A DNA stretch of 64,000 bases from Chelativorans sp. Marseille-P2723 (GTDB taxonomy: Bacteria; Pseudomonadota; Alphaproteobacteria; Rhizobiales; Rhizobiaceae): the NCBI RefSeq assembly GCF_902809845.1, contig NZ_CADDWI010000012.1, positions 126,802 to 190,801 on the forward strand. Direction: 5' to 3'. How positions within the stretch are numbered: position 1 is the first letter of the stretch; each line of letters starts with the position of its first letter. Both the position numbers and the translations under genes were made by a program. This document shows positions 1-64,000 of the stretch, piece after piece. The notes under the pieces were generated by a model. The model was not told the DNA's origin. It saw nothing but the letters and a program-made list of their open reading frames with translations, and ran no database searches.

Positions 1-56
1 AGGGAACCAACGGGGTTTTGGTTTCAGGATCGAAAGGAAGATACCGGTGATGAGGA

Positions 57-263
57 TTGCCGATCGATGAACGACGCGAGAAGATTGATGCTCTCGCGGT
101 GAAGATGAGGAAGGCTGCCGGACATGTGGCTTTCGCTGATGAGCAGCTATTTGCTGAGGCTCTTGATGCGGCTTTTGGGCGTCGGCTACGTGCCGCCATA
201 GACTACCTTTATCCGCCCGAGGACTTCAATGAATGGCTGGAAATGGAGATTGTCGATGCGTAA
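57..263 (+). CDS. small hypothetical protein
   Basis: A 68-residue reading frame begins with TTG, just after a GA-rich GAGGAT stretch that could serve as ribosome binding site. The product is charged and probably soluble and alpha-helical, with a Lys/Arg-rich first third and an acidic end (…EWLEMEIVDA). I see no signal peptide, membrane segment or recognisable motif. It lies in the lower-GC stretch next to tRNA-Ala with other unknown genes and could be island cargo. No function can be assigned; whether it is a true gene is itself uncertain because the start codon is weak and the protein short. Confidence 0.4.
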   Translation: MPIDERREKIDALAVKMRKAAGHVAFADEQLFAEALDAAFGRRLRAAIDYLYPPEDFNEWLEMEIVDA

Positions 264-365
264 GAATGTGACGATGAAGACGATCCCGAGATACCGTTCT
301 AAGGCGCTCAGGGCAACCTAGAGAGGGCAAATTGCCCCCATTCTTTCCCAAATGGATCAGTTGCA

Positions 366-701
366 GTGATTCCAGTTCTTGCTAAGACTAAGAGAGCTTG
401 GTCGTGGGGGGGGTCATTGCAGATGCAAGTTTTTCTTATCATCGCCTATATCGTCGTGGGACTGGTCCAGCTATTCGCCATTATGGACGGCGTGGCATAC
501 GGATTGAACATCGCGAGCTTCTTTAGCTTCTTCATTGCGCTGTTCGTGACTTATGTCCCTCTCTTAGGGTCGCTGCTCGGAGTATATGGCGCTGTGAACG
601 CGTGGGATTGGGGATTGTGGCAAGCTCTTGTGCTATTTTTCTGGTATGTTCCCGTAGCTCTCGCACTTGCATCTGCGAGCGCGGTATTTGATCGTCGGTA
701 A
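366..701 (+). CDS. small multi-pass membrane protein, unknown function
   Basis: The predicted protein (111 aa from a GTG start; an in-frame ATG at 423 would give 92 aa) is almost wholly hydrophobic. Three membrane segments are visible, around residues 21-42, 46-72 and 84-106 in the long form, and the short form starts directly at the first one (MQVFLIIAYIVVG). The end overlaps the putative start of the following DUF805 gene, so the two are probably co-transcribed. No domain is recognised; the proximity to a DUF805 protein only suggests an inner-membrane location. Confidence 0.5.
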   Translation: MIPVLAKTKRAWSWGGSLQMQVFLIIAYIVVGLVQLFAIMDGVAYGLNIASFFSFFIALFVTYVPLLGSLLGVYGAVNAWDWGLWQALVLFFWYVPVALALASASAVFDRR

Positions 702-705
702 AAGA

Positions 706-1089
706 GTGGGTGTTGCCGCGACAGAGAGTTGGTTTTCTCTCTCTACGAGGAGGAACCGTAAGAGCTTCATTTTAGCGTCACTGCTTTTGTCAGGAGTAAT
801 GCTCGCGCTTTCGGCCGCGTTGTGGTTCTTTGCTCCGTCGCAGCAGACCGGTACCACGATTTTTCTACTCTTTTTCATCCCCTACCTCATATGCGCCTAT
901 ACGCTATCTGCTCAGCGTCTTAGAGACATGAACCTCAGTGGTTGGCTAGCGCTACTGTGGATCCCGGTCGGTGTTGCTGATGAACAATTCGGAGGGGCTG
1001 CTTCGCTCGCGTTCCTGATTGTGCTATGCGCCATTCCCGGCACCTCCGGGGTAAATCGGTATGGACCGGATCCGCTAACGGGAGAGTAG
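706..1089 (+). CDS. DUF805 family membrane protein
   Basis: The C-terminal part carries the hallmark of DUF805 inner-membrane proteins: AQRLRDMNLSGW followed by a hydrophobic segment and the tail PGTSGVNRYGPDPL. The N-terminal WFSLSTRRNRKSF corresponds to the usual RxxRxxF entry into the first membrane helix; three to four membrane segments follow. The GTG at 706 is preferred to an upstream TTG at 667 because it leaves only a short tail before the conserved region. DUF805 proteins have no established biochemical role. The gene overlaps or abuts the preceding membrane-protein gene and lies in a lower-GC stretch beside tRNA-Ala, compatible with horizontal acquisition. Confidence 0.75.
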   Translation: MGVAATESWFSLSTRRNRKSFILASLLLSGVMLALSAALWFFAPSQQTGTTIFLLFFIPYLICAYTLSAQRLRDMNLSGWLALLWIPVGVADEQFGGAASLAFLIVLCAIPGTSGVNRYGPDPLTGE

Positions 1090-1322
1090 GAGCCAGAGCA
1101 TCTTAACGTTTGCGCCTCCAATTTGTTTGCAGCAGCCGAAAAGATGATGTCGAGAGGCGTTTCGATAAGAGACCCTGGGGTGAGACATGGCTTCTAAAAG
1201 TGCAGGAGCTGGAAAACTCGCACTAGCGACAGGCGAAACATAGAAACTTTGAAGGGGTCAGAACGCGGGGCAGAAGGTCAGAACTGACACTAACTTATTG
1301 ATTTTTATAGTGAATATATACT

Positions 1323-1398
1323 TGGTGGAGCTGAGGGGAATCGAACCCCTGACCTCATCATTGCGAACGATGCGCTCTCCCAACTGAGCTACAGCCCC
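1323..1398 (-). tRNA. tRNA-Ala (anticodon CGC)
   Basis: Reading the minus strand gives a 76-nt cloverleaf starting GGGGCTGTAGCTCAG and ending with an encoded CCA. The acceptor stem GGGGCTG pairs with CAGCTCC (one G-T), the anticodon stem is CATCG/TGATG around the loop TTCGCAA, so the anticodon is CGC (codon GCG), and the T-arm is AGGGG-TTCGATT-CCCCT. The 3' end of the tRNA points towards position 1, so the lower-GC stretch 1-1322 lies where an element integrated at the tRNA 3' end would be found. Confidence 0.97.
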
Positions 1399-1598
1399 GT
1401 AATCGCCAGAATGGCGCGCATTTAGGTCTTGCCTGCCGGCCCTGTCAAGCGTGCTGTTGGGCAAGCATGCCTCTTGAACCGATCCGGCGTTCCGAACGCT
1501 GCTTCAAGGGGAGAGCCCGCCACCGGTGGACGCCCCCGCGCAGGGCTTGCCGCCGCGCCCGCCAGTGGCTACATGTCGCAAAACTTTGGGAGACCGGC

Positions 1599-1889
1599 AT
1601 GCTAGCGCTTTTCCGCACCATCGATCTGGCGCTGAATATATACTGGTGGTTCATCATAGCGGCTGCCATCTTCTCGTGGCTTTATGCCTTCAACGTCGTC
1701 AATCCCCGCAACCAGTTCGTGGGCATGATCGGCGACTTCCTATTCCGCGTCACGGAACCAGCGTTGCGGCCGATCCGCAGCTTCCTGCCAGACATGGGCG
1801 GCATAGACATCTCGCCCATTATCCTGCTGCTGATCATCTTCTTTCTGCGTCAGCTTCTCTGGACGACGATCGCCCCCGTCTTTATGTAA
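1599..1889 (+). CDS. YggT family membrane protein
   Basis: The 96-residue protein starting [13 protein letters not shown] has two hydrophobic segments separated by the family signature: a WWF..A.FSWL helix, then NVVNPRN, a short amphipathic stretch with [12 protein letters not shown] and a second helix ending FFLRQLLW. YggT proteins are small inner-membrane proteins implicated in osmotic tolerance and cell-division or secretion contexts, without a defined reaction. The longer frame from 1467 is rejected because its first 44 residues are Arg-rich and unlike the family, while the ATG at 1599 gives the expected size. The following gene (phaR) is on the opposite strand and converges on it. Confidence 0.88.
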
Positions 1890-1970
1890 TGTGCGAGCGT
1901 GCCTGCCCCGTTATCCAAGGGGATGCTATGGCAAAGCCTCGTGCTGACGCTCGTGCAACGGACCGTGGCG

Positions 1971-2582
1971 TCAGTCTTTCGATAGCGCGTCGATCTTCCG
2001 TTGCATGGCAGCAAGCTGCTCGCGCAGCTCACGGATATCATCGCTGCTCGCCTCACCTGCCTCGCGCGGCGGCTCCTTGTGCTCGCCGTTCTGTGCCGGG
2101 CGCGAAGCGGGCGTGAACATTTTCATCGCATTCTGGAACATCTCGATGTTGCGTCGCGTTTGCTCCTCGAGCATCCTCATCGGCGCGTCCATCTGCATGA
2201 GATCAACGGGCGTCTTCCCGAATGCTTCCGACATCTGCTCGCGCATTCGCTCTTGCTCACGGGCGAAAGTGCGCATGGACTGCTCTAGAAAGGCAGGCAG
2301 GACCATCTGCATCTGATCGCCATAAAACGATATGAGCTGGCGCAGGAAGGAGATGGGTAACATGTTCTGCCTGCTTTTGTCATTTTCCAGCTCAAAGATG
2401 ATCTGGGTGAGGACGGAATGGGTTATATCCTGCCCTGTCTTGGCGTCCTGCACGAGGAAATCCTCGTTACGCCTTACCATTTTAGCCAAGTCGTCCAGCG
2501 TCACATAGGTGCTGGTTCCGGTGTTGTAGAGTCTGCGGTTGGCGTATTTCTTGATGACAACCGGGTCGGCCTTCGCAGGCAT
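1971..2582 (-). CDS. phaR: polyhydroxyalkanoate synthesis repressor PhaR
   Basis: PhaR represses phasin and polyhydroxyalkanoate (PHA) genes and is released by binding nascent PHA. The N-terminal DNA-binding domain is unmistakable: VIKKYANRRLYNT, then STYVTLDDL, then an ITHSVLTQIIFELE segment (residues about 8-65). The PHB-accumulation regulatory region follows (LPISFLRQLISFYGDQMQ), and the Gln/Glu-rich C-terminus ends in a predicted coiled coil (REQLAAMQRKIDAL). The ATG at 2582 is chosen over the GTG at 2585 because GGGGAG sits about 8 nt upstream. The gene is divergent from phaA across a 291-bp gap, the usual rhizobial arrangement, so regulator and target may share the promoter region. Confidence 0.95.
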   Translation of the reverse strand: MPAKADPVVIKKYANRRLYNTGTSTYVTLDDLAKMVRRNEDFLVQDAKTGQDITHSVLTQIIFELENDKSRQNMLPISFLRQLISFYGDQMQMVLPAFLEQSMRTFAREQERMREQMSEAFGKTPVDLMQMDAPMRMLEEQTRRNIEMFQNAMKMFTPASRPAQNGEHKEPPREAGEASSDDIRELREQLAAMQRKIDALSKD

Positions 2583-2873
2583 CACGGAGCTCCCCTACGC
2601 GACAAGTTGCAGGATGGGCCATTACGCACCGGTGGTTGGCGCCGCCCGCTTTCAAGCAGGATAGGCGAAAATGCAACGCAAATGGAAGTGGTTTCGCTGC
2701 GCTGCCGCATCGCGCGGAAGAAAGGCCACGCCTGCCTACTTTTTCTGGCCGAACGGATTGCAGCATGACAATCCTCCCGGTACGGTATGCTGCGGTGCAG
2801 CGTAAAATTCTCAGGCCCGGAAAAGAGCGGCAAGGCCGCAGGAGATGCCGGTCTGCAACTGACGGAGTGTGGA

Positions 2874-4055
2874 ATGTCCTCATCAAATGCCATAGTCATA
2901 GCGGGTGCCGCCCGCACGCCGGTCGGCGCTTTCAATGGCTCTTTTGCTCAGCTTCCGGCGCATGAGCTGGGCGCGGTAGCGATACGGGCGGCTCTTGAAC
3001 GCTCAGGCGTCGATGCGCAGGAAGTGAACGAGGTTATTCTGGGTCAGGTGCTGACGGCAGGCCAGGGTCAAAACCCTGCGCGACAAGCAGCGATGGCAGC
3101 CGGGTTGCCGCAGGAGACCACGGCCTGGGTGCTCAATCAACTGTGCGGTTCCGGCCTCAGAACGGTTGCTATCGGCATGCAGCAGATCGCCTGCGGGGAT
3201 GCCGATATCGTCGTGGCTGGCGGGCAGGAATCCATGACACTTGCCCCCCATAGCGCCTATCTGCGCAGCGGCGTGAAAATGGGCGAACTTGCCATGGTCG
3301 ACACGATGCTGCGCGATGGACTTTGGGATGCTTTCCAAGGCTATCATATGGGGATTACCGCCGAGAACGTGGCGCGCGCCTTCCAGATCACGCGCGAGGA
3401 GCAGGACGCATTTGCGCTCGCCTCGCAGAACAAGGCGGAGGCAGCGCAGAAGGCCGGGCGTTTCAAGGACGAGATAATTCCCGTGACGGTGAAGACCCGC
3501 AAGGGCGACACCATTGTCGAAGACGATGAATATATCCGTCACGGCGCCACGTTGGATGCCATTCAGAAGCTGCGGCCCGCCTTCGAGAAGGAAGGCACGG
3601 TGACTGCGGGCAATGCCTCGGGCATCAATGACGGGGCAGCCGCCCTCGTACTGATGCGCGAAGAAGAAGCCGAGCGGCGCGACATTGCCCCGCTAGCCCG
3701 CATCGTCTCCTGGGCGACAGCCGGAGTTGATCCTGCGGTAATGGGTACAGGGCCGATCCCGGCCTCGCGCCGCGCGCTGGAAAAGGCCGGCTGGCGCATA
3801 GAAGATCTGGACCTTGTGGAAGCCAATGAAGCATTTGCCGCGCAAGCCTGCGCCGTGAACAAGGATTTGGGCTGGAATCCCGACATCGTGAACGTCAATG
3901 GTGGCGCCATTGCCATTGGCCACCCAATCGGCGCGTCCGGTGCACGCGTGCTCACAACGCTCCTTTACGAGATGAACCGCCGCGACGCGAAAAAAGGGCT
4001 TGCTACGCTCTGCATCGGTGGCGGCATGGGCGTTGCCATGTGCATCGAGAGATGA
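2874..4055 (+). CDS. phaA: acetyl-CoA C-acetyltransferase (beta-ketothiolase)
   Basis: The enzyme condenses two acetyl-CoA to acetoacetyl-CoA, the first step of polyhydroxybutyrate synthesis, and works in reverse in degradation. The 393-residue protein shows all thiolase landmarks: [10 protein letters not shown] near the N-terminus, the nucleophilic cysteine in [11 protein letters not shown] (about residue 89), [25 protein letters not shown] with the catalytic His, and CIGGGMGVA with the second catalytic Cys. The ATG at 2874 (preceded by GGAG) gives the standard N-terminus; the frame remains open upstream to 2787. No phaB reductase follows, although it is adjacent in many relatives. A hairpin terminator lies 31 bp after the stop. 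Confidence 0.95.
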
Positions 4056-4086
4056 TGGAAACGAGCTTAGGGACGAAGGGATGTTG

Positions 4087-4110
4087 AACCCGAGGCTCTC
4101 CCCTCGGGTT
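4087..4110 (+). terminator. hairpin terminator after phaA
   Basis: A perfect 9-bp inverted repeat, AACCCGAGG - CTCTCC - CCTCGGGTT, begins 31 bp after the phaA stop codon. There is only a pyrimidine-rich, not a poly-T, tail (CGCCCATCTCTTTCC), so termination may be imperfect. On the opposite strand no gene ends here. Confidence 0.6.
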
Positions 4111-4934
4111 CGCCCATCTCTTTCCACAAGAATAACGCAGGAGTGCACGCCGTCGCAATTTCGGCACCACTCAATCTTGCCGCACGATCGAACACAGCGG
4201 CCATTGTAAGCGGCATACTTCGACCTGAGGCGGGATGCACCAGCAGAATTGTCTGCGCAACCGCCATCAGGTGAAGCAGCCCACTTGGACCTGCCGGCCC
4301 ACAAACCGGCATGTCATTGGTATTCGTGATCTTCCATGCTGTATCGGAAACGCACCTTCCTGACAAAATCAGCGCAGTCGTCCAGCAATCAGCTGCATAT
4401 CTGCGGCGCACGAAACGCAGCCCCCGACTTGCCGAGCGAAGGAATGGTGGACAAGCTGTGGAAAAACTGTCGACTTCCTGTGGAAGGAAGCAGCGGGAAA
4501 CATCATTCAAACATCACCCCGCGACGCTTCAGCCATATCATTTTTTCTCGCTTAAAACTCTACACGGAGAACAGTTTAAAGCGGGGCAGTTGCCAATTCG
4601 CTTTAGTAACTTAATAACGCTGAAAAATCCGGGGCTATTTCGCGCTTTGTTCCCAAGCACAAAGCTTATAATAACATCGAAGGCAGCCGCATAACTCTTC
4701 ACCAGAACGCCGATTCAGCATATGCCTCCATAACCATGTTCTCGAACTACATCTTGTACCGAACAAAAAGTGAATCATGTCGAGTCAGTGATTCGTCTCT
4801 GATTCGTTCCAGACTCGTTCCGCCGGGCTGCCCAATTGCGTTTTGCCTTTCGCCTTCGCCCTCCCTTTCCTATATCTCTGCGAACGGCGGCGAAGGATCG
4901 GCGCTGCCGAAAGCAGGCATGTGAGATGCTGTGA
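4111..4934. other. gene-free, AT-richer region with several inverted repeats
   Basis: No convincing gene is seen between phaA and the helicase gene. The minus-strand frame 4067-4510 has no recognisable domain and unconvincing composition. The right half (about 4540-4830) is clearly AT-richer than its surroundings and holds inverted repeats: CGCTTAAAACT (4549-4559) with AGTTTAAAGCG (4573-4583), one mismatch; GCTTTGT (4644-4650) with ACAAAGC (4659-4665); and GAATCA (4772-4777) with TGATTC (4789-4794). Near 4455-4490 the minus strand contains TTTTCCACA, one mismatch from a DnaA box, and TTGTCCACC. It may hold promoters, an sRNA or protein-binding sites, which cannot be decided from the sequence. 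Confidence 0.5.
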
Positions 4935-7900
4935 ATGAACCTTCAGCTTGAGAAGAGCACGCCCGCCACTCTGGATGGGCGCGGGGTGACTGCGGTTCTC
5001 GGACCGACCAATACCGGAAAAACGCATCTGGCCATCGAGCGGATGGTAGCGCATGAGTCAGGCATGATAGGTCTGCCCCTGCGGCTGCTTGCCCGCGAGG
5101 TCTATGGCCGGGTTGCTTCGCGCGTCGGCGAGGGCAATGTGGCGCTGATCACCGGCGAGGAGAAGATCGTGCCGCCAGGCGCGCGCTTTTCGGTCTGTAC
5201 CGTCGAAGCCATGCCCCGCGAAACGGACGCCGCCTTCGTTGCCATAGACGAGGTGCAGCTAGCAGCCGACCTGGAACGCGGACACATTTTCACTGACCGC
5301 ATCCTTCATCTGCGCGGACGGCAGGAGACGTTGCTTCTTGGGGCGGCCACCATGCGCGGCATCCTGGAAAAGCTGCTCAAGGGCATATCCATCATCACTC
5401 GCCCCCGCATGTCGGTCCTTACCTATGCCGGCTCAAAGAAGATCACCCGCCTCCCGCGCCGCTCCGCTGTTGTCGCTTTTTCCGCCGACGAGGTTTACGC
5501 TATCGGCGAGTTGATCCGGCGCCAGCGCGGTGGAGCAGCCATCGTGCTGGGAGCACTCTCCCCGCGCACGCGCAACGCGCAGGTTGCACTCTACCAGTCA
5601 GGCGATGTCGATTATCTAGTAGCGACGGACGCGATCGGCATGGGGCTCAATCTCGACGTCGATCATGTGGCCTTCGCCCAGAACCGCAAATTCGATGGCT
5701 TTCAGTATCGCGAGCTTTCCGCTGCGGAGCTCGGCCAGATTGCGGGTCGTGCGGGCCGCCACGTGCGTGACGGCACTTTCGGTGTCACCGGCCGGGTGGA
5801 CCCATTCCCTGACGCGCTTGTCGAAAGGATCGAAACCCACCAGTTCGAGCCGGTGAAGATGCTGCAATGGCGCTCCGCCGACATGGACTTCAGCAGCATC
5901 GATGCGCTGCGGGCTTCGCTGGAGAGAACGCCAAGCTTTGAGGGTCTGACACGAGCCTTGCCAGCAGCGGATGTCCGCGTGCTGGAGCACCTGTCGCAGG
6001 ACGAGCATATGCGGAACCTGGCCAGCGGCCATAAGAGGGTGGCCCTCTTGTGGGATGCGTGCGCGCTTCCAGATTACCGGAAGATCGCGCCGGCCCAGCA
6101 TGCCGATATCGTCGGAGCCGTGTTCACAGATCTGGTCCGCCTTGGTCATGTGGATGAGGATTATATGGCCGCGCAGGTGCAGCGCGCCTCATCGACCGAG
6201 GGTGAGATCGATACTTTGTCGGCGCGCATCGCGCAGATCCGCACCTGGACTTTCGTGTCGCACCGGCCGGGATGGCTGTCCGATCCGACACACTGGCAGG
6301 AAAAAACGCGCGAAATAGAGGACCAACTGTCCGATGCTCTGCATGAGAGATTGACGAAACGCTTTGTTGATCGCAGGACGTCGGTGCTGATGAAGCGCCT
6401 GAGAGAGAATACGATGCCGGAAGCAGAAATCAGCCCCGTGGGAGAGGTCCTGGTGGAGGGCCACCATGTGGGCGAGATGCAGGGATTCCGTTTCACCGCC
6501 GACAGAACGGCGGAGGGAGAAGATGCCCGTGCGGTCAAGGCGGCAGCCCAGAAAGCGCTGGCCGCTGAGTTCGAATTGCGCGCCGAGCGCTTCGCTGCCG
6601 CGCCCAATGGTGATTTCGCGTTAGGTTCCGACGGAATCCTGCGCTGGATAGGGGCGCCTGTAGCCACGCTCACGGCAGGAGACGATGTCCTCAAGCCAAG
6701 ACTTGTGCTTCTTGCAGACGAGCAGCTTACCGGGCCTGCGCGCGACAAGGTGGCTGCACGTGCGGAGCGGTTCGTCAACTTCCAGATTGAAAGCCTGCTC
6801 AAGCCGTTGCTAGACCTGCGGCAGGCTGAAACACTATCGGGAATAGCCCGTGGCCTTGCCTTCCAGCTTGCGGAAAATTTCGGACTTCTGAATCGCCGCG
6901 AAGTTGCCGAAGAGGTTCGCGCACTTGATCAGGAAGCCCGTGCCGCCCTGCGTAGGCTGGGTGTGCGCTTTGGCGCCTACCACATCTTCGTTCCGGCCTT
7001 GATAAAACCTGCACCGGCGGGAATTGCCACCCTGTTATGGGCGCTAAAAAATGACGCCAAGGACAAGCCTGGCTATGGTGATATCGTGGCTGCGCTTGCT
7101 TCCGGGCGCACCTCCATTGTCACCGATCCCACTTTCGAGCGCGCCTTCTACCGGCTGGCTGGTTTCCGCAATCTGGGCCGCCGCGCCGTCCGGGTGGATA
7201 TATTGGAACGCCTGGCAGATATTATCCGCCCTGCCTTGGGTTGGAAGCCGGGATCGGGCAAGCGGCCCGACGGTGCCTTCGACGGCGCAACCTTCATCGT
7301 GACACCCGCCATGATGTCCATTCTCGGCGCCACGGCGGAAGACATGGAGGCGATCCTTAAAGGGCTTGGCTATCGCGCCGATGCCAAGCCCGCCGATGAA
7401 GTGGCCGCGCATATTGAAAGACTGGATCGCATTGCCGAGCAAGATGCAGCGGCGTCCGAGGCGAAGAACGGGACGCAGCCTGCGACAGATCCTGCCAGCA
7501 CCGATGCCATTTCAGGTGAAGCTGGAACAGGCGGCCGGAATAAGGAATCCTCCGTAGAAGCCAAAACGGATCAGCCAGCAACTTCACAATCATTCGCGGA
7601 AGTACCAACCGCAGAGGCAGCTGCCGGCGCGCAAATATCTAACCCCGCGCAAGAAGTGAGCGATGGGGCTACCGCGCCGTCTGCCGAAACGACGCAAGCG
7701 GGAACTTGCGAGCCTGGACAGCAGAGTCAACCAGCGCAACCAGCAAATGGAGGTGTTGCAGCCGCTGCTGTCTTGCAGGACAGGCAGGCAGCGTCCCCGG
7801 GGGAAGACCAAGCAGCGCCCGACGCACAGGATGGCGAAGCAACCGTTGTAGCAGAGCCTTCGAAAACCGTGTTTCTGTGGCGGCCGGCCCGCTTTGAACG

Positions 7901-8123
7901 GCGCCGCCCTCCGCGCGATGCCGATAAGGCGAAGAGCGGCAGGCCCAAGGGAAAGCCTCGCGAACAACGGGCTGCTGCGAGCCGCAAGGGCGCGACCCAT
8001 GTCAGAGATGGACGCAACGTTCAGCAGGGCAAGCAGCCCAGACGCGATGACCGGCGGGTGAAGGTGGACCCGGATTCCCCCTTCGCAGCGCTGGCGGCAC
8101 TCAGGGATCAATTACGAAAGTAA
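4935..8123 (+). CDS. SUV3-like DEAD/DEAH RNA helicase with long disordered tail
   Basis: The first half is a superfamily 2 helicase of the SUV3/MgpS-like type common in Hyphomicrobiales: motif I GPTNTGKTHLAIERM (about residues 23-37), IDEVQLA as the DExx box, GAATMRG as motif III, ATDAIGMGLNLD and QIAGRAGRH as motifs V and VI. The middle portion is the alpha-specific conserved region, and residues from about 830 to the end are low-complexity Ala/Glu/Gln/Pro sequence followed by a strongly basic tail (ERRRPPRDADKAKSGR…) likely to bind RNA. The length of 1062 aa is typical for the lineage. Sixteen bases separate it from the S4 gene, so both are probably one operon concerned with RNA handling. 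The exact RNA substrate is unknown. Confidence 0.88.
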   Translation: MNLQLEKSTPATLDGRGVTAVLGPTNTGKTHLAIERMVAHESGMIGLPLRLLAREVYGRVASRVGEGNVALITGEEKIVPPGARFSVCTVEAMPRETDAAFVAIDEVQLAADLERGHIFTDRILHLRGRQETLLLGAATMRGILEKLLKGISIITRPRMSVLTYAGSKKITRLPRRSAVVAFSADEVYAIGELIRRQRGGAAIVLGALSPRTRNAQVALYQSGDVDYLVATDAIGMGLNLDVDHVAFAQNRKFDGFQYRELSAAELGQIAGRAGRHVRDGTFGVTGRVDPFPDALVERIETHQFEPVKMLQWRSADMDFSSIDALRASLERTPSFEGLTRALPAADVRVLEHLSQDEHMRNLASGHKRVALLWDACALPDYRKIAPAQHADIVGAVFTDLVRLGHVDEDYMAAQVQRASSTEGEIDTLSARIAQIRTWTFVSHRPGWLSDPTHWQEKTREIEDQLSDALHERLTKRFVDRRTSVLMKRLRENTMPEAEISPVGEVLVEGHHVGEMQGFRFTADRTAEGEDARAVKAAAQKALAAEFELRAERFAAAPNGDFALGSDGILRWIGAPVATLTAGDDVLKPRLVLLADEQLTGPARDKVAARAERFVNFQIESLLKPLLDLRQAETLSGIARGLAFQLAENFGLLNRREVAEEVRALDQEARAALRRLGVRFGAYHIFVPALIKPAPAGIATLLWALKNDAKDKPGYGDIVAALASGRTSIVTDPTFERAFYRLAGFRNLGRRAVRVDILERLADIIRPALGWKPGSGKRPDGAFDGATFIVTPAMMSILGATAEDMEAILKGLGYRADAKPADEVAAHIERLDRIAEQDAAASEAKNGTQPATDPASTDAISGEAGTGGRNKESSVEAKTDQPATSQSFAEVPTAEAAAGAQISNPAQEVSDGATAPSAETTQAGTCEPGQQSQPAQPANGGVAAAAVLQDRQAASPGEDQAAPDAQDGEATVVAEPSKTVFLWRPARFERRRPPRDADKAKSGRPKGKPREQRAAASRKGATHVRDGRNVQQGKQPRRDDRRVKVDPDSPFAALAALRDQLRK

Positions 8124-8139
8124 GGAGCAGGGCTTTTTC

Positions 8140-8514
8140 TTGTCGGATGACGGACGGCAACGCATCGACAAATGGCTGTTCTTCGCACGAGTGGTCAAAT
8201 CGCGTTCGCTCGCGGCAAAGCTCGCCCAGGCCGGCCGGATCCGCGTCAATCGTACCAAGATTGACCAGGCGTCCCATATTGTTCGCCCGGGCGATGTTCT
8301 GACCATTACGCTCGACCGGCGCATCCTGGTCTATCGCATACTCGGTCCAGGCGTCAGGCGAGGTCCAGCGCAGGAGGCACGGCTTCTCTATGAAGATCTG
8401 ACGCCCGCACCTGTAGCTCCGAAGGTTCGCCCGCCTCTTCAGCGTGAGCCGGGCTCTGGCCGCCCGACGAAGAAGGAAAGGCGTGCACTGGATGACTTGC
8501 AGGGAGGAACCTGA
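8140..8514 (+). CDS. S4-domain RNA-binding protein (Hsp15-like)
   Basis: The N-terminal 60 residues form an S4 domain (RIDKWLFFARVVKSRSLAAK, AGRIRVN, then VRPGDVLTI), as in heat-shock protein 15, which binds stalled 50S subunits carrying nascent chains. A basic tail (RPTKKERRALDDL) follows. The start is TTG at 8140, because the nearby ATG at 8147 is out of frame and TAAGGAG, overlapping the helicase stop, provides the ribosome binding site. The coupling to a helicase and the vicinity of rpoH2 fit a role in ribosome rescue or RNA quality control under heat stress; this is inference. Confidence 0.85.
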   Translation: MSDDGRQRIDKWLFFARVVKSRSLAAKLAQAGRIRVNRTKIDQASHIVRPGDVLTITLDRRILVYRILGPGVRRGPAQEARLLYEDLTPAPVAPKVRPPLQREPGSGRPTKKERRALDDLQGGT

Positions 8515-8628
8515 CTGCGCTCATGGAACGTTGTTCTCCCGCGACCTCTTGCAGCGGAATGGCGGACCTTGTCATAGCGCGGTAAAGGGTCTACCTCACC
8601 GCCGGAAGATACAGTCCGGGAGCCTGCA

Positions 8629-8967
8629 ATGACCTATGTCGTGACTGACAACTGCATTCGGTGCAAATACATGGATTGCATCGAGGTCTGCCCGGTGGAC
8701 TGCTTCTATGAAGGCGAGAACATGCTCGTTATCCACCCCGACGAATGTATCGATTGCGGTGTGTGCGAGCCGGAATGCCCGGCCGAAGCTATAAAGCCTG
8801 ACACCGAGCCAGGCCTTGACCACTGGCTCCAGATCAACGCAGAATATGCAGAGAAGTGGCCAAATATCACGGCAAAGAAGGAACCTCCGGCGGACGCTAA
8901 GGATTATGATGGCGTTCCGGAGAAATTCGAGAAATTCTTCTCGCCGGAACCTGGAGAAGGCGACTGA
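8629..8967 (+). CDS. fdxA: 7Fe ferredoxin FdxA
   Basis: The 112-residue protein carries two Fe-S cluster motifs: [14 protein letters not shown] near residues 9-21, with the spacing typical of the [3Fe-4S]/[4Fe-4S] FdxA type, and [12 protein letters not shown] near residues 40-51. The C-terminal extension ([13 protein letters not shown]-like and [10 protein letters not shown]) is characteristic of the Azotobacter-type FdxA family. It is a soluble electron carrier of uncertain partner, often linked to stress and Fe-S homeostasis. The gene lies between the S4 gene and carD in the order conserved in rhizobia. Confidence 0.95.
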
Positions 8968-9278
8968 GAGTCGCTACCGGACGAAACCTGCTGCCGCGTC
9001 GTAGTGACGCAGCGCAGCATTGCTGCCGCGCGTAAGCGCCAAATTGTTGAATCTTTCGACTTTTTGTGTTACCTATATACAGCACCCCGGTGAAAATATC
9101 TTTGATGGCGAAATAATCCACCTCGGCAGGCTTTTTTTCCGGACCAAGGCGCACTTGGACTAAGCCACATATGCTGGCTAGGGCTTATTTTCCGGACCTG
9201 CGTGGTGGTGCTTCATCATGAGCCGGTATCTGCGCGCGGACGATGTATCCGCCCATCAGGAACAGGAGTTGAAGGCGT
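8968..9278. other. intergenic region upstream of carD
   Basis: This 311-bp stretch holds no gene I can support. A relatively AT-rich segment around 9045-9085, ending in CCTATATACAGC, is a plausible place for the carD promoter, but no consensus pair is clear enough to call. Confidence 0.4.
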
Positions 9279-9851
9279 ATGGCAACCCAGCAAAAAAAGA
9301 CGGCACAAAGGCAGGGTTTCAAGACGGGTGAGTACATTGTCTACCCCGCGCACGGCGTGGGACAGATCGTTACCATCGAAGAGCAGGAAGTCGCAGGGCA
9401 CAAGCTGGAACTCTTTGTTATAGACTTCCAGAAGGACAAGATGCGGCTAAAAGTCCCCGTCGCAAAGGCCACCTCCATCGGCATGCGCAAGCTCTCGGAA
9501 ACGGACTATGTCGACCGCGCCCTCAAGGTGGTGCAGGGTCGCGCGCGCGTCAAGCGCACCATGTGGTCGCGCCGAGCGCAGGAGTATGACGCCAAGATCA
9601 ATTCCGGAGACCTGATCTCCATTTCCGAAGTTGTGCGCGACCTCTATCGCGCTGACAATCAGCCAGAACAGTCCTATTCCGAGCGGCAGCTCTACGAAGC
9701 GGCGCTCGACCGGATGGCGCGTGAGATTGCTGCCGTCAACCGCATGTCGGAGACGGAAGCGGTACGCCTCATCGAGGCGAATCTCAATAAGGGCCCGCGC
9801 CGCGGCGCGAAGGCTGATAATGAAGAGACGGAGAAGGAAGAAGCAGCGTAA
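9279..9851 (+). CDS. carD: CarD/CdnL-type RNA polymerase-interacting regulator
   Basis: The N-terminal domain (residues about 12-70) is the RNA-polymerase-interacting Tudor-like module: FKTGEYIVYPAHGVGQI, ELFVIDFQKDKMRLKVPV. The C-terminal helical domain contains the minor-groove-binding region (RAQEYDAKINSGDL, VVRDLY, SYSERQLYEAALDRMAREIA). CarD/CdnL stabilises open complexes at rRNA and housekeeping promoters. A Lys/Glu-rich tail closes the 190-residue protein. Overlapping GGAG upstream of ATG 9279 supports the start. A strong hairpin terminator follows, so carD is separated from rpoH2. Confidence 0.95.
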   Translation: MATQQKKTAQRQGFKTGEYIVYPAHGVGQIVTIEEQEVAGHKLELFVIDFQKDKMRLKVPVAKATSIGMRKLSETDYVDRALKVVQGRARVKRTMWSRRAQEYDAKINSGDLISISEVVRDLYRADNQPEQSYSERQLYEAALDRMAREIAAVNRMSETEAVRLIEANLNKGPRRGAKADNEETEKEEAA

Positions 9852-9879
9852 GCAGTTCTTCCATATAACCTATTTCTTC

Positions 9880-9909
9880 AACCCCGCCTTGTTCACAAGG
9901 CGGGGTTTT
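9880..9909 (+). terminator. intrinsic terminator after carD
   Basis: A perfect 12-bp stem AACCCCGCCTTG - TTCA - CAAGGCGGGGTT is followed by TTTTC (tail starts within the stem end). It begins 29 bp after the carD stop and separates carD from the rpoH2 promoter. Confidence 0.9.
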
Positions 9910-9947
9910 CTCGTTTTCGGGATGCTCTAATAGCTGCCTGATCAGGT

Positions 9948-9972
9948 GGAACCTTTCGGTTTCCCACAGGTT
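9948..9972 (+). promoter_or_regulatory. EcfG (RpoE2)-type promoter upstream of rpoH2
   Basis: GGAAC at 9948-9952 is followed after exactly 17 bases by GTT at 9970-9972 (written as GGAAC-N16-GGTT). This matches the alphaproteobacterial general stress sigma factor consensus GGAAC-N16/17-CGTT, except G for C at the first -10 base. In Sinorhizobium meliloti rpoH2 is known to depend on RpoE2, which supports the assignment. The expected transcript start lies near 9979, about 80 nt before the rpoH2 start codon. Confidence 0.8.
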
Positions 9973-10061
9973 AACGTGAGCGATGCCGGCTACGAGTGCT
10001 GGCGTGGCGGCTACCGGCCACGTCTTCCGCCGGGCCGGGATGCAAAGCGGAGCTGCCCGAA

Positions 10062-10919
10062 ATGCAGGAAGATGCCAGGCGGAAGCTTATCAAGGCCGCA
10101 ATGAAGGCTCCCTATCTGACACGGGAGGAAGAGCATGCTCTTGCGGTCCGATGGAAAGACCATCAGGACCAGGAAGCCCTTCACCGGATGATCATGGCAC
10201 ATATGCGACTCGTCATCGCGATGGCCGCCAAGTTCCGCAACTTCGGCCTGTCGATGAGTGACCTCATCCAGGAGGGGCATGTCGGCCTGCTAGAAGCGGC
10301 GGCGCGTTTTGATCCGGCGCGTGATGTTCGTTTTTCGACCTATGCGACCTGGTGGATCCGAGCTTCCATGCAGGATTATATTCTGCGTAATTGGTCGATC
10401 GTGCGGGGCGGAACGAGCTCTGCGCAGAAGGCGCTCTTTTTCAATCTGCGGCGCTTGCGCAACAAGCTGCAAAAGCCGGGCGAGCCGGTGACTCCCAGCA
10501 AGGAGATCTATCAGGAGGTGGCGCAGGCTCTACGGGTTTCCGAAGCCGATGTAGCGATGATGGATGCGAGGCTTGCCAATTCCGACACCTCGCTCAACGC
10601 ACCGCTTAAGAACGACAACGACCCGACGACGGAGCGCATCGAGTTTCTTGTCTGTAACGCACCTCAACCAGACGAGGTAGCCCGGGAGAGCATCGACGGC
10701 GAGCGTCGCGCGCAGTGGCTGCGACAAGCGCTTGGCACTCTCAACGGCCGTGAACTCACCATCGTGCGAGAAAGGCGGCTTTCCGAGGAGGGCGCCACCC
10801 TCGAATCCCTCGGAGCCACGCTCGGTATCTCCAAGGAGCGGGTGCGCCAGATCGAGTCCAGGGCGCTGGAGAAGCTGCGTATGGCACTGATTAAACGCCA
10901 TCCGGAAGTTGCGGCTTGA
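10062..10919 (+). CDS. rpoH2: RNA polymerase sigma-32 factor, RpoH2 type
   Basis: A 285-residue sigma-70 family protein with the regions in order: 1.2 (LTREEEHALAVRWKD), 2.1-2.4 (HMRLVIAMAAKF…LIQEGHVGLLEAAARFDP, FSTYATWWIRASMQDYILRN), the RpoH box (QKALFFNLRRLRNK, about residues 127-140), region 3 and region 4.2 (TLESLGATLGISKERVRQIE). The ATG at 10062 is used because the longer frame from 9996 adds sequence unlike any sigma factor. The RpoH2 rather than RpoH1 call follows from the carD/fdxA/helicase neighbourhood and the EcfG-type promoter. RpoH2 mediates part of the heat and oxidative stress response in rhizobia. Confidence 0.92.
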   Translation: MQEDARRKLIKAAMKAPYLTREEEHALAVRWKDHQDQEALHRMIMAHMRLVIAMAAKFRNFGLSMSDLIQEGHVGLLEAAARFDPARDVRFSTYATWWIRASMQDYILRNWSIVRGGTSSAQKALFFNLRRLRNKLQKPGEPVTPSKEIYQEVAQALRVSEADVAMMDARLANSDTSLNAPLKNDNDPTTERIEFLVCNAPQPDEVARESIDGERRAQWLRQALGTLNGRELTIVRERRLSEEGATLESLGATLGISKERVRQIESRALEKLRMALIKRHPEVAA

Positions 10920-10958
10920 CACCTTGCTGCGAATTCACGGGAGATTGGTACGGCGTAG

Positions 10959-11468
10959 TCAGCGTCCGAACGCGCCGCGCACGGCAATCACGGCAAGAAT
11001 AGAGCTCGCTATCACGTTCCATCCCGCAAAGGAGAGCCCGAGGAAGCGTCCTGCCGCTTCGTCGCAGGCCGGGGGCACGAAGGCATTGAGTTGCTCCAGG
11101 AGGTTCTCTGCGCTCGTGCTGATATTGGCGGCTACCGCTCCGCAGTCTGCCGGGCCTTCCCACCACTTCCACTCCACACCGGCATGGTAGGCGCCGAGGC
11201 CCGCGCTCCACAGCATCAAAAGCGCGCCTGCCAAGAGCAGGCCACGGGTGAATAATGCGGGCCCGCGCAGGCGCGCCGAAGCCAGTGCCACTAGCATCAA
11301 GGGCGCACCGATATAATAGGGAATGCGCTGCTCCAGACACAGCTTGCAAGGAATATATCCCCCAATATGCTCGAAAGCGAGGGCGGTTCCGACCGTCGCT
11401 GCCATACCAAGCGCCAGGAAGGAAGCGCTCAATGTCTGCAGCCTGCCGGTGGATGCGAGCAACGTCAT
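10959..11468 (-). CDS. DsbB-family disulfide bond formation protein
   Basis: The protein (169 aa) has four membrane segments, about residues 13-33, 50-68, 72-92 and 145-165. A periplasmic cysteine pair in the first loop (PCKLCLEQR, residues about 40-46) matches the quinone-linked CxxC of DsbB; a second, more widely spaced pair sits in the second loop (ADCGAV and PPACDEA). DsbB reoxidises DsbA and passes electrons to quinones. The gene lies 9 bp downstream of the YqaA-family gene on the same strand, so they are probably co-transcribed. The family also includes DsbI variants with other partners. Confidence 0.85.
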   Translation of the reverse strand: MTLLASTGRLQTLSASFLALGMAATVGTALAFEHIGGYIPCKLCLEQRIPYYIGAPLMLVALASARLRGPALFTRGLLLAGALLMLWSAGLGAYHAGVEWKWWEGPADCGAVAANISTSAENLLEQLNAFVPPACDEAAGRFLGLSFAGWNVIASSILAVIAVRGAFGR

Positions 11469-11477
11469 CTATGCATC

Positions 11478-12059
11478 TCAGAATACGAAGCGGATGGCGG
11501 CGAAGCCTCCTACTAGCAAAACCATGAAAAGCGTGACGAGGATGCCGAGATTCTTCTCGATGAAGACGCGCATTGGCGCGCCAAACCGGTGGAGCAGCCA
11601 GGCCACCAGAAAAAAGCGCATCCCCCTTCCCACGATGGAAACAGAAATGAAAACCGCAAGGTTAAGCCCCGTGGCCCCTGAGAAGATGGTAAGCACCTTG
11701 TAGGGGAATGGTGTTACGGCCCCAAAGAAGACGCCCCAGGCGCCCCAACGATTGTACCACTCCGCCACCTCCCGGAATGCTTCCTCCTTGCCGTAAAGGC
11801 GAAGGATAGCCACGCCCACAGTCTCGTAGAGGAAGGCGCCGATGAAATAGCCCAGCAGAGCACCTGCAACCGAGGCCATCGTACATACGAAGGCATAGCG
11901 GAACCACTTTGCCCTCTCAGCCAGCACCATAGGTATGAGAAGGACGTCCGGCGGAATGGGAAAAAAGGAACTCTCAACGAAGGACACGCCAGCGAGGCCC
12001 TTCTCCGCGTGCCGTGTGGAGGCAAGAGCCATGGTGGAATCGTATAGCCTGCGGAGCAT
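11478..12059 (-). CDS. YqaA/DedA-type (VTT domain) membrane protein
   Basis: The motif FVESSFFPIPPDVLLIPM near residues 27-44, the FxGAVTPFPYKVLTI(F)SG segment near residues 113-130, and four to five hydrophobic segments identify a small VTT/SNARE-associated (DedA superfamily, YqaA branch) membrane protein. DedA proteins act in lipid carrier recycling and membrane homeostasis; for the YqaA branch the substrate is not established. ATG 12059 is preferred to TTG 12065, since AAGGG lies six bases before it. It is the first gene of a likely two-gene unit with the DsbB homologue. Confidence 0.85.
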   Translation of the reverse strand: MLRRLYDSTMALASTRHAEKGLAGVSFVESSFFPIPPDVLLIPMVLAERAKWFRYAFVCTMASVAGALLGYFIGAFLYETVGVAILRLYGKEEAFREVAEWYNRWGAWGVFFGAVTPFPYKVLTIFSGATGLNLAVFISVSIVGRGMRFFLVAWLLHRFGAPMRVFIEKNLGILVTLFMVLLVGGFAAIRFVF

Positions 12060-12192
12060 CGCCAACCCTTGTTGTAAGCGCCTTATCTAGCCGCCGCCGC
12101 TGCCGCGCGCAATGGTGGTTCTTCAATGCAAGCGGTTGACGTGGGCACGCTTCCCCGTATATTCCGCGCCTGCGGGCCGGAAGCGGCCGCGC

Positions 12193-12277
12193 GCCCCTGT
12201 GGCGGAATTGGTAGACGCGACCGACTCAAAATCGGTTTCCGCAAGGAGTGCTGGTTCGAGTCCGGCCAGGGGCACCA
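12193..12277 (+). tRNA. tRNA-Leu (anticodon CAA)
   Basis: An 85-nt class II tRNA: acceptor GCCCCTG pairs with CAGGGGC, the D-arm is TGGCGGAATTGGTAGACGC, the anticodon stem ACCGA/TCGGT encloses CTCAAAA so the anticodon is CAA (codon TTG), a variable arm follows (TTCCGCAAGGAG region), and the T-arm GCTGG-TTCGAGT-CCGGC ends before an encoded CCA. The long variable region is typical of leucine tRNAs. Confidence 0.97.
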
Positions 12278-12503
12278 TTTAAATGCCTGGAGCTACCGAC
12301 GTTCTGGAGTTGAAGTCCGCTCCTCTAGCGAGCACCGGCGCCGAAGCCCGCGCGGCTGTTCAATTCTGCCCCCAGATCAACCGCAGCACTGGTTCAGGAT
12401 AGGTCGTCCTTCAACCAGCAATCCTTTGTTCTTCGCACATCGAGCAAGCATCTACACAACAAACGCAGCGGCCCTCTGGCACGTTGATCCACGCTCTTGG
12501 AGC

Positions 12504-13430
12504 CTATCTTTTCGAATGCGCCAGTTGCGAATGTTCGAAGCCGAGCACGACTGGCAGTGCCGCTGCCAGAGGAATGATCAGGTATAGGAGGCGAAAAACA
12601 AGCAGCGCGGCCAAAACATCTTCTGGCGCCATCTCAGGCAGGCCAACGATGAACACCAGTTCGAGAACGCCGATCCCCCCCGGGGCATGCGACAAGAGAG
12701 CGGCGGAGAAAGAAATGAGGAAAATGCCAAGAACGACGATGAAGCCGGGATTACCGGCCTCCGGCAGGACGAAATAGATGATTGCCGTGGCGGCTAGGAG
12801 TTCCATGGGGCCGATAATGAGCTGGCGCAGCACAATCGCAGGCCGCGGATATTCCAGGCGGAGCCGCCAGATGCGCACCTGTGGCAGGCGCAGGATGCTT
12901 CCGAACAGATAAAGCGCGATCAGGACCAGCAGCAGCACGCCGGCAAAGGTGGATGCTTCCACGGGCAGAAGGTCTCCGAAGCGTTCGCCAAGCTCTGGTT
13001 CGATCACCAGCACAATGCCCGTTAACAGTGCAACGCCCAACCCGAAGGTGAAAGAGCAGAAAGCAACCAGCAAGCCAACTTCGCCACCGGACAGACCCTG
13101 TGAACTATAAGCACGGTAGCGCACCGCAGATCCGGAAAGAACGGAGGCACCAATATTGTGGGACAAGGCATAGGTGGTGAAGGAGCACAACGCCACGAAA
13201 CGCCAGTTTACCTTCCGCTGGAGATGCAACAATGCGATATGGTCGTATCCAGCAAGGGCCGCATAGGCAAGAAGGGTTGCGCCCACGGCCAGAACCCAAT
13301 CACGAAGCGAGATCGCTTGCAGGCTCTCCCAGAGGCTCTCCAGCGACATTGTCCGCAATTCGCCATAGAGAAGCCAGGCCGAAAAGAGGACGGCCACGAG
13401 GCTAATGGAAGGCCATATAAGCTTCTTCAT
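12504..13430 (-). CDS. UPF0104 / lysylphosphatidylglycerol synthase transmembrane-domain protein
   Basis: About eight membrane segments over 308 residues, with conserved family stretches: TYALSHNIGASVLSGSAVRYR (residues about 85-105) and LLSHAPGGIGVLELVF (about 250-265). The fold is that of the flippase-like transmembrane half of MprF and YbhN. There is no C-terminal LPG synthase (aminoacyl transfer) domain, so it is likely a lipid flippase or an accessory membrane protein rather than an aminoacyl-lipid synthase. ATG 13430 is the conventional start; an in-frame GTG at 13448 would add six residues. Substrate unknown. Confidence 0.8.
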   Translation of the reverse strand: MKKLIWPSISLVAVLFSAWLLYGELRTMSLESLWESLQAISLRDWVLAVGATLLAYAALAGYDHIALLHLQRKVNWRFVALCSFTTYALSHNIGASVLSGSAVRYRAYSSQGLSGGEVGLLVAFCSFTFGLGVALLTGIVLVIEPELGERFGDLLPVEASTFAGVLLLVLIALYLFGSILRLPQVRIWRLRLEYPRPAIVLRQLIIGPMELLAATAIIYFVLPEAGNPGFIVVLGIFLISFSAALLSHAPGGIGVLELVFIVGLPEMAPEDVLAALLVFRLLYLIIPLAAALPVVLGFEHSQLAHSKR

Positions 13431-13448
13431 ACCAACATCCGTTTGCAC

Positions 13449-13945
13449 GGCCTATTTGCCTGCAAGCACGCACAGCAGCGTTGCTCAGGCTCGCGTCTGC
13501 CCCTGCGAGAAAGTTGCAGGCTTGTTACCAATCACTAAGGAAGAGCATCGGCAAGGCGAAAAATCACCCTTGCACGACCGCTCCATGACCACATGCGCAA
13601 CATAGTCGGAAAATGAACGTGCCGTAGAGTCGCAATTCATCAATGCTCACGCCGTTGGTCCTGCGAGGATAGTACCGCTGCAACACCCACCGGGACAGTA
13701 CTGAAAACGGATTGGCTCCAGAATTTTGTGACACTTTTCATGCCGGTTTCAATCCATCCTCCCATTCTGGCAATACGCTGATACCCAGCATCTGCGGCAG
13801 GTTCCAGGGCTCGATGCGAATGCTATGCCCCCTAACAGAACTTGCGGCAGCACCTATGGCTGTGCAACCATAACAATCTGCGGTCACAAAGAGCTGCTAA
13901 CTAGCGGCAACCAGCCTGTTTTGCACCCAATCCTCAAGTGTACGA
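13449..13945. other. intergenic region with no recognised gene
   Basis: Almost 500 bp between two divergent genes. Short frames exist in several phases but none has a recognisable domain, a good ribosome binding site or consistent codon use. The stretch is moderately lower in GC than the flanking genes. I see no clear promoter pair, RNA gene or repeat. Confidence 0.4.
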
Positions 13946-14602
13946 ATGCCTGACGAAGAACCATTGAGCAACCCCGTCCGTGCGGAGCCTGAACGCCAGC
14001 GCAGACGCAAGATCTCTGAAATCCTTTACTCCCTTGCAGAGGATACGAGCCGGGAGCGCATTTCCGTCGGCGATTTGCTGTCTGCGATGGGGGACAGGGC
14101 CTTCGGTCCGCTTATGCTCCTCTTTGCCCTTCCCAATGTGCTGCCTATGCCGCCCGGAGCGTCCGGCATTCTCGGGGTGCCGCTGATCATCCTTGCCGCC
14201 CAGTTAATGCTTGGCCGCAAACCCTGGCTTCCACGGGTCATTGCCGGCCGGTCAATGATGAGAGCGGAGTTCGTGACGATGCTCCAACGTGCGGGACCCT
14301 GGTTATCCAAGGCAGAAAGGCTGCTGAAGCCCCGCCTTACGATCCTCGTTACTCCGCCGGCCGAGTATGTGATAGGAGCGATCTGCCTGATCCTGGCGAT
14401 CATTCTTGCGCTGCCCATTCCCCTAGGGAATATGCTCCCTGCCTTCGCCATCTGCCTCTTTAGCTTTGCTATCTTGGAGCGTGACGGCATCTGGATTATC
14501 GCCGGCCTGATTGCATTTCTGATCTCGATAACGGTTGTTGGCGGAGTGCTCTTTGCCTTCCTCAAGGCAGCAATCTTCCTCATCAACAACGTGTTCATGT
14601 AG
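13946..14602 (+). CDS. exoD: ExoD family exopolysaccharide synthesis protein
   Basis: A 218-residue integral membrane protein with the ExoD pattern: an N-terminal cytoplasmic stretch with SVGDLLSAMGDRAFGPLML, a hydrophobic FALPNVLPMPPGASGILGVP element, WLPRVIAGRSM and three C-terminal membrane helices. ExoD was described in Sinorhizobium meliloti as required for exopolysaccharide production and alkaline tolerance; the molecular function is unknown. The gene stands alone here, and its start ATG follows within a region without clear Shine-Dalgarno sequence. Confidence 0.85.
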   Translation: MPDEEPLSNPVRAEPERQRRRKISEILYSLAEDTSRERISVGDLLSAMGDRAFGPLMLLFALPNVLPMPPGASGILGVPLIILAAQLMLGRKPWLPRVIAGRSMMRAEFVTMLQRAGPWLSKAERLLKPRLTILVTPPAEYVIGAICLILAIILALPIPLGNMLPAFAICLFSFAILERDGIWIIAGLIAFLISITVVGGVLFAFLKAAIFLINNVFM

Positions 14603-14674
14603 TCTCACAGTTACGTGATCCCATGAACCGCCGAGTGTGTCCAAAATGCTTTTCGGAGTTCGCAATGGAAGACA

Positions 14675-14701
14675 ACGGCCCGCATCCTTCGGGCGGGCCG
14701 T
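14675..14701 (-). terminator. hairpin between exoD and the BA14K gene
   Basis: ACGGCCCGC (14675-14683) pairs perfectly with GCGGGCCGT (14693-14701) around the loop ATCCTTCGG. It starts 15 bp after the stop of the minus-strand BA14K gene, and is followed on that strand by TTGTCTTCC, a weak T tail. It could also stop exoD transcription from the other side. Confidence 0.6.
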
Positions 14702-14716
14702 CACTTCGGCTGCATA

Positions 14717-15235
14717 TCAGCTATAGGGGGAAACGCATGGCCTGCGCGGACCGTTATAGGGCTGGAACGTATTATCCGACGCCCGATAAGAACGATAACG
14801 GTCGTAGCACCAGCGGATATGGGCGTTGCTTAGCGTCCCCGGCGGTGCAACAGGCACTTGTTGGTTCAAGGCTCCGCCAATGATAGCGCCAAGCGCAAAC
14901 GCAGCAGGTGGGAACCACCACCCGTCATAGTAGCGATAGCCAGGGCGCCGGTGGCGGTAGCCACGGTGACCCCGCCAATAGACGATATTGCCGCGTCGTT
15001 CGAAACGGTCACGCCGGTCACGGTCGCGATCCCGCCTAACGAAACGGTCGCGCCTGTCCCAGTTGCGGTCTTCAAACCGCCGGGACTGCACCGGTATTAT
15101 GTCGGACGCGATCCTCGGCGCCTCGGCCGGTGCACTCGGCACCACCAGCGGACCTGCCATAGCCGGCATCGCAGAACCGACACCGAGTGCAAGGGCCAGT
15201 GCAACGCACAAGGATGTAGTTGACTTATGCCTCAT
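14717..15235 (-). CDS. BA14K family envelope protein
   Basis: BA14K proteins are small secreted or envelope proteins of Rhizobiales, first described as a Brucella immunoreactive antigen with lectin-like properties. The 172-residue product has a signal peptide (cleavage likely after AMPAMA, residues 24-29), an Arg/Asp-rich repetitive stretch ([20 protein letters not shown]), a hydrophobic Gly-rich segment ([11 protein letters not shown]) and the diagnostic C-terminus with two cysteines ([19 protein letters not shown]…PC). An EcfG-type promoter sits at the right distance upstream, so it is probably induced by general stress. Confidence 0.88.
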
Positions 15236-15268
15236 TGCTGGTCTCCAAGAGGTTGTTTTCTACCGAAG

Positions 15269-15293
15269 AACCTTTGGTAAAGGGCAATGTTCC
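15269..15293 (-). promoter_or_regulatory. EcfG-type promoter for the BA14K gene
   Basis: On the minus strand GGAAC (plus 15289-15293) is followed after 17 bases by GTT (plus 15269-15271), i.e. GGAAC-N16-GGTT, identical in layout to the rpoH2 site. The predicted transcript start near 15262 leaves a leader of about 27 nt before the ATG at 15235. Confidence 0.75.
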
Positions 15294-15381
15294 GCCTGTG
15301 TTACGTATGAACCTCAGCCTTCGGCCGGTGGAGCTGCGCCGTCCCCGCCAACCACTGTTGCCGGAATTTCTTGCCAGCTCG

Positions 15382-15588
15382 CTAGAGCTGCCGCCCGATG
15401 ACACCGCCAGCGACGGCTCCTCCAATGCCGCCAATGAGAGCGCCACCGCTACCTGCTACGGCATTTCCGACGACGGCGCCGCTAACGCCGCCAACTGTCG
15501 CACCGGCGATGGTCTTCTCCGTGGTGGTGCACCCCGTTGACAGCATCAGCGCGCAACCAAGAAACATAACGGGTACAACTCGCTTCAT
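15382..15588 (-). CDS. small glycine-zipper lipoprotein
   Basis: The 68-residue product begins MKRVVPVMFLGCALMLSTGC: a signal peptide with the lipobox STGC at residues 17-20 (mature protein starts at Cys-TTTEKT). The rest is a Gly/Ala/Val-rich glycine-zipper segment (VGGVSGAVVGNAVAGSG) as in OsmB/Rz-like and SlyB-type lipoproteins. It is expected to be anchored in the outer membrane. The frame is open further upstream, but ATG 15588 gives a canonical lipoprotein N-terminus. Precise role unknown; related proteins respond to osmotic or envelope stress. Confidence 0.75.
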   Translation of the reverse strand: MKRVVPVMFLGCALMLSTGCTTTEKTIAGATVGGVSGAVVGNAVAGSGGALIGGIGGAVAGGVIGRQL

Positions 15589-15693
15589 TGCCTGATATCT
15601 CCTTTGGTTGATTGCCCAGCACAAAGGCAGCGACGAGAATTTGGCGGCTCTGGTGTGGCAGGAGCCAAGATTGCTAGGAATTTCCGAATATGA

Positions 15694-17007
15694 TTAAGAA
15701 TTTCTTCTCCACAGCGAGGGCTGCTTTCCCGACCTCACCAGGCCGCGCAGACGGTTACGCATTGTGCGCAATGCATTGCGCGCCTCGCGATGGAAATGAA
15801 TTTGCCCTGCTGCCTGATTTGCAAGCCTGTGCGTGCCGGGCGTCAGCCCTATCACGAAAGTGCCTATGGGCAGCCTTTCCGTCCATAACCGGCTCATTAC
15901 AGGATGATCGGGCGCTGCGCAGGAATCGGTGGCGGTGATGTTCGGGTCCTCCAGATGGCTCGTCGTCACCTCGATCATGAGGAGCGTGCCGGGGGAATAG
16001 GCTGCGTAATTCTCGTCATAAGCCGTCTTCCAGGTGTAAGCCATGCCCGCTTCCACGAATACGACAAGGCAGGCTATCGGCTTCCCGTCGAGAGTCAGGG
16101 TATGGATACGGCACAGATCACGCTCTGCAAGCCTGTGCACCGCTTCTCTTGCGAAGGCGGCTCGGTAGCGGTCGATGACCATTGCCGTGCGTTCCCTGCC
16201 TTTCCAACCCGCAGCCTCCAGCGAAAGGAACGTCTCGATGCCCTGACGGATCTCGTCCGGCTGCCGCGCCATATAATGGCCCAGCGACCCCAGTTCGGAA
16301 AGACGACGCTTTAGCCGCCTGAACTCACGATAATGGTGCGCGCGCAGGCTTCTTCTCAGATAAGTTTCGCCGTCAAGATCGCTTTCAAGGAAGGGACGCT
16401 CAGTCTTTCCCGCCACGATAAGAGGCAGACCGCGTGACTCTGCGACTGCACTTAAAGCGGCTGCAAAAGGGCCTTCAAGCCGAACCTCCGGAAACACGAA
16501 AACTTGCGGCAGCTTCAGATGCGGGCGTGCCAACATCCCGAAGAAGTCTTCCAATACGCCCACTGGATCATCGCCGTCCACCAGCGGCGTGCCAAGCGGG
16601 CCGAAATGATGCGCCCACCCACGCATGATTGTGGCGCCGAGCGGGATCTGCGGTTTTTCGACGGAGAACGGCACCAGGAGACGCAACCGGCTCCTTTCTT
16701 CATTACCGTCGCGGATGACTGCAAGCCGCACATCACGATCCTCCAGCCGCGGCATGGCTGGAGCGAGGAAGCGTGGATTGAAGAAAACGTTAGGCTCAAT
16801 GGCGCGCGCGGTCAGATAGTCAAGTTCATCAACAAGATCGAAACCGGCCGAAGCAGCGTAGACCGCAAGCCAACGCGCAGGCCGGTTTGCGGCGTAAAGC
16901 TCCAGATCCGCAATTTCTGCTTCTTCCGGAAGGTCCATCAGGCCCTTCACCATCGCGCCAGATGCTGTGCCGCTCATCTCCTCAAGCAACGGGTTGGCAG
17001 CCATCAT
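15694..17007 (-). CDS. GNAT/BioF2-like (FemAB-type) acyltransferase, polysaccharide context
   Basis: A roughly 437-residue protein of the BioF2-like/CelD acetyltransferase group: LRAHHYREFRRLKRRLSELG followed by ETFLSLEAAGWKGRERTAM, DLCRIHTLTLDGKPIAC and AYTWKTAYDENYAAYSPGTLL, which form the second GNAT fold. The starts ATG 17007 and ATG 17004 are both possible; GGAGG lies at a good distance from the second. The start overlaps the flippase stop as ATGA, so the two are translationally coupled. It probably acylates a polysaccharide, lipid or peptidoglycan precursor exported by that flippase, which is inferred from context only. Confidence 0.78.
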   Translation of the reverse strand: MMAANPLLEEMSGTASGAMVKGLMDLPEEAEIADLELYAANRPARWLAVYAASAGFDLVDELDYLTARAIEPNVFFNPRFLAPAMPRLEDRDVRLAVIRDGNEERSRLRLLVPFSVEKPQIPLGATIMRGWAHHFGPLGTPLVDGDDPVGVLEDFFGMLARPHLKLPQVFVFPEVRLEGPFAAALSAVAESRGLPLIVAGKTERPFLESDLDGETYLRRSLRAHHYREFRRLKRRLSELGSLGHYMARQPDEIRQGIETFLSLEAAGWKGRERTAMVIDRYRAAFAREAVHRLAERDLCRIHTLTLDGKPIACLVVFVEAGMAYTWKTAYDENYAAYSPGTLLMIEVTTSHLEDPNITATDSCAAPDHPVMSRLWTERLPIGTFVIGLTPGTHRLANQAAGQIHFHREARNALRTMRNRLRGLVRSGKQPSLWRRNS

Positions 17008-18425
17008 AAAGCCTCCTTTCCAGATGGTACGGGCAGAAAGACGACCATCGCGATACCGAGCTTGCGCCAGACGGTGAGGAAAAGCGCCGTCGACTCGAAC
17101 GCCATGGCAATGGAAGTCGCCAAAGCTGCACCCCACAGGCCGAGCACGGGAATCAGCAGGAAGTTGAAACCAATGTTAATACCGAGTGTAATGGCATAGA
17201 CGGCAGCACAGGCGTTCTCATGGCCGCTCATGGTTAGAAGGCTTTCGGCAGGGCCCACAGCCGCCCGGCCGATCACGGCCGCCACCAGCAGGAATAAAAG
17301 GGGATAGCCTTCGGAGAAGCCTGGGCCGAACAGCATGAGAATCGGCTTGCCAAGCACCAGCACGACAAGACCCATAGCGAGCGAGGGCCAGAAGGTCCAT
17401 GAGACTGTTTCCCGGGCAAAGCGCTCAAGAGCCGACCGCTCGCTGCTATGGACATAGGCGGCATATCGCTGCGCCACGCCCGCCTTCACAGCGAAGTAGA
17501 CAAAATGGACGAGCGCCAGCGTCTTCACCGTAGCGTAATAGACTGCTACGTCCGTGGGCTGCATCATCCAACCCACCATCAGCACATCCGCATTCGTAAG
17601 AAGAAAGAAAAAGCTTTCTACCAGGAAAATCGGCAGCGAGACCGCCATCCAATCGCGCCAAAGATACCGCCGGCGGGCTGCTGGCATATTCCGGTCCGCT
17701 TGCGGTGCTACGCCGGCAAGTTGCGCCAGACTGGTCAGATATGTGGCAAGGATCGCGGCGATCACCGCGCTCTTGGCGTCCGGGTTATGGCCCGTCAGGT
17801 GCAAGATCCATACAAAGAGCAGGATCAGGAGGGGACGCACGAGATAAGTCGGCGTCAGCGCCCACCATGCCCAGGCATTGGCCCTTGCAATGCCCTGAAG
17901 CTGGTCGCCGAGCGCTATCATGGGCAGGCAGAAAAGACCCAGGTAGAAGGGCAACACATAATAGCTTTTGATCAAGGGCTCAAACAGCCAGATGCCAAGG
18001 ATGCCTATTGCCGCTACCGCAGTGGAAGAGAGAAGCACGAAGAGACGGCTGGCGAAGAGTATGCCGCGTAACTCCTCGAAGCGTTGCTTGGCGCGGTACT
18101 CTGGTATGAAACGGATGATGGAGGTGTGAAGTCCCACGCACGAGATGTTGCCAAGGAGGATCACCGTCACCCAGACGAGGACGAAGATGCCGTACTCGAA
18201 GCCGCCCATATAACGGGCGAGCAGCACCTGGCTTAAGAAGGCTATCAAGGCGTTGGCGATGCGCAATCCGAATGCGATGAGCGAAATGCGCCCGGCCTCC
18301 CCACTCGCATCGGCAGTCCGCATCAGCACATCCAGCCGAGCAGCGAATGGCGCCGCCCGCTCCGCCAGCCAATGTGGCAGAAGTCGCTCGACCACCGCTG
18401 CCGCTGAAAAGCGCACGCGTAACAT
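17004..18425 (-). CDS. oligosaccharide flippase family (Wzx-like MATE/MVF) membrane protein
   Basis: About twelve to fourteen hydrophobic segments over some 473 residues, with the polysaccharide-transporter pattern: the QVLLARYMGGFEYGIFVLVW stretch near the N-terminus (the usual RxLGxxxYG motif), an internal repeat of helices and a C-terminal GLWGAALATSIAMA segment. It likely flips a lipid-linked sugar across the inner membrane. ATG 18425 is chosen because it follows GAGGGG; TTG 18443 is an alternative. The downstream acyltransferase overlaps by 4 bp. No polymerase or glycosyltransferase is adjacent, so the polymer is unidentified. Confidence 0.82.
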   Translation of the reverse strand: MLRVRFSAAAVVERLLPHWLAERAAPFAARLDVLMRTADASGEAGRISLIAFGLRIANALIAFLSQVLLARYMGGFEYGIFVLVWVTVILLGNISCVGLHTSIIRFIPEYRAKQRFEELRGILFASRLFVLLSSTAVAAIGILGIWLFEPLIKSYYVLPFYLGLFCLPMIALGDQLQGIARANAWAWWALTPTYLVRPLLILLFVWILHLTGHNPDAKSAVIAAILATYLTSLAQLAGVAPQADRNMPAARRRYLWRDWMAVSLPIFLVESFFFLLTNADVLMVGWMMQPTDVAVYYATVKTLALVHFVYFAVKAGVAQRYAAYVHSSERSALERFARETVSWTFWPSLAMGLVVLVLGKPILMLFGPGFSEGYPLLFLLVAAVIGRAAVGPAESLLTMSGHENACAAVYAITLGINIGFNFLLIPVLGLWGAALATSIAMAFESTALFLTVWRKLGIAMVVFLPVPSGKEAL

Positions 18426-18614
18426 ACCCCTCGCCTTCAACAATACCCCCGCCTTCTAGACAGAAAGTCTTTAAAGGCCGTTGCGATTGTCAGAATGGCT
18501 GGGAAGCTTTGGCGAGCGCGCATAAACAAGACGCAAGCCGTGTCTGCCCGCGAAGACTTGCAGAGCAGCATTGCAACCCTTCAAAGCTGCGCGCAGACCA
18601 CCGCAATGTGGGGC

Positions 18615-21341
<2,727 letters not shown>

Positions 21342-21638
21342 GCCCTGGTCCTTTCAAATCGCGATGTACCAACCCCGAGCTGGCTTTCATGCCGGCGCCG
21401 ATGCTGGCTAATTCCGCCACCTTGCTGCAGGCAGGCAGGCGGATGAAGATACGCCCTGAAATGCTTCTGGACGCTGGGTGGAAGGAGAGATAAGAGGGGC
21501 AACTTGCGATGTCAACGTCGTGGGGAGAAGGCTTTGGGCTTCAAAAACGGCCACATGGGCGTGTTTCAAGTGGCTAAAGTCCCCATTTGCCCCACCTAGG
21601 GCGTCCCGACAACTGGAGAATCCCAGGAGAACAACGTT
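21342..21638. other. secA - parvulin divergent intergenic region
   Basis: This 297-bp region should hold the promoters of both divergent genes. No other gene, repeat or RNA structure could be recognised; the small frames in it are shadows. Confidence 0.4.
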
Positions 21639-22523
21639 ATGCATCATTCTGTCCGCCGCCTCCTCGTTTCTGCGTGTGCCGCCTCTCTCATGTCCATCAG
21701 CGGCATCCACGCATTCGCGCAGGAGGACGCGGTGGTGGCGACGCTCAATGGTCAGCCCATCACCGAAGCCGATCTGGCACTTGCTGAAAGCGAGCTTGAC
21801 CCGCAATTCGGCCAGCTTCCCGCTGAGCAGAAGCGCGCGGCCGCTCTCTCCGCTATCATCGACGTCCGCCTTTTCGCGGCCGAGGCGGAGAAGCAGCAGA
21901 TCGACCAGAGCCAGGATTTCCTGGATCGCATGGAGTTCCTGCGCGAGCGAGCCTTGCACAGCGCTTATATCGATCAGAATGTGGTCGGAAACATTACCGA
22001 TGAAGACGTGCGCGCCCGCTACGACGCGGAGGTGGCGGATCTCGCATTGCCGGAGGAAGTGCACGCCCGTCATATCCTGGTCGAAACCGAAGAAGAGGCA
22101 AAAGACATAATCGCTCAGCTCGATGAAGGGGCAGATTTTGCCGAACTGGCGCAGGAGTCCTCTAAGGACGGCGCCGCCGCTAACGGCGGCGATCTGGGCT
22201 ATTTTACGGCAGAGCGCATGGTACCGGAGTTTTCGGAAGCCGCGTTCGCCATGGAGCCTGGCACGCATTCCACGGAGCCGGTGCAGACCCAATTCGGCTG
22301 GCATGTCATCAAGGTCGAGGACAAACGCAGGCAGCAGCCACCGTCATTCGATCAGGTAGAGAACCAGGTTCGCTCGATCATCATCCGGGAAAACTACATC
22401 GAGGCCTTGGCTGCGTTCAGAAACGAGGCGCAGATCGACATTCCCGATGCCGAGCTGAAAAACGCTGTCGATAGCATGCTTCGTCAACAGCTCGGGGCGG
22501 ACGGCGGAGAAGAAGAGCAGTAA
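21639..22523 (+). CDS. periplasmic peptidyl-prolyl cis-trans isomerase, parvulin type
   Basis: A 294-residue export/folding factor of the PrsA/SurA class. The N-terminal signal peptide ends near AFAQED (residue about 28); a SurA-N-like helical chaperone part covers residues 30-135, and the rotamase domain is at about 138-235 with HARHILVETEEEAKDII, GGDLGYFTAERMVPEFSEAAF and TQFGWHVIKVEDKR. The C-terminal tail is acidic (GADGGEEEQ). Opposed to secA it forms a secretion-related pair. It probably assists folding of outer-membrane proteins. Confidence 0.93.
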   Translation: MHHSVRRLLVSACAASLMSISGIHAFAQEDAVVATLNGQPITEADLALAESELDPQFGQLPAEQKRAAALSAIIDVRLFAAEAEKQQIDQSQDFLDRMEFLRERALHSAYIDQNVVGNITDEDVRARYDAEVADLALPEEVHARHILVETEEEAKDIIAQLDEGADFAELAQESSKDGAAANGGDLGYFTAERMVPEFSEAAFAMEPGTHSTEPVQTQFGWHVIKVEDKRRQQPPSFDQVENQVRSIIIRENYIEALAAFRNEAQIDIPDAELKNAVDSMLRQQLGADGGEEEQ

Positions 22524-22571
22524 CAATAGAGGCGCGCGCCTTTAACGCAGCGGCTACGCTTCCTGATGCTG

Positions 22572-22727
22572 TTATCCTGGTGAACCCAGCATCAGCGCGA
22601 TTGCGAGTACGACTATTCCGGCAAGGCCGCCGATAAAGATGGCGCGGCGGAGCGGCGTACGTAGCACGATGAAGCCTTGGCTGGCTTCCTTGCTGGGGAT
22701 GTCGAGCGGTTTGGGTTTATCAGCCAT
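22572..22727 (-). CDS. 51-residue single-pass membrane protein
   Basis: The product starts MADKPKPLDIPSKEASQ, followed by FIVLRTPLRRAIFIGG and one hydrophobic segment (about residues 29-47). The ATG at 22727 is preferred over an open extension to 22784, which is basic and unlike a signal sequence. The convergent parvulin gene ends 48 bp away. A GGAAC-N17-GTT site lies just upstream, but the leader would be only a few bases, so either start or promoter could be misplaced. Function unknown. Confidence 0.55.
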   Translation of the reverse strand: MADKPKPLDIPSKEASQGFIVLRTPLRRAIFIGGLAGIVVLAIALMLGSPG

Positions 22728-22740
22728 GATTCCGAGGGAA

Positions 22741-22765
22741 AACTGACCCCCGCGAAGAATGTTCC
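22741..22765 (-). promoter_or_regulatory. possible EcfG-type promoter before the 51-residue membrane protein
   Basis: Minus-strand GGAAC (plus 22761-22765) is followed after 17 bases by GTT (plus 22741-22743), with A in place of C before GTT. The geometry matches other sites in this window, but it lies so close to the start codon at 22727 that the leader would be about 6 nt, which weakens the case. Confidence 0.4.
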
Positions 22766-22835
22766 GACGCGTCTTTCTATTCACCCGGATTCAGGTGCGT
22801 TCCAGCGCAACCACCGAATTGGGGCGCGGATAATC

Positions 22836-23309
22836 CTACCAGATTTCAAGGGGGCGCGTGATCATGAGCCAGAAGATGGCAAGGACAGACGCAAAAGCCG
22901 GGAAGCCGAAAGCAAACCAGAGGCGGAAAAGATTGTTATAGCGGGGCGGCAAAGCCATTCCCTGCTCATGCGCCGACGCGGCAAGCCGCCGCATTTCCAT
23001 CTGCATCCACACGACAGGCAGCCAGAATGCGCCGGTGACGATGTAAAGAATAATGGACAGCACGATCCAGTGCTCCCAGAGTGAATAGCCCAGGTGCCAG
23101 ACAAGGAGGAGCCCTGTCACCGGCTGCACCACGACAGCAGTCGCCGTAAACAGGAAATCGGCTATGACTACAATACGAGCCACAGCTGCAACAGTCCCCG
23201 CATTACCTGTCAGGTGCGCAAGAAGCATGAAGAAGGCAATGCCGGCGCCCGTCCCCAGAAGCACCGCGGCCCCGATAACATGCACGAATTTGAGGAAGAA
23301 ATAGACCAT
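22836..23309 (-). CDS. DUF2269 family integral membrane protein
   Basis: About 157 residues with four membrane segments: VYFFLKFVHVIGAAVLLGTG at the N-terminus, then IVVIADFLFTATAVVVQPVTG, WIVLSIILYIVTGAFWLPVVW and FAFGFPAFASVLAIFWLM. The KFVHVIGA… and FTATAVVVQPVTGL elements are typical of DUF2269 proteins, which often accompany SDR/DoxX genes. The start ATG overlaps the preceding stop as TGATG. It is the last gene of a coupled operon running leftwards from 26600. Function unknown. Confidence 0.8.
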   Translation of the reverse strand: MVYFFLKFVHVIGAAVLLGTGAGIAFFMLLAHLTGNAGTVAAVARIVVIADFLFTATAVVVQPVTGLLLVWHLGYSLWEHWIVLSIILYIVTGAFWLPVVWMQMEMRRLAASAHEQGMALPPRYNNLFRLWFAFGFPAFASVLAIFWLMITRPLEIW

Positions 23310-24598
23310 CAGCGCTCTTTCAGAATGGCCAAGGCAACGAGATGGAGAACGAAGATGGGCAAGATCTTCATCAGCGGCCCCAGCGGTTCGTTCCACAATT
23401 CCGGCAGGAGAATGGTTCCTGCCACGGTGTAGAACAGGCAGAGTGCAATAGCACCGAAGAGCCCCAAGCGGGCCAGCGGACGATAGGCAATGGCCGCTCC
23501 CACAATCATGTCGGCAATAGCTCCGGCCACGACACCGGGTGCAGCGAGAGCATCTACCCCCGCGCGCCGCATGAGCTCCAAACCATCGTCAAAGCCTATG
23601 GTCACCGAGATGACGCCTGTGGCGATCCAGAAAAACGGCAGCACGAGGAAGATCAACGGCTTCAGGAAGTAGAGCTTGGCAAACCAGCGTTCCTGGACGC
23701 TAACCGGTTGGCGCGCGAGCGCCTCCCCAAGCGGCAGCGGTTCGATTTTGGTCGCGGTGATCCACGGGGTTGGATCGCCAACCGCACCGCGTACCATCTC
23801 CCTGCGGGCGGTGCTGCGAACCGGCGCGCGCCATCCCAGCCATCCCGCGGCATCTCCCGCGCGGTAAAGCAGGCCAGACAGGAAATCAGGTATTATGACT
23901 CGGCGAGCAGATCTCCACCCAAACCAGTTGCGGTAATGGGCAACGACATCGCTCATGGACAGTTGTTCAGGGCCGGCAAGCTCCAGTGCAAGCCGCGAAG
24001 GGGCGTCGGGATGGACGAAGAAGGCGACGGTGGTCACCACATCGTCAAGCTGCACGACCTGCAACGCTCCCGTATTCTTCATCTCGGGAAGGATGGGTAG
24101 GGCTGCAAGACCGCGAAAAAGCGCGCTGGCTCCGAACACAGCGCGACCCAGAACTACCGAAGGGCGCAGGATGATCCATTCAAGATCGCGCTCCATCAGG
24201 AAGCGATCGCCTTCCAACTTTGTGGCGGAGAATGCCGAAGGCTGCTCCCTGTCCACGCCGATGGCCGAGAAGTGGATCACGCGGCGGACGCCCGCCTGCT
24301 CACATGCGCGAAAAAGGGTTGCCGCCGCGGCGACGTGGGCTTCGGCAACGCTCTCTTGTGCTCCATCCTGCAATGCACCGACGCAGTTGACCACAGCGGC
24401 GACGCTAGCAAGGCACGGCAACCATGCCTTGTGATCCACGGCCTGCGCGAGATCGATTTCGATGACCGCCGCAGCAGCCTGGGGCACTGGCCTGCTTCCG
24501 GGTCTCACTGCAGCAACGATTTCGTGCCCTTCCTGCCTCAGCCTGGCGCAAACAGCGGAGCCGATCAGGCCGTTCGCCCCGGTGACGAGAATCCTCAT
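23309..24598 (-). CDS. NAD(P)-binding SDR fused to a DoxX-like membrane domain
   Basis: Residues 1-280 are an extended short-chain-dehydrogenase-like domain starting MRILVTGANGLIGSAVCARL, with VVNCVGALQDG and ATKLEGDRFL; the catalytic Tyr is not in the standard YxxxK context, resembling NmrA/complex-I-39-kDa type ubiquinone-associated proteins. The last 130 residues contain four hydrophobic segments of DoxX-like type (residues about 310-330, 350-370, 380-400, 405-425). The combined protein likely sits at the inner membrane in a redox role. It overlaps both neighbours (ATGA with the Rieske gene, TGATG with DUF2269), indicating tight coupling of a three-gene redox unit. Confidence 0.82.
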   Translation of the reverse strand: MRILVTGANGLIGSAVCARLRQEGHEIVAAVRPGSRPVPQAAAAVIEIDLAQAVDHKAWLPCLASVAAVVNCVGALQDGAQESVAEAHVAAAATLFRACEQAGVRRVIHFSAIGVDREQPSAFSATKLEGDRFLMERDLEWIILRPSVVLGRAVFGASALFRGLAALPILPEMKNTGALQVVQLDDVVTTVAFFVHPDAPSRLALELAGPEQLSMSDVVAHYRNWFGWRSARRVIIPDFLSGLLYRAGDAAGWLGWRAPVRSTARREMVRGAVGDPTPWITATKIEPLPLGEALARQPVSVQERWFAKLYFLKPLIFLVLPFFWIATGVISVTIGFDDGLELMRRAGVDALAAPGVVAGAIADMIVGAAIAYRPLARLGLFGAIALCLFYTVAGTILLPELWNEPLGPLMKILPIFVLHLVALAILKER

Positions 24599-26112
24599 GC
24601 GCCCTCGTCTTCGATGCCTTCCAGCAAGCGGAATTTCAGCGGTGAAACAGCGGGACCTGCGATCACATCGCCATGTTCATCGAAGCGCGAGCCGTGGCAG
24701 GGGCAGTCCCAGGTGCGGTCGATGGGATTCCAGCCGATAATACAGCCCATATGGGTACAACTTGCGGTAAATGCCGTCAGCGAGCCATCCATGTGCCGAA
24801 TGACGGCAAGCTGCTCCCCATTGTGGTCGACGATACCTGCGCTGCCCGGTGCGATGTCGTCCAGCGGCACGGCCATCCGCTTCAGCATCTTGTCGCGAAC
24901 AAGATGCGTCGCTGCCTCTATGTTTCCCTTGGTGAACTCCCTAGCGCTCTTGACCGGTCTCATGCGAGCTGCGTCGAAAAGACGGGATGCCGGATGGCTC
25001 CGCCCAATGACGTGCCCAGCCAGAATGTCGGCTGCCACCACCCCTTGAGTGATGCCCCAGGCATCGAAGCCGGTTGCCACCTGGAGAGTGCCGTCGCTAC
25101 TTGCCGGCCCCACGAAGGCAACGCCATCCATGGGCCTGAAATCCTCATTCGTCCAAGCGTGGGAAAGGGTGCGGATTCCAAATTCCTTCTCAAGGAAGGT
25201 GCGGAGGTCGTCCATCATCCGTTGCTGGTCCTCCTCCTCGCCCTGCTTGTATTCCCCCCCGGCAGCGATGAGATAGGTTTGCCCGTCCCTTTCGGCGGTG
25301 CGCAGTGAATGGCTCGGGCTGCCCGCATTGATGAACATGCCTTCAAGCGGCTTGTCCGCCGGGAGCGGCGCCGCGACGACCGGGTGCGCAAAGGGGAACG
25401 CCTTGGCGAAATACCTGCCTTCATTGACGATTGGCATCTGAGTCGCAACGATCACGTGATTGGCTGCAACCGTATGGCCATTGACCTTGAGGCGCCTTGG
25501 AGATTCACCCTCGATTTCTGTAACCCTGCTTTGCTCATAAATGGGAGCATTGATGAGAGGAGCGAGCCCGACAAGATAGCGGTAGGGGTCGAACTGATAC
25601 TGCCCGGAAAATTCGAGGAGCGCTGTGGTGGCAAAGGGAAGACCGGCATCGAAGACCATTCGCGCAGGCAGGCCAAGCGAGCGGGCGGCCTGTGCCTCCT
25701 CTTCCAGCATACGGGCTTGGTTTTCGTCTGCGGCATAAATAAAAGCCGCACGGACATCCAGCCCAGCCTGCTCCTCCATAGCGGCTGCCAAACGGGCAAT
25801 CTCCTCCATCGCTTCCTTGTTCGCCTCGGCATAGATGCGGGCGTCACCTTCACCATATTTGCTAATCAGCGTTGAATATCTTCGGCCGTGCTGGACGGTG
25901 ACCTTGGCGGTTGAACGCCCGGTCGCCTGGCGCCCGATCCTTCGTGCCTCCAACACCACGACCCGCAGCCCTGAATCCTTGAGCTTGTAAGCACAATGGA
26001 GTCCCACCTGACCACCGCCAACAATCGCCACATCAACGTCGAGATCCTCATCGAGCGGCGGATAGGCCGGCGCCTCTACGCCATCAAACCAGAAGGGAAT
26101 ACCGTTTTTCAT
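24595..26112 (-). CDS. FAD-dependent oxidoreductase with C-terminal Rieske domain
   Basis: Residues 20-380 form a DAO-type FAD oxidoreductase (VDVAIVGGGQVGLHCAYKL, GRQATGRSTAKVT, FRPMDGVAFVG, GFDAWGITQGVVAADI). The C-terminal 90 residues form a Rieske [2Fe-2S] domain with both ligand motifs, CTHMGC and CPCHGS, about 17 residues apart. Such fusions are widespread but mostly uncharacterised; the FAD half may oxidise an amine or thiol with electrons passed through the Rieske centre. ATG 26112 is chosen because GAGG would be directly adjacent to ATG 26118 but six bases from 26112. It lies inside a coupled redox operon. Confidence 0.88.
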   Translation of the reverse strand: MKNGIPFWFDGVEAPAYPPLDEDLDVDVAIVGGGQVGLHCAYKLKDSGLRVVVLEARRIGRQATGRSTAKVTVQHGRRYSTLISKYGEGDARIYAEANKEAMEEIARLAAAMEEQAGLDVRAAFIYAADENQARMLEEEAQAARSLGLPARMVFDAGLPFATTALLEFSGQYQFDPYRYLVGLAPLINAPIYEQSRVTEIEGESPRRLKVNGHTVAANHVIVATQMPIVNEGRYFAKAFPFAHPVVAAPLPADKPLEGMFINAGSPSHSLRTAERDGQTYLIAAGGEYKQGEEEDQQRMMDDLRTFLEKEFGIRTLSHAWTNEDFRPMDGVAFVGPASSDGTLQVATGFDAWGITQGVVAADILAGHVIGRSHPASRLFDAARMRPVKSAREFTKGNIEAATHLVRDKMLKRMAVPLDDIAPGSAGIVDHNGEQLAVIRHMDGSLTAFTASCTHMGCIIGWNPIDRTWDCPCHGSRFDEHGDVIAGPAVSPLKFRLLEGIEDEGA

Positions 26113-26114
26113 GA

Positions 26115-26600
26115 TCATCCTCGTTTGATGTTGGCAGGAGCATCCCGTTTCGGCCCGCCGGCGAAGATATCGGCTGTTGCTGCCTCCAGTTCCCGTAAGC
26201 TTGCAGCAAGCGTGACGCCCCAGACCGCATGCGCGGCCAGCATGAGAAGGTTACGCTCTATCGGATGCCGCACTGCGGATTTCAGAATGCCGAAGGCCGG
26301 TATCCAGCCGAGATAGCTGGCGGCCCACACCATGAGACTGAAAGGGACGCCACCGGGTCTCTGTCGCCGCGGGATCATCCCGTAGATGGCGCCAGCCAGG
26401 GAACCGAAGGCGAAGTGAGAGATCACCGTTCCAAGCGGGGCAAGCCCTCCCGTTCCATTCGGGCTTACCCGATCAAAGATTTCGCGAGGCGGCAGGGGAT
26501 AAGGGTCATGAGAGAGCAACGGCCGGAGATGCCGCATCGCCACTGTCATCGCCGTGGTTGCTGATATTCCTGCAAGCGCGCCGAATATGACTCTTCCCAA
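26115..26600 (-). CDS. membrane protein of unknown function, first gene of redox operon
   Basis: The 161-residue product has several hydrophobic segments (GRVIFGALAGISATTAMTVAM, IYGMIPRR region, FSLMVWAASYLGWIPAFGI, LMLAAHAVWGVTLAAS), similar in shape to YagU/DUF1440-type proteins, but the assignment is weak. The start is TTG at 26600, supported by AAGGAGAAGGA immediately before; no ATG fits. Its stop overlaps the start region of the FAD/Rieske gene, so all four genes down to 22836 appear to be one transcript. A candidate EcfG promoter lies 30-55 bp upstream. Confidence 0.65.
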   Translation of the reverse strand: MGRVIFGALAGISATTAMTVAMRHLRPLLSHDPYPLPPREIFDRVSPNGTGGLAPLGTVISHFAFGSLAGAIYGMIPRRQRPGGVPFSLMVWAASYLGWIPAFGILKSAVRHPIERNLLMLAAHAVWGVTLAASLRELEAATADIFAGGPKRDAPANIKRG

Positions 26601-26631
26601 ATCCTTCTCCTTGCCGCCGGTGGTGCGTCAA

Positions 26632-26657
26632 AACAGGAAGAGCAAAGCGAATGTTCC
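26632..26657 (-). promoter_or_regulatory. possible EcfG-type promoter for the redox operon
   Basis: Minus-strand GGAAC (plus 26653-26657) is followed after 18 bases by GTT (plus 26632-26634). The spacing is one base longer than at the other sites here but is within the published range N16-17 plus one base. Predicted transcript start near 26625, leaving a leader of about 25 nt before TTG 26600. Confidence 0.5.
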
Positions 26658-26697
26658 CGCATGAAAAACAGGTTGGTGCCGCTTTTGGCGGCAACTC

Positions 26698-27138
26698 TCA
26701 GCGGGGAATGATGCTCACATTGCCTCCAACCTCGAGCACGGCAAACTTGATCTGTTCGAGCCGTTCCAGCCCGTGTTGGGTCCGCGCCGCCTCCAGAATG
26801 TCGGCAATATCCACCCGCGCGCGCCGCAACGCTTCCTTGTCGGGCTTGCCGCGGCTGATGAGCACGGTTGCTGCTCCATCGAGCATGACTTCTGCACGCG
26901 GCCACCATTGCTTCGCAAAGGAAAGCGCGATGTCGGTGACAAACAGCGTAAGGATCAGGACAAAGGCATTGACCAGTGAGAAGTCGTCACCCAGCAAAGC
27001 CTGCTGCGTGGTCTCCGCCACGATGAGAAGAAGCACGAAATCGAACGGGGTTATCTGCGACAGCGTTCGTCGCCCTGAAAGCCGCACCACGATCAGCAGG
27101 AAGAAATAGACGACAATACCGCGGACGACGGAATCCAT
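26698..27138 (-). CDS. DUF421 (YetF/YcaP-like) membrane protein
   Basis: A 146-residue protein with three N-terminal membrane helices (residues about 5-22, 32-47, 55-75) and a soluble C-terminal domain. Diagnostic stretches are RLSGRRTLSQITPFDFVLLL near the start and AEVMLDGAATVLISRGKPD entering the cytosolic domain. YcaP/YetF proteins have no known biochemical role, though one paralogue group is linked to spore or envelope functions. It follows the 27149-27652 gene with a 10-bp gap and is probably transcribed with it. Confidence 0.88.
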   Translation of the reverse strand: MDSVVRGIVVYFFLLIVVRLSGRRTLSQITPFDFVLLLIVAETTQQALLGDDFSLVNAFVLILTLFVTDIALSFAKQWWPRAEVMLDGAATVLISRGKPDKEALRRARVDIADILEAARTQHGLERLEQIKFAVLEVGGNVSIIPR

Positions 27139-27148
27139 TCTTGCTCTC

Positions 27149-27652
27149 CTATGGAAGGATCACGGTTCGAAGCAACGTGTCGGCCCCGTCCAGTCCAACC
27201 CTGTAGTTTGCAATACCCGGACGCAGGGAGCGGACATAAAAGGTTACATCGACTGGTGCGCCCTCATCGGCTGCAAACTCCATCATCACTCCGTGCTGGA
27301 CGGATCGGGAGCGCTCGGGTTGCGGCTGAACGCCTTCGATCTGAAAGTATTTGAAGAACGGGTTCCCTATTGTCAGGCGACGGGTCTCGCCGCCTGCCTC
27401 AAACATGACGCGGAATTCGTCCGAGGTTTCCCATCGGGAAACCCGCGGATACTCAGCGGATCCCGCTGGCAAAGTGGCGTTGGCCTTAGCAAAGTAGCCG
27501 CCGGAGCCGGTCAGGCCCAATATGGCCAGTACCAGCATAAGGGCAAAGGTGATCCACGCGATGCGCTCCACCGTCCAGAATACGTTCTGGAAAGACCTAT
27601 GCTCCTGGAGCTGAAGACCGTCCTTGCGGAGCGGAGGCTCGTGAAGTTCCAT
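27149..27652 (-). CDS. single-pass membrane protein with extracytoplasmic domain, unknown
   Basis: Residues 1-28 are cytoplasmic (MELHEPPLRKDGLQ), a single hydrophobic helix covers about residues 32-52, and the remaining 115 residues form a likely periplasmic beta-rich domain (GETRRLTIGNPFFKYFQIEGV…VDVTFYVRSLRPG). No known family is recognised. It is followed by the DUF421 gene, ten bases downstream, and is preceded by a well-placed EcfG-type promoter, so the pair is presumably stress-inducible. Confidence 0.65.
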   Translation of the reverse strand: MELHEPPLRKDGLQLQEHRSFQNVFWTVERIAWITFALMLVLAILGLTGSGGYFAKANATLPAGSAEYPRVSRWETSDEFRVMFEAGGETRRLTIGNPFFKYFQIEGVQPQPERSRSVQHGVMMEFAADEGAPVDVTFYVRSLRPGIANYRVGLDGADTLLRTVILP

Positions 27653-27684
27653 TTCGCCATTGCTGCCCTGTAAAGAGCAACATC

Positions 27685-27709
27685 AACACGGCTTTGGCAA
27701 ATTGGTTCC
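27685..27709 (-). promoter_or_regulatory. EcfG-type promoter for the 27149/DUF421 operon
   Basis: Minus-strand GGAAC (plus 27705-27709) with GTT (plus 27685-27687) exactly 17 bases downstream, written GGAAC-N16-TGTT. Predicted transcript start near 27678, about 26 nt before the ATG at 27652. Confidence 0.65.
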
Positions 27710-27756
27710 ACAGGGCCGAGTGTGCAATCGGTTCACGATGCTTCTCCGGCAACCGG

Positions 27757-28209
27757 CTAGGTTTTTCGCTGATTGAGAAGCGAGCCCGCGGCAAGCCCCG
27801 CTGCCATCGCTATGAAAGCCGAAGCTACGGCTTGCTTCGAGACTGCCAGTTCCCACCCCGGCGTCAGCCGGCGATGGATCATGCCATAGTCGACGAGCGC
27901 CGCGACCCCTGACACCAGAGCAGCATCGCCTACAACTTCCAGAAAAGTGCGCTTCCTCCCGGCTTGCCACACAGCGAAAGGCACAGCCCAGAACATGGCG
28001 GAAGCAGCATGGGTGAGAAGTCCCACGCCGGTATGGCTTATGTCTGCACGCCGGACGCTGCCCGCCTTGTCGCCATGCAACCAATGGCTTGTCGCATTGA
28101 GAGGTTGAAGCGCGCTTCTGCCCTCGCAGCGGGCAGCGATCATCACCGCTGCGAGAGAAGCAGCCCCTGCCAGCGCTCCGCTAATTAGGGCATGTCGTGC
28201 AATGCTCAT
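27757..28209 (-). CDS. small multi-pass membrane protein, unknown
   Basis: The 150-residue protein MSIARHALISGALAGAASLAAVM… contains three to four hydrophobic segments (residues about 8-26, 58-75, 84-102, 122-142). I do not recognise a family. The ATG at 28209 is preferred to upstream in-frame starts because GGAG lies eight bases before it and because a promoter lies between. It is divergent from the type II NADH dehydrogenase gene and appears to share a palindromic bidirectional promoter with it. Confidence 0.6.
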   Translation of the reverse strand: MSIARHALISGALAGAASLAAVMIAARCEGRSALQPLNATSHWLHGDKAGSVRRADISHTGVGLLTHAASAMFWAVPFAVWQAGRKRTFLEVVGDAALVSGVAALVDYGMIHRRLTPGWELAVSKQAVASAFIAMAAGLAAGSLLNQRKT

Positions 28210-28239
28210 ATGCGCGCTCCGCATCGAGGAAGAGATATT

Positions 28240-28266
28240 GGAACCCTCGGCCAAGGCTGCGGTTCC
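28240..28266. promoter_or_regulatory. palindromic, bidirectional EcfG-type promoter
   Basis: GGAACC (28240-28245) and GGTTCC (28261-28266) are an inverted repeat. Read rightwards, GGAAC (28240-28244) is followed after 17 bases by GTT (28262-28264), towards the NADH dehydrogenase gene. Read leftwards, GGAAC (28266-28262) is followed after 17 bases by GTT (28244-28242), towards the 27757-28209 gene. Each strand therefore holds a full GGAAC-N16-GGTT site occupying the same 27 bp. Only one polymerase could occupy it at a time. Confidence 0.75.
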
Positions 28267-28330
28267 ATTTCCATTGCCAGAGACATGCCTCAATATCGGA
28301 GTCGATCATGACAGCGCTGGAGCTTTTCGC

Positions 28331-29680
28331 GTGAGCCCCAAGGACGGAGTGCGCACAGCACCGCCGATTGCCTCCCGCGTCTCACGCGTCGTCGTCGTGG
28401 GCGCAGGCTTTGCAGGGCTGGAAGTGGCTCGGGAGTTGGGTCGCGCGGGGCTGCCGGTGGTGCTGATCGACCGGCAGAACCATCATCTCTTCCAACCGCT
28501 TCTCTATCAGGTAGCTACCGCTGCGCTTTCGGCGACGGATATTGCCGAGCCGATCCGCAAGATCCTGCGCCGCTATGACAGCGTCCAGGTGCTTCTGGGC
28601 GAAGTGACCGAGACCGACACTGACAACCAGACCATCACCCTCGCGGATGGCTCATCCTTCGGCTATGACTATCTGGTCCTTGCACCGGGTGCCTCTCACA
28701 GCTATTTCGGCCATTCCGAATGGAGTGAAAGGGCCCCCGGCCTCAAATCGCTCACCGACGCACGCTTCATCCGAGCCCGCGCGTTGCTCGCCTTCGAGCG
28801 AGCGGAGCGAACAATCGACCCCGCAGAACAGTCACGGCTCATGACCATTGTCATTGTCGGCGGCGGCCCGACGGGAGTGGAACTTGCAGGCTCGCTTGCC
28901 GAACTCAGCCGGTATACGCTCGCACGCGACTTTCGAAGCGCAAGGCCGGAAGCTGCCCGGATCGTGTTGATCGAAGCGGGTCCGCGAATCCTCTCCGGCT
29001 TTTCGGAGGAAATATCGGATTATGCTCACCGACGGCTTGAGAAGCTCGGCGTGGAAATCTCGACCAGCAAACCCGTAGAAGATATCGGCGAAGGCACAAT
29101 TAGCTTTGGCGGCAGCATCATGCCCGTCGGCCTTGTACTCTGGGCGGCGGGGGTAGCAGCGTCGCCACTGGGCTCTAAGCTGGGTGCACCGCTGGATAAA
29201 GCAGGCAGGGTGCTGGTGGACGAGACAATGCGCCCGAAGGGTTCTACGAATGTCTTTGTGCTGGGCGATGCAGCCTTGTTCACCGGCAAGGATGGACAAC
29301 CGCTGCCGGGGCTTGCACAGGTAGCGAAGCAACAGGGTCGTCACCTTGGACGCGCGCTTGTCCGTCATATGAAAGAGGGCACGGCTCTCCCCCCGTTTGA
29401 ATATAGGAGCCGTGGCAATACGGCCATTGTTGGCCGCCACGCGGCAGTTTTCGAGCGGGGCCGTTTCAAGCTAAAAGGCTGGCTAGCCTGGGCAGCCTGG
29501 GCGATCATTCATGTCTACCTGTTGGTTGGCTTCCAGAACCGGATGCTCGTCTCGCTGCAATGGTTCTGGCGCTACATCACCTTCGAGCGCGGCGCCCGTG
29601 TGATGTATGACGACACGTTTGATATCCGCCAGGCCAGAACGCCGGCGGCGGGCCAGCCAGCGTCCAAGGTGGAGGAATGA
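28331..29680 (+). CDS. type II NADH:quinone oxidoreductase (NDH-2)
   Basis: A single-subunit, non-proton-pumping NADH dehydrogenase of about 449 residues. The FAD-binding motif VVVGAGFAGLEVARELG is near residue 20 and the NADH-binding motif VIVGGGPTGVELAGSLAEL near residue 177; LYQVATAALS and VFVLGDAALF are the quinone/FAD signatures. The C-terminus has a hydrophobic stretch (AWAAWAIIHVYLLVGF) for membrane attachment. The start is taken as GTG 28331 (GGAG ten bases upstream), downstream of the promoter; the frame is open to 28202. Uncoupled NADH oxidation fits stress conditions. Confidence 0.9.
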   Translation: MSPKDGVRTAPPIASRVSRVVVVGAGFAGLEVARELGRAGLPVVLIDRQNHHLFQPLLYQVATAALSATDIAEPIRKILRRYDSVQVLLGEVTETDTDNQTITLADGSSFGYDYLVLAPGASHSYFGHSEWSERAPGLKSLTDARFIRARALLAFERAERTIDPAEQSRLMTIVIVGGGPTGVELAGSLAELSRYTLARDFRSARPEAARIVLIEAGPRILSGFSEEISDYAHRRLEKLGVEISTSKPVEDIGEGTISFGGSIMPVGLVLWAAGVAASPLGSKLGAPLDKAGRVLVDETMRPKGSTNVFVLGDAALFTGKDGQPLPGLAQVAKQQGRHLGRALVRHMKEGTALPPFEYRSRGNTAIVGRHAAVFERGRFKLKGWLAWAAWAIIHVYLLVGFQNRMLVSLQWFWRYITFERGARVMYDDTFDIRQARTPAAGQPASKVEE

Positions 29681-29900
29681 ATAGGCAGGCGTGTGCATCC
29701 GGCGCGGCAAGGATAACCACCCATGCGCCGGTAGTGGCCAGAGCTGCGTAGATCGGTTCGCAGCGGTGTTTATCCGGAACGAAATGTCTCCGCCCACAGC
29801 AGACTAGGAAAGAGGCAGGAGGATAACCGTGCAAGGGCGGCCAGACGCCCTTTCAGTGGAGATCGCCTGTCGATCCTAAGATACCGAAACGGTCTAGGAG

Positions 29901-30464
29901 CTAAGGCCGCTCGGTCACGAAGGTCTGCACTGCGTATACCCGACCGCCTGCCGAGGCGACGCCGAACCCGAAAGCTTCAAGACGCGGATCGACGATATTG
30001 CGGCGGTGGCCACGGCTTGCCAGCCAGCGCTGATGGAAGGTGCGCATCTGTTCCACCGAAGCGCGGCAATTCACGCATTGATTGATGTTTTCGGCGATGA
30101 TGCGCCAATCGCCGCCGCCGCTCGCGCGGTAGCGGGAGCCGACGTCGCCCCGTTCCGGAGAGACGTGGGCATAGAAGCCTCGCCTGGCCATATCCTCCGC
30201 ATGTGCCTGCGCGGCGGCATCAAGCTGTGCTGACCGCCGCAGTTGCGGCACACCCTCTCTCCTTCGGGTCTGGTTGACGAGTGTCAGCGCTTCCTGGCGC
30301 AGTGCTCCGAGATCGGCAATCCTGTCCAGGTCATTATTGCTCAAGGGCTGCGATGCACAGCCGGCCACAATGAGTGCTATTGCCAGAAGGCCAGCGACCG
30401 CTTTTAACGAACCAACAATGTTCAATACCAAGTCCCAACCCCCATTTTGCGCATGAAAGCGCAA
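29901..30464 (-). CDS. CAP (SCP/PR-1) domain lipoprotein
   Basis: A signal peptide with lipobox IVAGC (Cys at about residue 36 in the longest form) precedes a cysteine-rich secretory protein/SCP-like domain with its conserved parts: RREGVPQLRRSAQLDAAAQAHAEDMA, then FYAHVSPERGDVGSRY, IAENINQ and WLASRGHRRNIVDP. Bacterial CAP proteins of the YkwD type are extracytoplasmic and of unknown activity. The TTG at 30464 is the longest possible start; TTG at 30431 or 30425 would give a more typical lipoprotein signal, so the boundary is uncertain. Confidence 0.82.
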   Translation of the reverse strand: MRFHAQNGGWDLVLNIVGSLKAVAGLLAIALIVAGCASQPLSNNDLDRIADLGALRQEALTLVNQTRRREGVPQLRRSAQLDAAAQAHAEDMARRGFYAHVSPERGDVGSRYRASGGGDWRIIAENINQCVNCRASVEQMRTFHQRWLASRGHRRNIVDPRLEAFGFGVASAGGRVYAVQTFVTERP

Positions 30465-31021
30465 TCAAGTCAGCCCCGCTCCGGCTTCTCAACGTTGCTC
30501 GGCTGGTCTGTCCCCTTCGTCGGAAGGGCCACCGAGTCCACCTCGCTCTGCGTCCTGTAGGGCGACGCCTGCCGAGGGCGACTTCGCAAGCATTGTCTCC
30601 GGCCAAGTCAGGATCCATCCTGGGGGGAATTCTTGTATGTTTTGTGGCAGTACTGTCTCCTGCCGTTCATCCACATTCTTTCCGGTGCTTATAGAGGCAG
30701 GGCATCGGTGATCATAGAATTTACCCCGCCTGATTCCAGTGGAATGGTGGCTGCCAGTCACAACGATGAGATACTGGCGAGCATCCGAATCCATATAAAT
30801 GAAAAGCCTCGCGCCGCTTCCGGCAGGCAGGCGGGCGCGCCAGATCTCGCTTCCGTCGCAACATCAAGAACGTACCCCCTCGAACACTCAGCAGAATGCG
30901 CCGGAATAAGTACTATCCGCTGGCCGAACCCATTACGTTCCGCAAATGTCGGATACGTGCTGTCATGAGAGGATCCACGGAACCGCTTCCGTGGACCGGT
31001 TGTGGTAACAACGCTTAAGGC
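30465..31021. other. gene-poor region between CAP and yciF genes
   Basis: No convincing gene in 557 bp. Frames 30489-30794 (minus) and 30633-30968 (plus) have no recognisable domain and cross one another. A perfect hairpin TCCACGGAA - CCGC - TTCCGTGGA at 30974-30995 lies just past the yciF stop. Composition is close to the surroundings. Confidence 0.4.
30974..30995 (-). terminator. hairpin downstream of yciF
   Basis: TCCACGGAA (30974-30982) pairs perfectly with TTCCGTGGA (30987-30995) around a 4-base loop, 26 bp after the stop codon of the minus-strand yciF gene. There is no T run, so its efficiency as terminator is uncertain. Confidence 0.55.
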
Positions 31022-31516
31022 TTACGCCGCCTTCTGGTTAGCCTCCTGTTCAGCCAGCTTGGTGAGCAGCGCGTCAGCTTTCTTTTCCTCTTCCAGGTTC
31101 TCCTCGAAGAGCTTTACCGCCTCATCCATGCCAAGCTGACGAGCCCATGTCCGCAATGTGCCGTAGCGGGCGATCTCATAGTGCTCGATCGACTGGTTCG
31201 CAGAGACAAGGCCGGCATCGAGGGCATCGGAGTCCGAGAACTCCTCCATGATTTCTTCCCCTTCGGCGACCAGGCCCTGCATGGCCTCGCACGTCTTGCC
31301 ACGGGGTGTTTTGTCAAGCGTTTCGAAGACTTTCTCCAGCCGCTCGATCTGCTTCTCCGTTTCTTTGCGATGATTTTCCAACGCCTTCTTCAACTCTTCG
31401 GAGCGAGCGGCTTTTCCCATCTTCGGCAAGACACGCAAAACCTGTTTTTCAGCGCTATAGATGTCCTTCAAGGTGTCCAGCATGAGATTCTCAAGGGTGC
31501 GGCTCTGGCTGGCCAT
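31022..31516 (-). CDS. yciF: YciE/YciF ferroxidase-like protein (DUF892)
   Basis: A 164-residue all-helical protein of the ferritin-like DUF892 family: ENLMLDTLKDIYSAEKQVLRVLPKM at the N-terminus (metal ligands expected in the D…E…E pattern), AARSEELKKALENHRKETEKQIERLEKVF, and SIEHYEIARYGTLRTWARQLG. Members are stress-induced in enterobacteria and are a classical target of EcfG in rhizobia. An EcfG-type promoter lies 29-60 bp upstream and GGAGAAG precedes the ATG. Iron oxidation or storage is inferred from the fold. Confidence 0.9.
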   Translation of the reverse strand: MASQSRTLENLMLDTLKDIYSAEKQVLRVLPKMGKAARSEELKKALENHRKETEKQIERLEKVFETLDKTPRGKTCEAMQGLVAEGEEIMEEFSDSDALDAGLVSANQSIEHYEIARYGTLRTWARQLGMDEAVKLFEENLEEEKKADALLTKLAEQEANQKAA

Positions 31517-31551
31517 TGTGCTTCTCCGTTTCCGTTTCTGGCAGGCTTACG

Positions 31552-31576
31552 AACCTTCCTCGCAGCGTTGTGTTCC
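31552..31576 (-). promoter_or_regulatory. EcfG-type promoter for yciF
   Basis: Minus-strand GGAAC (plus 31572-31576) is followed after 17 bases by GTT (plus 31552-31554), as GGAAC-N16-GGTT. Predicted transcript start near 31545, about 29 nt before the ATG at 31516. Confidence 0.78.
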
Positions 31577-31702
31577 ATGGCGCAGCGGCAGGTGATCTAA
31601 CGTTAATTTTTATCTCCCATGGGCGAACCTTTCGGCAGATCAGAAGGTTGGAACGGCGAGACAGGCGCTACGACCGCTTTCGTTGCTGCGCGAGGATTCA
31701 AG

Positions 31703-32140
31703 ATGAGTGGGACCGGGCTCGAAGTCTTGGACAAGACCATTCAAACCACGAATATTTGGCTGAATGAGATCATGAAGGACCATGGTAACAACCGTCAGGT
31801 TGCCTGGCATATTCTCGGCGCTGTGCTGAAGGCACTGCGGGACCGTCTGCCGGCCGACCTTGCGGCCCATCTCGGAGCAGAGCTGCCGCTTCTCGTTCGC
31901 GGCCTCTACTACGACCAGTACAAGCCTTCGCGGCAGCCGGACATCACGCGCACGCTCGATGCTTTCCTGGAGCGGGTGAAGGAAGGACTTGCCAACATCC
32001 GGCCCGTTGATCCGAAAGAAGCCACACGATCGGTATTCAAGGTTATCGCGCATCATGTGGATCTGGGCCAGTCAGCCAAGGTGCGCGATGCGCTTCCAAA
32101 GGAAGTCCAGGCCCTTTGGCCGGAGAGTGTTGGCGTCTGA
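31703..32140 (+). CDS. DUF2267 protein
   Basis: A 145-residue helical protein with the DUF2267 pattern: LDKTIQTTNIWLNEI, NRQVAWHILGAVLKALRDRLPADLAAHLGAELPLLVRGLYYDQY, and FLERVKEGL…ATRSVFKVIAHHVDLGQSAKVRDALPKEVQALWP. DUF2267 proteins occur in stress-gene clusters with phosphoribosyltransferases and Hsp20, but their role is unknown. ATG 31703 is used because the upstream extension from 31619 lies outside the domain. A phosphoribosyltransferase gene follows. Confidence 0.88.
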   Translation: MSGTGLEVLDKTIQTTNIWLNEIMKDHGNNRQVAWHILGAVLKALRDRLPADLAAHLGAELPLLVRGLYYDQYKPSRQPDITRTLDAFLERVKEGLANIRPVDPKEATRSVFKVIAHHVDLGQSAKVRDALPKEVQALWPESVGV

Positions 32141-32276
32141 CCGATAATGCACGAGCGTTTGAGGAACAATGTCAGGAAGATGCGGATCGATCCCGATCGT
32201 TTCCATCGGCTGCCTGGATGCCGGCGCCTTCATCCGATGGACCACGGCATCCCGGCGAAACGCGCGGGATGACAGG

Positions 32277-32951
32277 ATGTGCGGTAAGCAGAGCGTGTTC
32301 AGGGACCGCCAGGACGCGGGACAGCGTCTGGCGGTCCAGCTATCTCATCTGAAGGACGCGCGGCCGGTCGTGCTCGCACTTCCGCGCGGCGGCGTCCCTG
32401 TAGGCCTTGAGGCGGCAAAGGCCCTGAAAGCTCCTCTTGAACTTCTCCTGGTGCGCAAGCTTGGCGCGCCCGGCCATGCCGAATACGGCATCGGCGCTGT
32501 GGTTAATGGTGCAGAGCCACAACTCGTCCTAAACGAGGAGGCGATTTCCCTCGTCAATCCCTCGCAGGAATATGTGGATGCGGAGATGCGGAGGCAGCTT
32601 GCCCGGATCAAACAGCTTCGGCAGAAATACCTTTCAGACCGCAAGCCCATCCCCCTTTCTGGCCGCGTCGTCATCGTCATCGATGATGGCATAGCGACGG
32701 GCAGCACCGTACGGGCTGCACTGAAGGGGATAAGACGCTCAGGCCCCTCCCGCATCGTGCTTGCCGTTCCCGTCGCGCCGCGCGAAGCCATCGAAGCTCT
32801 GCGCGAGGAAGCGGACGAGGTGATCTGTCTTAGCAATCCATCCAATTTCCGGGCGGTAGGGCTCCACTACGAAAATTTCGAACAAACGAGCGATGCGGAT
32901 GTTGTTGCTTGCCTGGATGCGGCGCTGCGATGGCAAGCCGCTGCAAACTGA
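32277..32951 (+). CDS. phosphoribosyltransferase family protein
   Basis: The type I PRTase fold is shown by VVLALPRGGVPVGLEAAKAL near the N-terminus and the PRPP loop VVIVIDDGIATGSTVRAAL at about residues 120-139. The start RQDAGQRLAVQL… is typical of the standalone PRTases found in stress clusters beside DUF2267, Hsp20 or dienelactone hydrolase genes. The base substrate is unknown. The start is uncertain between ATG 32277 and GTG 32295; upstream in-frame sequence from 32169 looks non-coding. Confidence 0.85.
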   Translation: MCGKQSVFRDRQDAGQRLAVQLSHLKDARPVVLALPRGGVPVGLEAAKALKAPLELLLVRKLGAPGHAEYGIGAVVNGAEPQLVLNEEAISLVNPSQEYVDAEMRRQLARIKQLRQKYLSDRKPIPLSGRVVIVIDDGIATGSTVRAALKGIRRSGPSRIVLAVPVAPREAIEALREEADEVICLSNPSNFRAVGLHYENFEQTSDADVVACLDAALRWQAAAN

Positions 32952-33067
32952 CCGCCCGGAGAAAAGCATATGCTTCTCAGACTTGAAATCCCGCCCGTTC
33001 AAATGGCAGCAGAACTTCCCCCGCTTTTGCGCCGCGATGCTTCCTCATACTATGAGAGGTATTGCCG

Positions 33068-34153
33068 ATGAAGATCGCTCAGATTGCTCCCTTGGCCGAA
33101 AGTGTCCCCCCCCAGCTTTACGGCGGGACTGAGCGGATCGTCTCCTACCTGACGGAAGAACTTGTGCGCCAGGGGCATGACGTGACCCTTTTTGCATCCG
33201 GAGACTCGGTTACTGCTGCCGAGTTGGTTCCCTGCAGCAAAGGCGCTCTTCGCCTCGATCCCGACATTCGCGATCCGCTCCCGTACTATCTCATCCTTCT
33301 TGAAGAGGTGCGCCGCAGAGCCGACGAGTTCGACATTCTGCATTTTCACATCGATCTGTTGCATTTCCCTCTGATCCGCCCCTTCGCACACCGCACGGTG
33401 ACAACCTTGCACGGAAGGCTCGATCTGCCGGACCTTGTCCCTTTTTACCAGGCGTTCCGCGAGATTCCCGTTGTTCCCATTTCGAACGACCAGCGGCGGC
33501 CGCTGCCGATGGCTAACTGGGTGACCACCATCCATCACGGCCTCCCACTCGACGCCCTCCCGTTCAGCCCTTCACCGACGGAAGGCTATCTTGCATTCTT
33601 GGGCAGAATCTCGCCGGAGAAAAGGCCAGACCGTGCGATAGAGATCGCTTCGCGACTTAATATGCCGCTTAAGATAGCGGCGAAGGTTGACCGTGCGGAA
33701 AAGGCTTACTGGGACAATGTTATCGCTCCAATGATCGCTCGAAATCCGAATTTCGAGTATGTAGGCGAGGTGAACGATCGCACGAAGGCCGAGTTCCTGG
33801 GCAACGCCTGCGCCCTTCTCTTCCCCATTGACTGGCCTGAACCGTTCGGCCTCGTGATGATTGAGGCAATGTCCTGCGGCACGCCAGTGATCGCCTTCCG
33901 CCACGGCTCGGTTCCCGAGGTGGTGGATCACGGTGTTTCTGGGTTCATTGTTGACTCAGTTGAGGAGGCTGTTGAGTTCGTGCCAAGGGCCTGCGAGATG
34001 AGTCGGGCCGGTGTACGCCGCCGCTTCGAGGAGCGCTTTACGGTCGACCGCATGGCGACAGATTATGTTGCCGTCTACGAGCGCCTGCTGCATCACCGCT
34101 TGCCCACCGTGCCGTTCCCGGTCGAGGCTACAAGGGCGACCATTATCGGGTGA
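33068..34153 (+). CDS. glycosyltransferase family 4
   Basis: A 361-residue GT-B glycosyltransferase. The N-terminal half begins MKIAQIAPLAESVPPQLYGG with TERIVSYLTEELVRQGHDVTLF and the acceptor-side DILHFHID; the C-terminal half has FLGRISPEKRPD (alpha-phosphate contact) and the E-x7-E signature EPFGLVMIEAMSCGTPVIAF. ATG 33068 is favoured over TTG 33062. The gene is followed 28 bp later by the debranching-type glucosidase gene, a pairing found in many alphaproteobacteria and suggesting a role in making or recycling a glucan or compatible-solute sugar under stress. Confidence 0.88.
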   Translation: MKIAQIAPLAESVPPQLYGGTERIVSYLTEELVRQGHDVTLFASGDSVTAAELVPCSKGALRLDPDIRDPLPYYLILLEEVRRRADEFDILHFHIDLLHFPLIRPFAHRTVTTLHGRLDLPDLVPFYQAFREIPVVPISNDQRRPLPMANWVTTIHHGLPLDALPFSPSPTEGYLAFLGRISPEKRPDRAIEIASRLNMPLKIAAKVDRAEKAYWDNVIAPMIARNPNFEYVGEVNDRTKAEFLGNACALLFPIDWPEPFGLVMIEAMSCGTPVIAFRHGSVPEVVDHGVSGFIVDSVEEAVEFVPRACEMSRAGVRRRFEERFTVDRMATDYVAVYERLLHHRLPTVPFPVEATRATIIG

Positions 34154-34181
34154 CGCGCCGCTATCGCAGGAGGAACGCACG

Positions 34182-36386
34182 ATGACCGAAGGTACGAACC
34201 TCCTTGAGCCGCAACCGGCAGAGTTTGGCACCGCCCGGACGCCGCAATTCTTCATCGCGGCCACGGCTCCCCTTCAGGAGCGGCGGCCTCGCACGCAGAA
34301 ATATGGCGACACATTCTCCATGTTCGACCACAATGGAGATGCGCTTTCAGGCCCTGGAAGTTCCGAGGGCCTCTACCATCGCGATATGCGCCATCTTTCA
34401 CATTTCTACATGACGATCTGCGGAGAGCGGCCGTTGCTTCTCAGCTCCATGCTCCGAGACGACAACGCGCTGCTCGTGTTCGATCTTGCCAATCCAAACC
34501 TTTATGAGAACGGCCAGCTCGTACTTCAGCACGACCTGATCCACATCCGCCGTACACGATTCTTGTGGGATGCCACCTGCTTTGAACGCATCTCGTTGCG
34601 GAATTTTGACGAGGTTTCCCGGAGAGTCACCATCGAGCTTGCTTTCGCCGCCGATTTTGCCGATCTTTTCGAGGTGCGTGGCGCGCGTCGCCCCAGACGC
34701 GGGACCATGCATGTGCCAAAGGTAGAGGGGAACCGCGTCACACTATCCTATACGGGCCTTGATGATGTCGTGCGGCGGACGGTGCTCCGCTTCGACCCGG
34801 CGCCTGTCAAGCTCGACGGCTCCCACGCCACCTGGAAAGTGGACGTCAAGCCGGGCCAATCATGCCAGATCTTCATCGACGTGACCTGCAGCGGGGATGC
34901 GCCCGAGTTTGAACCTCATCGCCAATTCTTTTCGAGCTTGGCGGAAGCCCGCCGCGCAATGCGCAGCCTTTCCGGCGGGGCTGCCTCGGTGACGACATCG
35001 AACGACGTGTTCAATGAAATTGTCCGCCGTTCGGTGGCCGATCTCTACATGCTTGTCACCAGGACGCAGGAGGGCCCCTTTCCGTATGCCGGGATACCCT
35101 GGTTCAGTACCGCATTCGGCCGTGACGCTCTTATCACAGCGATGCAGACGCTGTGGCTAGACCCGGCTATCGCATGCGGCGTTCTCAAACATCTGGCAGC
35201 CAATCAGGCCAAAGAAGAAGACCCCGTGGCGGACGCCGAACCAGGCAAGATCCTGCACGAGCTTCGTTATGGCGAAATGGCCGAGCTCGGCGAAGTACCA
35301 TTCCGCCGCTACTATGGCAGTGTCGACTCCACGCCGCTGTTCGTCATGCTGGCAGGGGCTTACCTGGAACGCACTGGAGATCTGGAAACGATCAAAGGGC
35401 TTTGGCCGAATATCGAGGCTGCCCTTTCCTGGATCTCAGAACATGGCGACCGTGACGGTGACGGTTTCGTGGAATACGGCCGGCGCACGATGGTCGGGCT
35501 TGCCAATCAGGGCTGGAAGGACAGCTACGATGCCATCTTCCATGCCGATGGCAGGCTTGCCATCGGGCCGATTGCCTTGTGCGAGGTCCAGGCCTATGTC
35601 TACGGCGCGCTGAAGGCGGCCGCGTTCATGGCGAGCGTCATGGAAATGCGGGAGCGCTTCTTGGTGCTCGAAATGGCGGCCGAAGAACTGCGCGAAAACT
35701 TCGACAGCACGTTCTTTGACAAAGAACTCGGCACATATGTTCTGGCTCTCGATGGTGAAAAGAAGCCATGCCGTGTTCGCGCGTCGAACGCGGGCCATAC
35801 CCTGTTCACCGGCATCGCCTTTCCCGAGCGCGCCCCTTCCGTCGTCGCCACGCTCATGAACAGCAACTCCTTTTCGGGCTGGGGCATCCGCACCGTCGCA
35901 ACCACGGAAAAGCGCTACAATCCCATGAGCTACCATAATGGTTCCGTTTGGCCGCACGACAACGCGCTGATCGCCGCCGGGTTTGCTCGCTATGGCTTTC
36001 GCGGTGAGGCCGCCCGGGTGTTCGAGGGAGTCGCCATGTCCTCCACCTATATTGACCTGCGCAGGCTGCCAGAGCTCTTTTGCGGTTTCCCACGCCAGCG
36101 CAGCCGCGGCCCCACCTTCTACCCCGTCGCGTGCTCGCCCCAGGCGTGGGCGGCGGTGGCGCCACTCTCGCTTCTCCAATCATGTCTCGGCATGACTTTC
36201 GATTGCACCGAGGGAGCTCTGTTATTCCACCAACCGATGCTGCCTGAATTCCTTGACGAGGTGATGTTGCGGAACATCACCCTGCCGCAGGGCAAGGTGG
36301 ACGTGCTCCTGCGCCGCATAGACACGGAGGTTGTGGTCCAGGTTCTTCAGCGGGTCGGGAACATCCGCGTCACCATGACCCATTAA
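34182..36386 (+). CDS. glycogen debranching enzyme-like (amylo-alpha-1,6-glucosidase type)
   Basis: 734 residues starting MTEGTNLLEPQPAEF, with AGGAGG nine bases before ATG. Residues about 30-240 form the N-terminal 'GDE N bis' beta-sandwich domain (QKYGDTFSMFDHNGDAL, GLYHRDMRHLSHF), and residues about 290-720 form an (alpha/alpha)6 barrel of GH15/GH63/MGH1 type: GPFPYAGIPWFSTAFGRDALITAMQTLWLDP, VEYGRRTMVGLANQGWKDSYDA, YHNGSVWPHDNALIA. Expected to hydrolyse alpha-1,6 or related alpha-glucosidic bonds in the cytoplasm. The longer frame from 34011 overlaps the glycosyltransferase and is rejected. It forms a probable operon with the upstream GT4. Confidence 0.9.
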   Translation: MTEGTNLLEPQPAEFGTARTPQFFIAATAPLQERRPRTQKYGDTFSMFDHNGDALSGPGSSEGLYHRDMRHLSHFYMTICGERPLLLSSMLRDDNALLVFDLANPNLYENGQLVLQHDLIHIRRTRFLWDATCFERISLRNFDEVSRRVTIELAFAADFADLFEVRGARRPRRGTMHVPKVEGNRVTLSYTGLDDVVRRTVLRFDPAPVKLDGSHATWKVDVKPGQSCQIFIDVTCSGDAPEFEPHRQFFSSLAEARRAMRSLSGGAASVTTSNDVFNEIVRRSVADLYMLVTRTQEGPFPYAGIPWFSTAFGRDALITAMQTLWLDPAIACGVLKHLAANQAKEEDPVADAEPGKILHELRYGEMAELGEVPFRRYYGSVDSTPLFVMLAGAYLERTGDLETIKGLWPNIEAALSWISEHGDRDGDGFVEYGRRTMVGLANQGWKDSYDAIFHADGRLAIGPIALCEVQAYVYGALKAAAFMASVMEMRERFLVLEMAAEELRENFDSTFFDKELGTYVLALDGEKKPCRVRASNAGHTLFTGIAFPERAPSVVATLMNSNSFSGWGIRTVATTEKRYNPMSYHNGSVWPHDNALIAAGFARYGFRGEAARVFEGVAMSSTYIDLRRLPELFCGFPRQRSRGPTFYPVACSPQAWAAVAPLSLLQSCLGMTFDCTEGALLFHQPMLPEFLDEVMLRNITLPQGKVDVLLRRIDTEVVVQVLQRVGNIRVTMTH

Positions 36387-36505
36387 GAATGCGTGAAAAT
36401 CCGCGGCTGGCATGGCGACTGGGCGCTCATTGCCGCTTTTCGGGTTTGTGATGTGGAGATTTTCCACAGTGCGACAGAATTGCGCGCCTTTCAGGAGAAG
36501 TTTGC

Positions 36506-36534
36506 CTTTAAACCGCCGGCCTGGTCCCCTATGT
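36506..36534 (+). promoter_or_regulatory. RpoH-like promoter of the small RNA
   Basis: CTTTAA (36506-36511) is separated by 16 bases from CCTATGT (36528-36534). Alphaproteobacterial sigma-32 promoters have a CTTGAA-like -35 and a CCTATnT-like -10 element, so only one -35 base deviates. The predicted start near 36540-36541 puts the first hairpin at the RNA 5' end. Confidence 0.6.
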
Positions 36535-36539
36535 ACACG

Positions 36540-36669
36540 CCAAGTTCTCGACGGGGTCCCCCTCCTCCCATTTCCCCGGCGAGATGCGGCCAGCCTCACC
36601 TCCTCCCGAGTGCTGGCCGATCCTAAAGGCACCCGCCGGTCCTCCTCCCCCGGCGGGTGCTTTTTTTTT
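36540..36669 (+). ncRNA. alpha-r14/NfeR1-like 'cuckoo' small RNA with three anti-SD loops
   Basis: Three consecutive hairpins, each with CCTCCTCCC in its loop. Hairpin 1: CTCGACGGGG (36547-36556) with CCCCGGCGAG (36574-36583), one mismatch, loop motif 36561-36569. Hairpin 2: CGGCCAGC (36587-36594) with GCTGGCCG (36612-36619), perfect, loop motif 36599-36607. Hairpin 3: GCACCCGCCGG (36629-36639) with CCGGCGGGTGC (36650-36660), loop motif 36641-36649, followed by nine Ts, a classical intrinsic terminator. Triple anti-Shine-Dalgarno loops are the hallmark of alpha-r14/NfeR1 RNAs in rhizobia and resemble the CCUCCUCCC-motif RNAs of Rhodobacter. Such RNAs bind ribosome binding sites of many mRNAs, usually repressing uptake transporters. 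It runs towards gapR, nine bases away. Confidence 0.88.
36629..36669 (+). terminator. intrinsic terminator of the small RNA
   Basis: An 11-bp perfect GC-rich stem followed by nine consecutive T residues (36661-36669). On the other strand it lies just past the gapR stop and is preceded by A residues, so it may also serve gapR. Confidence 0.9.
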
Positions 36670-36677
36670 GGCTTCCA

Positions 36678-36941
36678 TTATACCATTCCGAGAGCCTGCT
36701 TGTAGAGCTCGATCATTGCCTCTTCCTCCTGCCGCTCCGCTTGGTCCTTCTTTCTCAGCCGAACGATAGTGCGCACCGCCTTCGTATCGAAGCCGACTCC
36801 CTTCATCTCCGCGTAGACTTCCTTGATGTCTTCGGCGATCGTCTGCTTCTCTTCTTCCAGACGCTCGATACGCTCGATGAAGGCACGGAGCTGCCCTGCT
36901 GCAACGGTTTGCGCGGTCTCGTTGGTGATGTCCTCGGCCAT
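36678..36941 (-). CDS. gapR: GapR-type nucleoid-associated protein (DUF2312)
   Basis: An 87-residue helical protein: [53 protein letters not shown], typical of DUF2312. In Caulobacter crescentus GapR is a nucleoid-associated protein that encircles overtwisted AT-rich DNA ahead of replication and transcription forks and stimulates topoisomerases. The whole family length is present. Start ATG 36941 is preceded by GGAG (CCGGAGAAAATC on the coding strand). Convergent with the small RNA; divergent from cpoB. Confidence 0.92.
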
Positions 36942-37154
36942 GATTTTCTCCGGATGAAGGGAAATGCCCGCGACTCTGCGGGCGGAAGAGCTGGGTTCGA
37001 TGCCTTAGCTGATACGGTAGGTCAAGGCATTCACCCGCTCATCGGAAAAGAGCGGCTCCCGTGCAATCAAAATTTGGCCGAAGTCTCGCTACCTGATAAG
37101 AAAGCGGCGGGCGGTGCCCGATCCGCGCCCAAGCGTTTCTTGTCGATAGCGAGT

Positions 37155-38132
37155 ATGCGAATGCGGTCCAGTTTTCAAATGCGTGACCTTGCCGTTTTGG
37201 CTCTGGCCCTTCTGATGTCGGCCGGCGCAAGTACGGCCGCACCCCGCGTGGCATCGCAAGATGCCGCGCGACATTACCCTGCCGGCCAGCAGCCACTTGT
37301 TCTCGCGCAGATGGCTGATCCCCGTATTGCTGGCCTGGAGGAGGAGGTACGCAGGCTCAACGGACTGATGGAAGAGCTTAACTTCCAGATCCTGCAGATG
37401 CAGGACCAGATCCGACGGATGCAGGAGGATACGGAATTTCGCTTCCAGGAGTTGGAAGGAAACACCAGCCGTGGGAATGGTGCATCAGAACAGCGCTCCG
37501 AAAATCAGGTGCCGCCTGCTGGCAGCGGGCAGAGCACGATTGCAAGCGCACAGGATGCCCAGGCAGGTGCGGCCCTGCCTGGAGTTGAAACGGCACAGCG
37601 CGGTGAGCCGCCCCGTACTCTTGGCACCATCACTTTCGATGAGCAGGGCAATGTGGTCACGACCGGCACGGGACAGCCAATCGATCTTCTTCAGCAAGGA
37701 GCAGTTCCGGGGAGCGACAACTCGACGGTAGCGGCCCTGCCCCCTTCCGACAACCCCCAGGAGATTTACCGCAACTCCTACGAATTCATCCTTTCCGGCG
37801 ATTACCGGATGGCCGAATCGGGTTTTCGTCAGTATCTGGAGCAGTTTCCCGAAGCTGAAAATGTTGCCGATGCAAATTTCTGGCTAGGGGAAGCCTTGCT
37901 CGGCCAGGAGCGCTACCGGGAAGCAGCAGAAGTTTTCCTGCAGGCCAATCGCAGCTATCCCGACGCGCAGAAGGCACCCGACATGCTCCTGAAGCTGGGC
38001 GTTTCGCTGGCAGCAATGAATCAGCGGGACGTAGCCTGCGCAACCTATAAGGAAATCGGCCACCGCTATCCGAACACCAGTTCTGTGCTGCAGAATCGCG
38101 TCAAACAGGAACAGGCATTGGCCGGTTGCTGA
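37155..38132 (+). CDS. cpoB: cell division coordinator CpoB / YbgF
   Basis: A periplasmic protein that in E. coli couples the Tol-Pal outer-membrane constriction system to peptidoglycan synthesis. The product has a signal peptide (LAVLALALLMSAGASTAAP), an N-terminal trimerising coiled coil (GLEEEVRRLNGLMEELNFQ), a low-complexity linker and C-terminal TPR repeats (DNPQEIYRNSYEFILSGDYRMAE…NFWLGEALLGQERYREAAEVF). Start ATG 37155 (alternatives 37161, 37179). Usually cpoB follows pal; here gapR and the sRNA are upstream, so the link to tol-pal is broken. It overlaps tilS by 7 bp. Confidence 0.92.
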   Translation: MRMRSSFQMRDLAVLALALLMSAGASTAAPRVASQDAARHYPAGQQPLVLAQMADPRIAGLEEEVRRLNGLMEELNFQILQMQDQIRRMQEDTEFRFQELEGNTSRGNGASEQRSENQVPPAGSGQSTIASAQDAQAGAALPGVETAQRGEPPRTLGTITFDEQGNVVTTGTGQPIDLLQQGAVPGSDNSTVAALPPSDNPQEIYRNSYEFILSGDYRMAESGFRQYLEQFPEAENVADANFWLGEALLGQERYREAAEVFLQANRSYPDAQKAPDMLLKLGVSLAAMNQRDVACATYKEIGHRYPNTSSVLQNRVKQEQALAGC

Positions 38133-39469
38133 GTAAAGATACCTTACCCAAACCTGACGCCCTCTTCTCTGCCTTCAGCTTCGCCGAGCACGGCACGGTT
38201 GTGGCGGCAGTCTCTGGCGGTGGCGACTCACTTGCCCTCCTTTTTCTTCTCCACGATTATTTTCGTAGGCTGCCTCGTGCACCGACGCTGCTTGCAGTGA
38301 CAGTGGACCATGGGCTGCGTGCGCAATCGGCCGAGGAGGCGCGCATGGTGGCGCGGCTTGCAGACAATCACGGCATTCATCATCGGACCATGCGCTGGGA
38401 AGGACGGAAGCCAACCAGCGGCATCTCTGCCGCGGGGCGCGAGGCCCGTTTCGACCTTCTGGCCCGTGCCGCGCGGGAGGCAGGTGCGAGCCTCGTGCTC
38501 ACCGCTCATACGGCAGACGACCAGGCGGAAACCGTCGCCATGCGGCTTACACGCGGTAAAGGGCGCGGCACGGCGGGCATCGCCCCGGCGAGCCTGCTGG
38601 AACCTGGCGGCCAGGATGTCTGGTTCGCACGGCCTTTACTGGGGGTAAGGCGTGAGGCACTTCGCACGTTCCTGAAGGAGCGCGGCATCGAATGGATCGA
38701 GGATCCTACCAACCGTGACCGCCGGTTTGAGCGCGCTCGCCTGCGACAAGGGTTGGACGAAAAAACGATACAGGAGCTGCTAGTTAAGGGGCGTGAAGCC
38801 GCTCAGGCGCGGGTGGAGGCGGGGTGTCGCGCAGCCGAACGGATCGAGTCAGCCGCGGTGAAGCCTGCACCCGGCCTCATCCGCATTACGCTTTCCAGGC
38901 TCGGAACTGACGGGTTCTCCGCCTATGCTCTTCGCATTCTGCTTGCCGTTGCAGGCGGCACTTCCCATCTGCCCGACGAAAAACGCACCGCCGAACTCTT
39001 GGCTTGCGCAGGAGCCGGGTACTTCCGTACATCTCTCTCCCGTGCCGTTGCTACGTGCAAAAATGGGAATCTGTACCTTTATCGCGAGCATCGCGGCCTG
39101 CCCTCCATCGAGCTCGCGCCAAGCATGCTGTGGGACGGGCGCTACCGTATCTTCACCAAAGGGAGGCTAGAGGGTCGGATCGCGCCTTTCGGCGCCTCGA
39201 CGGTGAGCAGTGAAGTCATGGTGGAGAAGGATGCGCCAGCCGGTGTTGTTCGCGCCGCTCTTTTTGCCGAGCCAACTCTTTGGCAGGGTGAAAACTGCCT
39301 TGGCCCTCCCGGCCTTATAAGCGGCATTGCAAGTCGGCCAGTTGCTGCGCCATGGTCGCGTTTGCTTCCCTCGTTCGATCTTGCTCCAGCGCGGGCGGCC
39401 ATGACGCTTTTGGGAACGTCGCCCTTGCCACAGCTGCCTTGGAGAGACCACAATGACCGCATTGGATAA
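38126..39469 (+). CDS. tilS: tRNA(Ile)-lysidine synthetase
   Basis: TilS converts C34 of the tRNA-Ile CAU anticodon to lysidine, an essential step for reading AUA. The N-terminal PP-loop ATPase motif AVSGGGDSLALLF is at residues about 27-40, followed by VDHGLR, TAHTADDQAET and the WIEDPTNRDRRFERARLR motif. The C-terminal half is divergent, as is common in alphaproteobacteria. The start is TTG 38126, which overlaps the cpoB stop; no ATG fits the conserved N-terminus. Part of the cpoB-tilS-ftsH-glmM series. Confidence 0.92.
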   Translation: MLSKDTLPKPDALFSAFSFAEHGTVVAAVSGGGDSLALLFLLHDYFRRLPRAPTLLAVTVDHGLRAQSAEEARMVARLADNHGIHHRTMRWEGRKPTSGISAAGREARFDLLARAAREAGASLVLTAHTADDQAETVAMRLTRGKGRGTAGIAPASLLEPGGQDVWFARPLLGVRREALRTFLKERGIEWIEDPTNRDRRFERARLRQGLDEKTIQELLVKGREAAQARVEAGCRAAERIESAAVKPAPGLIRITLSRLGTDGFSAYALRILLAVAGGTSHLPDEKRTAELLACAGAGYFRTSLSRAVATCKNGNLYLYREHRGLPSIELAPSMLWDGRYRIFTKGRLEGRIAPFGASTVSSEVMVEKDAPAGVVRAALFAEPTLWQGENCLGPPGLISGIASRPVAAPWSRLLPSFDLAPARAAMTLLGTSPLPQLPWRDHNDRIG

Positions 39470-39579
39470 ACTTATGAAACAGCGCCGGAAGCGTGCTTGG
39501 CAAGGCTTGGGTTGCTCCCTATGTTAGGAACAATCAATGCTATGTACGATGCCGGCGTCGGCGCATTTACGGACGTTAC

Positions 39580-41517
39580 ATGAATCCAAATTACCGAAAC
39601 TTTGCGCTCTGGGCGGTCATCGCCGTTCTGCTCATCGCGCTTTTCAACCTGTTCCAGGCACCACAGCAGCATGGCGCAACGCGCGACATCGCCTACTCAC
39701 AGTTCCTGAGCGAACTTGCTGACGGGCGGGTGGAAAGCGTCACTATTACGGGCAACCGCATCACCGGCACCTATGTCGATAACAGGACACCGTTCCAGAC
39801 CTATTCCCCTGGCGATCCGAATCTTGTCGAGCGGCTTGAACAACGCAATGTGACCATCAACGCCCGGCCGGAGACGGATGGCTCCAGTTCCATATTCGGC
39901 ATCCTCCTCGGCTGGCTGCCCATGATCCTGATCCTTGCCGTGTGGATATTCTTCATGCGGCAGATGCAATCCGGATCCGGCCGCGCAATGGGTTTCGGCA
40001 AGTCCAAAGCCAAATTGCTGACCGAGGCGCATGGCCGCGTCACATTCCAGGACGTCGCAGGCGTGGACGAAGCCAAGCAGGATCTGGAGGAGATTGTCGA
40101 GTTTTTGCGCGATCCGCAGAAATTCCAGCGGCTCGGAGGGAAAATCCCGCGGGGCGTGCTCCTTGTTGGGCCCCCGGGAACGGGCAAGACGCTGCTGGCG
40201 CGTTCGGTCGCCGGTGAGGCAAACGTTCCCTTCTTCACCATTTCCGGTTCCGACTTTGTTGAAATGTTTGTGGGTGTCGGCGCCTCCCGCGTTCGCGACA
40301 TGTTCGAACAAGCCAAGAAGAACGCGCCTTGTATCATCTTCATCGATGAGATCGATGCTGTAGGCCGGCATCGCGGCGCCGGGCTTGGCGGCGGCAATGA
40401 CGAGCGTGAGCAGACGCTGAACCAGCTTCTGGTCGAAATGGACGGGTTCGAGGCCAATGAAGGAATCATCCTTATTGCCGCCACCAACCGACCGGACGTG
40501 CTTGACCCGGCGCTTCTGCGCCCGGGTCGCTTCGACCGTCAGGTGGTCGTTCCAAATCCCGATGTCGCCGGACGCGAAAAGATCCTCAGGGTGCACGTGC
40601 GCAATGTGCCCCTGGCTCCCAATGTTGACCTCAAGATCATCGCACGGGGAACACCGGGGTTCTCGGGGGCAGACCTCGCCAATCTTGTCAACGAGGCAGC
40701 GCTCATGGCGGCGCGGCGTAACAAGCGCCTTGTTACCATGCAGGAGTTCGAGGACGCCAAGGACAAGGTGATGATGGGCGCCGAGCGGCGCTCGCACGCC
40801 ATGACCCAGGAGGAAAAAGAGCTGACGGCCTATCACGAGGCAGGTCATGCAGTCGTGGCGCTCAACGTGCCTGTGGCAGACCCGGTGCATAAGGCTACCA
40901 TTATCCCGCGCGGACGGGCGCTTGGCATGGTCATGCAACTGCCCGAGGGTGACCGCTATTCCATGAGCTATAAATGGATGATCTCGCGACTTGCCATCAC
41001 CATGGGCGGGCGCGTGGCAGAAGAGCTCAAATTCGGCAAAGAGAACATCACGTCAGGCGCAGCCTCCGATATCGAACAGGCAACAAAGCTCGCCCGCGCG
41101 ATGGTCACCCAGTGGGGCTTCTCTGACAAGCTTGGTCAGGTTGCTTATGGTGAAAACCAGGAAGAGGTCTTCCTGGGCCATTCTGTCACACGACAGCAGA
41201 ACATGTCGGAAGAGACACAACAGAAGATCGACGACGAGGTGCGGCGCCTGATTGACGAAGCCTATGACACGGCGCGGGAAATCCTGACGACCAAGAGGGA
41301 TGACTGGATAGCGGTTGCGGAGGGCCTGCTCGAATACGAGACGCTGTCGGGCGACGAGATCAAGGCGATCATCCGCGGCGAGAAGCCTTCCCGAGACCTG
41401 GGCGATGATACGCCTCCTTCGCGCGGCTCCGCCGTTCCAAGGGCAGGCGGCGCGCGCAAGGAAGGCAGGAAGGGTGGAGAGCCCGATGCCGGCATGGAGC
41501 CACAACCACAGGGATAG
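39580..41517 (+). CDS. ftsH: ATP-dependent zinc metalloprotease FtsH
   Basis: Membrane-anchored AAA+ protease degrading misfolded membrane proteins and short-lived regulators, including sigma-32. The 645-residue protein [11 protein letters not shown] has two N-terminal membrane helices (residues about 8-24 and 105-125), Walker [18 protein letters not shown], Walker [12 protein letters not shown], second region of homology [21 protein letters not shown] and the zinc motif HEAGH. The upstream frame extension from 39493 is rejected. A terminator follows. Control of RpoH by FtsH would make this relevant to the rpoH2 gene in this window. Confidence 0.97.
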
Positions 41518-41541
41518 GACGAAACCAAGAAGAATTATTAG

Positions 41542-41580
41542 AGCCGGTTGCCGCCTGACGCGGGTAACCGGCTTTATTTT
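41542..41580 (+). terminator. intrinsic terminator after ftsH
   Basis: AGCCGGTT (41542-41549) pairs with AACCGGCT (41566-41573), followed by TTATTTT. It begins 25 bp after the ftsH stop and separates ftsH from glmM. Confidence 0.85.
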
Positions 41581-41898
41581 GAGGGCGATGCGAGGTTTGC
41601 GGAAGAGCTTTTCACTTTCCGCATTGTCGAGGGGGGCACAATGGGGTGACTGTCGATCCTTGTTCTTGTCTCATCGGCAACAATTTGCCTTGAATCTGTC
41701 GTCTTTTCCTTCCAAAGAGATAATCAGCAGCGGCGCCTCACCTGTTTTAACCGCAATTAACAATCGCCTTTATAGATACGGCGTTTAGCATCCGTCGCAC
41801 AAATAGTGATGCGGGTTACGCTAGTTTGTGGCAGGATAAGGGGCAGTTCTTTGCACAAAATCTCTTTGCAGAAGACCAAGTCAACACAAAGAAGAGCC
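41581..41898. other. ftsH - glmM intergenic region
   Basis: After the terminator, about 320 bp without a supported gene. It is AT-richer than the flanks (for example around 41745-41790) and probably contains the glmM promoter, but no consensus is clear enough to call. Confidence 0.4.
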
Positions 41899-43251
41899 AT
41901 GTCGAACCAATATTTCGGGACCGACGGGATTCGGGGCCGTGCCAATTCCTTTCCGATGACAGCAGAAGTGGCCATGCGGGTAGGCATGGCCGTGGGGCTC
42001 ACCTTCCAGAACGGTAATCATCGCCACCGCGTAGTGCTCGGAAAGGACACGCGCCTGTCCGGTTATATGCTGGAAAACGCGATGGTGGCCGGCTTCTGTG
42101 CGGCAGGAATGGATGTATTCCTTCTTGGTCCCATACCCACACCAGCGGTTGCCATGCTGGTGCGCTCGCTAAGGGCGGATATCGGCGTCATGATCTCTGC
42201 CTCGCACAATCCGTTCGAGGACAACGGCATCAAGCTGTTCGGTCCGGACGGATACAAGCTGTCCGACGAACTTGAGAAGCAGATCGAGGCCAAGCTTGAC
42301 AGGGATGTCGAACTGGCCCTGGCTGATTCCAGCATGCTCGGCCGCGCCAAGCGCATCGATGGCGTGCACGACCGGTATGTGGAATTTGCCAAGCGTACCC
42401 TGCCGCGGGACATGTCGCTCTCGGGCCTGCGTATCGTGATCGACTGCGCAAATGGTGCCGCTTACAAGGTGGCTCCCGCCGCTTTGTGGGAACTGGGGGC
42501 GGAAGTCATATCCATAAATGTGGAGCCGAGCGGCTTCAACATTAATCAGGAATGCGGTTCCACTCATCCGGCAGGTCTGGTCAAGAAGGTGCATGAAGTA
42601 CGCGCCGATATCGGCATTGCCCTCGACGGTGATGCAGATCGGGTTGTTATGGTCGATGAGAACGGCAACATCATCGATGGCGACCAGATCATGGCGCTGA
42701 TCGCGAGCTTCTGGCATGACAACGACCGCCTCACAGGCAATGGCGTGGCCGCTACCGTCATGTCGAACCTCGGGCTGGAGCGCTTCCTGCGCGACCGGAA
42801 CCTGGAGCTCCACCGTACCCGGGTGGGTGACCGCTATGTAGTGGAACACATGCGTTTGCATGGTCTCAATGTCGGCGGCGAGCAGTCCGGCCATGTCATC
42901 CTGTCGGATTTCTCTACCTCGGGTGACGGTCTTGTCACGGCGCTCCAGGTGCTCGCTTGCATCAAGCGGCAGAACAAGCCGGCAAGCGAGGTGTGTCGGA
43001 TGTTCGAACCCGTTCCGCAGGTCTTGAAAAATGTCAGGATAACCGGAAATGCCCCGCTTGAAAGGGATGCGGTCAAGGCAGCCATCGCAGACGCCCATAT
43101 CAAGCTGGGCGATCATGGAAGACTGGTCATTCGCCCTTCGGGTACGGAGCCACTCATCCGCGTTATGGCGGAAGGAGACAATCCGGAGCTTGTGCGGAAG
43201 GTGGTCGACGAAATTATCGGCGCCATTTCGGGGGTACGGGACGCCGCCTGA
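41899..43251 (+). CDS. glmM: phosphoglucosamine mutase
   Basis: Converts glucosamine-6-phosphate to glucosamine-1-phosphate for UDP-GlcNAc synthesis, feeding peptidoglycan and lipopolysaccharide. The 450-residue protein starts [16 protein letters not shown]; the phosphoserine loop is [20 protein letters not shown] (about residues 97-116), the metal-binding loop is [17 protein letters not shown], and the sugar-binding loop is [23 protein letters not shown] near the C-terminus binds phosphate. ATG 41899 gives the normal N-terminus; the longer frame from 41806 is rejected. Confidence 0.97.
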
Positions 43252-43442
43252 CGCCAATGGCCGGCCCTGCGGCGGCGGGGGCGCAATAGCGCCCGCTTCG
43301 CAAACCGGCCGAATGTGTATCCGGGAATGGACCTGTTTCGTTCAAAGAAGAGTGCGGGCCAAGGGTCAGGCCAGCTTCCAATTGCGACGCACAACGCTGC
43401 TACCAAGCGAGCTTTTGCGGAGTTTTGCCCTCCGAAGCCCCC

Positions 43443-44666
43443 TTACTTCCGGCGCTGCCGAGCAGCCAATGTCCTCAGCCGCAGCGCGTTAAGGCGGATG
43501 AAACCTGCGGCGTCCTTCTGGTCATAGGCACCCTGATCGTCCTCGAAGGTGACGAGCGTGTCTGAGTAAAGCGATTTGTCCGAGCGTCGTCCGGTGACGA
43601 TCACGTTGCCCTTGTAGAGCTTCAGACGGACCTCGCCTTCCACATCCTCCTGGCTCTTGTCGATCGCCGCCTGCAGCATCTCGCGTTCAGGCGAGAACCA
43701 GAAGCCATTATAGATCAATTCGGCATAGCGCGGCATCAACTCGTCCTTCAAATGCGCCGCGCCACGGTCGAGGGTGATCGATTCAATCGCACGATGCGCA
43801 GCCAGAAGGATCGTGCCACCCGGCGTCTCGTATACGCCGCGCGACTTCATCCCGACGAAGCGGTTCTCAACTAGATCAATGCGCCCTATACCGTTGTCGC
43901 GGCCAAGTTCGTTGAGTGCCGCCAGCAGGGTCGCGGGCGACATCTTGGTGCCGTTCACCGAGACGGCATCGCCCTTCTGAAAACCAATGATGATTTCAGT
44001 CGGCTGATCCGGAGCGTCGAGAGGCGACACGGTGCGCTGATGCACATACTCGGGCGGCTCAACCCAGGGGTCTTCCAGCACCTTCCCTTCCGAGGACGAA
44101 TGCAGAAGGTTGGCATCTACCGAAAAGGGGGCCTCGCCCTGCTTGTCCTTCGGCACAGGGATCTGATGTTCCTGCGCAAAATTCAGAAGGTCAGTCCGCG
44201 ACTTGAACTCCCAATCGCGCCAGGGGGCAATTACCTTAATGTCAGGATTCAGCGCATAAGCCGCCAGCTCAAATCGGACCTGATCGTTGCCCTTGCCTGT
44301 GGCACCATGGGCGATGGCATCGGCACCCGTTTCGGCGGCGATCTCCACCAACCGCTTGGCGATCAGCGGGCGGGCGATCGAGGTTCCGAGCAGATAAAGG
44401 CCTTCATAGAGCGCGTTGGCGCGGAACATCGGGAAGACGAAGTCGCGTACGAATTCCTCGCGCAGGTCCTCGATGTAAATTTCACGGATGCCGAGCATCT
44501 CGGCTTTCTTGCGCGCTGGCTCCAGTTCGTCGCCCTGACCGAGATCAGCGGTGAAAGTAACGACCTCCGCGCCCAGCTCCGTCTGCAGCCATTTGAGAAT
44601 GATGGAAGTGTCGAGCCCGCCCGAATAGGCCAGGACGACCTTCCTAACGTCTTTGTGTATCGCCAT
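43443..44666 (-). CDS. argG: argininosuccinate synthase
   Basis: Joins citrulline and aspartate at the expense of ATP in arginine biosynthesis. The 407-residue sequence begins [27 protein letters not shown] with the PP-loop SGGLDTS, and carries [39 protein letters not shown] and [15 protein letters not shown]. The ATG at 44666 corresponds to the family start; the open frame to 44759 is ignored. The gene stands alone between glmM (convergent) and an IalB-like gene. Confidence 0.97.
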
Positions 44667-44813
44667 TGTCTCATCCAACGATTTTTGCTGCAGCGCTGGT
44701 TCCACGCGCACCCGGTGTCGACCGTGCGGAACTAATATCAGGAAATGCCGCCCGGACAAGGCGGCTCGGTATACGCCGCCTTTCGCAGCACCAATCGAAC
44801 AGTGCTTTGCCGC

Positions 44814-45314
44814 CTACTGGCAGTTCTGTATCGAATTCAGCGCGGCAGTGAGGCCCAAAAGAGAGAAGGTATAGTTGGTGTCATTACCCCGCCCGGACTT
44901 GGCGGCGACCTTCATATCAGAGCCTGCGCGCATGGCCGCGATGAGCTGCGGCTCCTCGGCGGCATTCTCCATCCAGGCCGACTTGCCTTGAGTAAACATG
45001 CTGAACGACCTGCCGCCCACGGTCACAGTCACCTTCGAGCCTTCCTGAAAATTGTAGGCCGCGATGAACTGCGGTTCGTAAGCCACATTCTGCCCCGGCT
45101 TCTGGCTGACAAAGAAGAAGATGTCGCCATGATCGAGACTGGATGGCATCTTTTGCTTCGGCACGCTCATCACATAGCAAACCTTACCGTTGCCGGACTG
45201 ATAGCTATAGGTGCCCCAATCACGGTGCTGCCCGACCGCGGTTGCCTGAGCAAAAGCCGGTCCGGCGGCGGAGATCGCCACAAGCAGCGAAAGCGATAAG
45301 AGAAAACGACGCAT
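44814..45314 (-). CDS. IalB family (invasion-associated locus B) periplasmic protein
   Basis: A 166-residue secreted protein: signal peptide MRRFLLSLSLLVAISAAGPAFAQ, then an IalB-like domain with DWGTYSYQSGNGKVCYVMSV, SFSMFTQGKSAWMENAAEE and the C-terminal AALNSIQNCQ, with two cysteines probably forming a disulfide bridge. IalB was named in Bartonella for erythrocyte invasion, but homologues are general in rhizobia and their role is unknown. ATG 45314 gives a clean signal peptide; an in-frame ATG at 45341 would add nine residues. Confidence 0.85.
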   Translation of the reverse strand: MRRFLLSLSLLVAISAAGPAFAQATAVGQHRDWGTYSYQSGNGKVCYVMSVPKQKMPSSLDHGDIFFFVSQKPGQNVAYEPQFIAAYNFQEGSKVTVTVGGRSFSMFTQGKSAWMENAAEEPQLIAAMRAGSDMKVAAKSGRGNDTNYTFSLLGLTAALNSIQNCQ

Positions 45315-45560
45315 TGTCCTGACCGTGTCTTTGTCTGCCATGTACCCTGAAGCTCTTAGAAGCGAGCTCTAATTGCTTCATTTTTATTTAATTTGGGTTA
45401 CCAAAGAATGGACGCCGCCCGAAAAAACACCCGGCCGCACCGCCAGCCACATCGTGCCAAAAGGCTAACGGAACCCACAACGGACAGCAAATAACCCCGC
45501 AGTGACAGTTGAATCGAATGAAGAAGGCAAGAATTTGACCCGGAGGCACGCCTTCAGCCC

Positions 45561-45950
45561 CTATCTGGTGTCATCCTCCAGCGCGCGCCTTGCGGCCAAA
45601 CGGTGCGCGGGCGTTATGTGGCTGCGCACCGCGCCGATGGCCGCAGCCAGAACGGCCACATCATCGGTGAAGCCCAATACGGCCAGAAAGTCGGGGATAG
45701 TGTCGAACGGCATCACGAAATAGAAGAGCGCCGCAAGGAGGATGCCGCGCACGCGCGCCGGTGTATTACGGTCGAGCGCGCAAAAATACGCCGCCACCAA
45801 TTCCTCCATGAACGGCACCTGCCGGACAGCTTTTCTGGCCGTGCGCCAGAACCGGCGACGAACACTTTCTTCGCGTCGGCTTTCCTCATCCGGCCCTGCG
45901 GGCGCCAGTATCTCGCCGATCTTTACATCATCCATAACGATCTGCTCCAT
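45561..45950 (-). CDS. YkvA family protein (DUF1232)
   Basis: The C-terminal half is the DUF1232 domain: VRGILLAALFYFVMPFDTIPDFLAVLGFTDDVAVLAAAIGAVRSHI, with the diagnostic P-D-x-I-P-D motif in PFDTIPDF. Before it, AVRQVPFMEELVAAYFCALD is the usual lead-in helix. It probably attaches to or crosses the inner membrane. Biochemical role unknown. The start is uncertain (ATG 45950 or 45935). Confidence 0.83.
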   Translation of the reverse strand: MEQIVMDDVKIGEILAPAGPDEESRREESVRRRFWRTARKAVRQVPFMEELVAAYFCALDRNTPARVRGILLAALFYFVMPFDTIPDFLAVLGFTDDVAVLAAAIGAVRSHITPAHRLAARRALEDDTR

Positions 45951-46084
45951 GGCGAATGATGTGGGAAGGAATGAGCCACGGTGCAATATGATGCCGATCC
46001 TTTCCTATCAAAGCTCGGTATAAAGGTAGAACCAATTGTTGTGCGATCTGAATAAGGCAAAACGGAATCAAAGCTCAGGTGGCC

Positions 46085-46390
46085 TCAGCCTGGCGTCTGC
46101 GCCGCGAACGCGTTCATCTTCCGGGCCAGCTTGAAATCGAGTTCCGTCAGCCCGCCTGCATCGTGCGTCGTAAGAGTCACATCAACGGTCTTGTAAATGT
46201 TCGACCAATCAGGATGGTGACCGATCTTTTCCGCGGCAAGTGCAGTGCGCGTCATGAAGCCAAACGCCTCGTTAAAACCAGCAAATTCGAACCGGCGCCG
46301 GATGGCGGTGCCGCCGGGCGCCAGTGTCCATCCTTCAAGCTCTTCGAGAGCCTTCTCCGTCTCTATCCTATCCAGCCTTTGCCTTGCCAT
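46085..46390 (-). CDS. phhB: 4a-hydroxytetrahydrobiopterin dehydratase (pterin carbinolamine dehydratase)
   Basis: Recycles 4a-hydroxytetrahydropterin formed by phenylalanine hydroxylase. The 101-residue protein has the family signature E-K-I-G-H-H-P-D-W (AAEKIGHHPDWSNIYKTVDVTLTTHDAGGLTELDF, two stretches joined), containing the catalytic histidine pair, and the N-terminal LEGWTLAPGGTAIRRRFEF strand. No phhA (phenylalanine hydroxylase) is nearby, so it may have a wider pterin or coactivator role. Divergent from the phosphatase gene with little intergenic space. Confidence 0.93.
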   Translation of the reverse strand: MARQRLDRIETEKALEELEGWTLAPGGTAIRRRFEFAGFNEAFGFMTRTALAAEKIGHHPDWSNIYKTVDVTLTTHDAGGLTELDFKLARKMNAFAAQTPG

Positions 46391-46437
46391 AAGCCGACTC
46401 CATGTTATTCGAGAACATGAAGGATAGCGCTGACGCC

Positions 46438-46959
46438 ATGACCGTACAGTCCCAAACCGCCATTCTCTTTGTCTGTCTTGGCAATATCTGCCGGTCGCCG
46501 CTTGCCGAAGGCATCTTCCGGGCAGTGATTGCCGAACGCGGATTGAGCCACGCCTTCAGGATCGAATCAGCCGCCCTTGGAGACTGGCACGTCGGCGATC
46601 CTCCGGATGCCCGATCAGTCGCGGTAGCGCGCCGGAACGGCATCGATATTTCCGGGCAGCGGGCGCGACGGATTACAGTGGAAGATTTCCTCCGCTTTGA
46701 TCTCATCTTCGGGATGGACAGGACGAACGTCACCAGGCTGCGCCAGCTTGCGCCGCGAAATTCCCGTGACCGCATCCACCTCTTTCTCGAATACGCGCTG
46801 GCTTCGGCAGAAGAAATAGCCGATCCCTATTATGGCAGCGAGGAAGATTTCATTGCTGTCTATGGCAGGATCCGCGAGGGCAGCGAGGCGATGGCCGAGA
46901 AGCTCGCGGTGCGCGCGGGCTCCGCCCGTTCCAGGGGCCAGGCTTCCTCCACAACATAG
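46438..46959 (+). CDS. low molecular weight protein-tyrosine-phosphatase
   Basis: The catalytic P-loop FVCLGNICRSPLAEG (C-x5-R-S) is near residue 12, and the general acid lies in IADPYYGSEEDF (DP-Y motif). The usual family length is about 155 residues; here the C-terminus is extended by a Ser/Ala/Arg stretch. The last 100 bp overlap the 3' end of the convergent thpR gene on the opposite strand. Starts at 46402 and 46417 are also in frame. It dephosphorylates tyrosine-phosphorylated proteins; in rhizobia often exopolysaccharide-related kinases, but the partner is not known here. Confidence 0.87.
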   Translation: MTVQSQTAILFVCLGNICRSPLAEGIFRAVIAERGLSHAFRIESAALGDWHVGDPPDARSVAVARRNGIDISGQRARRITVEDFLRFDLIFGMDRTNVTRLRQLAPRNSRDRIHLFLEYALASAEEIADPYYGSEEDFIAVYGRIREGSEAMAEKLAVRAGSARSRGQASSTT

Positions 46960-47459
46960 GGCCCGCCGCCGACTGAGTCGCGCGAGGACATCAGGACGAA
47001 TCTGCTGACGGTGAAGGGCGCGGCCGAAAAATTGCCCCGTGCCGAAAGATATGCCGCCACGTCTCGCGGGCTGACATTCTTCAACCGCGCAAGAGTTACG
47101 TGAGGGGTGAACTTGCGCGGGTCCGCAGGAAGCCCTATGCGCTGGCATATGCGCTCGATTTCGCCCTGCAGGGCCTGAAGATCCGGCGAGGGGGCCGCGC
47201 CAGCCCATATGGAATGGGGCTTCTTCTGTCCGAAAGCGCCGACACCTGACAGGGTGAGCGAGAAGGCCGGCCGCTGCACCCGGTCGAGCGCGTGAGCGAT
47301 CTCGTCGGCCACATGGCCTTCGACATCACCGATAAAGCGCAGTGTGAGATGATAATTCTCCACATCGACCCAGCGGGCCCCAGGCAAGCCGCCACGCAGG
47401 AGCGAGAGCGAGAGGGCCGCATCGCGCGGGATTTCGAGGGCGATAAATAGTCGCGGCAT
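46860..47459 (-). CDS. thpR: RNA 2',3'-cyclic phosphodiesterase (ThpR/LigT)
   Basis: A 2H phosphoesterase with both His-x-Thr/Ser-x motifs: NYHLTLRFIGDV near residue 40 and FTPHVTLARLKNV near residue 125. It hydrolyses 2',3'-cyclic phosphates at RNA ends. The N-terminus MPRLFIALEIP is canonical and preceded by GGAGG, so ATG 47459 is well supported. The C-terminal 30 residues are encoded antisense to the phosphatase gene end. Confidence 0.92.
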   Translation of the reverse strand: MPRLFIALEIPRDAALSLSLLRGGLPGARWVDVENYHLTLRFIGDVEGHVADEIAHALDRVQRPAFSLTLSGVGAFGQKKPHSIWAGAAPSPDLQALQGEIERICQRIGLPADPRKFTPHVTLARLKNVSPRDVAAYLSARGNFSAAPFTVSRFVLMSSRDSVGGGPYVVEEAWPLERAEPARTASFSAIASLPSRILP

Positions 47460-47537
47460 GGCAACCTCCTCGATTCGCAATGGTACCAGCGAATCATCCG
47501 TTGATTGGTGGAGCAAGCAGTTTCTCGCCTCCTCCCT

Positions 47538-48215
47538 TCACATGTTCGGCTTCTCCCCCGCGACAAGGGGCTCAAGGGCGGGCAGCACGTTTTCGACCAT
47601 CTTCTCCACGCCCTTCGCATTGGGGTGAATCCTGTCCTCAAGCTGCATGGATGCATCCTCCACCACACCATCCAGGAAGAATGGGACCAGAGGAAGATCG
47701 TGCTTCTGAGCCAATCGCGGATAGATCGCGTTAAAAGCCTCCTGATAGTCAGTGCCGAGATTTGGAGCGGCGTACATGCCAATGAGCAAGATTTGAACGT
47801 CCCGTTCCTTAAGTCGCTGGATCATCTCCTCCAGGTTCTTTTCCACGGTTTGCGGAGGAAGGCCGCGCAACATGTCGTTTCCACCGAGTTCCAGAATCAC
47901 GAGATCCGTGTCATCAGGCACAGACCAGTCGAGCCGCGCTAAGCCGCCGCTGGTGGTGTCGCCGGAGACGCCGGCATTAGCCACCGACACGTTATAGCCG
48001 CGGTCTCGCAGCGCCTGCTCCAGCCTTTCCGTGAAGCCCTCTCCCGGCGCCAGCTGGTAGCCCGCCATGAGGCTGTTGCCGAAACCAACAATACGAAGTG
48101 GCTCGGCAGACCCGGGCGCGGCAGAGAGCAGCAAAAGCGCCACTGCAACCGGCATTGACATTTTTGTGAGCGGCAAAAGAAAACCGGAAAGCTTGTGGAA
48201 AGATTTGAATGCCAT
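47538..48215 (-). CDS. tesA: SGNH-family arylesterase / TesA-like
   Basis: An exported lipase/thioesterase-type hydrolase: signal peptide (MPVAVALLLLSAAPGSAEP), block I GFGNSLMAGYQL, block II Gly in NAGVSGDTTSGGLAR, block III ILELGGNDMLRGL, and block V DRIHPNAKG with the catalytic Asp/His. Block I normally reads GDSL; here the Asp is Asn (AAC codon), while the nucleophilic Ser is intact. The order tesA divergent from ybbA-ybbP matches E. coli. ATG 48215 is used, TTG 48224 is in frame upstream. Likely acts on esters or acyl-CoA in the periplasm. Confidence 0.9.
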   Translation of the reverse strand: MAFKSFHKLSGFLLPLTKMSMPVAVALLLLSAAPGSAEPLRIVGFGNSLMAGYQLAPGEGFTERLEQALRDRGYNVSVANAGVSGDTTSGGLARLDWSVPDDTDLVILELGGNDMLRGLPPQTVEKNLEEMIQRLKERDVQILLIGMYAAPNLGTDYQEAFNAIYPRLAQKHDLPLVPFFLDGVVEDASMQLEDRIHPNAKGVEKMVENVLPALEPLVAGEKPNM

Positions 48216-48277
48216 GAAACTCAACCCATATCTGCCCCGACCCGCCTTGGTATCTTCATATATAGGAAGCTTCGACC

Positions 48278-48976
48278 GTGACTGAACCTGTCATTGACCT
48301 GAAGGATGTTTCCTTGCGTCTCGGTCAGGGCGCTTCCTCCGTCCACGTGCTGAAGGGGGTGAGCTTGCGAGTGGAACATGGCCAATCCACGGCAATCATC
48401 GGCCCATCTGGTTCCGGCAAATCGACGCTTCTTATGGTTATTGCGGGGCTGGAAAGAGTGGACAGCGGCGCAGTAAGCATTGCTGGACAACGGATCGACC
48501 GGCTCTCCGAAGATGTTGTGGCAGCCTTTCGCGGCCGCACGATCGGCATTGTTTTCCAGTCCTTCCATCTTATCCCCAATATGACGGCGCTGGAGAACGT
48601 GGCGGTTCCGCTGGAACTTGCCGGGCACGAGGACCCTTTTTCCGTAGCCAAGCAGGAGTTGATGGCTGTTGGGCTGAAAGACAGGCTCAGCCACTATCCG
48701 GGTGAACTTTCAGGAGGCGAGCAGCAGCGGGTCGCCATTGCCAGGGCCCTTGCCCCTGCTCCGGCTATCATGATTGCCGACGAGCCAACTGGAAATCTCG
48801 ACCAGGCAACCGGGCGGCAGATCGCGGACCTTCTCTTTTCCACCGCGCACGCGCGCGGCACGACCCTTGTTCTTGTAACGCACGACTCCGCGCTTGCTGC
48901 CCGCTGCGACCGGCAGGTCTCCATGCGCTCCGGCCGCATCGAGGAGGCGGTGCCCGCACACGCAGAGGCGGGATGA
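48278..48976 (+). CDS. ybbA: ABC transporter ATP-binding protein (YbbA type)
   Basis: A 232-residue ATPase of the LolD/MacB-type subfamily: Walker A IIGPSGSGKSTLL, Q-loop IVFQSFHLIPN, signature LSGGEQQRVAIARAL, Walker B IMIADEPTGNLD and the His switch LVLVTHDSALAA. It pairs with the downstream YbbP permease, overlapping it by ATGA, and with the divergent tesA. The start is GTG 48278. Such systems are thought to extract lipids or hydrophobic compounds from the inner membrane; the specific substrate is unknown. Confidence 0.92.
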   Translation: MTEPVIDLKDVSLRLGQGASSVHVLKGVSLRVEHGQSTAIIGPSGSGKSTLLMVIAGLERVDSGAVSIAGQRIDRLSEDVVAAFRGRTIGIVFQSFHLIPNMTALENVAVPLELAGHEDPFSVAKQELMAVGLKDRLSHYPGELSGGEQQRVAIARALAPAPAIMIADEPTGNLDQATGRQIADLLFSTAHARGTTLVLVTHDSALAARCDRQVSMRSGRIEEAVPAHAEAG

Positions 48977-51643
48977 GGTCCATGTTCCGCAGCAATGCAA
49001 CAGCCATCGGCGAAAAGACGCGGGCCGTTTCCCGGGCCGGAGCAGGTGCCGGTATGAATGGGGCAGATCTTGCCCTAGCCATGCGCTTCGCGTTACGCGA
49101 GATGCGCGGCGGCCTCTCCGGCTTTTTCGTGTTTCTGGCTTGCATCGCCCTTGGTGTAGCTGCGATCGCCGGGGTGAACTCCGTTGCCCGCGCCATCAAT
49201 GGCGCCGTGGCAGCACAGGGCCAGGAGCTGCTTGGGGCGGATATCCGCTTTGAGATCGACCAGCGCCGTGCTAGCGAGGCCGAGTTTGCATGGCTGGAAA
49301 ATCTTGGGACGCTCGCACTTAGCGCTAATATGCGCTCCATGGCTCGCCTGCCGGATGGCTCCGATCAGGCGTTGGTGGAACTCAAGGCGGTAGACGACGA
49401 ATACCCGCTCTACGGCACATTGGTGACGGAACCAGAACTTTCGCATGACGATCTGTTCGGCTTGCGCGACGGTGCCTATGGCATGGTCGCGCCGCCACTG
49501 CTGTTCGACAGGCTGGATATTGCTCTGGGCGACCGGGTCATGCTCGGCACGCAACCATTCGAGCTTCGCGCCGAACTAGTAACCGAGCCCGACATGGTTT
49601 CGGAGAGCTTCGGATTTGCTCCCCGCATGATGATCTCGCTCGAAGCTCTCGAGGCGGCCGGGCTCGTGCAGCCAGGCAGCATGGTCGAGCACGTCTACAA
49701 GCTCCGCCTTTGGGAAGGAACGAATGACGATGAACTGCAAGCGCTGCGCGAAGAAGCCGGCGAGCGCTTCCCAGAGGCAGGCTGGAGCATCCGCACTCGA
49801 CTCAACGCGGCCCCGGCGCTTTCCTCCAGCATTGAGCGCTTTTCGCAGTTCCTCACGCTTGTGGGACTGACGGCCCTTGTGGTGGGAGGCGTTGGCGTTG
49901 CCAATGCGGTGCGCGCCTATGTCGACAGCAAGCGTTACGTGATCGCCACCTTCAAAAGTCTCGGGGCGTCCGGCCGCTTCGTTGTCTCCATCTATCTCAT
50001 CCAGATCCTGCTCATTGCCTTTATGGGAATTGCCGGGGGGCTGGTTCTGGGCGCGCTCATGCCCTTTGGCGCCAGCGCCGTACTTTCTTCTATACTGCCT
50101 GTGCCGAGTCAGACCGGCATCTATCCTTCGGCGCTCGGACTAGCGGCGCTCTTTGGCATTCTGACCACCCTCGCCTTTGCCATCCTACCACTCGGCCGGG
50201 CACGCGACGTTCCCGCCACATCCCTGTTCCGCGAGATGGGCATTGACGGCAAGGGCTGGCCCCAGCCCGTCTATCTCGCCGCAGCGGCGATCATTGTGGC
50301 ACTCCTGGTCCTGCTTGCAGTTATCCATGCCGAGGACCGGCGTATCGCCGCAACCTTCGTTGCTGCCGCCGTGGCCGCGTTTCTGGTGCTTCGCGGTGTG
50401 GGCCGTGCGGTGCAGGCCATCGCGCGGCGGGCTCCGCGGTGTGGGCCGTGCGGTGCAGGCCATCGCGCGGCGGGCTCCGCGCGTGCGCTCCACAGCGCTT
50501 CGACTTGCTATCGGGAACATCCACCGCCCGGGAGCGCTAACCCCCTCTGTGGTACTCTCACTTGGCCTTGGCCTTACCCTGCTTGCGACGCTGGCGCTTA
50601 TTGACGGGAACTTGCGCCATCAGATATCGGGCAACCTGCCGGAGGTGGCACCGAACTTCTTCTTCCTCGATATTCAGGCGCATGAAGTGGAAGACTTCGT
50701 AAGCCTAATTGAGGCGGAGACCGCCGGAGGCGAACTGCAGCGCGTGCCCATGCTGCGCGGCCGGATCACCCATCTGAACGGTGTCGATGTGCGCGAGATC
50801 GAGGTACCGCCAGAGGGCGCTTGGGTGCTGCGCGGGGATCGCGGCATCACCTATTCCGACACGCGGCCGGAAAACGCTTCTCTGACTGAAGGCGAGTGGT
50901 GGCCGGAAGGGTATAAGGGTGACCCGCTCGTCTCCTTTACCGCGCAGGAAGCGCATGAACTCGGCCTCACTCTCGGCGACACCATCACAGTTAACGTGCT
51001 CGGACGCTCCCTAACGGCGCGGATTGCAAGCCTGCGGCAGGTGGAGTGGGAAACGCTCGCCATGAACTTCGTCATGGTTTTCTCGCCGAATAGCTTCGCC
51101 GGCGCACCCCATGCCTGGCTGGCGACGTTTACCGACAAAGACGCCACGCCTGCCGATGAATCGCGCATTCTGAACGCGGTAACGCGCGCCTTTCCCACCG
51201 TGACCACGGTTGGGGTAAAGGATGCTCTTGAGATAGTGAACGAGCTTGTTGCGCAACTTGCCATTGCGATACGTGCGGCGGCAGCCATTGCGCTGATAGC
51301 TTCCGTTCTGGTGCTGTCTGGCGCCCTTGCCGCAGGGAACCGTGCGCGCATTCACGATGCCGTTGTCCTGAAAACACTCGGGGCAACCCGGCGCATGCTG
51401 GTTCGTGCATTTGTCTTCGAATATCTCTTGATCGGCCTTGCAACCGCGGTCTTCGCCCTTGCGGCCGGCGCAGCGGCTGGCTGGTATGTTGTGGCGCGGA
51501 TCATGAACATGCCATGGACCTTCCTGCCGGAAGTGGCCTTCTCAACGGTGGTTCTCGCGCTTCTTCTCACGGTTGGCTTTGGGCTGATCGGCACCTGGCG
51601 CGTGCTGGGGCACAAGGCAGCGCCCGTCCTGCGCAACCTATAG
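48973..51643 (+). pseudogene. ybbP: ABC transporter permease YbbP, frameshifted by a 43-bp tandem duplication
   Basis: The reading frame from 48973 encodes the N-terminal FtsX/MacB-like half of a YbbP-type permease up to LVLRGVGRAVQAIARRAP and then goes out of frame, ending at 50604. The C-terminal half continues in another frame, ending at 51643 (…GHKAAPVLRNL). At the junction, 50392-50434 is repeated as 50435-50477, and 43 is not divisible by three. Both frames translate the copies as RGVGRAVQAIARR. Removing one copy restores one 875-residue frame. As read the gene is interrupted; this could be inactivation, a switchable slippage site, or an assembly/sequencing error. The start ATGA overlaps ybbA. 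Confidence 0.88.
50392..50481. repeat. 43-bp tandem duplication inside ybbP
   Basis: Two perfect copies (50392-50434 and 50435-50477) with four further matching bases to 50481. No other copy is seen nearby. The unit is GC-rich and contains a short internal near-repeat (GTGTGGGCCGTGCGG), which may favour slippage. Confidence 0.95.
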
Positions 51644-51869
51644 CGGAGCGAAAACATCGTCCCAGATCGTAGCCGCCGTTACCGCGCATGATCACGAGGT
51701 TGCGCATATCTGCCACGGTTCGCGCTTCATTTTTCGCGCTATTCGTACTTGCCCTTGAGACAAACAGACATCATATTTGATCCACGCACGCTGGATTCCC
51801 GCCAGCGGCGGGCGGTTGCTGAAAAGGGGCCGACACCCGACGGGAAAGTGCGAGAAAAAGAGGAAATTT

Positions 51870-52610
51870 ATGGCTGACCTTCGCAACTATCAGGCTCGCG
51901 TGGCGACTGGCGCTCGCGCGGACGCGGCCATCGACGAGGGCCTGCGCGCCTATATGATCCGAGTTTACAACCTCATGGCTCTAGGCCTTGCCATCACCGG
52001 CCTAGTTGGATGGGGCGCATTCAACTTCGCGGTTGCCGATGGACAACTGACGGCCTTCGGCCAGCTCATTTATGCAAGCGCCTTCCGCTGGGTGGTGATA
52101 CTTGCCCCGTTGGCGCTGGTGTTCTTCATGAGCTTCCGGATACACACCCTGAGCGTATCGGCGGCCCAGACCACCTTCTGGATATATGCCGGGCTCATGG
52201 GGCTATCCCTGTCAACGATCTTTCTCATCTACACCGGCCAGAGCATCGTCCGCACCTTCTTCATCACCGCCGCCTCTTTTGGCGCGCTGTCGCTTTGGGG
52301 CTATACGACCCAGCGTGATCTTTCCGGCATGGGCTCCTTCTTGTTCATGGGACTCGTCGGCTTGATCATCGCTTCGATCGTCAACATCTTCCTGGGTTCA
52401 ACCGCTCTGCAGTTCGCCATCTCGGTTATTGGAGTGCTCGTCTTCGCCGGCCTTACCGCCTACGATACGCAGCAGATCAAGGAGATGTATTACGAGGGCG
52501 ATAGCCAGCTTGTGGCTGGTCGAAAGGCCATTATGGGCGCGCTCAGGCTGTATCTCGACTTCATCAACCTGTTCATGTTCCTGCTGCAGTTCCTCGGCAA
52601 TCGCGAATAA
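51870..52610 (+). CDS. Bax inhibitor-1/YccA family membrane protein
   Basis: 246 residues with seven membrane segments and the BI-1 family pattern: LRAYMIRVYNLMALGLAITGLVGW, QTTFWIYAGLMGLSLSTIFLIYTG, TAASFGALSLWGYTTQRDLSGMGSFLFMGL and the C-terminal YDTQQIKEMYYEGD followed by LRLYLDFINLFMFLLQFLG. BI-1/TMBIM proteins are pH-dependent calcium-leak channels; E. coli YccA modulates FtsH. The start ATG 51870 follows AGAGGAAA; the frame extension from 51777 is rejected. A strong terminator follows. Confidence 0.92.
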   Translation: MADLRNYQARVATGARADAAIDEGLRAYMIRVYNLMALGLAITGLVGWGAFNFAVADGQLTAFGQLIYASAFRWVVILAPLALVFFMSFRIHTLSVSAAQTTFWIYAGLMGLSLSTIFLIYTGQSIVRTFFITAASFGALSLWGYTTQRDLSGMGSFLFMGLVGLIIASIVNIFLGSTALQFAISVIGVLVFAGLTAYDTQQIKEMYYEGDSQLVAGRKAIMGALRLYLDFINLFMFLLQFLGNRE

Positions 52611-52630
52611 CTGCCGGACCTATTCGGAAA

Positions 52631-52666
52631 AAAACAAAGGGCGGTCTTAGACCGCCCTTTGTTTTT
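52631..52666 (+). terminator. intrinsic terminator, bidirectional
   Basis: AAAACAAAGGGCGGTC (52631-52646), loop TTA, GACCGCCCTTTGTTTT (52650-52665): a 16-bp perfect stem containing A/T-rich ends, so it functions in both directions. It lies between the BI-1 gene (plus) and the 52698-52946 gene (minus), and would end both. Confidence 0.93.
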
Positions 52667-52697
52667 CATTCTGATGAAATCAGTTTTTTGATTCGGC

Positions 52698-52946
52698 TCA
52701 GAATGCCAGGATGAGGGTGGCTCCGACAGCCATCAACACGGCCACAGCCACCAGAGCCATGAAGGTGCGCGGCTTATCGAAAAAAATTGCGTAGCCGGAA
52801 AGCCACGCCGCCGTGGCTGCGCCAAGGGAGAAGAAAAACGCATCACGCTCGCCGAACGCGAGCGCTGCGGCCATCAGTCCGCCAATAACGACCGCGCCGA
52901 ATATCGTGCTGATGGCAACTGCAAATGCATCGTAATTTTCTTCCAT
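52698..52946 (-). CDS. small membrane protein of unknown function
   Basis: An 82-residue protein, MEENYDAFAVAISTIFGAVVIGG…, with three membrane segments (residues about 9-30, 35-52, 59-79). ATG 52946 has a good ribosome binding site (GGAAGG). The much longer open frame to 53339 has an unlikely composition and lies over the serC leader. No family recognised. Convergent with the BI-1 gene. Confidence 0.65.
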   Translation of the reverse strand: MEENYDAFAVAISTIFGAVVIGGLMAAALAFGERDAFFFSLGAATAAWLSGYAIFFDKPRTFMALVAVAVLMAVGATLILAF

Positions 52947-53094
52947 TTCCCATCCTTCCTGGGGAACAATCGTCGGCGGCAGCTTACCTGCTTCATGAAG
53001 GAAACGGCAATGCCGCAATGACCTGCAAGCTTCGGTAAGCCGAGTGCGTTGTAGATGCGCCGCAGTTGCATCCGTTTGCTCATACAGGCACTTG

Positions 53095-53178
53095 CCTTTT
53101 CCTCCGTCGTTCGATAATCCCGCCAGTGGGCTACCCCTCCCCACCGAGGGGCGAGCTATCTGGAAGGATAGAAACATT
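53095..53178 (+). ncRNA. candidate serC-motif leader RNA
   Basis: Directly before serC there is a strong hairpin at 53123-53163: CCAG closes with CTGG, GCT with AGC, and an inner CCCCT/AGGGG stem bears the loop CCCCACCG. A conserved 'serC' RNA motif has been described upstream of serC in alphaproteobacteria, and this hairpin is in the right place, ending 15 nt before the start codon. I cannot confirm that it fits the published consensus in detail, so it is a position-based suggestion. Confidence 0.45.
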
Positions 53179-54351
53179 ATGAGCATAAATGCCAAACCGG
53201 ACATCCGTCCGGCCAATCCCAATTTTTCTTCAGGACCCTGCACCAAACGCCCCGGATGGACGCCGGAAGCGCTGAACGACGCCGCCCTGGGCCGGTCGCA
53301 CCGGGCGAAAATCGGCAAGGAAAAGCTTGCTCTTGCCATCGAACTTACCCGCGAGGTCCTTCAGGTCCCCGACGACTACCGGATCGGCATCGTCCCGGCT
53401 TCCGACACAGGCGCCGTTGAGATGGCGTTGTGGTCGCTGCTCGGCGCACGCGGCGTCGACGTTGTTGCGTGGGAGTCTTTCGGCGCCGGCTGGGTGACCG
53501 ATATCGTCAAGCAGCTCAAACTTGCAGATGTGCGCCGTTTCGAGGCCGATTACGGCAAGCTGCCCGATCTTTCGCAGGTCGATTTCGACCGGGACGTGGT
53601 ATTCACCTGGAACGGCACCACCTCCGGCGTGCGTGTGCCGAATGCCGATTTCATACCAGCCGGCCGGAAAGGCCTCACCATTTGTGACGCCACATCGGCG
53701 GCATTTGCCCAGCGGCTCGACTTCGCCAAGCTCGATGTGACCACCTTCTCCTGGCAGAAAGTGCTTGGAGGCGAGGCCGCGCATGGCGTTCTAATCCTAT
53801 CGCCGCGCGCTGTGGAACGGCTGGAAAGCTACACGCCAGCATGGCCCTTGCCCAAAATCTTCCGGATGACGAAGGGCGGCAAGCTCATCGAGGGCATTTT
53901 CAGGGGCGAAACCATCAACACGCCATCCATGCTCTGCGTGGAGGACTATCTTGACGCCCTTTCGTGGGCCAAAACAGTCGGCGGGCTGGACGGCCTGATC
54001 GCCCGCGCTGATGCCAATTTCTCTGCCATCGACCGCTTCGTGGAGCAAAGCGGATGGCTCGCCCATCTGGCGGAGGAGCCTGCGACACGCTCCAATACCT
54101 CGGTTTGCCTTTCCATCGTGGACGAGGCCGTCATGCGGCTCGATGATGAGGCCAAAGCAGCCTTTGCCAAGGGGATTGTCTCCAGGCTCGACAAAGAAGG
54201 CGTCGCCTACGACATCGGCCACTACCGGGATGCTCCTCCGGGACTGCGCATCTGGGCTGGCGCAACGGTGGAGACTGCCGACCTGGAAGCCCTCATGCCC
54301 TGGCTCGATTGGGCCTTCCACGAGCAGAAGGCCACGCTGCTGAGTGCCTGA
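53179..54351 (+). CDS. serC: phosphoserine aminotransferase (alphaproteobacterial type)
   Basis: Transaminates 3-phosphohydroxypyruvate to phosphoserine with pyridoxal phosphate. The 390-residue protein begins [14 protein letters not shown], has [45 protein letters not shown] and the PLP-lysine segment [15 protein letters not shown], which are features of the alpha-specific SerC subtype (methanogen-like class). The ATG at 53179 follows GGAAGG. serA lies 74 bp downstream in the same direction, forming the serine biosynthesis unit. Confidence 0.96.
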
Positions 54352-54425
54352 GCGCCATGCTTTCGCAGTGCCAGACGGTGCTGCCATTCCCCACTTTTTT
54401 GAATGATAAAGGAAGGAGCCCTTAA

Positions 54426-56024
54426 ATGGCACCTCGCGTACTTGTTTCCGACAAGCTTTCACCCACCGCCGTCGATATCTTCCGCCAGCACGGCATAGCA
54501 GTGGATTACGAGCCGGATCTCGGAAAGGATAAGGAGAAGCTGCTTTCCGTCATCGACCGGTACGATGGTCTTGCCATCAGGTCGGCTACCAAGGTGACAG
54601 AGAAGCTGATCAGCGCCGCCACCAATCTGAAGGTAGTCGGACGGGCAGGTATCGGCGTCGACAATGTCGATATTCCCGCCGCCTCGCGTCGCGGCATCAT
54701 CGTGATGAACACGCCTTTCGGCAACTCCATCACCACGGCGGAGCACGCGATCGCCATGCTTTTCGCCGTGGCCCGGCAGATTCCGGAGGCCAATGCCTCC
54801 ACCCATGCCGGCAAATGGGAGAAGAACCGCTTCATGGGCGTCGAGATCACTGGCAAGACGCTGGGTGTCATCGGCTGCGGCAATATCGGTTCGGTCGTCG
54901 CCATGCGAGCCATTGGCCTGAAGATGCACGTCATCGCCTTTGATCCCTTCCTTTCGGAAGACAGGGCAGAAGAACTGGGCGTCGAGAAAGTGGAGCTTGA
55001 CGATCTCTTCACGCGCGCAGATTTCATCACCCTCCACACGCCCCTGACCGACAGGACGCGCGGCATCATCAATGCCGAAAGCATTGCCAAGATGAAGGAC
55101 GGCGTGCGCATTATCAACTGCGCGCGCGGCGGACTCATCGTCGAGACCGATCTGGTGGAGGCTCTGAAGAACGGCAAGGTTGCCGGCGCAGGTATTGACG
55201 TCTTCGAGCAGGAGCCGGCCACGGAGAACCCACTATTCAACCTGCCCAATGTGGTTTGCACACCTCATCTGGGCGCGTCCACCACCGAGGCTCAGGAAAA
55301 CGTCGCGTTACAGATTGCGGAACAGATGTCGGACTACCTCATCAAGGGCGCAGTCACCAACGCCATCAATATGCCTTCGATCTCTGCCGAGGAGGCGCCG
55401 CGGCTGAAGCCTTTCATCAAACTGGCCGAGGTACTGGGGGCATTTGTTGGCCAAGTCACCGATGAAGCCATAGAGGAGGTGGAGATCCTTTTCGACGGCT
55501 CCACCGCAGGCATGAACACGCGCGCGCTAATCAGCGCCGCGCTGGCAGGGCTCATCCGCCCGCAGGTAGCTGACGTCAACATGGTTTCGGCTCCCATCAT
55601 GGTCAAAGAGCGGGGCATCATCGTCTCGGAGGTGAAGCGCGACAAATCGGGCGCCTTCGACGGCTATATCAAGCTGACGGTGAAGACGACGGCCAAGACG
55701 CGCACGATTGCCGGAACCGTCTTTTCCGATGGCAAGCCGCGCTTCATCCAGATCAAGGGCATCAATCTTGACGCTGAAGTGGGCGAGCACATGGTCTACA
55801 CGACCAATTACGACACGCCGGGCATCATCGGCCTTTTAGGCACGGTCTGTGCCAAGCATGGGGTCAACATCGCGAATTTTCAGCTTGGGCGCAACCGACC
55901 GGGGGGCGACGCCATAGCCCTGCTCTATCTTGACGCGCCCTTCCCCAAGAACGTGCTCGATGAGCTTTTGACGACCGGTTCCATCCTCTCCGCCAGGCCG
56001 CTCCATTTCGACGTAGGAGCGTGA
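54426..56024 (+). CDS. serA: D-3-phosphoglycerate dehydrogenase
   Basis: Catalyses the first step of serine synthesis. The 532-residue long form has the substrate domain (residues 1-100), the NAD-binding fold (GKTLGVIGCGNIGSVVAMRA; about 143-162), catalytic CARGGLIVETDL and CTPHLGASTTEAQENVA with the active-site His, an intervening domain and a C-terminal ACT domain (VYTTNYDTPGIIGLLGTVCAKHGVNIANFQLGR). The ACT domain suggests serine feedback control. GGAAGGAG precedes the start. A hairpin follows the gene. Confidence 0.97.
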   Translation: MAPRVLVSDKLSPTAVDIFRQHGIAVDYEPDLGKDKEKLLSVIDRYDGLAIRSATKVTEKLISAATNLKVVGRAGIGVDNVDIPAASRRGIIVMNTPFGNSITTAEHAIAMLFAVARQIPEANASTHAGKWEKNRFMGVEITGKTLGVIGCGNIGSVVAMRAIGLKMHVIAFDPFLSEDRAEELGVEKVELDDLFTRADFITLHTPLTDRTRGIINAESIAKMKDGVRIINCARGGLIVETDLVEALKNGKVAGAGIDVFEQEPATENPLFNLPNVVCTPHLGASTTEAQENVALQIAEQMSDYLIKGAVTNAINMPSISAEEAPRLKPFIKLAEVLGAFVGQVTDEAIEEVEILFDGSTAGMNTRALISAALAGLIRPQVADVNMVSAPIMVKERGIIVSEVKRDKSGAFDGYIKLTVKTTAKTRTIAGTVFSDGKPRFIQIKGINLDAEVGEHMVYTTNYDTPGIIGLLGTVCAKHGVNIANFQLGRNRPGGDAIALLYLDAPFPKNVLDELLTTGSILSARPLHFDVGA

Positions 56025-56076
56025 GCAGCAAAAATGCCGCTAGAATTATCCTGAAAGATCAGCGCTGAAGGAAGGA

Positions 56077-56107
56077 GGCCATCTCACCTTGATCAGGAGA
56101 GATGGCC
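56077..56107 (+). terminator. hairpin after serA
   Basis: GGCCATCTC (56077-56085) pairs with GAGATGGCC (56099-56107) with a 13-base loop. It lies 52 bp past the serA stop and close to the convergent EamA gene end. No T run, so termination may be partial. Confidence 0.55.
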
Positions 56108-56128
56108 ATCCATCCGGCGACAGTGCGC

Positions 56129-57034
56129 TCAAGTGGCCAGGACGGCGCCTTTTTGCTTCCGTCCGCTCCATTCAGCCAGCCATATGCCGCAAAAGACGAA
56201 GACGATCGCTATGGCGTGGTAGACGTGGAAGTTCTCGCCAACAATAACGATCGAAAGCAGCGTGCCGAACACAGGAACAAGATTGATGAAAAGCCCGGCA
56301 CGGTTGGCCCCGATCAACTCGTTGCCGCGGATAAAGAGCGTCTGCGCCAGCAGCGACGGGAAAAACGCGCTGAAGAACACAAGCAGCCAACCGCGCATGT
56401 CGGGCATGATGGTCCCGCCGGCCGCGTGTTCCCACAAGGTGAAGGGAACCGAGGTCAGGAACGCTACAACCGCAAGCATTGTCATCATGCTCATCCAGTT
56501 GATTTCCGGCTTGAAACGCAAGGCGAGCGTGTAGACACCGTAAACAAGAACGGCAACCAACATCAGCAGATCCCCGAAATTGAAATCGAGCTCCCCTATC
56601 CGCGCCAAGTTCCCGTGCGTCGCTGTCAATGCGATACCTAAAAGTGAGAGGAGGAAACCGAGGATCTGCAGCCAACTCGCCCGCACGCCGAACAGAATGA
56701 AGTTGAACAGTATGATCACCATCGGGATCGCTGCCTGTTCGATGGAGACGTTGATGGCGGAGGTGTAATAGACTGCGGTATAAAGAAGGACGTTGAAGAG
56801 GGTGAAACCGGTGGCTCCGAGAAGGATGAGGATTGGCAGAGCCCTTCTTATCGCGTGCCATTCACGACGTAGCCATGGCCAGCCCAAAGGCACGATGATG
56901 GTTAGTGCGACTAGCCAGCGCAAGGAGGTGAGCAGAAAGGGGGAGATATGGCCGACGGCCAGCTTTCCCGCTACCGCATTGGCTCCCCATAACAGTGTTG
57001 CAGCAAGAAGAAGGGCATAGGCCTGGTAGTGCAT
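56129..57034 (-). CDS. EamA/DMT family transporter
   Basis: A 301-residue inner-membrane exporter of the drug/metabolite superfamily. About ten membrane segments can be counted in two homologous EamA halves, the first beginning LLAATLLWGANAVAGKLAVGHISP and the second FGDLLMLVAVLVYGVYTLALRFK. The C-terminal tail is short and basic (WSGRKQKGAVLAT). Substrate unknown; neighbouring serine genes could hint at amino-acid export, but that is only positional. Confidence 0.88.
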   Translation of the reverse strand: MHYQAYALLLAATLLWGANAVAGKLAVGHISPFLLTSLRWLVALTIIVPLGWPWLRREWHAIRRALPILILLGATGFTLFNVLLYTAVYYTSAINVSIEQAAIPMVIILFNFILFGVRASWLQILGFLLSLLGIALTATHGNLARIGELDFNFGDLLMLVAVLVYGVYTLALRFKPEINWMSMMTMLAVVAFLTSVPFTLWEHAAGGTIMPDMRGWLLVFFSAFFPSLLAQTLFIRGNELIGANRAGLFINLVPVFGTLLSIVIVGENFHVYHAIAIVFVFCGIWLAEWSGRKQKGAVLAT

Positions 57035-57212
57035 TGCATTCCCTTGATCATCGTTCCACGCGAGGCATAGCCGCTGGCTTGCCCGAGGTAAATCGAGGTT
57101 CCGGTATTTGGATGGGGGCCTTCAAAGAAAGGTCGCATCCCGCGCCCTCTAGCGCTATAGAGCCCGTGGTTTCTCGATGCCGGGCGGTCACCGGCGGCAG
57201 GAAGGAAGTTCG

Positions 57213-58511
57213 ATGACGAATGTAGTGGTCGTTGGCTCCCAGTGGGGCGACGAAGGGAAGGGTAAGATCGTTGACTGGCTATCGGAGCGCGCCGATGTCG
57301 TGGTGCGCTTCCAAGGTGGCCACAATGCCGGCCATACGCTCGTAATTGACGGGGTCAGCTACAAGCTGTCCTTGCTGCCCTCCGGGGTCGTCCGCCCGGG
57401 AAAGCTTTCGGTTATCGGCAATGGTGTCGTCTTCGACCCGCATGCGTTCATCGCGGAGGTCGAGCGACTGGCTGGCCAAGGCGTCAGCGTTTCGCCAGAC
57501 AATCTGAAGATAGCCGAGAACACGGCTCTTATCCTGTCGCTCCACCGCGAGCTCGATGGTTTCCGCGAAGACGCAGCTTCCGCTTCCGGCACCAAGATTG
57601 GCACCACGCGACGCGGCATCGGTCCTGCCTATGAGGACAAGGTGGGACGCCGTGCCATCCGCGCCATGGACCTTGCCAATATGGAATCGCTCTCCGGGAA
57701 GGTAGAACGCTTGCTCACCCACCACAACGCGGTGCGCCGTGGCCTGGGGCATCCCGAGGTGCCGCATGAAGCAGTGATGAATGAGCTTTCCTCAGTAGCC
57801 GAAAAGATCCTGCCCTATGTGGATCGCGTCTGGAAAATCCTGGACGAGGCCCGTCGCGCCGGAAAGCGCATCCTCTTCGAGGGAGCGCAAGGAACAATGC
57901 TCGACATCGACCACGGGACCTATCCTTTCGTCACGTCCTCTAACACTGTCGCTGGGCAGGCAGCCACTGGTTCCGGGCTCGGCCCGGGAGCCGTCGGATA
58001 TGTGCTTGGCATTACGAAGGCCTATACGACGCGGGTCGGAGAGGGCCCGTTCCCAACTGAACAGACCGGGGAGGTCGGGAACTTCCTAGGCACGCGCGGC
58101 CACGAATTCGGCACCGTTACCGGGAGAAAGCGCCGCTGCGGCTGGTTCGATGCGGTGCTCGTGCGGCAGGCGGTAGTGGCCAACGGAATGAATGGTATTG
58201 CACTTACCAAGCTGGACGTGCTCGATGGGCTGGACGAGATCAAGGTATGCACCGCTTACCGCCTCGACGGCGAGATCATCGACTACCTGCCGGCAAGTCA
58301 GGGAGCGCAGGCTCGCCTTGAGCCCGTCTATGAAACGCTTGAGGGGTGGCAGGAGACGACGCAGGGCGCGCGCACCTGGAATGACCTTCCTGCCCAGGCG
58401 GTGAAGTATGTCCGGCACATCGAGGAACTGATCGGAGCGCCCGTTGCCATCCTGTCAACAAGTCCCGAGCGGGAGGACGCTATCCTTGTAACCGACCCAT
58501 TCCAAGACTAA
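57213..58511 (+). CDS. purA: adenylosuccinate synthetase
   Basis: Commits IMP to AMP synthesis, using GTP and aspartate. The 432-residue protein begins [23 protein letters not shown] with the GDEGKGK phosphate loop, followed by [50 protein letters not shown] and [12 protein letters not shown]. The ATG at 57213 with GGAAGGAAG upstream is the standard start. A short inverted repeat (GGTGCTG/CAGCACC, 58524-58544) follows. The downstream repeat-protein gene is in the same direction with a 177-bp gap. Confidence 0.97.
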
Positions 58512-58688
58512 CGCCTTGGCCATGGTGCTGGCTCCTGCAGCACCTAGCCAATCTCTTGGCAGTGGCGCCGCTATGTTGCATTCGAAGGAGATTTCAAACG
58601 TCGGGGCTGTGTTGTAGAATCACCACAATTTTACGTAATCCTGAATCTTGGTCTCCCAGGTAAGGTAAGCAGGAACGGAAAGTTTGGT

Positions 58689-61580
58689 ATGGCGGATTTT
58701 GTTGCGGTCTTGGAAAAGGCCATTAACGCGCTCGCGGTAAACTCTCCCGAAAATCGGGATAAGCTTTACCAAAGGGCGCGGGCCACAATCGAGACCAAGC
58801 TCGCGTCGATGAATCCGCCTCCATCACCGGAGTTGGCGGAGCGGCAGAAATCCCTTCTCGAGAATGCCATCGCCCAGGTCGAAGCGAGCTTCGCGCCGCC
58901 TCCGCCCGTCGAAGAGCCGGACGACCTGGAAATTCTCCTCGCTGAGCTCAATGCATCCACTCGCGGCAGTCCCATGGCCGCGCTGGACTTCTCCAATAGG
59001 GAAGAAGATGAAGCGCCGGAAGCAGCCACGGAAGCAGCAGCCGAGCACGAGGCACTTGCCGAACCAGACGCGCCAGCCCCGCGGCCGGAGGTACCGGTCC
59101 AGCCTGCTGACGAGCTTCCGCCGTTCCACGACCAGCCTGTGACGCACCCGCCGGCAGAAGCTCACCCTGCCGAAGACAACCTCGAGGAAGGCCCGGCAGA
59201 TCCGGCGGACGAGGAGGAGCAGGAGGCGCAACCAGAGCAATACGTCGCGCCAGTCCAGTACCAAAGCGGGGAAGAGCCGGACGAAGCCGCGGAAGCGCCA
59301 GAATCCGCGGCCGCCGGCGCCTCTTCGTGGGAGGCAGTTCTGCCGGAAACGGCAGAGCAGAACCTTGCATCAGAACAGCACTGGCCCGAAAGCCCGAACC
59401 AAGGCGAGAGCGAGGAAAGCTGGAAAGAACCCGCAGCCGAAGACGACGCGCAAGATCCGACGGCGGATGACGCCTGGTCTTGGAGCACGCCGGCAGGCGA
59501 ACCTAAAGAGCCCGTGAGCAGCGAGCCCGCGGACGAGCCTGCCACGGCTGATGTCATTGGGGAAGGCCGGGCAGTTCTGCCGGAAACGGCAGAGCAGAAC
59601 CTTGCATCAGAGCAGCACTGGCCCGAAGGCCCGATCCAAGGCGAGAACGAGGAAAGCTGGAAAGAACCCGCAGCCGAAGACGACGCGCAAGATCCGACGG
59701 CGGATGACGCCTGGTCTTGGAGCACGCCGGCAGGCGAACCTAAAGAGCCCGTGAGCAGCGAGCCCGCGGACGAGCCTGCCACGGCTGATGTCATCGGGGA
59801 AGGCCGGGCAGTTCTGCCGGAAACGGCAGAGCAGAACCTTGCATCAGAGCAGCACTGGCCCGAAGGCCCGATCCAAGGCGAGAACGAGGAAAGCTGGAAA
59901 GAACCCGCAGCCGAAGACGACGCGCAAGATCCGGTGGCGGATGACGCCTGGCCTTGGAGCACGCCGGCAGCCGAACCTAAAGAGCCCGTGAGCAGCGGGT
60001 CCGCAGACGAGCCCACTGCGGCTGGCGTCAGCGGGGAAGGCCGGGCAGTTCTGCCGGAAAAGGCAGAGCAGAACCTTGCATCAGAACAGCACTGGCCCGA
60101 AGGCCCGATCCAAGGCGAGAGCGAGGAAGGCTGGAAAGAACCCGCAGCCGAAGACGACGCACAGGATCCAACGGCGGATGACGCTTGGCTCTGGGAAGCG
60201 CCGTCTGCCGAAGTGGAAGTCGATGCAGCAGGCGAAGAGCGAACGCAGAATACTCTTTCCCCGCATCGAGTCTCGCCGCCTCTTTCACAGGACGATGATA
60301 ACGGGCTGGCCAAGACTCTCCAGCAGCCAGACTTGCTCTGGAAAGTCGACCGTGATCCCGATCCGCGCATGGTAGCGGCAATTCTTGCTGCTCCCTTCAT
60401 CTCAAATTCCGATAGCGGTACTAAAGGCGAGTCGGACGCGGCTACAGATCTTTCCTCGCCGGTGGAACCGCCGGCTAAAGGCAAAGAAGGGACTCCGCTC
60501 GAGGACATAGCGGAGCTTCACCTCGACAACGCTGAGCGGGAAGCAGGATTGGCGGCCACTACCAGGGTGCCGGTCGCCTCAGAAGCTGCCAGTCCTTCCT
60601 CCACTTCCCGTAGAGGCTTGGGGAGTGTTGCGCTGCTTCTCTTTCTGGCGCTCGTTGGGGCGGCGGGCGCGAGCGCCTGGATGTTTCGGGATGACATTGC
60701 GCGCAAAGCTGGCTTTGGCGATTTTCCCGACGCGCTTGTACTTGCGAAGGGCGGTTCCGGGGAGGAAGTCACCGACGCCGAGCCGGAAAAGACCGAATCG
60801 GCGCAACTGGCTGCCGTATCATCACAAGAGGCAAGCGAACCAGGAACGGAGGTCGCAGCACCAAACCGAAAATTCACGCAACGGCTTCTGTCGGATGGCA
60901 CCGAAGTTGATGAGGGGCCGGCAAATGAGGCCCGCATGCTCGGCGAGGGCACGTCCGTAGCCGAGGCTACCCTCGCTGAGGGAGTCGATCCTGGCCAGAG
61001 TACCGCACCTGCTGTTCAGGCGGGCCAGAAAGCAATCTTCTACGAAGAGCGTACGAGCATAGCCGATGCCTCTGCGGACGGCGGCACCGTTGCCTGGTCT
61101 ATCGTGCAAGAATCGCCTGGAAACAATCTACCGCCTGAACCGGCGATCCGCGCCGACGCTTCGATCCCGCAAAAAGGTATTCAGCTCAAGATGACCATAA
61201 GGCGCAATGCGGACGAGTCGCTGCCCGCGAGCCACATCATCGAGCTAATCTTCCTCACGCCGGAGCAGTTTGCCGGCGGCAGCATCAATGGTGTGCTGCG
61301 CGTGGCTATGAAGCAGAGCGAGGAGGATACGGGTAGTCCCCTCCTCGGATTCCCCGCAAAGATTGCCGACGGCTTCTTCCTCGTTGCGCTCAGCGATAAT
61401 CGGGCGGACCTGGAAACCAACTCGACGCTTCTGCGGCGGCAAAGCTGGATCGACATTCCCATCATCTATGCCAGCGGGCGGCGCGCGCTCATGACTCTGG
61501 AGAAGGGCACAGCCGGTGACCGCGCCTTCCGAGAGGCGCTTGAGGCTTGGCAGCGGGCTACCTCCCCAACTGATGGCTGA
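58689..61580 (+). CDS. large acidic repeat protein with one membrane segment
   Basis: 963 residues. The N-terminal about 80 residues (DFVAVLEKAINALAVNSPENRDKLYQRAR) are helical and resemble a conserved alphaproteobacterial domain found in genes after purA. An acidic Pro/Glu/Ala-rich stretch follows, with three and a half near-identical 79-residue repeats (about 216-500) beginning AVLPETAEQNLASEQHWPE. A single membrane helix LGSVALLLFLALVGAAG lies at about 643-660, and the 300 residues behind it form a likely extracytoplasmic domain (KAIFYEERT…IDIPIIYASGRRALMTLEKG). The predicted topology is cytosolic N-terminus, periplasmic C-terminus. Function unknown. Confidence 0.8.
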   Translation: MADFVAVLEKAINALAVNSPENRDKLYQRARATIETKLASMNPPPSPELAERQKSLLENAIAQVEASFAPPPPVEEPDDLEILLAELNASTRGSPMAALDFSNREEDEAPEAATEAAAEHEALAEPDAPAPRPEVPVQPADELPPFHDQPVTHPPAEAHPAEDNLEEGPADPADEEEQEAQPEQYVAPVQYQSGEEPDEAAEAPESAAAGASSWEAVLPETAEQNLASEQHWPESPNQGESEESWKEPAAEDDAQDPTADDAWSWSTPAGEPKEPVSSEPADEPATADVIGEGRAVLPETAEQNLASEQHWPEGPIQGENEESWKEPAAEDDAQDPTADDAWSWSTPAGEPKEPVSSEPADEPATADVIGEGRAVLPETAEQNLASEQHWPEGPIQGENEESWKEPAAEDDAQDPVADDAWPWSTPAAEPKEPVSSGSADEPTAAGVSGEGRAVLPEKAEQNLASEQHWPEGPIQGESEEGWKEPAAEDDAQDPTADDAWLWEAPSAEVEVDAAGEERTQNTLSPHRVSPPLSQDDDNGLAKTLQQPDLLWKVDRDPDPRMVAAILAAPFISNSDSGTKGESDAATDLSSPVEPPAKGKEGTPLEDIAELHLDNAEREAGLAATTRVPVASEAASPSSTSRRGLGSVALLLFLALVGAAGASAWMFRDDIARKAGFGDFPDALVLAKGGSGEEVTDAEPEKTESAQLAAVSSQEASEPGTEVAAPNRKFTQRLLSDGTEVDEGPANEARMLGEGTSVAEATLAEGVDPGQSTAPAVQAGQKAIFYEERTSIADASADGGTVAWSIVQESPGNNLPPEPAIRADASIPQKGIQLKMTIRRNADESLPASHIIELIFLTPEQFAGGSINGVLRVAMKQSEEDTGSPLLGFPAKIADGFFLVALSDNRADLETNSTLLRRQSWIDIPIIYASGRRALMTLEKGTAGDRAFREALEAWQRATSPTDG
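59334..60203. repeat. 237-bp in-frame tandem repeats
   Basis: Copies start at 59334, 59571 and 59808, with a partial fourth at 60045. The first three are nearly identical at the nucleotide level, including silent positions, and differ by a few substitutions (for example ATTGGG/ATCGGG near the end). The period is exactly 237 bp (79 codons), so copy number can vary without frameshift. Confidence 0.95.
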
Positions 61581-61592
61581 GCCGCAGGCGCA

Positions 61593-62720
61593 TTACCTGC
61601 CTTGTAAGCTGGGTAACGCGGTGCTCAGCCACTGCGCCTCGACGGGATCCAGCTCCTTCATAGTCGTGATCAGATCGCAGCGGACACCTTCCGGCCGATA
61701 AACCAATTGCACAGTTCCACGGAAGTCGGCGGCGAGTACCTCTTCGATGAGACGGGACCCAAATCCCTTGCGCTGTGGCTCCTGCACGAGCGGCCCTCCT
61801 GCTTCCGCCCAGGAGATACTGAACTCCTGCTCCGTTCCTGGAAGCCCCACCTTCCAGGAGATCGTCACCCGTCCGGTTGGACAGGACAGCGCTCCGTACT
61901 TGGTGGAATTGGTGGCGAGTTCGTGAAAGGCGAGCGCCAGTGAAAGGGCTTGCCTTGCGGAGATAACAAGCGGGGCGCCCTCTAAGGAAATACGGCCCCT
62001 GCCCTGTCTAAATGGGGCTAATGCAGCCTCGATGATCGATCCTATGAGGGCGCCGTTCTGGCTTTCCTCCATCAGCATGGAATGCGCCCGACCAAGCGCG
62101 CTGAGGCGCTGCGCCACGGTCCTCTTGGCCTCCCCGCTTGAGGGTGCGAACTCCAGCGTTTGCCCTACAAGGCCGGAGACCATCGTAAGAAGATTCTTCA
62201 TGCGATGCGCCAGTTCCGCGTTGATGAGCTGGAGCTTCCGCTCCGCGCGAGCCTTGGCTGTCGTCTCAACCACAGTGGCCATGATCCCCACGATCTCACC
62301 TCTTTCGTCGCGGATCGGGCTGTAGCAAAAGGTGAAAAACGCTTCCTCGGAGTAGCCGCGCCTTTCAATCGTGACAGCAAAATCCTCGATAAAGGTAGCT
62401 TCGCCGGCAAATGCAGTCTGCGCAATCGGACCGAGCGTATCCCATGCCTCGCTCCAGACCTCCCGGAACGGCCGGCCTAGTGGCTCGGGCTTGTCTCCGA
62501 GGATTGGTCTGTATGCGTCATTGTATATGTTGATGAAGTCAGCCCCCCAAAAAATGCATTTGGGAAAGCTGGAGTTCAGGACCATGGAGACCGCCACCCT
62601 GAGGGCGGCACTCCATTCCTCTATAGGCCCCAGCGATGTGGAGGCCCAATCAAATTTTCGGACGGCAGAGCCCATTGCTCCGCCGCCGTCCAGGAACGCA
62701 AATGCGCCGCCGCTGCGCAT
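61593..62720 (-). CDS. HWE-family sensor histidine kinase with PAS domain
   Basis: Residues about 25-170 form a PAS/PAC sensor (SLGPIEEWSAALRVAVSMVLNSSFPKCIFWG, FFTFCYSPIRDERGEIVGIMATVVETT). The kinase half has the HWE-type H-box ELAHRMKNLLTMVSGL, N-box AFHELATNSTKYGALS and the W-x-E triplet in ISWAEAGGPLV, then the G box GFGSRLIEEVL. No membrane segment, so it is cytoplasmic. HWE kinases commonly feed the PhyR/NepR/EcfG general stress pathway in alphaproteobacteria. GGGAG precedes the ATG. No response regulator is adjacent. Confidence 0.9.
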   Translation of the reverse strand: MRSGGAFAFLDGGGAMGSAVRKFDWASTSLGPIEEWSAALRVAVSMVLNSSFPKCIFWGADFINIYNDAYRPILGDKPEPLGRPFREVWSEAWDTLGPIAQTAFAGEATFIEDFAVTIERRGYSEEAFFTFCYSPIRDERGEIVGIMATVVETTAKARAERKLQLINAELAHRMKNLLTMVSGLVGQTLEFAPSSGEAKRTVAQRLSALGRAHSMLMEESQNGALIGSIIEAALAPFRQGRGRISLEGAPLVISARQALSLALAFHELATNSTKYGALSCPTGRVTISWKVGLPGTEQEFSISWAEAGGPLVQEPQRKGFGSRLIEEVLAADFRGTVQLVYRPEGVRCDLITTMKELDPVEAQWLSTALPSLQGR

Positions 62721-62860
62721 TCCAAACTCCCTTAAGTGCCACCTCGGGCTGGAATTCCATTCAAGGACAAAACAGCCTTCACGGCAACACCTTTGATAAC
62801 ATTGGGTCTTAAGGGCTGTTGCAATCCGCGAAAATGATGACTATATCGCGGCTTCAGGTT

Positions 62861-62936
62861 GCTCCCATCGTCTAGCGGTCTAGGACGCCGCCCTCTCACG
62901 GCGGAAACAGGGGTTCGAGTCCCCTTGGGAGTACCA
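62861..62936 (+). tRNA. tRNA-Glu (anticodon CTC)
   Basis: A 76-nt cloverleaf, GCTCCCATCGTCTAGCGGTC…, with anticodon stem CCGCC/GGCGG around CTCTCAC so the anticodon is CTC (codon GAG), T-arm AGGGG-TTCGAGT-CCCCT and encoded CCA. The acceptor GCTCCCA pairs with TGGGAGT with a G-T at the first pair. Confidence 0.96.
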
Positions 62937-63431
62937 TATTTTCATCATCCATTCCGGTGACGTTGGGTAAGGGAACGACCTGTGACATGGGCGACGACCT
63001 CGTGCCGGACGGTTGTCGATGGTCCGCAAGGCGCCCGTCCCAGGTCGATCTAACACAAGTCATAGTGCAGCTGACGAGCAATGCTGTCGTCGTCTTCGGT
63101 GCTCCCGAGCCTGTCATTGGCCAACGGGGTGAAGACATTGATCATCCTCCTCATCATGAGGGTGCGTCCCCGTGCGGGTGACGAGGACGCCGCGATCATG
63201 GAACGAGACAGCCCAGCTCGGGCACCCTTCAAAGGCTCTTGAAGGAGGGCGTAGCTTGCGCAGCAGGCCTTAAAGCTGAATGCGGCTGGCGGCTTCTGCG
63301 CGGGTTCCTGCAAACTGTTGTGCGAGTTCCTGGGAGAGGGCGTTATGATGACATTCCCAGGGAGCGTGCAATTCAGCGTTGTCGGCAACTTCCGACAACG
63401 GGGGGGCAGGATGAACAGACGACGGCTTCGT
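62937..63431. other. intergenic region after tRNA-Glu
   Basis: Roughly 500 bp with no supported gene. Frames crossing it translate to Arg/Pro-rich sequence without domains. A hairpin CGTTGTCGG (63377-63385) with CCGACAACG (63392-63400) lies 30 bp beyond the end of the DUF6476 gene and may be its terminator, though without a T run. Confidence 0.45.
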
Positions 63432-63827
63432 TCAGTCCTGCCCTTGCACGATCTTGAAGCTGCCGAGAGGGCGCGCGCCATTAATGTCATAGAAATGGAT
63501 CGCCTCGGTGCCGTCCTGAAGCCGTAGATGCAGGGACAGGCGGTTCCCGACGGCCGAATGCGAGAGGATGCGCGCACCGGCCGGAAGCTCTATGGTCTCG
63601 GAAAACGTTTCCGCAGACGGGGCCAACTGGCCCACCATGTCCGGAGGAGTCGCCTCCTCCGGCGAGATTGAGCGATAGACAAGCGCAAGCACCACAGCCA
63701 TAAGTGCAGCAAACAGGATGCCGAGATTAACGATCATGAAACGCATTAACCTGCGGCGCACACGCTCTGCAGCCGGATCGAGCGGCGGTTCGTCGTCGTA
63801 ATCAGGCTGATCGTTCGGCGCGGCCAT
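63432..63827 (-). CDS. single-pass membrane protein of the DUF6476 type
   Basis: About 131 residues: an N-terminal acidic cytoplasmic part (MAAPNDQPDYDDEPPLDPAAERVRRR), a membrane helix (FMIVNLGILFAALMAVVLALVY, residues about 34-55) and a C-terminal extracytoplasmic domain (LPAGARILSHSAVGNRLSLHL). This type of protein is found divergent from an RluA-family gene in rhizobia. The start ATG 63827 leaves only 12 bp before the opposite start codon, so the two genes share a very tight promoter region. Function unknown. Confidence 0.72.
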   Translation of the reverse strand: MAAPNDQPDYDDEPPLDPAAERVRRRLMRFMIVNLGILFAALMAVVLALVYRSISPEEATPPDMVGQLAPSAETFSETIELPAGARILSHSAVGNRLSLHLRLQDGTEAIHFYDINGARPLGSFKIVQGQD

Positions 63828-63839
63828 GGTGATCCAGTC

Positions 63840-64000
63840 ATGAGAAGGCGAGTGAGCGACCCTGATAGCGAAGAAGGCCGGCATTTGAAAGAGGTCGAGG
63901 CCGATGAATCTGCGGCGGGCAAGCGCCTCGACCAATGGCTGACCGAAGCTCTCGGCCCAGAACTCTCACGCAACAGGGTGCAAGCGTTGATCCGCGGGGG
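63840..64000 (+). CDS. RluA-family pseudouridine synthase, 5' fragment
   Basis: The reading frame from ATG 63840 to the window end encodes about 53 residues that include an S4 RNA-binding domain start, AGKRLDQWLTEALGPELSRNRVQALIRGG, as in RluD/RluA large-subunit rRNA pseudouridine synthases. The catalytic domain (HRLDxxTSG) would lie beyond the window. In rhizobia this gene is usually followed by rpoH1, which would be a second sigma-32 gene. Truncated by the window edge, not biologically. Confidence 0.85.
   Translation, partial: MRRRVSDPDSEEGRHLKEVEADESAAGKRLDQWLTEALGPELSRNRVQALIRG

Follow-up and report, generated by a model that had tools for sequence, protein, structure and literature searches.

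The described systems closest to the RNA analysed here are NfeR1 of Sinorhizobium meliloti, the CcsR RNAs of Rhodobacter and, in another family, AbcR1 and AbcR2 of rhizobia. NfeR1, in the accessible part of the report (PMC10746234), silences its targets through three loops that act on ribosome binding sites, and its target class is the ABC-transporter binding proteins; the gene is sigma-70 driven (RpoD-dependent), activated by LsrB and repressed by NtrC, and its LysR/LsrB site has the form TGCA-N6-GCAT. For the Rhodobacter CcaF1-CcsR operon, RpoH control is described in the available portion of PMC10253847. AbcR1 is described as LsrB-driven, with a LysR/LsrB site GCAT-N3-TG-N3-T, and AbcR2 as RpoH1-driven, and in S. 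meliloti lsrB is placed next to abcR1/2. The family and its motif, together with the joint function of its three loops and the DUF1127-linked form, are already in print, as far as the accessible text of four reports goes (PMC10746234, PMC7143759, PMC10253847, PMC3927594); what the present analysis would add is one member, with a rearranged setting and a missing activator site.

The window is a stretch of 64,000 nucleotides from Chelativorans sp. Marseille-P2723 (the source genome), in which a first-pass annotation had proposed a small RNA with three anti-Shine-Dalgarno hairpin loops. We regard this RNA, with a probability of roughly 85%, as a standalone ar14 (cuckoo/NfeR1-type) trans-acting sRNA that would block strong Shine-Dalgarno sites as NfeR1 does.

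Identification of an ar14 RNA with three hairpins

The covariance model of the ar14 family (RF02344, NfeR1/"cuckoo") matched the window at 36541-36665 on the forward strand, with 82.5 bits against a gathering score of 58.8, and the match covered the full model (positions 1-123). The window RNA is a further ar14/NfeR1-type member of a known family, as the first-pass annotation had supposed. The elements of the RNA are:

36541-36665 (+): ar14 sRNA with three hairpins (RF02344, 82.5 bits; covariation in 14 copies)
36561-36569 (+): anti-Shine-Dalgarno motif, loop 1 (sequence, fold)
36599-36607 (+): anti-Shine-Dalgarno motif, loop 2 (sequence, fold)
36641-36649 (+): anti-Shine-Dalgarno motif, loop 3, within the terminator hairpin (sequence, fold)
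36630-36669 (+): intrinsic terminator, the third hairpin plus nine T (fold, sequence)

Fold, loops and terminator were read from the sequence. In the minimum-free-energy fold all three CCTCCTCCC nonamers, starting at 36561, 36599 and 36641 as originally noted, were unpaired in hairpin loops, and CCUCCUCCC was presented unpaired in each of the three. The fold energy was -70.4 kcal/mol, compared with -44.3 +/- 3.8 kcal/mol for shuffled sequences (z -6.9), and none of 200 shuffles was as stable. The spaced triple motif occurred a single time in the window and in none of 100 shuffles. Stem lengths, counted on the alignment of 14 copies described below, were 10, 8 and 11 pairs, within the 8-11 bp first reported, with a single A-G mismatch of the window copy in the first stem. 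Nine T (36661-36669) follow the third hairpin, confirming the nine-T terminator; a simple terminator scan missed it, its loop limit being 8 bases. By analogy with the family, we infer that the window copy is expressed as an RNA of the 115-130 nt size class.

Conservation of the loops and distribution of the family

A search of 61 genomes gave an ar14 match at E <= 0.01 in 46 and a match over the cut-off in 37. The over-cut-off matches numbered 92, with three perfect nonamers in 54 and TCCTCC at least three times in 87. Ten matches at E <= 10 were found in the source genome, two of them over the cut-off: the window copy and a second copy on contig C8 (locus L001, C8:1192058-1192178, minus strand, 85.6 bits). 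A search of plasmids returned a single match, weak and partial, in Shinella.

For closer comparison a lineage set was assembled of 14 copies, from 13 genomes of the same genus, which start like the window copy with AAGTTCTCG or close to it. All 14 kept TCCTCC at least three times. Standard pairs filled 97.3% of the 406 alignment cells, a percentage favoured by the structure having been drawn from the window sequence, and in 11 of the 29 stem pairs both partners had been replaced in at least one copy. Such double changes occurred in 28 cells, against 8.5 in shuffles and at most 5 in slid versions; a measure of further pair types on the same alignment did not exceed the shuffles (193/500). The three hairpins covary across the lineage. 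The pattern which the first-pass annotation had named as speaking against a conserved RNA, loss of the loops with the flanking genes kept, came out reversed: across the lineage the loops stay and the flanks change.

Several sub-threshold matches were also recorded. Two-hairpin matches with no T run, which may be coding, were found in the source genome (L003:1501-1588, C8:153753, ar14-like in architecture) and in genome G011 (L306:701-792, 376 bases downstream of a same-strand gapR paralogue). At nine loci, from nine genomes of the same genus (L302, L303, L304, L307, L308, L309, L310, L313 and L315) sub-threshold hits lie just downstream of phasin-like genes, with two loops in place of three: a first hairpin with a CTCCTCC-type loop and a terminator hairpin GACCGGG-TCCTCCCC-CCCGGTC. 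Phasin_2 was confirmed by Pfam at two of the nine (L304, L307), and also beside L093, which is over the ar14 cut-off.

ar14 RNAs in phage contigs

IMG/VR was scanned with the spaced motif, which was present in 73 contigs. Fifty were chosen by fold, namely 45 with at least four loop hits and five others, and RF02344 scored over the cut-off in 47 of these 50 by cmscan (12/12, 14/14, 13/13 and 8/11); the remaining 23, outside the cmscan set, resembled repeats or coding sequence on visual inspection. The 45 contigs with at least four loop hits hold 23 distinct stretches. Examples of the RNA are:

L261:5113-5233 (+): phage-contig ar14 RNA
L296:11517-11636 (+): phage-contig ar14 RNA
L250:757-879 (-) and 1035-1157 (-): phage-contig ar14 RNAs

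In phage contigs some 60 kb long the RNA sits well within the sequence, for example near 13.4 kb in L229 (59.7 kb) and 50.6 kb in L261 (65.3 kb). Two of the loci, L261 and L296, were read, and in both the RNA faces a convergent helicase gene that resembles one of Rhizobium and Sinorhizobium phages. The named related phage RHph_TM3_3_14B has 87 bases between the helicase gene and the next gene, and the ar14 RNA is absent there. BLAST with one phage-borne RNA against the annotated phage collection gave no match. Among the papers listed, none couples a cuckoo RNA with phages in its title or abstract opening, although phage copies may still have been reported elsewhere; where 'cuckoo RNA' and 'phage' are mentioned together, the phage passages, in the excerpts available, concern Hfq. 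If confirmed, a phage carrying a translation-start blocker made by the host lineage would matter more than the window copy.

Rearranged surroundings of the window copy

The sRNA lies between two genes:

34011-36386 (+): glycogen-debranching-type enzyme gene, upstream neighbour (PF14742/PF06202; longest frame, assumed start)
36678-36941 (-): gapR, convergent neighbour, outside the sRNA unit (PF10073, 117 bits)

Among named records, the nearest to the debranching enzyme are six from Chelativorans, at 76-77% identity. In the window, 154 bases separate the end of its gene from the sRNA, and on the right-hand side gapR is convergent, its stop codon 8 bases from the T run; in two genomes of the same genus (G002, G008) the debranching gene ends about 3.1 kb upstream of the sRNA. 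Similarity of the window to these two genomes starts at 36469/36470 and continues through the terminator, the aligned part consisting of the sRNA and about 70 bases upstream. These limits place the breakpoints just outside the promoter and the terminator. Among the 14 lineage copies, a dehydrogenase-like gene (PF21135, PF03447) adjoins six and alpha-amylase-family genes lie downstream of at least three; in the source genome the dehydrogenase-like gene is elsewhere, at C8:816828. A fresh insertion beside gapR was ruled out by the alignment of the sRNA and its upstream bases with the G002 and G008 copies, near the same debranching gene, and by the presence of the lineage's dehydrogenase-like gene at C8:816828.

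The convergence with gapR, part of the original description, was correct in orientation and adjacency but proved unconserved. With tblastn, gapR matched only the window's own locus among the 92 ar14 loci (0/91 others), in flanks of about 1.5 kb that were shorter on one side in a few loci (minimum 327 bases, L064); conversely, the triple motif was found in none of 29 other gapR loci. These counts ruled out gapR linkage as a conserved feature, and on the genomes compared the convergence is private to the window copy. They also bear on a gapR-linked cis element, in which gapR read-through would make an antisense sponge or the hairpins would end gapR transcripts. The convergent genes and the 8-base gap would suit such an element, but besides the missing linkage the duplexes predicted between the loops and the gapR leader were weak (-9.7 to -12.3 kcal/mol), and we consider it very improbable. 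By the same energies gapR is a poor predicted target of the sRNA.

Elsewhere in the window, a serC leader RNA was found at 53124-53176 (+) (RF00517, 64.7 bits).

The candidate core promoter and its sigma factor

36506-36534 (+): core promoter candidate CTTTAA-N16-CCTATGT (spacing and -10 kept in 14/14 lineage copies)

The candidate consists of CTTTAA (36506-36511), a 16-base spacer (36512-36527) and CCTATGT (36528-36534), exactly as first read, and the full string occurs once in the genome. All 14 lineage copies have CTT[TC]AA, 16 bases and [CA][CT]TAT[GC]T, ending 8 bases before the A of AGTTCTCG.

The first-pass annotation had placed the RNA under sigma-32 control. In the parts available, the published consensuses are CTTGAA-N15/16-CCTATAT for RpoH1 and CTTGCC-N15/16-CCTATCT for RpoH2 (PMC4843759), and CTTGAC-N17-CTATAT for RpoD (sigma-70) (PMC8844928). 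Against these, which may differ from the consensuses of this genome, the window core has 2 mismatches of 13 to RpoH1 and 3 of 12 to sigma-70, and it is the only site in the window, on both strands, with at most two RpoH1 mismatches at N16. Across the lineage copies the mismatches amount to 2-4 for RpoH1 and 3-4 for RpoD, RpoH1 fitting better by one in nine copies and equally in five. The last -35 position is A in all 14, and the G of CTTG, common to the RpoH1 and sigma-70 consensuses, is missing in all 14.

Comparison with the consensuses did not separate RpoH from sigma-70. The genome has no exact match to the RpoH1 site (CTTGAA-N15/16-CCTATNT) from which a local RpoH consensus might be taken, and the groES upstream regions were ambiguous and gave no clear yardstick.

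Heat-shock (RpoH) control of the window copy is possible on these matches. A core read by RpoH1 or RpoH2 would make the copy a heat- or oxidative-stress regulator, a reading that we hold only tentatively, with the odds somewhat against it. The lower mismatch count at the sole such site of the window and the invariant A speak for it, as does the RpoH dependence of AbcR2 and CcsR in relatives, in the text available on them; but the RpoH1 and sigma-70 consensuses match the -10 and -35 nearly equally well, RpoH1 being only one base better, the G of CTTG is missing, the genome offers neither an exact RpoH1 site nor a groES yardstick, and NfeR1 is listed as RpoD-dependent in the accessible part of its report. 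The Rhodobacter precedent invoked earlier stands as far as RpoH control of CcaF1-CcsR is concerned, but the layout of that operon matches the C8 copy and not the window copy.

The presence of rpoH2 and ftsH in the window had also been cited. An RpoH-type sigma gene is indeed present at 10086-10892 (+), with 286 bits to TIGR02392, below the RpoH equivalog cut-off of 323, and ftsH was assigned by reading its translation alone; their location in the same window is no evidence for RpoH control. A second RpoH-type gene (C12:191894-192706, 384 bits to TIGR02392) lies outside the window, some 1.1 kb past its end and about 54 kb from the first.

Apparent loss of an upstream LysR-type site

36477-36495 (+): remnant position of a LysR-type (LsrB-like) dyad, no dyad left (aligned place; approximate, read off the sequence)

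Upstream of the core, a TGCA-N9-TGCA dyad was perfect in nine of the 14 lineage copies, at 63 or 64 bases from the A of AGTTCTCG, and had one mismatch in three more; of 1598 background stretches of the window, 1 held a perfect dyad and 23 one within a single mismatch. The dyad resembles, in sequence, the LysR/LsrB sites of NfeR1 and AbcR1. Of the 13 other lineage copies, 12 carried it with at most one mismatch; it was weak in L071 (G007) and absent in the window copy, which has TTGCGCGCCTTTCAGGAGA at this place. The window copy seems to have lost an upstream control site kept by its relatives.

Ahead of the C8 copy, TTGCATTGCTGCCATGCAA is followed by CTTCAA-N16-GCTATCT, both upstream of a DUF1127 gene (PF06568, 66.4 bits) whose stop codon lies 5 bases before the sRNA start. 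This gene is the sole match in the genome at E <= 0.001, and none lies directly upstream of the window copy. A text pattern for DUF1127 marks 24 of the 92 ar14 loci, a count that misses the Pfam-confirmed C8 copy.

Control in the lineage would combine a weak core with the LysR-type site, presumably LsrB-like. The window copy would have lost the site, probably in the course of the rearrangement that brought this copy between the debranching gene and gapR, and, having lost it, should depend on its core promoter alone, whether sigma-70 or RpoH-like; the second copy, behind the DUF1127 gene, keeps the site.

Such a loss could also mark a copy in decay, silent or nearly so, with the C8 copy doing the work. 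The missing dyad and rearranged flanks are compatible with decay, as are a score of 82.5 bits, below those of most lineage copies, and the S. meliloti Northern blot, which in the available text showed only one of six NfeR1-type copies. We find decay unlikely: the three nonamers are perfect, the terminator is intact, the core promoter unchanged and the stems paired but for one mismatch. Doubtful, and put forward as a speculation, is a rewired pair with the same three-loop blocking part, the DUF1127-linked copy being under a LysR/LsrB-type activator and the window copy left to an RpoH-like core. If true, duplicated cuckoo RNAs would here be in the course of dividing up their inputs, in parallel with the AbcR1 (LsrB)/AbcR2 (RpoH1) split in an unrelated sRNA family.

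A LysR-type gene was observed elsewhere on C8:

L225:487-1377 and 1501-1612 (C8:946555-947680): LysR-type regulator gene and sub-threshold ar15 hit

From the end of the LysR-type gene it is 123 bases to the AbcR-like (ar15) hit at C8:947569, which with 33.5 bits stays below the cut-off of 40. This is the arrangement of lsrB-abcR in S. meliloti, and the gene is a candidate lsrB.

Predicted targets and mode of action

Returning to the reading as a trans-acting sRNA, the earlier claim of action on ribosome binding sites is supported by family precedent (PMC10746234, as far as its text is available). By analogy, the three loops would pair, with overlapping function, to purine-rich Shine-Dalgarno sites, and pairing would stop translation initiation, mostly on transport-protein mRNAs. 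That the RNA is a global regulator, as first proposed, is an inference.

Targets were sought by a genome-wide pattern search in place of full target prediction. GGGAGGAGG was found 2-12 bases before ATG 13 times, compared with 6 for the reversed pattern. Two of the 13 sites fall at one place, one is opposite the C8 sRNA, and few precede a convincing gene; one, for instance, is 2 bases from the ATG of a 107-residue frame with no Pfam match. One site, GGGAGGAGGAGG, stands at ordinary spacing ahead of a convincing gene, which encodes a solute-binding protein (PF13416; C7:40107). Duplexes of the sRNA loops with this start reached -21.3 to -25.3 kcal/mol, energies that ignore accessibility and are to be set beside the 1% of random 40-mers reaching -20.2 with loop 2 (the pool included both ar14 loci). 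The gene fits the NfeR1 target class and is a predicted target. At the assumed start codon of ntrB, a validated NfeR1 target, no AGGAGG-like site was found here; its duplexes were -5.9 to -9.4 kcal/mol when only loop bases were allowed, up to -14.9 when stem bases were included and -3.0 with the bare motif.

Comparison with known systems

Chelativorans is a genus known mainly for chelate and pollutant degraders, and a regulator studied in legume symbionts is here extended to it. The two over-cut-off copies of the source genome differ in one predicted input and offer a simple test of the function of the LysR-type site.

Like NfeR1 (Smr14C2, SmelC397; S. meliloti, alpha-r14, RF02344), the window sRNA has three hairpins with CCUCCUCCC in each loop and appears to be a standalone gene with its own promoter, with a LysR-type site upstream in the lineage. 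It differs from NfeR1 in its stems, in a -35 without the CTTGAC/CTTAGAC form, in the absence of the LysR-type site from the window copy and in the ntrB pairing, which was not found here.

The CcaF1-CcsR1-4 operon of R. sphaeroides (CIN1 locus), in the available portion of PMC10253847, is matched by the C8 copy, a CcsR-like sRNA with a DUF1127 gene, whereas the window copy lacks a DUF1127 gene and does not derive from a 3' UTR. With AbcR1/AbcR2 (ar15) of rhizobia, sRNAs described in the accessible excerpts as silencing transport and metabolic mRNAs, the window sRNA shares anti-Shine-Dalgarno motifs, but it belongs to another family, the ar15 hit of the genome being separate and sub-threshold (33.5 vs 40 bits).
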